DNA from: Roseinatronobacter ekhonensis
GTDB lineage: Bacteria; Pseudomonadota; Alphaproteobacteria; Rhodobacterales; Rhodobacteraceae
Direction of reading: 5' to 3'
Assembly: GCF_900499075.1 (NCBI RefSeq)
Contig: NZ_UIHC01000035.1
Location: 1 to 33,725 of the forward strand
DNA: 33,725 bases
The position numbers and the translations under genes are program-made. Below are positions 1 through 33,725 of this stretch, piece after piece. Within the stretch, counting starts at the first letter, position 1. The number at the start of each line of letters is the position of its first letter. The notes below the pieces were generated by a model. It was not told the DNA's origin. It did not search any database and saw nothing but the letters and a program-made list of their open reading frames with translations.

Positions 1-1
1 C

Positions 2-91
2 AACGCGCTCTCGCAACGCAAGTGGATGTGGTTTGCCCATCTGTTATCTCCATATCTGCTCAAAGACATGGAATCATGGATCATGAAGTAA
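2..91 (+). CDS. C-terminal tail of an unidentified protein (partial)
   Basis: An open frame runs from the window edge to a TAA stop at 89-91 and gives 29 residues ending in KDMESWIMK. The composition (Trp, Leu, charged residues) looks like a real protein tail, but there is too little to name a family. The start lies outside the window. It could also be a chance open frame, since 90 bases open is weak evidence. Confidence 0.35.
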   Translation, partial: NALSQRKWMWFAHLLSPYLLKDMESWIMK

Positions 92-124
92 GGGAATCCT
101 GAATCTGGTCAAACCGGACGCGCT

Positions 125-286
125 CTAAAGCACAGTTTGGCCGCTTTGAAGGGTCTCTTGGGCGTCTTCTTCGCTAATTGAAAGCCGTTCCTTGAGAGGT
201 TCAACACATTCTTTCACACTTGTCTTGCCCTCGGCAAATAGTTGCAGAACTGGGAGAATAAACGTCTGAAAATCAGGGGCTGCCAT
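125..286 (-). pseudogene. Truncated Mrr-type restriction protein, N-terminal domain remnant
   Basis: The minus strand from an ATG at 286 reads 53 codons to a TAG at 125. It begins MAAPDFQTFILPVLQLF and continues with a helix rich in Lys and Glu, then LSISEEDAQETLQSGQ. This follows the pattern of the N-terminal winged-helix domain of Mrr-like type IV restriction enzymes: a leading P-D-F-Q, then LP-L-L, then a Gly-Lys turn, then Ls-ee with an L-(P/Q)-SGxQ ending. Full enzymes continue with an NR-x-x-WA segment and a PD-(D/E)XK catalytic domain. Neither follows here in this frame, and the sequence beyond the stop does not resemble them. I read it as a decayed or recombined fragment. It could instead be a small free-standing DNA-binding protein. 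It is too short to be a functional nuclease. Confidence 0.55.
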
Positions 287-304
287 TATTAAACTGCTCT
301 CTTT

Positions 305-2254
305 CTAGACATCCAACTCCTCCACAAACCGCGCGTTCTCGGAAATATACTGGAACCGCAATTCAGGCTTCTTGCCCATCAGCCGCTCAACCAGATCCGA
401 GGTTTCCCCCGGCAGGTCGTCATCTACCGACACGCGGATCAACCGGCGCGACGCGGGGTCCATCGTCGTTTCCTTCAAATCCTTCGCGTCCATCTCGCCC
501 AAGCCCTTGAAGCGCGACACGTCGATCTTGCCTTTGCCGCCCAGCCCTTCGGCGTAGAGCCGCTCTTTCTCTGCCTCGTCCAAAGCGTAAACCCGCTTCG
601 CCCCTTGGGTCAGCCTAAACAGCGGCGGGCAGGCCAGATACAGGTGCCCCGCGTCGATCATCGGGCGCATCTGGGTGTAGAAGAACGTCATCAGCAGCGC
701 CGCGATATGCGCGCCGTCCACATCCGCGTCGGTCATGATGATGATGCGGTCATAGCGCAGGTCATCCAGCCGGAATTTCGGCCCCAGCCCGACGCCCATC
801 GCTTGGCACAGGTCCGAAATCTCTGCATTCGTGGTCAGCTTGCCAGAGGCCGCGCCCAGCACGTTCAGGATTTTACCGCGCAAGGGCAGCAGCGCCTGCG
901 TTTTGCGGTCGCGACCCATCTTGGCAGAGCCGCCCGCCGAATCACCCTCGACGATGAACAGCTCCGTCCCGATCTTGTTGGTCGCGGTGCAATCGACCAG
1001 CTTGCCGGGCAGGCGCAGCTTTTTCGTCGCGGTCTTGCGCGAGGTTTCCTTTTCCTGCCGCCGGCGCAGCCGTTCCTCGGCGCGCAGCACCAGAAAATCA
1101 AGGATCGCGCCCGCCGATTTCGGGTCTGCCGCCAGCCAGTTGTCGAAATGGTCGCGCACCGCCCCTTCGACCATGCGCGCGGCCTCTGTCGTCGCCAAGC
1201 GGTCCTTGGTCTGGCCGACGAATTCAGGCTCGCGGATGAAGCACGACACCAGCGCGCAGCCGCCCGCCGCCATGTCCTCGCGCGTGATCTGGGCGGCTTT
1301 CTTGTTGTTGGCGAGTTCGCCGTAAGCACGGATGCCTTTCAGCACGGCGGCCCAGAAGCCCTGTTCATGCGTGCCGCCTTCGGGGGTTGGGACGGTATTG
1401 CAGTAGGACTGCACGAAACCGTCGCGCACCGGCGTCCAGTTGATCGCCCATTCCACCGAGCCGGGCGCGTTGAACTTGTCCTGAAAGCTGACCTTGCCGG
1501 CGAAAGGTTTGTCGGAATAGGTGACATTGCCGGTCAGTTGTTCGTTCAGGTAATCGGCCAGACCGCCGGGGAAATGGAAGGTTGCTTCCATCGGCGTGTC
1601 GCCATCCTCGATCGCGGATTTCCAGCGGATTTCGACGCCAGAGAACAGATATGCCTTGGAGCGCACCATGGTCAGCAGCCGCGCGGGGCGGAATTTGAGC
1701 GCGCCGAAAATCTCTGCGTCCGGGTGGAAGGTGAAGGTAGTGCCGCGCCGGTTGGGGGCGGGGCCGACCTTTGCCACCGGCCCTTGCGGGATGCCGCGCG
1801 AGAATTCCTGCGCATAGAGCTCGCGGTTGCGGGCGACTTCGACGCGCAACTTGTCCGACAGCGCGTTGACGACCGACGCGCCCACGCCATGCAAGCCGCC
1901 CGATGTGGCATAGGCCTTGCCGCTGAACTTGCCGCCTGCGTGCAGGGTGCAGAGGATGACCTCTAGCGCGGATTTGTCGGGGAATTTGGGGTGCGGGTCT
2001 ATCGGGATGCCGCGGCCATTGTCACGGATGGTGATGGAGTAGTCTGCGTGCAGCTCGACCTCTATGCGGTTGGCGTGGCCCGCCACCGCCTCGTCCATGG
2101 AGTTGTCGAGCACTTCGGCCACCAGATGGTGCAGCGCGCGCTCATCCGTGCCGCCGATATACATGCCCGGGCGCTTGCGGACGGGTTCCAGCCCTTCGAG
2201 CACTTCGATGGAGGACGCGTCGTAGCTGTCGGATTGCGGCAAAAGGTCGGACAT
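305..2254 (-). CDS. parE: DNA topoisomerase IV subunit B (ParE)
   Basis: This is the 649-residue ATPase subunit of topoisomerase IV, which with ParC unlinks replicated chromosomes. The N-terminal GHKL ATPase domain shows VRKRPGMYIG near residue 25, EVLDNSMDEA and RDNGRGIP for ATP and Mg binding, and GGLHGVGASVVNAL for the ATP lid. The TOPRIM part has the EGDSAGGSAK motif, PLRGKILNV and the DADVDGAH metal-binding acidic cluster, and the C-terminus has RFKGLGEM. The length is close to E. coli ParE (630), not the ~800 of GyrB, so ParE is preferred. The start at 2254 (MSDLL) is chosen because the residues encoded upstream do not belong to the family. The gene stands alone, downstream of the permease gene on the same strand. 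Confidence 0.95.
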   Translation of the reverse strand: MSDLLPQSDSYDASSIEVLEGLEPVRKRPGMYIGGTDERALHHLVAEVLDNSMDEAVAGHANRIEVELHADYSITIRDNGRGIPIDPHPKFPDKSALEVILCTLHAGGKFSGKAYATSGGLHGVGASVVNALSDKLRVEVARNRELYAQEFSRGIPQGPVAKVGPAPNRRGTTFTFHPDAEIFGALKFRPARLLTMVRSKAYLFSGVEIRWKSAIEDGDTPMEATFHFPGGLADYLNEQLTGNVTYSDKPFAGKVSFQDKFNAPGSVEWAINWTPVRDGFVQSYCNTVPTPEGGTHEQGFWAAVLKGIRAYGELANNKKAAQITREDMAAGGCALVSCFIREPEFVGQTKDRLATTEAARMVEGAVRDHFDNWLAADPKSAGAILDFLVLRAEERLRRRQEKETSRKTATKKLRLPGKLVDCTATNKIGTELFIVEGDSAGGSAKMGRDRKTQALLPLRGKILNVLGAASGKLTTNAEISDLCQAMGVGLGPKFRLDDLRYDRIIIMTDADVDGAHIAALLMTFFYTQMRPMIDAGHLYLACPPLFRLTQGAKRVYALDEAEKERLYAEGLGGKGKIDVSRFKGLGEMDAKDLKETTMDPASRRLIRVSVDDDLPGETSDLVERLMGKKPELRFQYISENARFVEELDV

Positions 2255-2313
2255 GGGCGCGCTCGATTCCTGACTGGGGGAAAGACACCACCAGTAGACC
2301 ACCGCACGGGGCG

Positions 2314-2340
2314 GGGCGCAAGAGATTGGGCCTTGCGCCC
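2314..2340 (-). terminator. GC-rich hairpin after the permease gene
   Basis: GGGCGCAAG at 2314-2322 and CTTGCGCCC at 2332-2340 form a perfect 9-bp stem with a 9-base loop, a few bases past the permease stop codon. There is no T-tract on either strand, so it is not a classical intrinsic terminator. It may stabilise the 3' end or separate the permease from parE. Confidence 0.35.
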
Positions 2341-2348
2341 GCGCGCTG

Positions 2349-3401
2349 TCAGAGCATCAGCCAGGTCTGAAAAGCCAACCCGCTCAGAAACGCGCCGCCG
2401 AGCGAAATCGCGATGTAGAGTGCGAAAACCCGCAGCTTGACCAAGGCCCAGACGGCAATTGCGGCGGGCAGCGACGTGACGCCCCCCGCGATCAGAAAGG
2501 CCATACCTGCGCCGCCCAGCATGCCTTGGTCCATCAGCCCGCCGATCAGGGGTAGGGCTGCATAGCCGTTGAAATAGGCGGGCACGCCCACGAGCGTTGC
2601 GATGGCAATTGGCATGAACCCTGCGCCGCCCAAGCTTTGCGTGACCATTTCGGCAGGCACATAGGCCAGCATCAGGCTTTCAAGCAGAAACGCCAGCGCC
2701 ATCCATTTCAGCAAGAACAAGAAGGTGCGCGTGCCCTCTGTGCGGAACTTGGTCAGGCGGGCCGAGTCATGCCAGAAGGCCCAGACCGGTGGTTTCGGGT
2801 TGCGCGCTTTCGCGCCGCCGCAACCGCCATTGCCTACGCCGTCCCGCAGCGGGTCAGCCAAGCCGCCCGCGCGCACGACCAGATGCACCACGGTGCCGCC
2901 CAAAACGCCCATGCCAAGCGCAATAAGGGTTTTCGCTATGGCGAATTCTAACCCCAGCACGCCTGTGGTCAGCGCGAACATGGACGGGTCCATCAGTGGA
3001 GAGGCCAGCCAGAATGCCATGACCGGCGCAAGCGGCACGCCCATGGCCAGAAACGCCGCGATCAGTGGGATCACCCCGCAAGAGCAAAATGGCGACAACC
3101 CGCCCGCAAGTGCGCCCATGGCGATCATCATCGCGGGTGCGCCTGTAAAGGCCTTGGCAATCAAGTTATCCGCGCCGGTCGCGCCCGCCCATGCCGCGAT
3201 CAGGATGGAAGCCGCAAGAAACGGCGCGACCGACAGAAGCGCGCCAGTGACCTTGTTGAAGGATGGCGCAAGCTGGCCGGGGTCCAGAACCGCAAGAAGG
3301 GCGATGATCAGCGCAAACACCAGCCAAACACGTTCCTTGCGCCAAATATGGGCCCAAGCTACTGCCACGGGGCCGGGGCGGGGCAGGGACTGGTCGGTCA
3401 T
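2349..3401 (-). CDS. Permease of the ArsP/UPF0718 (DUF318) family
   Basis: This is a 350-residue polytopic inner-membrane protein. Many hydrophobic segments are visible, starting with VWLVFALIIALLAVL. The signature FCSCGVIPLIAAF (Cys106 and Cys108) after a Gly-rich helix is the hallmark of the ArsP_1 permease family. Known members export trivalent organoarsenicals, and many others have unknown substrates. A central hydrophilic loop near residues 190-215 has a Gly/Cys-rich stretch (GNGGCGG) that could bind a metal or metalloid. The start at 3401 is supported by GGAG about 8 bases upstream. The gene follows an arsR-like regulator by about 40 bp and is probably co-transcribed with it. The substrate is inferred from family and neighbour and is not certain. 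Confidence 0.85.
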   Translation of the reverse strand: MTDQSLPRPGPVAVAWAHIWRKERVWLVFALIIALLAVLDPGQLAPSFNKVTGALLSVAPFLAASILIAAWAGATGADNLIAKAFTGAPAMMIAMGALAGGLSPFCSCGVIPLIAAFLAMGVPLAPVMAFWLASPLMDPSMFALTTGVLGLEFAIAKTLIALGMGVLGGTVVHLVVRAGGLADPLRDGVGNGGCGGAKARNPKPPVWAFWHDSARLTKFRTEGTRTFLFLLKWMALAFLLESLMLAYVPAEMVTQSLGGAGFMPIAIATLVGVPAYFNGYAALPLIGGLMDQGMLGGAGMAFLIAGGVTSLPAAIAVWALVKLRVFALYIAISLGGAFLSGLAFQTWLML

Positions 3402-3411
3402 GTCTATATCT

Positions 3412-3428
3412 CCAGAAAAGTAGTTATT
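3412..3428 (-). promoter_or_regulatory. Repeat copy 2: operator candidate or RNA pairing site before the permease
   Basis: The plus strand reads CCAGAAAAGTAGTTATT. It matches, in inverted orientation, 16 of 17 positions of the copy at 3767-3783 upstream of arsR. Its edge overlaps the CTGGAG that serves as the permease ribosome-binding site. It may be a second operator for the ArsR protein or the pairing partner of the arsR leader in the mRNA. Confidence 0.5.
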
Positions 3429-3442
3429 TTTGGCAAGCCTGT

Positions 3443-3763
3443 TCAGGCCGCATCGGTCACAGCAGGCAGACCGGCGCAGCAGTCGGTCAGCAAGAAGTCG
3501 AGCACATGGCGCAGCTCCTCGGTGCAGGCACTGTTGCGCACCTCGCGCCCTTGGCGGGTTTGCGCAACAAGACCGGCATCCTTCAGGCTGCGCAGGTGAT
3601 GCGCGAGCGTAGAGAGCGGCATATCCAGATGCGCGGCGATTTCGCCCACCAGTAAGCCATCGGGCGCGGCGCGCACCAGCAGACGAAACACCGCCAACCG
3701 GGCCGGATGGCCAAGGGCGGCAAGGGCAACAGCTGCGGAGTCGGATGTCATCGTCATGCTCAT
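3443..3763 (-). CDS. ArsR/SmtB-family winged-helix repressor
   Basis: This is a 106-residue DNA-binding protein. It shows the ArsR fold: LAALGHPARLAVFRLLV, then GEIAAHLDMPLSTLAHHLRSLKDAGLV as the helix-turn-helix (residues about 40-66), then the wing QTRQGREV. The usual ELCVCDL metal-binding loop is absent (GLLVGEI here). Cysteines are confined to the C-terminal half: Cys80, and the pair Cys95-Cys96 in LLTDCCAG. These are candidates for arsenic or soft-metal sensing. The downstream permease of the ArsP type fits a sensor-exporter pair. The start could be any of three closely spaced ATGs (3763, 3757, 3751). No good ribosome-binding site precedes them, so a leaderless transcript is possible. 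The upstream dyad suggests autoregulation. Confidence 0.88.
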   Translation of the reverse strand: MSMTMTSDSAAVALAALGHPARLAVFRLLVRAAPDGLLVGEIAAHLDMPLSTLAHHLRSLKDAGLVAQTRQGREVRNSACTEELRHVLDFLLTDCCAGLPAVTDAA

Positions 3764-3788
3764 AACAATAACTATTTTTCTGGTTATG
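3761..3788 (-). promoter_or_regulatory. Dyad upstream of arsR (likely operator), repeat copy 1
   Basis: The outer arms CATAAC (3761-3766) and GTTATG (3783-3788) are a perfect inverted repeat, with a nested ATAAC/GTTAT pair. AATAACTATTTTTCTGG (3767-3783) inside it recurs, inverted, before the permease. AT-rich dyads overlapping the promoter and start are the usual operators of ArsR proteins, so autorepression is the likely role. No binding data are implied. Confidence 0.5.
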
Positions 3789-3885
3789 TAAACATAAATT
3801 CGCGCGGCCAATGCCCTGTGCAATCTTTGCGCAAGAAGTGCAAAGCATGGCCTGCAATCTGCGCAAGTTTATGGTCATTTTGTCA

Positions 3886-3914
3886 TTGACCCGCCCAGCT
3901 TCGGCGCTTACTTT
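3886..3914 (+). promoter_or_regulatory. Predicted promoter of the ilvB operon
   Basis: TTGACC at 3886-3891 and TACTTT at 3909-3914 are separated by exactly 17 bases. This predicts a transcript starting near 3920, just before the leader peptide ribosome-binding site. The position fits the attenuator downstream. Confidence 0.6.
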
Positions 3915-3934
3915 CCAGCCAGCTAAGGCAACGG

Positions 3935-3994
3935 ATGGCGGCAATGCGTTCAGCACTTGTAATCGTAGTAGGAAAGACGCGCATGGGCCGGTAA
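3935..3994 (+). CDS. ilvB operon leader peptide (attenuation)
   Basis: This is a 19-codon reading frame, ATG at 3935 to TAA at 3992-3994, preceded by AAGG with proper spacing. Its core is A-L-V-I-V-V (codons 7-12), exactly the amino acids made by the operon downstream. The end of the frame overlaps the 5' arm of the antiterminator at 3979-3987. Scarce Leu/Val/Ile-tRNA would stall the ribosome on these codons and leave that arm free. This is the classical ribosome-mediated attenuation layout known for ilv operons. The peptide itself has no expected function. Confidence 0.85.
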   Translation: MAAMRSALVIVVGKTRMGR

Positions 3995-4022
3995 CGGACT
4001 TCCCAAACGGAACCCCATGCGC
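3979..4022 (+). promoter_or_regulatory. Antiterminator stem of the ilvB attenuator
   Basis: GCGCATGGG (3979-3987, inside the leader peptide frame) is perfectly complementary to CCCATGCGC (4014-4022). The 3' arm overlaps the first bases of the terminator stem that starts at 4021, so the two structures are mutually exclusive. A ribosome stalled at the Leu/Val/Ile codons (3956-3970) would allow this stem to form and transcription to continue. Confidence 0.8.
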
Positions 4023-4046
4023 CCCCGAAACACCGGGGGCTTTTTT
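4021..4046 (+). terminator. Attenuator terminator before ilvB
   Basis: GCCCCCG (4021-4027) pairs with CGGGGGC (4034-4040) around a 6-base loop and is followed directly by six T (4041-4046). It is an intrinsic terminator about 55 bases before the ilvB start, and it competes with the antiterminator. Confidence 0.9.
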
Positions 4047-4100
4047 ATTGCCGCAACCCGCGCTAAAGCGCCCTTGACATGACGGTGGATGGAGCAAGCG

Positions 4101-5858
4101 ATGACACGTCAGATGACCGGAGCCAAGATGGTGATAGAAGCCCTGAAAGATCAGGGTGTGGATGTGGTATTCGGCTACCCCGGTGGCGCGGTCCTGCCCA
4201 TCTATGACGAGATGTTCCAGCAAAACGACATCAAGCACATTCTGGTGCGGCATGAGCAGGGCGCGATCCATGCGGCCGAAGGGTACGCGCGCTCCACCGG
4301 CAAGCCCGGCGTTGTTCTGGTTACATCGGGTCCGGGTGCCACCAACACGGTCACGGGCATTGTCGATGCGCTGATGGATTCCATCCCGATTGTCGTTCTG
4401 ACAGGGCAGGTGCCCACCTTTATGATCGGGTCGGACGCCTTTCAGGAGGGCGACACGGTTGGTATAACCCGCCCCTGCACCAAGATGAACTGGCTGGTCA
4501 AGGAAACCGACAAACTGGCGGGCACCATCCACGAGGCGTTCCATGTTGCCACCTCTGGTCGCCCCGGCCCGGTGCTGGTGGATATCCCGAAGGATGTGCA
4601 ATTCGCCACCGGGATTTACAAGGAAAAGGCCGACACGCGCACCTCGCATTACGCGCCGCGCACCAAGGGCGACCCCGAGATGATCGCCCGCATGGTCGAG
4701 CTGATCGAAACCGCCGAACGCCCCGTGTTCTATACCGGCGGCGGTGTTATCAATTCGGGCGACCGTGCGACGCAGGTTTTGCGCGATTGGGCAGAGGCCA
4801 CCGGGTTCCCTGTGACCAGCACCTTGATGGGGCTTGGCTGCTATCCCGCCAGCGGCAAATCTTGGCTGGGCATGCTGGGGATGCACGGCACCTATCAGGC
4901 AAACTGGGCCATGCATGATTGCGACCTGATGCTGAATATCGGTGCGCGCTTCGACGACCGGATCACGGGCCGCATCAACGCGTTCAGCCCCGAGTCGACC
5001 AAGGTGCATATCGACATCGACCCGTCCTCGCTCAACAAGGTCATCCACACCCATGTCCCGATCATCGGCGATGTGGCCGATGTGCTGGAAGAGGCGTTCG
5101 CGCTCTGGAAATCGCGCGGCGGCAATGTGAACCGCGAGGCGCTGGTGCGCTGGTGGAAACAGATCGACGAATGGCGCGCTGTCGATTGTCTGGCCTACAC
5201 TCCCACCGGCGGCACGCCCATTCGCCCGCAGCATGCCCTGACGCGGCTGGAAGCGCTGACCAAGGGAATGGACCGCTACATCACCACCGAAGTGGGCCAG
5301 CACCAGATGTGGGCGGCGCAATATCTGGGCTTTGACGGGCCGAACCGCTGGATGACATCTGGCGGGCTTGGCACCATGGGCTACGGCGTGCCCGCGTCCA
5401 TCGGCGTGCAGATCGCGCATCCCGACGCGCTGGTCATCAACGTCGCGGGAGAGGCAAGCTGGCTGATGAACATGCAGGAAATGGGCACGGCGATGCAGTA
5501 TAAAGCGCCGGTCAAACAGTTCATCATGAACAATGAACGCCTTGGCATGGTGCGGCAGTGGCAGGAATTGCTGCATGGCGAGCGGTATTCCAGTTCCTGG
5601 TCGGAATCGTTGCCCGATTTCGTCAAGCTGGCCGAAGCCTTCGGCTGCAAGGGCATCCGTTGCGACAGCGAGGACGACCTGGATGAGGCGATCCGCGAGA
5701 TGCTGGCCTATGATGGCCCGGTGATCTTCGATTGTCTGGTGGAAAAGCATGAAAACTGCTTCCCCATGATCCCGTCGGGCAATGCACATAACGACATGCT
5801 GCTGGGCAACGCGGAAACCCAAGGCGTGATCGGCGCCAAGGGCGCGGTTTTGGTGTAG
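4101..5858 (+). CDS. ilvB: Acetolactate synthase large (catalytic) subunit
   Basis: This 585-residue thiamine-diphosphate enzyme joins two pyruvates, or pyruvate and 2-oxobutyrate, in the first common step of valine, leucine and isoleucine synthesis. The N-terminal ThDP domain has FGYPGGAVLPIYD with the catalytic Glu in LVRHEQGAIHAAEGYAR, and SGPGATN. The middle FAD-binding region has IGARFDDR, and the C-terminal ThDP/Mg region has NVAGEASWLMN and NNERLGMVRQWQ. The start at 4101 is chosen over the in-frame ATG at 4089 because GGAG at 4091-4094 is well spaced for 4101. The gene is under the attenuator upstream. It is the first gene of a cluster with an unknown gene (next base after the stop) and ilvN. 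The symbol ilvI would be equally acceptable. Confidence 0.95.
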   Translation: MTRQMTGAKMVIEALKDQGVDVVFGYPGGAVLPIYDEMFQQNDIKHILVRHEQGAIHAAEGYARSTGKPGVVLVTSGPGATNTVTGIVDALMDSIPIVVLTGQVPTFMIGSDAFQEGDTVGITRPCTKMNWLVKETDKLAGTIHEAFHVATSGRPGPVLVDIPKDVQFATGIYKEKADTRTSHYAPRTKGDPEMIARMVELIETAERPVFYTGGGVINSGDRATQVLRDWAEATGFPVTSTLMGLGCYPASGKSWLGMLGMHGTYQANWAMHDCDLMLNIGARFDDRITGRINAFSPESTKVHIDIDPSSLNKVIHTHVPIIGDVADVLEEAFALWKSRGGNVNREALVRWWKQIDEWRAVDCLAYTPTGGTPIRPQHALTRLEALTKGMDRYITTEVGQHQMWAAQYLGFDGPNRWMTSGGLGTMGYGVPASIGVQIAHPDALVINVAGEASWLMNMQEMGTAMQYKAPVKQFIMNNERLGMVRQWQELLHGERYSSSWSESLPDFVKLAEAFGCKGIRCDSEDDLDEAIREMLAYDGPVIFDCLVEKHENCFPMIPSGNAHNDMLLGNAETQGVIGAKGAVLV

Positions 5859-5859
5859 G

Positions 5860-6372
5860 ATGCCAGACGATAAGCACTCGCTGCGATCATCCACGCGGGA
5901 GGAATACGTAGAGTATATTCTTCTGGCGGCGCTATGCTCTTTTGGATGGTCGCGCGACAGGTTTGTTGAAGTCGCACGCACGCAAACCGATGCACAGGGC
6001 TACGATCTGGTGTTGGCATGTGACGGTGTCATGCGCCATGTCCAACTCAAATCCAGCAAAGCTGGCGGTCGTGCGGCGCACCAAAAGGTCAATACGGCCT
6101 TGGCATCCAAACCCGGCGGCTGTGTCGTTTGGGCTGTCGTGGATCCGGAGACACTCCATCCTGTTGAATACAGGTGGTTTGGCGGTGCTCCCGATAGTGA
6201 GTTGCCAGACCTAGGCGACCGCCGAGCGCGTCATACCAAGGGCAACGCCCAAGGCGTCAAATCGCTTCGGGATGCCATCCGGATCGTGGCCAAAAGCCGC
6301 TTTGAAACGCTAAGAACCCCGCAAGAGCTGTTCCACCGTCTTTTCGGAGATGGCAAAGAATTGGAGTGTTAG
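5860..6372 (+). CDS. Uncharacterised PD-(D/E)XK nuclease-like protein between ilvB and ilvN
   Basis: I do not recognise a named family for this 170-residue protein. Residues 13-27 (REEYVEYILLAALC) form a helix with Glu15 and Glu18, followed by a beta-like segment, GYDLVL with Asp49, then RHVQLKSS with Gln62 and Lys64. The spacing Glu, Asp, Gln-x-Lys matches the core of PD-(D/E)XK nuclease folds of the Q-x-K type, as seen in some homing and restriction endonucleases. A basic stretch follows (RRARHTKGNAQGVKSLRDAIR). No signal peptide or membrane segment is seen. Its ATG lies one base after the ilvB stop and its stop lies two bases before the ilvN start, so it must be co-transcribed and probably translationally coupled. 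Its job in amino-acid synthesis, if any, is unknown. The nuclease fold is inferred from motif spacing only. Confidence 0.8.
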   Translation: MPDDKHSLRSSTREEYVEYILLAALCSFGWSRDRFVEVARTQTDAQGYDLVLACDGVMRHVQLKSSKAGGRAAHQKVNTALASKPGGCVVWAVVDPETLHPVEYRWFGGAPDSELPDLGDRRARHTKGNAQGVKSLRDAIRIVAKSRFETLRTPQELFHRLFGDGKELEC

Positions 6373-6374
6373 GA

Positions 6375-6935
6375 ATGTCCCCCCTCAACATACAAAAAGG
6401 CGCGTCGAAGCATAGCGCCTATGACCTGCGCGACCCGAATGCAGAGGTGATCGAGACGCATACGCTCGCCGTGATCGTCGACAACGAATCCGGTGTGCTG
6501 GCGCGGGTCATCGGGCTGTTCTCGGCGCGTGGCTACAATATCGACAGCCTGACCGTGGCCGAAGTGGACCATCTGGGCCACCTGTCGCGCATCACGGTTG
6601 TCACCAGCGGCACGCCGCAGGTGATCGTGCAGATCAAGGCGCAGTTGGAACGTATGGTCGTCGTCCACCGGGTGCATGATCTGACCATGGAAGGTCCGAA
6701 TGTGCAGCGTGAGCTGGCGTTGTTCAAGGTCAAGGGCAGAGGTGAAGCACGGATCGAGGCGCTGCGTCTGGCCGAGATTTTCCGCGCCAATGTGGTGGAC
6801 TCGACGCTGGAATCCTTCGTCTTCGAGATGACCGGCACGCCGCAAAAGGTCGATGCCTTTGCCGAATTGATGCAGCCTTTGGGGCTGATCGAAGTGGCGC
6901 GCACCGGCGTTGCAGCCATATCGCGCGGCGTCTGA
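6375..6935 (+). CDS. ilvN: Acetolactate synthase small (regulatory) subunit
   Basis: This 186-residue regulatory subunit binds valine and restores full activity of the catalytic subunit. The N-terminal ACT domain is clear: HTLAVIVDNESGVLARVIGLFSARGYNIDSLTV (residues about 30-62), with the DN-SGVL loop that holds the feedback inhibitor. It is followed by the C-terminal domain with ELALFKVK and FVFEMTGTPQKVDAF. The length matches the ilvH/ilvN type of alphaproteobacteria. The ATG at 6375 follows AGGA and lies two bases after the preceding stop. An in-frame GTG at 6366 lies inside the previous gene and is less likely. The gene ends in a strong terminator. Confidence 0.95.
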   Translation: MSPLNIQKGASKHSAYDLRDPNAEVIETHTLAVIVDNESGVLARVIGLFSARGYNIDSLTVAEVDHLGHLSRITVVTSGTPQVIVQIKAQLERMVVVHRVHDLTMEGPNVQRELALFKVKGRGEARIEALRLAEIFRANVVDSTLESFVFEMTGTPQKVDAFAELMQPLGLIEVARTGVAAISRGV

Positions 6936-6952
6936 AACGCGCGGCCCACGCA

Positions 6953-6979
6953 AAAGACCGCCCGAAATGGGCGGTCTTT
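6953..6979. terminator. Bidirectional terminator between ilvN and the FKBP gene
   Basis: AAAGACCGCCC (6953-6963) and GGGCGGTCTTT (6969-6979) form a perfect 11-bp stem with a 5-base loop and A/T flanks on both sides. It serves ilvN from the left and the convergent isomerase gene from the right. Confidence 0.9.
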
Positions 6980-6995
6980 CCAAAGCGGTAACGAT

Positions 6996-7424
6996 TTACG
7001 CGACAGAGACCAGTTCGACCGCGAAGGTCAGGTCTTTGCCCGCCAACGGGTGGTTGGCATCCAGCGTGACGGTCTCTTCGGTCACTTCGGCCACTTGCAC
7101 CGGAACCTGCCGCCCGTCGGGGGTCTGCATGTTCAGCATCGTGCCCGGATCCAGCGGGATATCTGCGGGGATCTGCTCGCGCGGCACCGATTGCTTGGCC
7201 TCTGCCTGGTATTCGCCATACGCTTCGGTGGCCGGAATGGTCACGGTTTTCTGCTCTCCGGTGGCCATGCCGTCTATCGCGCGGTCTAGTCCGGGGATGA
7301 TCTGGCCCGACCCGACGGTGAATTCGAGCGGGTCGCGCCCTTCCGAGCTGTCGAACACAGAGCCGTCTTCCAGCGTGCCGGTGTAATGAATACGAACAGT
7401 GTTGCCCGCCGCTGCGTGCGTCAT
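6996..7424 (-). CDS. FKBP-type peptidyl-prolyl cis-trans isomerase, SlyD-like
   Basis: This is a 142-residue folding helper that isomerises Xaa-Pro bonds. The FKBP core is visible: VRIHYTGTLEDGSVFDSS near residues 10-27, and FTVGSGQIIPGLDRAIDGM at about 36-54. The inserted chaperone flap (AYGEYQAEAKQSVPREQIP) has the layout of SlyD. The His- and Cys-rich metal-binding tail of E. coli SlyD is absent, so nickel handling is not suggested. There is no signal peptide, so it acts in the cytoplasm. The start at 7424 has GGAAGG about 7 bases upstream. The gene is monocistronic and converges on ilvN. Confidence 0.9.
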   Translation of the reverse strand: MTHAAAGNTVRIHYTGTLEDGSVFDSSEGRDPLEFTVGSGQIIPGLDRAIDGMATGEQKTVTIPATEAYGEYQAEAKQSVPREQIPADIPLDPGTMLNMQTPDGRQVPVQVAEVTEETVTLDANHPLAGKDLTFAVELVSVA

Positions 7425-7595
7425 GGGGTATCCTTCCAATATGGGGGGAGTGGGTTGGTCGAGGCGCGCAATCTCGCACGGTTACTCTGGCCCCAAGCCT
7501 GCCCCGTGCGGCCCGGAATGTAAACCCTGCCGCCTTTGGCTGCTTGACCGCCCGACCCGCCCGCGCCATACCCCCGCCGCGACAAGGGGGCCCAT

Positions 7596-8294
7596 ATGGC
7601 AGAGCAGTCACGCAATTTCTATGGCCGGATCAAGGGAAAAACTCTGCGACCGGCGCAACAGACATACCTGGACGAGGATTTGCCGGCGCTGGCCCTGCGC
7701 GGTGTCGGGCGTGATGACAACCCGTCGCGCCAGCCTGTGGACCCCACGTCGTTCTTTGGCGACCGTCGGCCTCTCTGGTTGGAAGTGGGGTTCGGCGGCG
7801 GTGAGCATATGGTGCATCAGGCGGCACGCAACCCCGATGTCGGGATCATCGGCTGCGAGCCGTATATCAACGGCGTCGCCATGGCGCTGGGCAAGATCCG
7901 CGAGGCGGGTGTGGACAATCTGCGCATTCATACATGGGACGCGCGCGAATTGTTCGATGTGCTGCCCGATGCCTGTCTGGACCGTGCATTTTTGCTATAC
8001 CCCGATCCGTGGCCGAAAGCGCGCCATCATCGCCGCCGCTTTGTGACGCCCGAACATTTGCTGCCCTTGGCGCGGGTTCTTCGGCCCGGCGCGGTGTTTC
8101 GCGTGGCGACGGATATTCCCGACTATGTGCGCCAGACCATGGCGGAAGTGCCGCAGGCGGGTTTCGAGTGCCTGACGCCGGACCCGGAGGAGTGGCACCG
8201 GCCTTGGGATGACTGGCTGTCCACCCGCTACGAGAAAAAGGCCCTGCGCGAAGGCCGCAGACCGCACTACCTGACGTTTCGGCGGCAAGGCTGA
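7596..8294 (+). CDS. trmB: tRNA (guanine-N7)-methyltransferase TrmB
   Basis: This 232-residue S-adenosylmethionine-dependent enzyme makes m7G at position 46 of tRNA. The SAM-binding loop is WLEVGFGGGEH (residues about 62-71), followed by GCEPYINGV for the ribose contact, HTWDARELF, and the diagnostic YPDPWPKARHHRRRF segment. The C-terminal part has the substrate-binding TRYEKKALREGRRPHYLTF. Length and motifs fit the family. The start ATG has AAGGGGG upstream. It lies about 170 bp from the divergent isomerase gene and converges on a hydrolase gene with a 13-bp gap and no obvious terminator. Confidence 0.95.
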   Translation: MAEQSRNFYGRIKGKTLRPAQQTYLDEDLPALALRGVGRDDNPSRQPVDPTSFFGDRRPLWLEVGFGGGEHMVHQAARNPDVGIIGCEPYINGVAMALGKIREAGVDNLRIHTWDARELFDVLPDACLDRAFLLYPDPWPKARHHRRRFVTPEHLLPLARVLRPGAVFRVATDIPDYVRQTMAEVPQAGFECLTPDPEEWHRPWDDWLSTRYEKKALREGRRPHYLTFRRQG

Positions 8295-8307
8295 CGGTTC
8301 CCGTGAT

Positions 8308-9030
8308 CTAGGGATTGGCCAGTTTGCGCAGTGCGCCGACAAAGGTGATCCCGTGGTCAAACTGCCCGTAGCGCAGGAATTCCAGAACCTCTGCCATGAC
8401 CACAGGGTTGGACATGATGAAGGTGTGGCTGGCCGACAGAACGATGTGGTCGGTCATCCCCGCCAGTTTTGTGCTTTCCACCGAAACCTTGCCGTCATCC
8501 TCGCCGTCGATCAGCGCCGAAGTGATCGGGTTGAGCGAGATATCCCCCGCCACCACCCCCAGTTCGTAGTCGGGGAATTCGGGCAGTTGGTTGGGCGTGG
8601 CATCTATCGCCGTGCCCAGTTCCAGCCCGGCGGGGCCGTTCATCCATTCGAACGCGTCGATGTCGGAAAACGCATCCACCAGTTCTGACCCGTGATTGGG
8701 CGGGGCCAGCATGACCACGCGGCCCATATTGGCGGGTCGGTTGCGTGCCAGCCAGCCGCGCGCCAGAATGCCGCCCATGGAATGGGTGACGAAATGCACC
8801 CGCGCGTCCCCGCATGCGGCGACACTCTGGCCAACATGGCCCAGCAATTCGTCAATGGGCTTGGCCGTGGACGGATAGCCGTGGTTCACGACGCTATAGC
8901 CGTGCAGTTCCAACGCTTCCTCCATCACCAGCATGGAGTTTTCGGTGCGCGCCAGCCCGTGCAGCAGAACCACGCAATCGGCCATGGCCGCCCCCGGTAG
9001 TAGTGACAATGCTAGGATAATCGCTTTCAT
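8308..9030 (-). CDS. Secreted alpha/beta hydrolase (lipase-like)
   Basis: This 240-residue protein has a Sec signal peptide: [17 protein letters not shown], then a mature start at Asp. The oxyanion part is [11 protein letters not shown] and the nucleophile elbow is VTHSMGG with Ser84 (G-x-S-x-G variant, T-H-S-M-G). A later Asp and the His in LSASHTFI complete a likely triad. The architecture resembles periplasmic triacylglycerol lipase or esterase homologues. The substrate cannot be told from sequence. An upstream in-frame ATG at 9039 is possible, but the signal peptide reads better from 9030. It is divergent from the Nudix gene, about 50 bp away. Confidence 0.85.
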
Positions 9031-9077
9031 GGCCCGCATATAGTATTGCAGTGGCGCAGTTACCAGAAGGAGAGCCC

Positions 9078-9533
9078 ATGCCCTGCCCCCGTCTTGCCGT
9101 GCGTGCGCTTATCCTGCACGAGGGCCGCTTGCTGATTGTCAACGCATGGCCCGACGGCAAGAGTGATCTATGGTGCGCGCCGGGCGGCGGGGTGGAGCGT
9201 GGTCAATCCTTGCCCGACAATCTGGCGCGCGAGATCTACGAGGAATGCGGGCTGCGCATTGCCGTGGGCGCGCCGTGCCTTGTGAACGAGTTTCACGACC
9301 CGACTGGCAGTTTCCATCAGGTCGATATCTACTTTCACGCCACGATCACTGGCGGGCAGATCGACCCCGCGTGGTGCGACCCCGAAGGCGTCGTCACGCA
9401 GCGCCGTTTCGTGACCGAAGCCGAGTTGTGCTGCCTGCGCTTCAAGCCCGACAGCTTGCCCGAACTGGCTTTCGGAGCGGCCGGGCAGGGGGCCAATGCA
9501 ATGTATGACCCGCTGGAGCCGATTGTCCTGTAA
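9078..9533 (+). CDS. Nudix hydrolase
   Basis: This 151-residue protein has the Nudix fold, which hydrolyses nucleoside diphosphates linked to another group. The Nudix box reads [20 protein letters not shown]: the catalytic R-E-x-x-E-E (Arg51 to Glu56) is intact. The first conserved Glu of the box (G-x5-E) is Gln43 here. The substrate is unknown. The ATG at 9078 has AAGGAG ideally spaced, better than an in-frame GTG at 9051. topA follows on the same strand after about 90 bp. Confidence 0.88.
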
Positions 9534-9546
9534 CCGGGGGCGTGCA

Positions 9547-9552
9547 TTGACA
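9547..9552 (+). promoter_or_regulatory. Candidate -35 element upstream of topA
   Basis: A perfect TTGACA lies 71 bases before the topA start. Only a weak -10 (CATGTA-like) lies 17-18 bases downstream, so the assignment is tentative. Confidence 0.3.
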
Positions 9553-9623
9553 TTCCCCCTGCGTGTCTCACATGTAAGCCCGCATCACCGGGGCATCCCC
9601 CGACATACAGATTTGAGGAATTC

Positions 9624-12209
9624 ATGGCCGTTGTCGTCGTCGAATCGCCTGCCAAGGCCAAGACAATCAACAAATATCTGGGCGCGGGGCATACGGTTCT
9701 GGCCTCTTATGGCCATGTTCGCGACCTGCCGCCCAAGGATGGCTCGGTCGACACGGAGCATGATTTCGACATGAAATGGGAGGTGGCGAGCGATTCGCGC
9801 AAACACCTCAAGGCCATTTCCGACGCGCTTAAGGAAGATAACGAACTGATCCTTGCCACCGACCCCGACCGCGAGGGAGAGGCGATTTCGTGGCATCTGA
9901 CAGAAGCGTTGACCAAGTCACGGGCGCTGAAAAAGACCACGCCGGTCAAACGTGTGGTGTTCAACGCGATCACCAAATCCGCGGTGACAGAGGCGATGAA
10001 GAACCCGCGCGACGTGGATATGCCACTGGTGCGCGCCTATCTGGCACGCCGCGCGTTAGATTATCTGGTGGGGTTCAACCTGTCGCCGGTTCTGTGGCGC
10101 AAGCTGCCCGGAGCGAAATCGGCGGGGCGCGTGCAGTCCGTGTGCCTGCGCCTGATTGTCGAGCGCGAGATGGAGATAGAGGCATTCCGCGCGCAGGAAT
10201 ACTGGAGTGTCGAGGCGGAATTGGCCACGCCACGCGGCGCGACCTTTACCGCGAAACTTGTCAGCCTTGCGGGCAAGAAGCTGGACAAGTTCGACCTGAA
10301 CAACGAAAGCGCCGCCGAAATGGCGGTTCAGGCCGTCACCTCGCGCGATTTGGCGGTGACATCGGTTGAAGCGAAACCGGCCAGCCGGAACCCCTCTGCG
10401 CCGTTCATGACAAGCACCTTGCAGCAGGAAGCCAGCCGCAAATTCGGCATGGGGGCCAAGCACTGCATGTCGACCGCGCAGCGCCTGTATGAGGCGGGCT
10501 ACATTACCTATATGCGGACTGACGGGATCGACATGGCGCCCGAGGCGGTCATGTCGGCACGCGATGTCATCAAGGATCGCTACGGTGCCGAATATGTTCC
10601 GAAATCCCCGCGTATGTATAAGAACAAGGCGAAGAACGCGCAGGAAGCGCATGAATGTATTCGCCCCACGGATATGGCGGTCAGCCCCGACAAGCTGCGC
10701 GTGTCCGACACCGATCAGCGCAAATTGTATGACCTGATCTGGAAGCGCACGATCGCTGGCCAGATGGAAGCCGCGCGCATGGAACGCACGACGGTCGAGA
10801 TCGGGTCCAAGGACGGGCAGGTTGGCTTGCGCGCGACGGGGCAGGTGGTGCTGTTCGACGGGTTTCTGAAGGTCTACGAGGAAGGCCGCGACGACGTGGT
10901 CGACGACGACGACAAGCGCCTGCCGCAACTGTCCGAAGGTGACAAGACCGACAAGCGGGCGGTCACGCCAGAGCAGCATTTCACCCAACCGCCACCACGC
11001 TATACAGAGGCGACGCTGGTAAAGCGCATGGAAGAATTGGGTATTGGCCGACCGTCTACCTATGCCAGCATTGTCACGACCATTCAGGACCGGGGCTATG
11101 TCATAAAGGACAAAAACCGCCTGATGCCAGAGGATAAGGGCCGGTTGGTCACGATCTTTCTGGTCAACTACTTCCGCCGCTATCTGGAATACGATTTCAC
11201 CGCCGCGCTTGAAGGCCAACTGGACGATATCTCGGCCGGGCAAGCGGACTACAAAGAGGTGCTGGAGAAGTTCTGGCGCGATTTTTCGGCGGCGATTGCC
11301 GAAACCTCGGAGCTGCGCATTACAGAGGTGCTCGACAAGATCGACGAGGTTCTGGCCCCCCAGCTTTACCCCCCGCGCGAGGATGGGTCGGACCCGCGTG
11401 TTTGCCCCAAATGCGGCGAAGGACGTTTGCACCTGAAAACAGCGCGGTCGGGCGGGGCGTTCATCGGTTGCGGCAATTACCCCGAATGCCGCTTTACCCG
11501 CCCATTGGGTGTGACCGATGACGCACAGGCAGAACTGTCGGGCGATGGCAAGTTGTTGGGCCATGACGCGGGCGACCCTATCAGCCTGCGCACCGGGCGC
11601 TTTGGTCCCTATGTGCAGCGCGGTGAAGCGACCAAGGAAGACCCGAAACCACCCCGCGCGTCGCTACCCAAAGGATGGGAGGTGGACAGCATCGACCTTG
11701 AAAAAGCGCTGATGCTGCTGTCATTGCCGCGCCCCGTGGGTCCGCACCCCGATGATGGTGAGTTGATCGAGGCGGGGATTGGCCGCTACGGTCCATTCGT
11801 CAAGCACGGCAAGAAATACGCCAACCTGCCGGAAGTGGACGAGGTGTTCACCATCGGCATGAACCGCGCGGTCGAAGTGCTGGCCGCCAAGCAGACGCGC
11901 GGACGGCCTGCGGCGGCTGCCCCGTTGAAGGAGTTGGGCGAGCACCCCGATGGCGGCGCGCTTGCCGTCATGAAAGGGCGTTATGGCCCCTATGTGAAAT
12001 GGGATAAGATCAACGCGACCCTGCCCAAAGAGATGGAACCGGAAACGGTCACGCTGGAACAGGCGGTCGAATTGGTGAACGCCAAGGCTGCGACCAAGGG
12101 CAAGAAAAAGGCCCCGGCAAAGAAACCGGCGGCCAAAAAGCCTGCGGCGAAAAAACCAGCCGCAAAGAAACCCGCTGCGGCCAAAAAGCCCGACGCAAAG
12201 AAGGACTGA
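9624..12209 (+). CDS. topA: DNA topoisomerase I
   Basis: This is an 861-residue type IA topoisomerase that relaxes negative supercoils. The N-terminal TOPRIM domain shows VVVVESPAKAKTINKYLG and ATDPDREGEAISWHL. The catalytic tyrosine is Tyr296 in ITYMRTDG (codon at 10509). A C4 zinc finger, CPKCGEG with a second pair in CGNYPEC, lies near residues 594-620 and is followed by further topoisomerase C-terminal repeats (FGPYVQRG, YGPFVKHG, YGPYVKWD). The protein ends in a low-complexity Lys/Ala/Pro tail of about 35 residues, as in many alphaproteobacterial TopA. GAGGAATTC precedes the ATG. It follows the Nudix gene and precedes the CoA-transferase genes. Confidence 0.96.
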   Translation: MAVVVVESPAKAKTINKYLGAGHTVLASYGHVRDLPPKDGSVDTEHDFDMKWEVASDSRKHLKAISDALKEDNELILATDPDREGEAISWHLTEALTKSRALKKTTPVKRVVFNAITKSAVTEAMKNPRDVDMPLVRAYLARRALDYLVGFNLSPVLWRKLPGAKSAGRVQSVCLRLIVEREMEIEAFRAQEYWSVEAELATPRGATFTAKLVSLAGKKLDKFDLNNESAAEMAVQAVTSRDLAVTSVEAKPASRNPSAPFMTSTLQQEASRKFGMGAKHCMSTAQRLYEAGYITYMRTDGIDMAPEAVMSARDVIKDRYGAEYVPKSPRMYKNKAKNAQEAHECIRPTDMAVSPDKLRVSDTDQRKLYDLIWKRTIAGQMEAARMERTTVEIGSKDGQVGLRATGQVVLFDGFLKVYEEGRDDVVDDDDKRLPQLSEGDKTDKRAVTPEQHFTQPPPRYTEATLVKRMEELGIGRPSTYASIVTTIQDRGYVIKDKNRLMPEDKGRLVTIFLVNYFRRYLEYDFTAALEGQLDDISAGQADYKEVLEKFWRDFSAAIAETSELRITEVLDKIDEVLAPQLYPPREDGSDPRVCPKCGEGRLHLKTARSGGAFIGCGNYPECRFTRPLGVTDDAQAELSGDGKLLGHDAGDPISLRTGRFGPYVQRGEATKEDPKPPRASLPKGWEVDSIDLEKALMLLSLPRPVGPHPDDGELIEAGIGRYGPFVKHGKKYANLPEVDEVFTIGMNRAVEVLAAKQTRGRPAAAAPLKELGEHPDGGALAVMKGRYGPYVKWDKINATLPKEMEPETVTLEQAVELVNAKAATKGKKKAPAKKPAAKKPAAKKPAAKKPAAAKKPDAKKD
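12108..12203 (+). repeat. Short tandem repeat coding the TopA AKKPA tail
   Basis: The last codons of topA repeat the unit A-K-K-P-A about six times (for example KPAAKKPAAKK), with synonymous codon changes between copies. The tail is strongly basic and probably contacts DNA or RNA. Copy number may vary between strains through slippage, although codon divergence would slow that. Confidence 0.75.
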
Positions 12210-12284
12210 GGCGCGCGCATCCGGTTGACTATCGGGCGCCGTCGCGCCAATTGTATCCGATAGTATATCGAAGCGAGGCTCGGC

Positions 12285-12980
12285 ATGAAAAAGATCTACG
12301 GCTCCGCGTCAGAGGCGCTGGATGGCCTTTTGTTCGACGGGATGACCATCGCAGCAGGCGGGTTCGGCTTGTGTGGTATCCCCGAATTGCTGATTGCAGC
12401 CATCCGCGACGCGGGAACAAAGGATCTGACCTTTGCGTCCAACAACGCGGGCGTTGACGGGTTCGGGCTGGGCCTGCTGCTGGAATCGCGTCAGGTCAAA
12501 AAGATGATGTCGTCCTATGTCGGCGAGAATGCAGAATTCATGCGCCAATACCTGTCAGGAGAGTTGGAGCTGGAATTCAACCCTCAAGGCACTTTGGCCG
12601 AACGGATGCGCGCTGGCGGCGCAGGGATTGCCGGGTTCTACACCCGCACCGGCGTTGGGACCCAGATTGCAGATGGCAAGGAACACAAGGATTTCAACGG
12701 CGAGACTTTTGTGCTGGAAGAAGGCATCTTCGCCGATTTGTCGATTGTGAAAGCGTGGAAAGCAGACACGACCGGCAATGCGATTTTCCGCAAAACCGCG
12801 CGCAACTTCAATCCGCCGGCAGCGAAATGCGGCAAGGTCTGCGTGCTGGAGGTGGAAGAAATCGTCGAGCCGGGCACGCTGGACCCCGACGCCATCCACC
12901 TTCCGGGAATATATGTGAACCGCCTGATACAGGGGGAACACGAAAAGCGGATCGAACAGCGCACCACGCGCGCGGCGTAA
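12285..12980 (+). CDS. 3-oxoacid CoA-transferase subunit A
   Basis: This 231-residue alpha subunit of a class I CoA-transferase moves CoA from succinyl-CoA (or acetyl-CoA) to acetoacetate or a related 3-oxoacid. The CoA-transferase signature is present near residues 22-36 ([15 protein letters not shown]). Other family motifs are [29 protein letters not shown] and [10 protein letters not shown]. The AEfNPqG and GIYVNRL elements favour the succinyl-CoA:3-ketoacid type (ScoA). A 13-bp interrupted palindrome lies upstream at 12258-12270. The matching B subunit is 1.06 kb downstream, beyond the LOV kinase gene, on the same strand with short gaps, so all three are likely one operon. Confidence 0.92.
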
Positions 12981-12992
12981 CGAGGGACGGCG

Positions 12993-14021
12993 ATGGAAGG
13001 GCAAACGCTTGCGGGTGCGCTTGGTTCGAATGAAGCCTTTGCAGGCTTCTCGCGCTTGCGCATCTCGATGGTGCTGAGTGATCCCCGACAGGATGACAAC
13101 CCCATAATCTATGTAAACGATGCGTTCGAGCGGATGACCGGCTACAGCGCGTCGGAGGTTATCGGCCGCAACTGCCGATTCTTGCAAGGCGAGAAGACGG
13201 ACAAGCGCGATGTCGACCGCATCCGCCATGCCATCGCGACCCAATCCGAAGTTTCGGTCGATATCCTTAATTACCGCGCCAATGGCACGCCGTTTACCAA
13301 CCGTCTGATTGTCGCGCCGATCGCGGGGGATGATGGTGAGGCGCTTTTTTTCCTGGGCGTTCAGAAAGAACTGACGGAACAGGATCGCGGAACGGATAAC
13401 CGGATCACCGCCGACCGTCTGAGTGTCGTGCAGGGCTTTGTGCACCGTGATCTGGCGATGATCCTGAGCAGCCTGCGCGAACCGGACAAGAACGTAGAGC
13501 TGCCGACCTTGCGCGAGTTGGAAGCGCTGCCCCGCCGTCTGGAAACGCTGCAACTTGTCTATGAGGAAATGCGGTTGACCGGCGGGATCGACGGGCTTGG
13601 CAAAGTTGATCTTGGCACGGTCATCGCGCGCGTTTCGTCTGCAATCGCCCATTACGAGGGACGTGCTGGCGTCCGCTTTACCCAGACGGTGGAACGCGCA
13701 GAAATAACGCTGGACCGCGCCACACGCTTGGCGCTGATCGTGTCGGAAACACTGCACAACGCGTTCAACCATGCCTTCAGTCTACAAGACGAAGGCCGGA
13801 TCGAACTGCGTGTGACCAATTTGTCTGGGGGCGGCGTCCGCATCCTGATCAGCGATGACGGGGAAGGCATGCCCGCAGATATGGCCTGGCCGAACGACAA
13901 GTTCGCAGGCGGGCGACTTGTGCGCGGCTTGCTGAACGGGCTGGATGCGACGCTGAATGTGGTGCGTGGGGCAGCCGGTACGGTCGTGCTGCTGGACGTG
14001 CCGGTAGATTTTGAGGCTTGA
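12993..14021 (+). CDS. LOV-domain blue-light sensor histidine kinase (degenerate)
   Basis: This 342-residue cytoplasmic protein begins with a LOV photosensor (residues about 18-128). The adduct-forming Cys61 lies in the canonical GRNCRFLQG. The FMN-contacting Asn93 (NYRANG), Asn103 (FTNRL) and Gln124 (FLGVQKE) are all present, so blue-light photochemistry is expected. A dimerisation helix follows near residues 143-161 (VQGFVHRDLAMILSSL). Its His151-Arg152 aligns with the H-R-x-K-N box of HWE/HisKA_2 kinases, but the K-N pair is missing. The ATPase domain has an N box (SETLHNAFNHAF, Glu252, Asn256) and G box (DDGEGMP). A good ribosome-binding site (GAGGGA) precedes the ATG 12 bp after scoA, and scoB starts 17 bp after its stop. 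No response regulator is adjacent. Kinase activity is uncertain. Confidence 0.88.
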   Translation: MEGQTLAGALGSNEAFAGFSRLRISMVLSDPRQDDNPIIYVNDAFERMTGYSASEVIGRNCRFLQGEKTDKRDVDRIRHAIATQSEVSVDILNYRANGTPFTNRLIVAPIAGDDGEALFFLGVQKELTEQDRGTDNRITADRLSVVQGFVHRDLAMILSSLREPDKNVELPTLRELEALPRRLETLQLVYEEMRLTGGIDGLGKVDLGTVIARVSSAIAHYEGRAGVRFTQTVERAEITLDRATRLALIVSETLHNAFNHAFSLQDEGRIELRVTNLSGGGVRILISDDGEGMPADMAWPNDKFAGGRLVRGLLNGLDATLNVVRGAAGTVVLLDVPVDFEA

Positions 14022-14038
14022 ACCTAAAAGGATAGCGA

Positions 14039-14668
14039 ATGCCCTGGGACCGCAACCAGATGGCCGCACGAGCGGCACAGGAACTGGAAGATGGAATGTA
14101 TGTCAATCTTGGCATCGGCATCCCGACGCTCGTGGCCAATTACATCCCCGAAGGCGTGCAGGTCACGCTGCAATCGGAAAACGGGATGCTGGGTATCGGC
14201 CCGTTCCCGACAGAGGATGACATTGATCCCGACCTCATCAATGCGGGCAAGCAAACCGTGACGGCGCTGCCCCATACCGCCTATTTCGACAGTGCCGAAT
14301 CGTTTGCCATGATCCGCGGCGGCAAGATCAACATGGCCATCTTGGGCGCGATGGAAGTGGCCGAGAACGGCGATATCGCGAACTGGATGATCCCCGGCAA
14401 GCTGGTCAAAGGCATGGGCGGCGCGATGGACCTTGTCGCGGGCGTGAAGCGCGTGATCGTGGTCATGGACCACACCAACAAGGCGGGTGAATCAAAGCTG
14501 CTCAAGGCCTGCACCTTGCCGCTGACGGCGACTGGCGTCGTCAAACGCATCATCACCAATCTGGGCGTTCTGGACGTGGTCGAAGGCGGGTTGAAGATCG
14601 TCGAATGCGCCGAAGGTGTCACCGAAGACGAGATTCGGGCCGCAACAGAGGCGGCGATTGTCGCCTAG
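14039..14668 (+). CDS. 3-oxoacid CoA-transferase subunit B
   Basis: This 209-residue beta subunit carries the catalytic glutamate: Glu47 in [12 protein letters not shown], which forms the enzyme-CoA thioester. The glycine-rich [16 protein letters not shown] motif at residues 22-37 and the VVMDHTNK and CTLPLTATG segments are typical. It pairs with the A subunit upstream, although the usual direct adjacency is broken by the LOV kinase gene. AAAAGGA lies 7 bases before the ATG. The last four bases overlap the stop of the convergent transglycosylase gene. Confidence 0.94.
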
Positions 14669-15507
14669 CCGGACTGCGCGATCTTGAACACGCAAGGATC
14701 GCTGGGCAATTCCGGCACGGTCGCGCACAGTCCGCGCGCGACCTGCCACGCGGCCAGCACTTTTGGCACATAGTCGCGGGTTTCGGCATAGGGGGGAACG
14801 CCGCCATTGCGGTCCACCGCGCCTTCGCCTGCGTTGTAGCCCGCCAGCGCAAGCACCACGTCATTGTCGAAGCGTTCCATCAGCCAGTGCAGATATGTCA
14901 CGCCGCCTTTGATGTTCTGGTCGGTGTCGAACGGGTCGGTGACACCGAATCGTTCAGCCGTTGCCGGGATAAGCTGCATCAAGCCTTGGGCATTTGCGGA
15001 ACTGACCGCATCCGCGCGGCCCGCCGATTCGACAGAAATGACCGCGAGTGCGAGTGCCGGTGACACCCGTGTGCCAACCGTTGCCAACAGGATTGCCGGC
15101 GCGTGCGATTGTGCGATGTCCTGCATATCCTGCAACCTTGGTGCGCGGATATTCGCGCCTGCGGGGGGTGTGGACAGCGCGTCGCGCGCCGCCAGAAAGC
15201 GTGACACGTCCGGCCCGCCTGTGGGGCGCACACGTTCCCAGAACCATGCGAACTGGCCCGGTGACGTCGCGTCTGTCGCGCCTTGTTCGGGGGCAGGTGG
15301 CGGGTTTTGTGGCACGCGCGGCCCGGCCGCAAGGCGCGCGGCTTGTTCTTCGGGGTCAATCTGAACGGTGATGCGTTTGCCTGCGCCCCCCTCACCCACT
15401 GCAATGCGCCGAAAGGTAAAGCCACTCTCGGATGAGTCTTGTGCCAGCGCCATCGGCGGGCCGATGACCATGCAAAAAACGGCGGCGAAAACGCGCGGGA
15501 CACTCAT
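14665..15507 (-). CDS. Secreted lytic transglycosylase (SLT domain)
   Basis: This 280-residue protein has a signal peptide ([22 protein letters not shown]) and a disordered Pro-rich linker. The C-terminal SLT goose-lysozyme fold starts near residue 145. The catalytic Glu is in [12 protein letters not shown], and the family motifs [32 protein letters not shown] and [12 protein letters not shown] follow. It cleaves peptidoglycan glycan strands in the periplasm. Position next to the Tad pilus locus suggests, but does not prove, a role in opening the cell wall for pilus assembly. It faces away from the pilus genes. Its stop overlaps that of scoB by four bases. Confidence 0.9.
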
Positions 15508-15844
15508 GTGATTAACTGCTCTTTTATGTGTTTTGGCTAAAGATGCCGATATGTGCCCTATGAATCCAGAAAAATCGTTCTCGGCTCAGCAACGCGCAGT
15601 GTTTTGGACCGGGTGTATTCCGCAAGGTTCTGTCACCAAACCGGGCCTTTTCGACCCAATGTTGAGCGGTTGGGAACAAGTTCCGTATTCGACCATGCAA
15701 TGGTTCTGAAATGGTCTGAATCATGCCCAATTCGTGCCACGGTTCGGGGGCTATATGGGCCTCAGCCAAGCGGTGAACGACCAAACACCTTTAGAGTAAC
15801 CGGTTCGGCTGAGTAGAAACTGTTCAAATGTTGGAGACTTGAAA
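15508..15844. other. Intergenic region upstream of the pilin gene (no gene seen)
   Basis: This is 337 bases without a supported gene, between the divergent transglycosylase and pilin genes. An open frame at 15553-15816 has no ribosome-binding site and no family resemblance. GGAAC-AA-GTTCC (15673-15684) is a short dyad, and ATGGTTCTGA/ATGGTCTGA is an imperfect direct repeat near 15700. The region probably holds the pilin promoter and regulator sites, but I cannot place a -35/-10 pair. Confidence 0.5.
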
Positions 15845-16057
15845 ATGAAACTGTTCGCAAACATCAAAACTTTCGCCGCTGATGAATCTGGTGCCGTGAC
15901 CGTTGACTGGGTTGTGCTGACCGCCGCTATCGTGGGTCTGGGCATCGCAGTCATCAGCTCGGTGCGCACCGGCACCTCGGATCTTGCAACCGACATCCAG
16001 ACCTCGCTGACGGGCGCTTCCGTTTCTGCGCTGGGCACTCTCGGCGTCAATAACTAA
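15845..16057 (+). CDS. flp: Flp/Fap-type type IVb pilin
   Basis: This 70-residue major pilin of the Tad system is short and has one hydrophobic helix. The processing region reads ADESGAVTVDWVV: cleavage by the prepilin peptidase after Gly16 would leave a mature chain with Asp21 at position +5, in place of the usual Glu, a variant found in Rhodobacteraceae pilins. The helix WVVLTAAIVGLGIAVI follows. The ATG at 15845 is chosen over an in-frame TTG at 15839 because GGAG is spaced 8 bases away. A terminator directly follows the gene, so the pilin can be made in excess over the assembly machinery. Confidence 0.9.
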   Translation: MKLFANIKTFAADESGAVTVDWVVLTAAIVGLGIAVISSVRTGTSDLATDIQTSLTGASVSALGTLGVNN

Positions 16058-16081
16058 GACGCGACACGAATTACACTCAGG

Positions 16082-16104
16082 GCGCCCCGTTCGGGGCGCT
16101 CTTT
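16082..16104 (+). terminator. Terminator after the pilin gene
   Basis: GCGCCCC (16082-16088) pairs with GGGGCGC (16093-16099) around a GTTC loop and is followed by TCTTTT. It is an intrinsic terminator 25 bases after the pilin stop. Confidence 0.85.
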
Positions 16105-16273
16105 TCCTATTTGAGCCTTTGGGTTTCGCCGTTTCAATTATCGCGCCGGAACTCGGATCATGGGTCAAATTCAAGTCGGGGCATGAACAACAATCCGCCA
16201 CATTCGGTAGGCATCGTTTCATGTAATCAGTTTCCGGCGCAGGTCCGGATCAGTGAACAGAAAGGATATGGCA

Positions 16274-17101
16274 ATGCGCCTAGTTTTCGGAGCCGTCCTT
16301 GTCGCGGGCCTTGGTCTGGCGGGGTTCGCCGCCTATCAGACCCAAGCGTATATTTCCAAAATGCAGACCGAACTCGCAGAGGCTCGCGCGAACGCGAACA
16401 CTACCGATATGGTCAACGTGTTCCTGGCCAAGCGGCCCATGACCTACGGGGAACGACTGACCCGCGAAGATGTGCTGGTCGCCGCCTTCCCGGATTATGC
16501 GGTGCCTGCCAATGCATTGAGCGAGGTCGAAGCCTTGTTTCCCAACAACATTGACCACCGCATTGTGCTGCGCACGATGGATGAAAAGGAACCGATCCTG
16601 CTGAGCAAGCTGACAGCACCGGGCAAGGAAGCCGGCATCACGTCGCATCTTAGCCCCGGCAAACGCGCCTTTACCATCGCGGTCAACCAGATCAGCGGTG
16701 TGGCCGGTTTCCTGCGCCCTGGCGACCATGTCGACGTGTTCTGGTCGGGCCGCCGCAACGGAAACGAGGAATTCACACAGTTGATCCAGTCACAATTGCG
16801 CATTATCGCGGTTGATCAATCGGCCAATATGGACCGCTCTGAAAAAGTGCGCGTTGCCAACAATATCACCGTGGAGGCCAGCCCTGAACAAGCCGCCGGA
16901 CTGGCGCTTGCGCAAGGCTCAGGCCGCTTGTCGCTGGCACTGGTCGGCGTCGGCGATACCGAGGTGTCGGGCGATGTCGAAATGACCCAAGATCGCCTGC
17001 TGGGCGTGGTGCGCGAAGAGCGTTCGGTTGAAGAGAAATGCCATATCCGCACGCGCCGCGGCAATGAGCTTGTGAACATCGAGATCCCTTGCACGAATTG
17101 A
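16274..17101 (+). CDS. cpaB: Tad pilus assembly protein CpaB (RcpC)
   Basis: This 275-residue periplasmic protein is anchored by one N-terminal membrane helix (MRLVFGAVLVAGLGLAGFAAYQ). The SAF domain is visible around residues 50-115 (VNVFLAKRPMTYGERLTREDVLVAAFP). The RcpC part follows with SPGKRAFTIAVNQISGVAGFLRPGDHVDVFWS. CpaB works with the secretin CpaC to guide the pilus through the outer membrane. The ATG at 16274 is best spaced from AAGGA. Another ATG at 16268 and a GTG at 16253 are possible. It ends with a strong terminator, so it may be its own transcription unit. Confidence 0.92.
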   Translation: MRLVFGAVLVAGLGLAGFAAYQTQAYISKMQTELAEARANANTTDMVNVFLAKRPMTYGERLTREDVLVAAFPDYAVPANALSEVEALFPNNIDHRIVLRTMDEKEPILLSKLTAPGKEAGITSHLSPGKRAFTIAVNQISGVAGFLRPGDHVDVFWSGRRNGNEEFTQLIQSQLRIIAVDQSANMDRSEKVRVANNITVEASPEQAAGLALAQGSGRLSLALVGVGDTEVSGDVEMTQDRLLGVVREERSVEEKCHIRTRRGNELVNIEIPCTN

Positions 17102-17127
17102 GGCGCATTGCCCCAGCGCATAGAACA

Positions 17128-17159
17128 GGGTCCGTGGCACGTTGCCCGGACCCGTTTTT
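17128..17159 (+). terminator. Terminator between cpaB and cpaC
   Basis: GGGTCCG (17128-17134) pairs with CGGACCC (17147-17153), extended by an inner GGCA/TGCC pairing to an 11-bp stem with one bulge, followed by GTTTTT. It implies that cpaC is transcribed from a promoter in 17160-17355, which I could not locate. Confidence 0.85.
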
Positions 17160-17355
17160 CACGCCTGTGGCTCGACTAGATCGGGTGGTGTTGCTCGACT
17201 TGGCTGCAATATCTGCCCCGATCTGGCAAGATAGTTGCAGTTTTCACATAAAGAACGCCGCGCAACCATCTGGAATCTTGATAAGTTGTGCGGTTTCGGG
17301 CATGGTGACGCAAAATAATGGGCAAAGCCCGAGCAGTTTTAAAGGCAGGCACCTC

Positions 17356-18714
17356 ATGACGTTCAAGAGTTTGGCAGTCGCACTGCTGACGGTTACCGGC
17401 CTTGCGCTGGCGCAACCCGCGCCCGCCTTTGCCCAGACTGTCAGGGTTATCAACGGCGAGTCGGCGTCTACGTTGCGCGTTCCGATGAACCGTGCAGTGG
17501 TGGTCGAAACCGAAAACCCCTTTGCGGAGTTGTCCATCGCCAATCCCGGCATCGCCGACATTTCAACGCTGTCCGATCGCTCGATTTACGTTCTGGGCAA
17601 GACACCCGGTCGCACCACGCTGACCATACTTGGTCTGGATGGGAACCTGGTGTCGAATGTCGAGGTGCAGGTCACACCGGATATCGCCGAGTTCCGCGAG
17701 CGGCTGCGCCAGATCCTGCCCAGCGAGGAGATCGAGGTGCGCACCGCCAATGACGGGATCGTGTTGTCGGGCACCGTGTCGACACCCGCACGGCTGGATG
17801 CCGCCTTTCAACTTGCCCAACGCTACGCGCCCGACCGCGTTTCGAACCTGATGAGCGTCGGCGGAACCCAACAGGTCATGCTGAAAGTGCGCTTTGCCGA
17901 AATGCAGCGCGGGGTCAGCAAGTCATTGGGTGGCAGTGTTCAGATCACAGGCGGCACACGGGGTTCTGTCAGTTCTGGAAATTTCGCCACCCCGACAGCA
18001 ACAAATCCGGCCGGCACGCTGGGCTTCCGCGTTGGCGGTGGCAGCCTGACCGCGCAGGTCTTGATCGAAGCGCTTGAAACACAGGGCATGGCCCGCACGC
18101 TGGCAGAGCCTAACCTGACCGCTCTGTCCGGGCAGGAAGCGTCTTTCCTTGCGGGTGGCGAGTATCCGATCCCGGTGGTCGAAGACGGCAATGTCACGAT
18201 CCAGTATAAACCTTTTGGTGTTGAATTGGCCTTCACCCCAAGGGTGCTTGAAGACAACGTTATCAACCTGGCGCTGGAAGCGGCCGTCAGCTCGCTGGAT
18301 GGCACGAATACGGTGTCCATCGGTGGGTCTGTGGTCAATGCCTTCCGTCGCCGGTCTACCCAGACCACGGTTGAATTGCGCGACGGTGAGAGTTTTGCCA
18401 TCGCCGGGCTGCTGGAAGACGATTTCCGGTCAGGCTCTACCGCCGTGCCATGGCTGTCGGAATTGCCAATTCTGGGGGCACTGTTTCGCAGCGTGAACTA
18501 TCAGCGCAGCCAGACAGAGCTGGTGATCATCATCACGGCACATCTGGTCACACCGACCCGAGGCGAGGCTTTGATGCTGCCGACCGACCGCGTCCGCCCG
18601 CCCAGCGAGCGTGAGCTGTTCCTGAACGGACAAATGTCGTCAAGCGGCGGTGGTGCCGTCGGTGAAGTCGCCCGGCAAGATTTTGGCGGGTCTTATGGCT
18701 ATGTCATGGAATGA
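17356..18714 (+). CDS. cpaC: Tad pilus outer-membrane secretin CpaC (RcpA)
   Basis: This 452-residue secretin forms the outer-membrane channel for the pilus. A signal peptide (MTFKSLAVALLTVTGLALAQ) precedes the mature part. The N-terminal pilus domain has VPMNRAVVVETENPFAELSIANPGIADI and YVLGKTPGRTTLTI, and a BON-like region follows (LRQILPSEEIEV). The secretin core has VMLKVRFAEMQRG, AEPNLTALSGQEASFLAGGEYPIPV and the C-terminal FAIAGLLEDDF and LFRSVNYQRSQTELVIIITAHLV. The start at 17356 gives a proper signal peptide and follows AAAGGCAGG. A longer frame back to 17089 runs through the terminator and is rejected. Confidence 0.94.
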   Translation: MTFKSLAVALLTVTGLALAQPAPAFAQTVRVINGESASTLRVPMNRAVVVETENPFAELSIANPGIADISTLSDRSIYVLGKTPGRTTLTILGLDGNLVSNVEVQVTPDIAEFRERLRQILPSEEIEVRTANDGIVLSGTVSTPARLDAAFQLAQRYAPDRVSNLMSVGGTQQVMLKVRFAEMQRGVSKSLGGSVQITGGTRGSVSSGNFATPTATNPAGTLGFRVGGGSLTAQVLIEALETQGMARTLAEPNLTALSGQEASFLAGGEYPIPVVEDGNVTIQYKPFGVELAFTPRVLEDNVINLALEAAVSSLDGTNTVSIGGSVVNAFRRRSTQTTVELRDGESFAIAGLLEDDFRSGSTAVPWLSELPILGALFRSVNYQRSQTELVIIITAHLVTPTRGEALMLPTDRVRPPSERELFLNGQMSSSGGGAVGEVARQDFGGSYGYVME

Positions 18715-18748
18715 TCGTCGCCCTTTTTCCTTTGTGCAGGAGCCTGCA

Positions 18749-19372
18749 ATGGCCGTGAACAGACGTTTTTTCTTATTGGGCAGCGCAGGGCTGGGCCTGT
18801 CGGCGTGCGGTGGCAGTTTTCACCACGAGGCCGGGATTGGTCTGGATGAGGGCGGCTTTGGCAACCCGACGATGCACAATCACCTCGTGCAGACCGGAAA
18901 GATCAGCCTGGCCGAGATCATGACCCGGCGCTTCCATGACGAAGTGCCATCCATGGTGAATTTCGATTTCGACAGCGCGGCTCTGTCCGCCGAAGCCAAA
19001 AGCACGCTGCGGATACAAGCTGATTGGATGAAACAATTCCCGGAGCTGCGCTACACGATTTACGGGCACACGGATGCCGTCGGGTCGAACGCGTCAAACA
19101 AACGGCTTGGGTTGCACCGCGCGCGCGCAGTGCGCCGCTATCTTGTCTCGCTGGGTGTGCCGCATCGTAGCATCATCGCCGTCGTCTCACGCGGGGAAAA
19201 CCAACCGCTAATCGTCAGTGAAGGGCGAGAGCCTGCCAACCGTCGCACCGTAACCGAAATATCAGGGTCGATCCGTCGGGGCGCCGATATGATGAATGGG
19301 GAATACGCGCGCGTCATTCAGCGCGAATATGTGGCTTCTGCGACCGAGCAGCATAACACCGCGACCGACTGA
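18749..19372 (+). CDS. OmpA-family lipoprotein of the Tad locus
   Basis: This 207-residue protein begins with a signal ending in the lipobox LSAC (Cys20), so it is a lipoprotein. The C-terminal half is an OmpA-like peptidoglycan-binding domain: VNFDFDSAALSAEAKSTL, then YGHTDAVGSNASNKRLGLHRARAVRRYLVSLG, with the Asp and Arg that hold diaminopimelate. Such a protein may anchor the pilus secretin to the cell wall, a role inferred from location between cpaC and cpaE. AGGAG precedes the ATG. A terminator follows the gene. Confidence 0.88.
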   Translation: MAVNRRFFLLGSAGLGLSACGGSFHHEAGIGLDEGGFGNPTMHNHLVQTGKISLAEIMTRRFHDEVPSMVNFDFDSAALSAEAKSTLRIQADWMKQFPELRYTIYGHTDAVGSNASNKRLGLHRARAVRRYLVSLGVPHRSIIAVVSRGENQPLIVSEGREPANRRTVTEISGSIRRGADMMNGEYARVIQREYVASATEQHNTATD

Positions 19373-19397
19373 TCCCCGCGCAAGCCACTGAAACACG

Positions 19398-19430
19398 AAT
19401 GGTCCGGAGCACATGCCCGGGCCATTTTTT
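19398..19430 (+). terminator. Terminator between the OmpA-like gene and cpaE
   Basis: AATGGTCCGG (19398-19407) pairs with CCGGGCCATT (19417-19426), 10 bp with one G-U pair, followed by six T (19425-19430). It separates the cpaC-ompA unit from cpaE. Confidence 0.85.
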
Positions 19431-19587
19431 CTAAAATATCATAGCTGTCGAACAATTGCGGGCATTTAGCCCAAATCTTGCCAGAATTATAGACAATCTT
19501 CTCACAACAGTTTTGCCGCTTCCGGACCATTCCCGTCTTTGTGCGCCGGTGGTTGGAAAAGGCTTCGTAGATTTTAGGATGACGACG

Positions 19588-20817
19588 ATGGATGACATGT
19601 CACAGGAAAAGTCAGGGTTGATCCGAGCTTGCACGATCTCGCGCGATGTTCAGAATTTCGACCTGCTGATCGAAGACATGGAAACCGAATTCGGTGAAAG
19701 TTGGGGCGACCTGACCTTTGCGGAAGCGAACGCATTTCTGTCGGAACCGGATGCCGGAGCATTGGAAGTCATTGCCATCGCCCTCGATGACGCGGACGAG
19801 GGGTCTGTCCAGATCGTTCGCACCATCATAGAGAAGGCGTCGGCCCGCGGTGTCCATATCCTGCTGATCGCAGAGGCTTTGTCCCCGATCCTGCTGCACC
19901 AGCTCTTGCGCGCCGGTGCAGAGGATTTTGTTCCCTATCCTTTGCCCGAAAACGCGCTGCATGACGCCATAGAACGGTTGCACAAGTCCGATCAGGCGGT
20001 GGCCACGAACGCTGCCGTTCAGATGGGCAGCGGCGGCAAGCATGGCGCCATTTTCGCGGTGCAGTCGCTTTGCGGCGGCGGTGGCGCGACCAATTTCGCG
20101 GTCAATCTGGGCTGGGAATTGTGCCAGATCGGCAAAGGCCAGACGCCATCGGTCTGCATTCTGGATTTTGATTTTCAATCCGGATCGGTTGCGACCTATC
20201 TTGACCTTGCACGCACCGAAAAGGTCTACGAACTGTTGTCGCAAACCCATTCTATGGATGCAGACGCGTTCCATGCGGCGCTGCAGGTGTTTCAGGAAAA
20301 GATGCACGTCTTGACCGCCCCGTCGGACATGCTGCCGCTGGACCTGCTGAGCCCGGAAGAGATCGAGCGCGTTATTTCGATGGCGCAATCGCATTTCGAC
20401 TACGTCATCATCGACCTGCCACGGGCGATCATGCACTGGACGGAAACGGTCCTGAATATGTCCGATTTGTTCTTCGCCATGATCGAGTTGGATATGCGGT
20501 CCGCACAAAACGCACTGCGCATGATCCGTGCGCTCAAGGCGGACGGGATCGACATGGGCAAGCACCGTTTCATCCTGAACCGTGCGCCGAAATTCACGGA
20601 TCTGGGTGGCAAATCGCGAGCCAAGCGCATGTCCGAGAGCTTGGGCATCTCGATCGCGACATATCTGCCCGATGGCGGCATTCAGATACGCGATGCCAAT
20701 GATCATGGCCTGCCCTTGGCCGAGTTCGCCGCCAAGAACCCGCTTTTCAAGGAAATCCGTAAATTCGCGTCAGCGCTGCATGAAACCAACAGTGCTGCGA
20801 AACTGGCCGCAGAGTAA
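19588..20817 (+). CDS. cpaE: Tad pilus localisation ATPase CpaE (TadZ)
   Basis: This 409-residue protein combines an N-terminal receiver-like domain (residues about 8-130, LLIAEALSPILLHQLLRAGAEDFVPYPLPE) with a ParA/MinD-like ATPase domain. The Walker A-like loop reads SLCGGGGATNFAVNLG: the signature lysine of the deviant Walker A (K-G-G-x-G-K-T/S) is missing, as is reported for some TadZ proteins. The Walker B-like LDFDFQSGSVA and YVIIDLP follow. TadZ proteins locate the pilus machine at the pole. It starts the cpaE-cpaF-tadB-tadC-... run. The ATG at 19588 is the best spaced of three in-frame ATGs. Confidence 0.9.
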   Translation: MDDMSQEKSGLIRACTISRDVQNFDLLIEDMETEFGESWGDLTFAEANAFLSEPDAGALEVIAIALDDADEGSVQIVRTIIEKASARGVHILLIAEALSPILLHQLLRAGAEDFVPYPLPENALHDAIERLHKSDQAVATNAAVQMGSGGKHGAIFAVQSLCGGGGATNFAVNLGWELCQIGKGQTPSVCILDFDFQSGSVATYLDLARTEKVYELLSQTHSMDADAFHAALQVFQEKMHVLTAPSDMLPLDLLSPEEIERVISMAQSHFDYVIIDLPRAIMHWTETVLNMSDLFFAMIELDMRSAQNALRMIRALKADGIDMGKHRFILNRAPKFTDLGGKSRAKRMSESLGISIATYLPDGGIQIRDANDHGLPLAEFAAKNPLFKEIRKFASALHETNSAAKLAAE

Positions 20818-20829
20818 CGAGGAACTATT

Positions 20830-22281
20830 ATGTTTGCACGATATCGCAAGAACACGGAAAGCGCCGCGCAGCCGGTGCGGGCATCTGCTGGCGCACCTGC
20901 ACGCCAGATTCCGACCAAGGACACGCCAAAGGCACCGGCCAAGCCGATGGCCGAAGCCCAACCGCGCCCCGCGGCAAAGCCGGAGCCGACCTCGAAGGAG
21001 GAGCAGCGCAAGCTGCGGATGAACAAGATCAAGACCGAATTACACCGGCGCCTGCTGGACAATCTGAACTTGTCAGCCTTGGAAAACGCTAGCGAATCGG
21101 AACTGCGCGGAGAGATCAATTCGATCGTTTCTGAAGCGCTCTCAGAGATGGATGTCGTCCTCAACAGCGAGGAACGGTCGACGCTGAATCGGGATCTGTT
21201 CTTTGAAGTGATGGGCCTTGGTCCGCTGGAACCGCTTTTGCAAGATGACAGCGTCAACGATATTCTGGTGAATGGGCCAAAGCGCATCTTTGTGGAACGC
21301 GCGGGCAAGCTGGAACTGACCGATGTCACCTTCCGCGATGAACGCCACCTGTTGCGCATTATCGACAAGATCGTGTCCGCCGTGGGCCGCCGAGTGGACG
21401 AATCAAACCCTTATGTCGATGCGCGTTTGGCCGATGGCTCGCGCTTCAACGCAATGGTGCCACCCGTTGCGGTCGATGGCTCGCTCGTGTCCATTCGGAA
21501 GTTCAAGAAAGAGAAGCTGAGCATTGATGATCTGGTCAAGTTCGGCGCCTTCTCTCCTGAAATGGCACTTTATCTTGAAGCGGCGGTGTCCACCCGATTG
21601 AACGTGATCGTGTCGGGCGGGACCGGCTCGGGCAAGACGACCACGCTTAACGCTTTGTCCGGCTTTATCGGCAACACTGAGCGTGTCCTGACAATCGAGG
21701 ATACGGCAGAATTGCAGTTGCAGCAGGAACATGTGGGCCGCATGGAAAGCCGCCCCGCCAATATGGAAGGGCGCGGCGCCGTCACCCAGCGTGACTGTTT
21801 GCGCAACGCGCTGCGTATGCGACCGGACCGCATTATCGTGGGTGAAACCCGTGGCGAGGAAGTGATCGACATGTTGCAGGCCATGAATACTGGCCATGAC
21901 GGGTCCATGACCACCATCCACGCGAATACCGCGCGTGACGGTATCAGCCGTCTGGAAAACATGGTTGCCATGGCCGGGATTGATATGCCGCTGAAAGCAG
22001 TGCGCAGTCAGATCGGGTCGGCCGTGAACCTGATCGTACAGGTTTCGCGACTGCAAGACGGCTCCCGCCGGATGATGTCGGTGACAGAGATCACGGGGAT
22101 GGAAGGTGAAATCATCACCATGCAAGAGATCTTCCGGTTCGAACGCACGGGTATTGAACCTGACGGCACCATTCTGGGGCATTTCACAGGCACCGGCCTG
22201 CGGTCGCACTACGCAGACCGTTTCAAACGCTGGGGCTATGACCTGCCCGCAACGATTTACGATCAGGTAAAGGCGAAGTAA
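20830..22281 (+). CDS. cpaF: Tad pilus secretion ATPase CpaF (TadA)
   Basis: This 483-residue type II/IV secretion ATPase powers pilus assembly. The first 60 residues are a disordered Ala/Pro/Lys region. The N-domain has FFEVMGLGPLEPLLQDDSVNDILVNGP. The Walker A is SGGTGSGKTTTLNALS (residues about 262-276). The Asp box (ERVLTIEDTAELQL), Walker B (MRPDRIIVGETRGEEVIDMLQAMNTGHDGS) and His box (TIHANTARD) follow. GAGGAAC lies 7 bases before the ATG. tadB starts two bases after the stop. Confidence 0.97.
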   Translation: MFARYRKNTESAAQPVRASAGAPARQIPTKDTPKAPAKPMAEAQPRPAAKPEPTSKEEQRKLRMNKIKTELHRRLLDNLNLSALENASESELRGEINSIVSEALSEMDVVLNSEERSTLNRDLFFEVMGLGPLEPLLQDDSVNDILVNGPKRIFVERAGKLELTDVTFRDERHLLRIIDKIVSAVGRRVDESNPYVDARLADGSRFNAMVPPVAVDGSLVSIRKFKKEKLSIDDLVKFGAFSPEMALYLEAAVSTRLNVIVSGGTGSGKTTTLNALSGFIGNTERVLTIEDTAELQLQQEHVGRMESRPANMEGRGAVTQRDCLRNALRMRPDRIIVGETRGEEVIDMLQAMNTGHDGSMTTIHANTARDGISRLENMVAMAGIDMPLKAVRSQIGSAVNLIVQVSRLQDGSRRMMSVTEITGMEGEIITMQEIFRFERTGIEPDGTILGHFTGTGLRSHYADRFKRWGYDLPATIYDQVKAK

Positions 22282-22283
22282 CC

Positions 22284-23252
22284 ATGGAACTCTCACTTAG
22301 TCCATTGATTTATATCGCCATTTTTGGCGCGGTTATTCTGGTTATCCAGGGTGTCTATCTGCTGGTTTTCGGCAAGAGCATTGAACATGATTCAAAGCTC
22401 AACCGTCGATTGGACCTGATGTCGAAAGGCAAATCCAAGCAGGATGTCATCGAACAGTTGCGCAAAGAGCGTTCGGTCCACGGCCAGAACCTGTCGATCC
22501 CGCTTTATGGTCTGTTGTCTGATCGTGCGAAGAAAGCGAATATCGCGTTCACACCGCAGATGTTGTTGATGCTGATGGGCGGGTTGAGCGTTTTCAGCTT
22601 CGTCTTGCTCTCGTTTGGCACCAGTGCGCCACTGCCGGTTCGCTTGGCAATCGGGGTTGCTATGGGTGTCGGCGGTGTCTTTTTCTGGGTGTCGAGCAAG
22701 GCCAAGAAACGTATCGGCGCGATTGAGGAACAACTGGCAGAGGCGGTTGATCTCATGGTCCGAAGCTTGCGTGTCGGTCACCCGTTCAGCGCCGCCTTGG
22801 GCTCTGCGGCGGACGAGATTGCCGATCCGCTGGGGACCGAACTGGGCCTGATCGCCGATGAGGTTGCTTATGGGCGCGATGCGGGCGAGGCGCTGGGCGA
22901 GTTTGGCGAGCGTGTCGGCCTGCCAGATATCGGGTTTCTGTCGGTCGCTGTCTCGATTCAGCAAAAATCGGGCGGCAACCTCGCCGAAATCCTGGACGGA
23001 TTGTCAAAAGTGATCCGTGCGCGCTTCAAGCTGTTCCGCCGCGTGCGCGCCATCACCGCAGAAGCGAAATGGTCCGGCATGTTCCTGTCCGGTTTCCCGA
23101 TTGCGGCCATGGTCATGATCCAGGTCATCAAGCCGGACTACTATGACCCGGTCAAAGGCACGCCGCTCTACATTCCGCTGGCGATTGTTGTCGGCCTCTT
23201 TCTGGTCATCAATGTGCTCTACATGCGCAAGATGACCGACATCAAAGTGTAA
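22284..23252 (+). CDS. tadB: Tad pilus inner-membrane protein TadB
   Basis: This 322-residue inner-membrane protein is of the T2SSF family. Hydrophobic segments lie near residues 6-28, 95-115, 120-135 and 290-320. The T2SSF core has EEQLAEAVDLMVRSLRVGHPFSAALGSAADEIADPLG and VAVSIQQKSGGNLAEILDGLSKVIR. With TadC it forms the platform for the CpaF motor. The gene is packed between cpaF and tadC. Confidence 0.94.
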   Translation: MELSLSPLIYIAIFGAVILVIQGVYLLVFGKSIEHDSKLNRRLDLMSKGKSKQDVIEQLRKERSVHGQNLSIPLYGLLSDRAKKANIAFTPQMLLMLMGGLSVFSFVLLSFGTSAPLPVRLAIGVAMGVGGVFFWVSSKAKKRIGAIEEQLAEAVDLMVRSLRVGHPFSAALGSAADEIADPLGTELGLIADEVAYGRDAGEALGEFGERVGLPDIGFLSVAVSIQQKSGGNLAEILDGLSKVIRARFKLFRRVRAITAEAKWSGMFLSGFPIAAMVMIQVIKPDYYDPVKGTPLYIPLAIVVGLFLVINVLYMRKMTDIKV

Positions 23253-23276
23253 CCTGCCTCAGTAAGGGAGTTTCCA

Positions 23277-24257
23277 ATGTTAGATATGTTTCAGGGCGGG
23301 TTCGGCACGATTTTGCTGCTTGGTGTGATCGGTATTGTGCTGGTCGCCATAGCTGGCTTCGCGGCCTTCGGAGATAACTCCGACGACCCGATGAGCAAAT
23401 TGAAAGACCAAGTCAGCGCCGCGGAGTCCAAAAAGCGCAGCACCGCTGCGACAGGCCTGCGTCGTAAAGAGGGCAAGGGCATCAACGGGCTGGAGAAATT
23501 TGCCAAATTTCTGGAGCCAGAGAACGAACAGGAATTGGGTGCCGCGCGCCAACGGATGATCCAGGCGGGGTATCACGGCAGGCACGCGGTTCGCGATTTT
23601 CAGGCGCTTCAGTTCATTCTGGCAATTGGGTTTTTGCTGGTGTCCCTGTTGGTGGTCTTCGTCATCACACCGGACACGTTCGAAAGCGTGCCAATGCGGA
23701 CTGCCGCGATAATCCTGCCCATGCTGATCGGGTATTACGGGCCGCGCAAATGGATTGACGGACGTGTCGAAGCGCGCAAGGAAGAGATCATCAGCGGCTT
23801 CCCCGACGCGCTGGACATGCTGTTGATCTGTGTCGAAGCCGGTCAGTCACTGGACCAGTCCATCCAGCGGGTTTCTGTTGAAATTTCTAATACTTACCCG
23901 GCGCTGGGCGAGGAATTGACAACGGTTGGTGAGCAGGTCAAGGCGGGCCGCGAGCGGAGCGAGGTTCTGAAGGATCTGGCCAAGCGGTGCGACATCTCCG
24001 ATATCAACAGCTTTACGACCGTGATGATCCAGGCGGCAACCTACGGCACCTCGATCACCGACGCATTGCGCGTGTTCGCAGCCGAGATGCGCGACAAGCG
24101 GATTATGCGAGCCGAGGAAAAGGCCAACATGCTTCCGACCAAGATGACGCTGGGTACCATGATGTTCACCGTGCCCCCGTTGCTGATTATCTTGATCGGT
24201 CCGTCTGTCGTAGGCATCATGACCGAATTGAGCAGTAGCAACATAACAGGCATGTAA
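23277..24257 (+). CDS. tadC: Tad pilus inner-membrane protein TadC
   Basis: This 326-residue paralogue of TadB has a T2SSF domain (FPDALDMLLICVEAGQSLDQSIQRVS and TTVMIQAATYGTSITDALRVFAAEMRDKRIMRAEEKANMLPTK, read in parts). Membrane helices lie at the start (FGTILLLGVIGIVLVAIAG), in the middle (LQFILAIGFLLVSLLVVFVI) and at the end (MMFTVPPLLIILIGPSVVG). The stop overlaps the next start by one base, indicating coupled translation. Confidence 0.94.
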   Translation: MLDMFQGGFGTILLLGVIGIVLVAIAGFAAFGDNSDDPMSKLKDQVSAAESKKRSTAATGLRRKEGKGINGLEKFAKFLEPENEQELGAARQRMIQAGYHGRHAVRDFQALQFILAIGFLLVSLLVVFVITPDTFESVPMRTAAIILPMLIGYYGPRKWIDGRVEARKEEIISGFPDALDMLLICVEAGQSLDQSIQRVSVEISNTYPALGEELTTVGEQVKAGRERSEVLKDLAKRCDISDINSFTTVMIQAATYGTSITDALRVFAAEMRDKRIMRAEEKANMLPTKMTLGTMMFTVPPLLIILIGPSVVGIMTELSSSNITGM

Positions 24258-24841
24258 TGCAACGTTGGAGCATGGGCGTCCTTCTATGTTTCGTAGTCAG
24301 CGGTTGCGCGCTGCCCCCCGGCGGGGGCAGTGAAAACGCTTCTGATCTCGGTGCAGGCCCGGACCAAGTCGCTTCACGCGATCTTGACATCGCCGAAGCG
24401 GTCGATGGGTTGGTGGTCGGACACAGGCTGATGGCCGCGGGCGAATATGAGCTTGCTCTGCGGGCTTACTACCGGGCGTCTGCCGCGAATGGCGTCAATG
24501 TCGATATTCTGTCGGCCATAGGTTCTGCCAACCTGCGCCTAGGGCGTGTGCAACAAGCCGAACAGGTGCTTCGCCGCGCATTGGAGCAAGACGAAACCTT
24601 TGTACCGGCCCACAACAATCTTGGTGTGGCACTGGGCGAGCAGGGTGAATGGGGCGAAGCCGGACTGCATTTCCGCAACGCTTTTGCGTTCGATGGCGGT
24701 CGATCGTCGGAAATTCGCGATAACTTGCGTTTGGCAATCGAAAAAACTGCGGAAACAGGGTATGATGAGCGCGAGGCACACCGGCTTTCGCTGGTGCGGC
24801 GGGGTCAGGGCAGGTTCCTGCTTCTGGACACGCCGTTATAA
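24257..24841 (+). CDS. tadD: TadD-like TPR lipoprotein (first copy)
   Basis: This 194-residue lipoprotein has signal and lipobox VSGC (Cys17). Residues about 55-150 form TPR-type helical repeats (AAGEYELALRAYYRASAANG, then LGRVQQAEQVLRRALEQDE, then NLGVALGEQGEWGEAGLHFRNAF). TadD proteins support secretin assembly or stability. The start overlaps the tadC stop (TAATG). A second TPR lipoprotein follows at once, so the roles are probably divided. Confidence 0.85.
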   Translation: MQRWSMGVLLCFVVSGCALPPGGGSENASDLGAGPDQVASRDLDIAEAVDGLVVGHRLMAAGEYELALRAYYRASAANGVNVDILSAIGSANLRLGRVQQAEQVLRRALEQDETFVPAHNNLGVALGEQGEWGEAGLHFRNAFAFDGGRSSEIRDNLRLAIEKTAETGYDEREAHRLSLVRRGQGRFLLLDTPL

Positions 24842-24862
24842 CGAGCAATGAGGACGCAAAAA

Positions 24863-25717
24863 ATGCGCCAAACATTATGTATGACGCTGCTGTTAAGCGG
24901 CGCGCTGGTCCTGTCTGCATGCGAAGGCAGTAAACAGGCAAATGTCACCCGCGCGATCGACGCCGTGAACGCGGTGGATCAGAAAAATGTCGCAGAGCTG
25001 ATGCTGGCCTCTGGGAACCCGGATGAGGCCGTGTCCTATTTCGCCGGTCAGGTTGAGAGTGACCCCGACAACATATCCAACCAGCGCGGGCTCGCGCGGT
25101 CTTTGGTGCGGGCGGGTCGATTGGCGGAAGCTATCCCGACATGGCGCAAGGTCGCTCAGCACCCTGACGCGACTCAAGATGACAAGGTCATGCTGGCAGA
25201 GGCGCATATTCGCGCCAATGACTGGGATTCGGCTGAAACCGTCCTGAATAGCGTGCCACCAACGCATGAAACCTTCGACCGTTACCGGTTGGAAGCGATG
25301 ATCGCCGATGGAAAGAAGGACTGGAAAAAGGCCGATCATTTCTACGAGACCGCTGCGGGGTTGACCACGCGTCCCTCTGGCGTGTTCAACAATTGGGGCT
25401 TTTCCAAGCTGACGCGTGGCGCTCCACGAGAGGCGGAACAGCTTTTCACCGAGGCGCTTCAGCATGATCCGCATTTGTTTACCGCCAAAACCAACATGGC
25501 CCTCGCGCGGGCCGCACAGGGCAACTACAGCCTGCCGCTTGTTCGGATGAGCCAGCAGGAACGTGCGATGTTACTGCACACCATGGCAATTGCCGCCATT
25601 CGCAAGGGTGATGTGAATGTGGGGCGTACCTTGCTGCAAGAAGCGATTGATACCCATCCGCAGCATTTCGACGAAGCGGTGCGCGCGCAGCGCGCGCTTG
25701 AAGGAGATTTGGGATGA
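24863..25717 (+). CDS. TadD-like TPR lipoprotein (second copy)
   Basis: This 284-residue lipoprotein has lipobox LSAC (Cys20) and TPR repeats from about residue 45 to 230 (LMLASGNPDEAVSYFAGQVE, GLARSLVRAGRLAEAIPTWR, FSKLTRGAPREAEQLFTEAL). It belongs to the same class as the preceding protein but is longer and diverged. The ATG at 24863 is preferred because AGGA lies 8 bases upstream. An ATG at 24848 is possible. The end overlaps cpaA by four bases (ATGA). Confidence 0.85.
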   Translation: MRQTLCMTLLLSGALVLSACEGSKQANVTRAIDAVNAVDQKNVAELMLASGNPDEAVSYFAGQVESDPDNISNQRGLARSLVRAGRLAEAIPTWRKVAQHPDATQDDKVMLAEAHIRANDWDSAETVLNSVPPTHETFDRYRLEAMIADGKKDWKKADHFYETAAGLTTRPSGVFNNWGFSKLTRGAPREAEQLFTEALQHDPHLFTAKTNMALARAAQGNYSLPLVRMSQQERAMLLHTMAIAAIRKGDVNVGRTLLQEAIDTHPQHFDEAVRAQRALEGDLG

Positions 25718-26217
25718 TGGCACTTTCCGCAGAAGCAGCACGCTGGTTCCTGCCCTTCGTGGCCCCGATCGCGCTTTGGGTCGCGTGGAGCGACATGAAG
25801 TGGATGAAAATTCACAATTATGCAGTTCTTGCATTGGTTGGGATTTATCTGGTCATAGGCCCGCTGGCGTTGCCGTTTCAGGTCTGGGCTTGGGGCTGGG
25901 CAGGGCTTGCGCTGGTGCTCGTGGTCGGCTTCGTGCTGAGTGCGGTCGGGTTGCTGGGCGCGGGTGACGCGAAATTCGCCGCGGCGATGGCCCCGTTCAT
26001 CGCACTTGGCGACCTTGGCAATTTCATGTTGCTTCTGGCCAGTGTGATCGTCGTGAGCTTTATTGCCCATCGGGTGGCGCGCAGTTCGACCGCAATCGTG
26101 GGAATGGCTCCGGGCTGGGAAAGCTGGCACCGCCGGGAATTTCCACTGGGGTTGGCCTTGGGGCCAAGCTTGCTGCTGTATCTTGTCATCGCGGCTGCCA
26201 ACGGCCCAATGTTTTAA
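25714..26217 (+). CDS. cpaA: Prepilin peptidase CpaA (TadV)
   Basis: This 167-residue inner-membrane aspartyl protease processes the Flp prepilin. The two catalytic aspartates are visible: Asp27 in WSDMKWMKIHN, after the first helix, and Asp85 in the GAGDAKF motif. The membrane helices are VAPIALWVAW, YAVLALVGIYLVIGPLAL, GWAGLALVLVVGFVLSAVG and two near the end. It is the short, single-domain type without the N-methylation domain. Its presence at the end of the tad run, and not beside flp, is a variant order. The ATG overlaps the upstream stop. Confidence 0.92.
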   Translation: MMALSAEAARWFLPFVAPIALWVAWSDMKWMKIHNYAVLALVGIYLVIGPLALPFQVWAWGWAGLALVLVVGFVLSAVGLLGAGDAKFAAAMAPFIALGDLGNFMLLLASVIVVSFIAHRVARSSTAIVGMAPGWESWHRREFPLGLALGPSLLLYLVIAAANGPMF

Positions 26218-26262
26218 CGTGTGCAATGCCCCGCGCGTGGTCGCGGTGCCGGAGTATTGGTC

Positions 26263-27573
26263 ATGAACGCACATGCTACGCCCATCACGGCACCAGCGGT
26301 GCCGCGCAATCTGGACGCGACCGGGCTGTCCATCGTGATGATGCGCGACATTTTGCTGAAGTCCATGTATCGGATGAGCCTGTCGAAAATCTCTGAAGTC
26401 TCGCGGACAGTTTGCCTGCCAATACCGCAAACTATTGAGTTGATTGATATTTGCCGACAGGAGCGATTGCTGGCAGCGACGGCGTCCATCACCTCCAACA
26501 CCTCAAGCGAAGGCAGTTTCCAGCTAACTGATGCCGGAAAGGCGCGCGCGATGGACGCGTTGTCGCAGTCCGAATATTACGGGGCCATGCCGGTGCCGCT
26601 AGAGACCTACGCCAAGCAAATCCAGAAACAATCCATCCGCAATATTCAAATCACGCGCCGCCAGTTGCAGATCGCAATGGGCGATCTGATCTTGCCGCCG
26701 ACCTTGATGGACGACCTTGGCCCGGCTGTCAGTTCGGGGCGGTCGATCCTGATGTATGGGCCGCCGGGGAACGGGAAATCGTCTATCTCCAACGGTATCC
26801 GCGCCGCTATGGGCGACCGGATTTATGTGCCGCGTGCCGTCAGCCATGCCGGGCAGATCATCAGCGTGTATGACCCAATCGTGCACACAATGGCCGAAGC
26901 TTGGGAAGATGACCCGACGTTGTTGCGCCAGACCGGCAATCGCTTCGACGCACGCTATGTGTATTGCGAGCGGCCGACCGTTATCACCGGCGGGGAGCTG
27001 ACATTGTCGATGCTGGACCTGACCTTCAACCCGGTGTCGCGGACCTATCAGGCGCCGTTGCAGTTCAAGGCGACAGGCGGCGTGTTCATCATTGATGACC
27101 TTGGCCGTCAGGAAGAACCACCGCAATCCATTGTGAACCGCTGGATCGTTCCGATGGAAATGAATTATGATATTTTGGCGCTGCAATCGGGCGAAAAGTT
27201 CGTGACCCCGTTTGACACGCTCGTAATTTTCTCGACCAACTTCCACCCGAACGAGATTTTCGACCAAGCGGCGTTGCGTCGGATTTTCTACAAGATCAAG
27301 ATCGATGGGCCAAGCCAGCAGGACTTTTTGAAGATTTTCGCCCTTGTCGCCAAAAAGCGCGGGCTGCCGCTGGACGAAGATGCGATCATCCACTTAATCA
27401 AAAAGAAATACCCGACCATCAATGGCGTGTATGCGAATTACCAGCCTGTCTTCCTGATCGACCAGATGATCGCGATCTGTGACTTTGAGGGCAAAACACG
27501 TCGCATGTCGCCCGACCTGATAGATCGGGCGTGGAAAAACATGTTCGTCGAATCCGAGGATATCGTGCGCTGA
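26263..27573 (+). CDS. AAA+ ATPase linked to the Tad locus, function unknown
   Basis: This 436-residue protein is not one I can name. Residues about 20-110 look like a winged-helix region (KISEVSRTVCLPIPQTIELI, then GSFQLTDAGKARAMDAL, the wing-like strand). The AAA+ domain follows: Walker A GPPGNGKS at 166-173, Walker B VFIIDD at 274-279 (second acidic residue Asp in place of the usual Glu), sensor 1 STNFHP with Asn326, and an Arg pair at 339-340 as a possible arginine finger. No signal or membrane segment is seen. The start at 26263 has GGAG upstream. It lies 45 bp after cpaA on the same strand and may belong to the pilus unit. A role in pilus regulation or as a chaperone is guesswork. Confidence 0.85.
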   Translation: MNAHATPITAPAVPRNLDATGLSIVMMRDILLKSMYRMSLSKISEVSRTVCLPIPQTIELIDICRQERLLAATASITSNTSSEGSFQLTDAGKARAMDALSQSEYYGAMPVPLETYAKQIQKQSIRNIQITRRQLQIAMGDLILPPTLMDDLGPAVSSGRSILMYGPPGNGKSSISNGIRAAMGDRIYVPRAVSHAGQIISVYDPIVHTMAEAWEDDPTLLRQTGNRFDARYVYCERPTVITGGELTLSMLDLTFNPVSRTYQAPLQFKATGGVFIIDDLGRQEEPPQSIVNRWIVPMEMNYDILALQSGEKFVTPFDTLVIFSTNFHPNEIFDQAALRRIFYKIKIDGPSQQDFLKIFALVAKKRGLPLDEDAIIHLIKKKYPTINGVYANYQPVFLIDQMIAICDFEGKTRRMSPDLIDRAWKNMFVESEDIVR

Positions 27574-27575
27574 GC

Positions 27576-28076
27576 TTACTCGATCTCGGCGGCGCGCGCT
27601 TCCAAGACATCGAACGGCACGCCGGGTTCCAACTTGGCCCCGCGTATCACAAGCGAAGTCTTGACCGTGACGACATTGTCAGCGGCCAATAATTCCTCGG
27701 TCAGAAAGCTCTGGAATGTCGACAAATCGGGGGCGACGCATTTCAGAATGAAGTCGATCTCGCCGTTGAGCATGTGACATTCACGCACCAATGGCCAGTC
27801 GCGGCAGCGCTGCTCGAAGCGCGACAGGTCCGCCTCTGCCTGACTGTTCAGCCCGACCATTGCAAAAACCTGCACTTCGAACCCCAGATCGCGGCTGTTG
27901 ACCTGCGCGTGGTAGCCGCGAATGAACCCGGCTTCTTCCAGCGCGCGCACGCGGCGCAGGCAGGGCGGGGCCGAAATGCCGACACGCTTTGCCAGTTCGA
28001 CATTGGTCATCCGGCCATCAGCTTGCAACTCGGCGAGGATCTTGCGATCTATCGGATCTAGCTTGCCGCCCGACAT
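27576..28076 (-). CDS. Lrp/AsnC-family transcription regulator
   Basis: This 166-residue protein has the N-terminal Lrp helix-turn-helix (LDPIDRKILAELQADGRMTNVELAKRVGISAPPCLRRVRALEEAG, read in parts) and the C-terminal RAM domain, with VQVFAMVGL and CHMLNGEIDFILKCVAPD for ligand and oligomer contacts. Members of the family usually sense amino acids. It is divergent from trxB across 167 bp that hold a tandem repeat, a candidate operator. It ends two bases from the AAA+ gene. Confidence 0.92.
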   Translation of the reverse strand: MSGGKLDPIDRKILAELQADGRMTNVELAKRVGISAPPCLRRVRALEEAGFIRGYHAQVNSRDLGFEVQVFAMVGLNSQAEADLSRFEQRCRDWPLVRECHMLNGEIDFILKCVAPDLSTFQSFLTEELLAADNVVTVKTSLVIRGAKLEPGVPFDVLEARAAEIE

Positions 28077-28108
28077 AAAACTTCCTTTCGTTTTGCAGTT
28101 ATGTATGA

Positions 28109-29203
<1,095 letters not shown>

Positions 29204-30343
29204 TCAGGCGCGGCTGATCAGACCGCCGGGGTGGCGCTGGACAGCGCCATCCAGTTCCAGCGCCACCAAGGCGGGTGAGATGACCGCCGCTGACAGGCCC
29301 ATATCGCGAATGACCATATCTTCGTGGATCGGGGTCGGGCCAAGAAGACGCAGGATGGCCGCGTTCAGCGCTTGGGGAGACGGGTGCGCCGGTGCCTCGT
29401 TTTGTGGCGGCGTTCGGTCAGAGGTGTGGGTAGTGTTGTCCGTATCGTTCTCGGGGCGGATGCGGTCCAGCACGTCCTCGACATTGCGGATAAGGGTTGC
29501 CCCTTCGCGGATCAGGCGGTTGCATCCGCCCGCACGCCCGTCAACCGGGTGGCCGGGGACCGCCATCACCTCGCGCCCCTGTTCCAGCGCGTCCTTGACG
29601 GTAATCAGCGTGCCAGACTTTTCAGCGGCTTCGACCACGATCACCGCCATTGACAGACCAGCGATGATGCGATTGCGGGGCGGGAAATGGCGCGCTTGCG
29701 GATAAGTGCCCATGGGTTGTTCGGACAGGCGCAGTCCCTGGTCGGCGATGGCGGCAGCGAGGACCGCGTTTTCCGCTGGGTAGATCACATCGACACCGCC
29801 GCCCATGACCGCGATTGTGCCGGTTTTCAGGCTGGCCTGATGCGCCGCAGTGTCTATGCCGCGCGCCAGACCGGACACCACGGTATAGCCCGCCAGCCCA
29901 AGCCCTTCGGCCAGCATCCGCGCCATGCGTGTTCCAAGGCTGGAAGCATTTCGCGCGCCGACAAGGGCGACCATGGGCTGCAAAAGCGGTTTGCGCCCGC
30001 CCATGCACCACAACACAGGGGGCGCATCGGCAATCGCAGCAAGACTGGCCGGATAGGCATCTGTTCCGAAGCACAACATGCGCGCGCCTTTTGCGCGGGC
30101 GAGGTCGATTTCGGTTTTGGCCGCGTCGACCGAAAAAGCGCTGTAGCTGTCAACCCCGGCCGCTTGCGCAACCTTTGGGAGCGCGTCCAAAGCTGTCTGC
30201 GCGTTGCCATGTTCGCGCATAAGCCTGTGAAATGTCGTCGGCCCCACGCGGGGCGAGCGAATGAGACGAAGCCAGGATAGCCTGTCCTCTTCCGTCGTGG
30301 GTGGGGTGAAGGGTGGGTGAGAAGAAAACAAATCTTTCGCCAT
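29204..30343 (-). CDS. dprA: DNA processing protein DprA
   Basis: This 379-residue protein loads RecA on incoming single-stranded DNA during transformation. The N-terminal SAM-like region (WLRLIRSPRVGPTTFHRLM) is followed by the Rossmann-like core: VALVGARNASSLGTRMA, YTVVSGLARGIDTAAHQ, GGGVDVIYPAEN, RHFPPRNRIIAGLS and KSGTLITVKDALEQGREVMAVPGH. A C-terminal winged-helix domain (residues about 315-379) ends with LALELDGAVQRHPGGL. No competence machinery is seen in the window. It converges on trxB with no spacer. Confidence 0.95.
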   Translation of the reverse strand: MAKDLFSSHPPFTPPTTEEDRLSWLRLIRSPRVGPTTFHRLMREHGNAQTALDALPKVAQAAGVDSYSAFSVDAAKTEIDLARAKGARMLCFGTDAYPASLAAIADAPPVLWCMGGRKPLLQPMVALVGARNASSLGTRMARMLAEGLGLAGYTVVSGLARGIDTAAHQASLKTGTIAVMGGGVDVIYPAENAVLAAAIADQGLRLSEQPMGTYPQARHFPPRNRIIAGLSMAVIVVEAAEKSGTLITVKDALEQGREVMAVPGHPVDGRAGGCNRLIREGATLIRNVEDVLDRIRPENDTDNTTHTSDRTPPQNEAPAHPSPQALNAAILRLLGPTPIHEDMVIRDMGLSAAVISPALVALELDGAVQRHPGGLISRA

Positions 30344-30452
30344 CCGTCCTACCTCGTCTCATTCACTTACGAATGTGCCGCCAGATAGTTAAGGGCAGGT
30401 AAAGATTCGCACCTTGGGCGCAGTTTTTTCACACGAAGACCACATTGCGGCC

Positions 30453-30839
30453 TTAATCGGGTTTCTGCGCCCGCTGCGCAGCCTTGCGCACCAGCACTTC
30501 GCGCAGGTCTTGCATGGCCAGAAGCAGCTCTTCGGTGGCGTCAGTCAGCTCTGCCGGGGTAGCGCGGAACTGTGCCCAATGAGCGATATGGCCGATCTGC
30601 TCGGCGGCTTTTGCGGCGTCGCCTGTCAGCCCCGTGCTACCGGCCAGCCATGCGTCAATCAGCGCGCGTTCCGTATCTGTCAGATCATGTCCGCTGGCTA
30701 CATTCACCGAACCGGTCTTGGCGTTTATCCCGGCAATCCGGTGCATCTCGGACCGTCGCAACCGCGCGTCATACGCAATCCGCAGCAGCATTGCCCCGCC
30801 GGGGCGCGGGCGGAAATAGTATTCGCGCCCGCCGCCCAT
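30453..30839 (-). CDS. Uncharacterised small protein downstream of the aminotransferase
   Basis: This 128-residue soluble protein is not of a family I recognise. The N-terminus (MGGGREYYFRPRPGGAMLLRIAYDARLRRSEMHRIAGINA, read in parts) is basic and Gly-rich. The rest is helical (LTDTERALIDAWLAGS, then ELTDATEELLLAMQDLREVLVRKAAQRAQ). No signal peptide or membrane segment is seen. The start lies two bases after the aminotransferase stop, so the two are probably co-transcribed. It has the feel of a conserved Rhodobacteraceae protein, but the function is unknown. Confidence 0.7.
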   Translation of the reverse strand: MGGGREYYFRPRPGGAMLLRIAYDARLRRSEMHRIAGINAKTGSVNVASGHDLTDTERALIDAWLAGSTGLTGDAAKAAEQIGHIAHWAQFRATPAELTDATEELLLAMQDLREVLVRKAAQRAQKPD

Positions 30840-30841
30840 AT

Positions 30842-32113
<1,272 letters not shown>

Positions 32114-32134
32114 TCAAATCCAAAGGGACGTGAT

Positions 32135-32536
32135 ATGACTGAAAACACCGAAACACAGGACTGGTATTCGGGTGACCATGCCACATTCGGCGACCGCCTG
32201 ACAGCCGCCAGAGAGGCACAGGGGATCACGCAAGCCCAACTCGCCAAGCGTTTGGGTGTCAAGCAACGCACCGTCGAAGGCTGGGAAAACGACACGTCAG
32301 AGCCGCGCGCCAACAAGTTGCAAATGGTGGCGGGGCTGCTGAATGTGTCCTTGCGCTGGCTTTTGACTGGCGATGGCGACGGGGTGGCAGAACCCGTCAG
32401 CCAAGAAGATCTGGCGGAGGACGCGCAAGCGATCCTGAAAGACATGCGGGGGTTGCGCGCCGACCTGACCCGCGTGTCGACCGAACTCGGCCGCATGGAA
32501 AAGCGTCTGCGTCTAATTGTGAAGGAAACGATCTGA
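32135..32536 (+). CDS. XRE-family helix-turn-helix regulator
   Basis: This 133-residue protein has an XRE DNA-binding domain at residues about 15-75 (FGDRLTAAREAQGITQAQLAKRLGV, then TVEGWENDTSEPRANKLQMVAGLLNVSLRWLLTG, read in parts). A C-terminal helical segment follows (EDLAEDAQAILKDMRGL). The start at 32135 follows AAGGGA. sdhE starts one base after its stop, so the two are co-transcribed. The target genes are unknown. Confidence 0.9.
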   Translation: MTENTETQDWYSGDHATFGDRLTAAREAQGITQAQLAKRLGVKQRTVEGWENDTSEPRANKLQMVAGLLNVSLRWLLTGDGDGVAEPVSQEDLAEDAQAILKDMRGLRADLTRVSTELGRMEKRLRLIVKETI

Positions 32537-32537
32537 C

Positions 32538-32807
32538 ATGCAGATCAGTCCAGAAGAAGCCCGTCTGAAGCGGCTCAAAATGCGGTCTTGGCGGCGCGGC
32601 ATGAAGGAAATGGATCTCATTCTGGGACCGTTTGCCGATACCGCGCTGGCCGGTCTGTCAGAGCCCGAGCTTGCAGCCTATGAAAGTTTGTTGGAAGAAA
32701 ACGACCAAGATCTCTATCTTTGGGTGACGGGCGCGCGGGACGCGCCGCAAGCACATGGTCCGATGCTAGAAACCATCCGCGGTGTGGTTGAAAGCCGCCA
32801 AAGCTGA
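32538..32807 (+). CDS. sdhE: Succinate dehydrogenase assembly factor SdhE
   Basis: This 89-residue protein of the SdhE/YgfY (DUF339) family helps attach FAD to succinate dehydrogenase. The signature RRGMKEMDLILGPFA is present at residues about 19-33, and the C-terminal LLEENDQDLYLWVTG is typical. Length and motif fit. It is coupled to the XRE gene and followed by the MarR gene. Confidence 0.92.
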   Translation: MQISPEEARLKRLKMRSWRRGMKEMDLILGPFADTALAGLSEPELAAYESLLEENDQDLYLWVTGARDAPQAHGPMLETIRGVVESRQS

Positions 32808-32873
32808 ACTTTTAACGCTTTTTTTGCAAGTTTGCGCGATGCTACCCGTCACAAAGACAAGACGGAGCATCGC

Positions 32874-33371
32874 GTGAGCTTTCAACAGGACATGGGCGCC
32901 CCCGTGCGCAAGCAAACATTGGTGCGCTATCTGGACAGCGTCGCGCTGCTAGAGCGGATGCATCGCTTGCTTCTGGATGTCATCAAGGACGAATTTGAAC
33001 GGCTTGGCATTATGAATATCAACCCGGTGCAAGCCTTGTTGTTATTCAACATTGCCGATCATGAGGTGACAGCCAGCGAATTGAAATCGCGTGGATATTA
33101 CCAAGGGTCGAATGTGTCCTATAACCTGAAAAAGCTGGTCGAGATGGGGTATATCCATCACCAGCGCTGCGCGATCGACCGCCGTTCGGTGCGTATCCGG
33201 CTGACGGCCAAGGGGCAGGCGATTCACGATCGCGTCGCATCTTTGTTCGAGCGGCATTCCGTTCAGCTGGAAGAGAGCGGCGTAATCGCCTTTGCCACTT
33301 TGGATGAAGCCGTGCGTGCCTTGAAACGACTGGAACGATTCTGGGGCGAACAGATTCGGTATATTTATTGA
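32874..33371 (+). CDS. MarR-family regulator, LdtR-like
   Basis: This 165-residue winged-helix protein resembles LdtR of alphaproteobacteria, a MarR-type regulator of L,D-transpeptidase genes. Matching segments are LLDVIKDEFERLG, NPVQALLLFNIADHEVTASELKSRGYYQGSNVSYNLKKLVEMGYIHHQR (read in parts) and DRRSVRIRLTAKGQ. A GTG at 32874 is preferred as start because CGGAG lies 7 bases upstream. An ATG frame begins at 32832. I see no transpeptidase gene in the window. The identity as LdtR is inferred. Confidence 0.85.
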   Translation: MSFQQDMGAPVRKQTLVRYLDSVALLERMHRLLLDVIKDEFERLGIMNINPVQALLLFNIADHEVTASELKSRGYYQGSNVSYNLKKLVEMGYIHHQRCAIDRRSVRIRLTAKGQAIHDRVASLFERHSVQLEESGVIAFATLDEAVRALKRLERFWGEQIRYIY

Positions 33372-33725
33372 TATAGCGTGGCTGATGTTTGCGGCCCGTT
33401 GCCGCACAGCGCGGCGAGAGTGCGAGGCGTCATAGCGGTGTTTGATACTCGATTAAAGCCGGCGAACCGAGTGCGCTGGCGGCAATATAAGCCGAAAGAT
33501 CATCGTGCACCAAAGCTTGGGTAAAGTCAGAGGGGGTGGTGGGCGACCCTGAAACCATCTCCAATTTTCACGGCCTTTCGTGAAAGGTATATTTTCCCTA
33601 TACTCCGAGTCCTGCAGAAGCCGAATTTGTTGACTTGACTGCTGGGTTTGGAACGATTCAGCTATTGCTTATGATCCGCCCTGACTTTCTTTCCTCACCA
33701 GCCCGCCTCGAGCTTGAGGCTTGCG
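33372..33725. other. Right-end region without a supported gene
   Basis: This is 354 bases to the window edge. A 42-codon minus-strand frame (33430-33558) has no well-placed ribosome-binding site and no recognised relatives. TTTCACG (33566-33572) and CGTGAAA (33579-33585) form a perfect inverted repeat with a 6-base spacer, a candidate operator. A short hairpin GCCTC/GAGGC lies at 33705-33720. The next gene probably starts outside the window. Confidence 0.45.

Follow-up and report, generated by a model that had tools for sequence, protein, structure and literature searches.

A predicted PD-(D/E)XK nuclease gene between ilvB and ilvN in Roseinatronobacter ekhonensis

The ilv locus and its leader

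The window, a stretch of 33,725 nucleotides of Roseinatronobacter ekhonensis DNA, carries on its plus strand the genes for the large and small subunits of acetolactate synthase, ilvB (4089..5858, ending in TAG; Pfam TPP enzyme) and ilvN (6375..6935, starting with ATG; Pfam ALS_ss_C/ACT). Between them, on the same strand, an open reading frame of 170 amino acids (5860..6372) runs from ATG to TAG and encodes Glu14, Asp49, Gln62, and Lys64 of a predicted PD-(D/E)XK nuclease. A single base separates it from ilvB and two bases from ilvN, and a GGAG inside its last codons is a possible ribosome-binding site for ilvN, as read from the sequence. The coordinates and the Pfam assignments of the neighbors bear out the original prediction, which placed a nuclease-like frame between ilvB and ilvN with gaps of one and two bases. 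Judged by its homologues in genomes, GTDB contigs, plasmids, and IMG/VR, the frame is a real gene. Within the clade of operon copies, dS was computable for 6 of 15 pairs, which give dN/dS values of 0.07-0.23; the other nine are saturated. GC3 is 0.58 in the nuclease gene vs 0.79 in ilvB, a difference that fits a gain from elsewhere.

Upstream of ilvB, a leader peptide ORF (3944..3994, plus strand; MRSALVIVVGKTRMGR, then a stop codon) contains the run Leu-Val-Ile-Val-Val, and it is followed by a strong attenuator terminator (4021..4046, plus strand) consisting of a G+C-rich stem-loop and a T run. Positions 3979-3987 (GCGCATGGG) are able to pair with 4014-4022 (CCCATGCGC), which we read from the sequence as a possible competing structure, and the leader region gives a better fold than shuffled versions of itself (z -2.8). 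A similar leader and terminator lie upstream of ilvB at five of the six loci read (the window, L019, L017, L032, and L033); the exception is L044 of genome G189, where we found an ORF that encodes Val-Leu-Ile-Val but could detect no terminator with a T run. The branched-chain attenuator that had been predicted here thus exists as sequence. We infer that the nuclease gene rides on the attenuated message, and, since the attenuator is real as sequence, its expression is probably linked to nutrition; location by itself is no proof of a nutritional role. An Rfam search over 3600-7100, at E values up to 1, found no RNA element at the junction, its sole match being a sub-threshold sRNA upstream of ilvB.

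The protein and its family

The AlphaFold2 model of the window protein (pLDDT 84.8, pTM 0.81) begins with a helix at residues 3-31, continues with strands at 37-44, 47-54, 57-67, and 74-78 and a short helix at 79-83, and adds a strand at 87-94. Its leading structure matches are the archaeal Holliday junction resolvase Hjc, the DREN nuclease of SPARDA, and I-Ssp6803I, with modest scores and low TM-scores; VIA-align and Foldseek report a fold rather than a function, and the protein may belong to a family outside their libraries. I-Ssp6803I, a bacterial PD-(D/E)XK homing endonuclease of intron origin, is also the best sequence match in the PDB (2ost, E 0.044), with the Asp and the Gln-x-Lys aligned. 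Pfam PDDEXK_5 (PF11645) gives the window protein 18.3 bits, below the gathering cut-off of 26.1, and reaches a best E of 6.8e-5 across 14 family members. Pfam found no further domain in the 170 residues, NCBIfam had no model that matched, and PADLOC returned for this protein a weak homing-endonuclease match and nothing else; the PADLOC HEase model matches 6 of 14 family members (best E 2.5e-4). PHROGs gave two chance-level matches for the window protein and none for four relatives, and a viral fold library gave a single match at E <= 0.001, to a protein without a name.

Glu14 occurs in all 41 aligned members, and Asp49, Gln62, and Lys64 occur in 40 of the 41. By its weak profile matches, its predicted fold with modest-score structural matches, and these residues, the window protein is a PD-(D/E)XK nuclease, and both the fold and the Glu/Asp49/Gln62-x-Lys64 pattern were called correctly at the outset. 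Asp...Gln-x-Lys has been shown to matter for the nuclease activity of DREN (PMC12205087). The window copy retains every position that is invariant across the 41 rows, and it is probably catalytically intact and is predicted to be active. A structural protein using the fold without catalysis, one of the roles first proposed, is unlikely, since the window copy is intact and keeps its catalytic residues, and the description "degraded nuclease" does not apply to it. The degraded case is another ilvB-ilvN insert of the same family, that of G189 (L044), in which 131 amino acids remain and the Gln-x-Lys is gone through an in-frame deletion. Because the G189 frame has stayed open despite that loss, one might picture a decaying, catalytically dead remnant, kept since its frame carries translation to ilvN; with all of the invariant positions preserved, we regard this as very improbable for the window copy.

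The protein differs from known relatives of its fold. Compared with I-Ssp6803I and PDDEXK_5, it scores below the Pfam cut-off, is intergenic rather than intron-borne, and has a conserved C-terminal H-x-K-G-N-A-x-G-x-K region. The SPARDA arrangement, in which DREN (DUF4365) is fused to APAZ and accompanied by a short Argonaute, was not found here: the window protein is single-domain, and its neighbors are ilvB and ilvN rather than an Argonaute.

Searches for the family recovered it in 2 of 60 relatives' genomes and in 13 of 394 across the bacterial family, the window's own genome being counted in both, which makes 14 carrier genomes. Further copies lie at 15 loci on GTDB contigs ranging from Rhodobacteraceae to Acidobacteria and Chloroflexi (L019 and L020 being contigs already counted), in 37 records of a plasmid collection, 21 of them predicted conjugative (among the matches listed, 12 of the 37 are Burkholderia glumae with the same score, and H14, listed as a plasmid, has a length of 4.9 Mb), and at seven IMG/VR loci, two of which (L086 and L087) seem to be one and the same stretch. 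Phage genes stand near IMG/VR copies, namely a terminase and a methyltransferase in L083, a lysozyme in L085, and a capsid gene in L088; the INPHARED phages yielded no family match. Most family loci lie away from ilv genes. On this distribution, which includes plasmids and phage contigs, the family is scattered and mobile.

Several copies have neighbors that belong to defense systems. In L022 an AAA_5 and McrBC pair begins 6 nt downstream of the nuclease, in L028 the neighbor is an AAA ATPase that matches PADLOC strongly, and in L081 a type I S subunit lies about 3 kb from the nuclease copy. At all seven loci of a sister clade (L034-L040, from six genomes) a divergent DNA methyltransferase is found within 0.5-1.2 kb; Pfam N6_N4_Mtase was checked in L035, and a ParB-like N-terminus on the methyltransferase is supported by Pfam in L083 and elsewhere was seen by eye. 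We claim no enrichment for defense, since these neighbors were picked by eye (21 loci laid out, the proteins of five loci scanned, and five of eight proteins matching PADLOC) and many loci have no obvious defense gene. In L034 an HTH_3 protein is encoded between nuclease and methyltransferase, as is a protein of 152 aa without a Pfam family. The plasmid homologues L079 (Neptuniibacter) and L081 (Shewanella) have some 115-130 extra N-terminal residues, alike by eye. On the sphingomonad plasmids L078, L080, and L082, around 4757-4927, a 54-aa ORF lies 43-49 nt upstream of the nuclease; it is alike in both translated cases, L078 and L080.

Junctions between subunit genes

The original prediction held that ilvB and ilvN are normally adjacent, which is half true in this genus. 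The junction was readable in 31 of 37 genomes (in the other six one of the genes was not found, or ilvB and ilvN lay on different contigs); 14 are empty and 17 have 50 to 1238 nt between the genes, at least 240 nt in 12 of these. TAA(A)GGA stands at all 14 of the empty junctions and at none of the 17 longer ones. The nuclease is the insert in the window's genome and in G016, and other inserts include an FkbM methyltransferase, in some cases accompanied by a small lipoprotein-like ORF, a sulfotransferase, and further kinds. L048 (G020) and L052 (G017) hold, one each, a 74-aa ORF without a Pfam family at ilvB-ilvN and a likely 50-nt remnant of it. We considered and rejected the idea that the junction is specific to the nuclease, since 12 of the 31 readable members carry inserts that measure 240 nt or more and are of several kinds.

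Two other junctions between subunit genes, compared as controls by the spacing of their domains, behave in a similar way. Of the 31 genomes readable at sucC-sucD, 15 have a spacer longer than the empty state, one of them by less than 80 nt (19 of 20 loci were judged by domain spacing and that of the window's genome by eye), and scoA-scoB is longer in 13 of 29 readable genomes (G029 has two pairs, of which the longer was counted). The window contains a scoA-scoB insert, recognized by Pfam: a PAS and histidine-kinase-like gene (12993..14021, plus strand) flanked by CoA-transferase subunit genes at 12285-12980 and 14039-14668. For a third control, etfB-etfA, 37 genomes were searched; 35 have the pair, and the spacer is longer in none of them, a larger figure for G006 being due to a later match start; this constancy in 35 of 35 led us to reject the idea that every subunit junction is variable. 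From these comparisons of gene order, the ilvB-ilvN junction is insertion-prone in the genus, as are sucC-sucD and scoA-scoB, and etfB-etfA is not. The window's genome also has a filled sucC-sucD junction, at L167 (G000:C169:17500-19400), where the insert is a 159-aa ORF whose start resembles a signal peptide; in the four nearest relatives the sucC-sucD spacer is 5 nt.

Among 59 genomes of other genera, the ilvB-ilvN spacer is at most 13 nt in 7, 53-139 nt in 34, 206-308 nt in 5, and 510-1482 nt in 8; in the remaining 5, reading 1.7 kb revealed no ilvB. This sample is biased: it was drawn from rows with a separate ilvN among the matches listed, skips fragmented genomes, favors ilvN near that of the window, and excludes 27 genomes in which ilvB and ilvN matched as one row, with short in-frame spacers. 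In this biased sample 18 of 59 have at least 206 nt or no ilvB in reach, and none of the 59 has the nuclease at the junction.

The occupancy of the junction bears on whether the nuclease serves the operon. It might be a domesticated factor in branched-chain amino acid metabolism or in the processing of the ilv message, and its tight fit, the leader and terminator at five of six loci, and the signs of purifying selection are what such a factor would be expected to display. We give this idea very little credence, given that the gene occurs in just 2 of 36 genus genomes among the relatives searched and 13 of 394 in the family (its own genome included in both), most homologues have neighbors other than ilv genes, and the other cargo at the spot is unrelated. 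The nutritional control that had been proposed for the nuclease is probably a side effect of location, since relatives have unrelated genes at this junction, and cargo is also present in two other junctions of this type. The observation and the fold call were right, then, and a special link of the nuclease to nutrition is not supported.

The insertion of single genes into operons is a general phenomenon, and the present case resembles known examples in that the extra gene fits between operon genes without breaking them. Unlike those examples, it involves subunit-pair junctions whose occupants vary from genome to genome inside a single genus. On the genomes compared, the unusual features are that one nuclease family recurs at one junction and that subunit-pair junctions are refilled. 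A literature search, with most of the subscription literature outside its coverage, found no report of this nuclease at ilvB-ilvN.

Arrival in the operon and probable work

Nuclease kin occupy ilvB-ilvN in 5 of the 14 carrier genomes, and in L017 as well, and the nuclease is missing from nearly all of the relatives that were searched. In the four nearest relatives the junction is empty and the flanks match the window right up to the insert, with identity unbroken both in 200-base windows and at the alignment ends. The absence from close relatives, which had been expected to mark a recent insertion if found, points in that direction: because these four relatives are empty and agree with the window as far as its insert, the nuclease was probably gained recently in the window lineage, although kin are found at that spot in other genera. 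An import of neighboring DNA along with the nuclease during a recent arrival is not supported for the window copy, since its flanks stay like those of the empty relatives right up to both edges of the insert.

In the nuclease tree the operon copies of the window, L017, L018, L019, L032, and L033 form one clade (100/99), and the G189 operon copy groups with the methyltransferase-paired clade (98/88), which suggests two independent insertions, one in the G189 lineage and one in that of the window; a single clade for all seven operon copies was not rejected (p-AU 0.30). L018:1-3835 has ilvB, the nuclease, and then a reversed ubiB-like gene (by eye) where ilvN is expected, and is either rearranged or misassembled. 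The nuclease tree pairs the window with G016 (97/87), and the tree of IlvB and IlvN (35 rows, with over half of the positions missing in ten) nests the window with its four empty relatives (100/100).

These trees also weigh on the notion of one old ancestral insertion, inherited vertically and lost many times. The single clade of six operon copies, the p-AU value for all seven, and a pS between L032 and L033 that is barely higher at the nuclease (0.41) than at ilvB (0.37) can be reconciled with it. Against it, nuclease presence needs four changes on the ilv tree, three of them forced by well-supported branches, and the synonymous difference between window and G016 is 0.73 for the nuclease vs 0.52 for ilvB and 0.45 for ilvN, values near saturation. 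Losses among the window's relatives would also have to restore the spacer at the empty junctions, and repeated exact losses are unlikely because TAA(A)GGA would need rebuilding. We consider an old insertion improbable.

Repeated occupancy of one site raises the possibility of a free-standing homing endonuclease, with ilvB-ilvN as the home site, that cuts nuclease-free ilvBN alleles and is copied in by repair. I-Ssp6803I as best PDB match, the PADLOC HEase matches in 6 of 14 members, the occupancy in 5 of 14 carriers plus L017, and the conflict between nuclease and ilv trees are all in keeping with such an enzyme. The ORF is intergenic and lies in no intron or intein, a location that free-standing homing endonucleases can dispense with. 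Endonuclease-driven mobility leaves co-conversion tracts (PMC2988022), and comparison with the four empty relatives revealed none, the window's flanks matching theirs to the stop and start codons, although a donor with near-identical flanks could hide a tract. Several unrelated genes occupy the same site, and the majority of family loci are elsewhere. Since this mark of endonuclease-driven mobility is missing, we think homing unlikely, though less so than an old insertion. We hold as equally doubtful a broader proposal, in which a site-directed mobile nuclease of the I-Ssp6803I/DREN branch has its home at ilvB-ilvN in Rhodobacteraceae, and ilvB-ilvN, sucC-sucD, and scoA-scoB act as genus-wide slots for cargo exchange.

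The reading we prefer, with a probability of roughly 0.55, is that a horizontally gained PD-(D/E)XK nuclease is carried as operon cargo and probably works as a stand-alone, restriction-type enzyme that cuts incoming DNA. The nuclease would belong to a small mobile family related to the I-Ssp6803I/DREN branch and would have reached the window lineage by horizontal transfer, a single gene lodging exactly between the ilvB stop and the ilvN start. There the nuclease gene probably shares one attenuator-controlled message with its two neighbors and is co-translated with them. This position would supply expression and would make the gene hard to lose, because a crude deletion would risk harm to ilvBN, and this may be why it has been retained. 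The presence of 5 of 14 carriers at one site exceeds what neutral cargo predicts and counts against this explanation.

As to its work, sequence- or modification-dependent cutting of incoming DNA, presumably to the benefit of the host's defense, seems probable, and we favor restriction of foreign DNA because of the genes that neighbor part of the family. The likeness to type II restriction-modification is closest in the sister clade, with its methyltransferase at seven of seven loci and, in L034, an HTH_3 protein; the operon copy has no adjoining methyltransferase, which makes a plain type II role doubtful. With no partner methyltransferase beside it, a plain type II enzyme directed at common sites would poison its host, and the target is therefore expected to be long, rare, or modified. 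We looked for a cognate methyltransferase in the window's genome and rejected the candidates: homologues of the sister-cassette enzyme lie on other contigs and are distant or partial (full-length matches 37-39% identical, partial ones 43-54%), and the empty relative G019 has one at 41%. Matches in G346 are similar (full-length 37-39%, partial up to 54%), those in G016 are partial (26-29%), and G178 has no match to the sister-cassette methyltransferase.

This nuclease family is compact and testable, has no name in the curated libraries searched, and is found on plasmids, on phage contigs, and in an operon for core biosynthesis. Repeated refilling of subunit-pair junctions would make the operons of essential enzymes safe harbors for mobile genes, because cargo placed there is expressed and is hard to delete. 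Should this be true, the spots between subunit genes could yield small defense or selfish genes that searches for genomic islands have missed.
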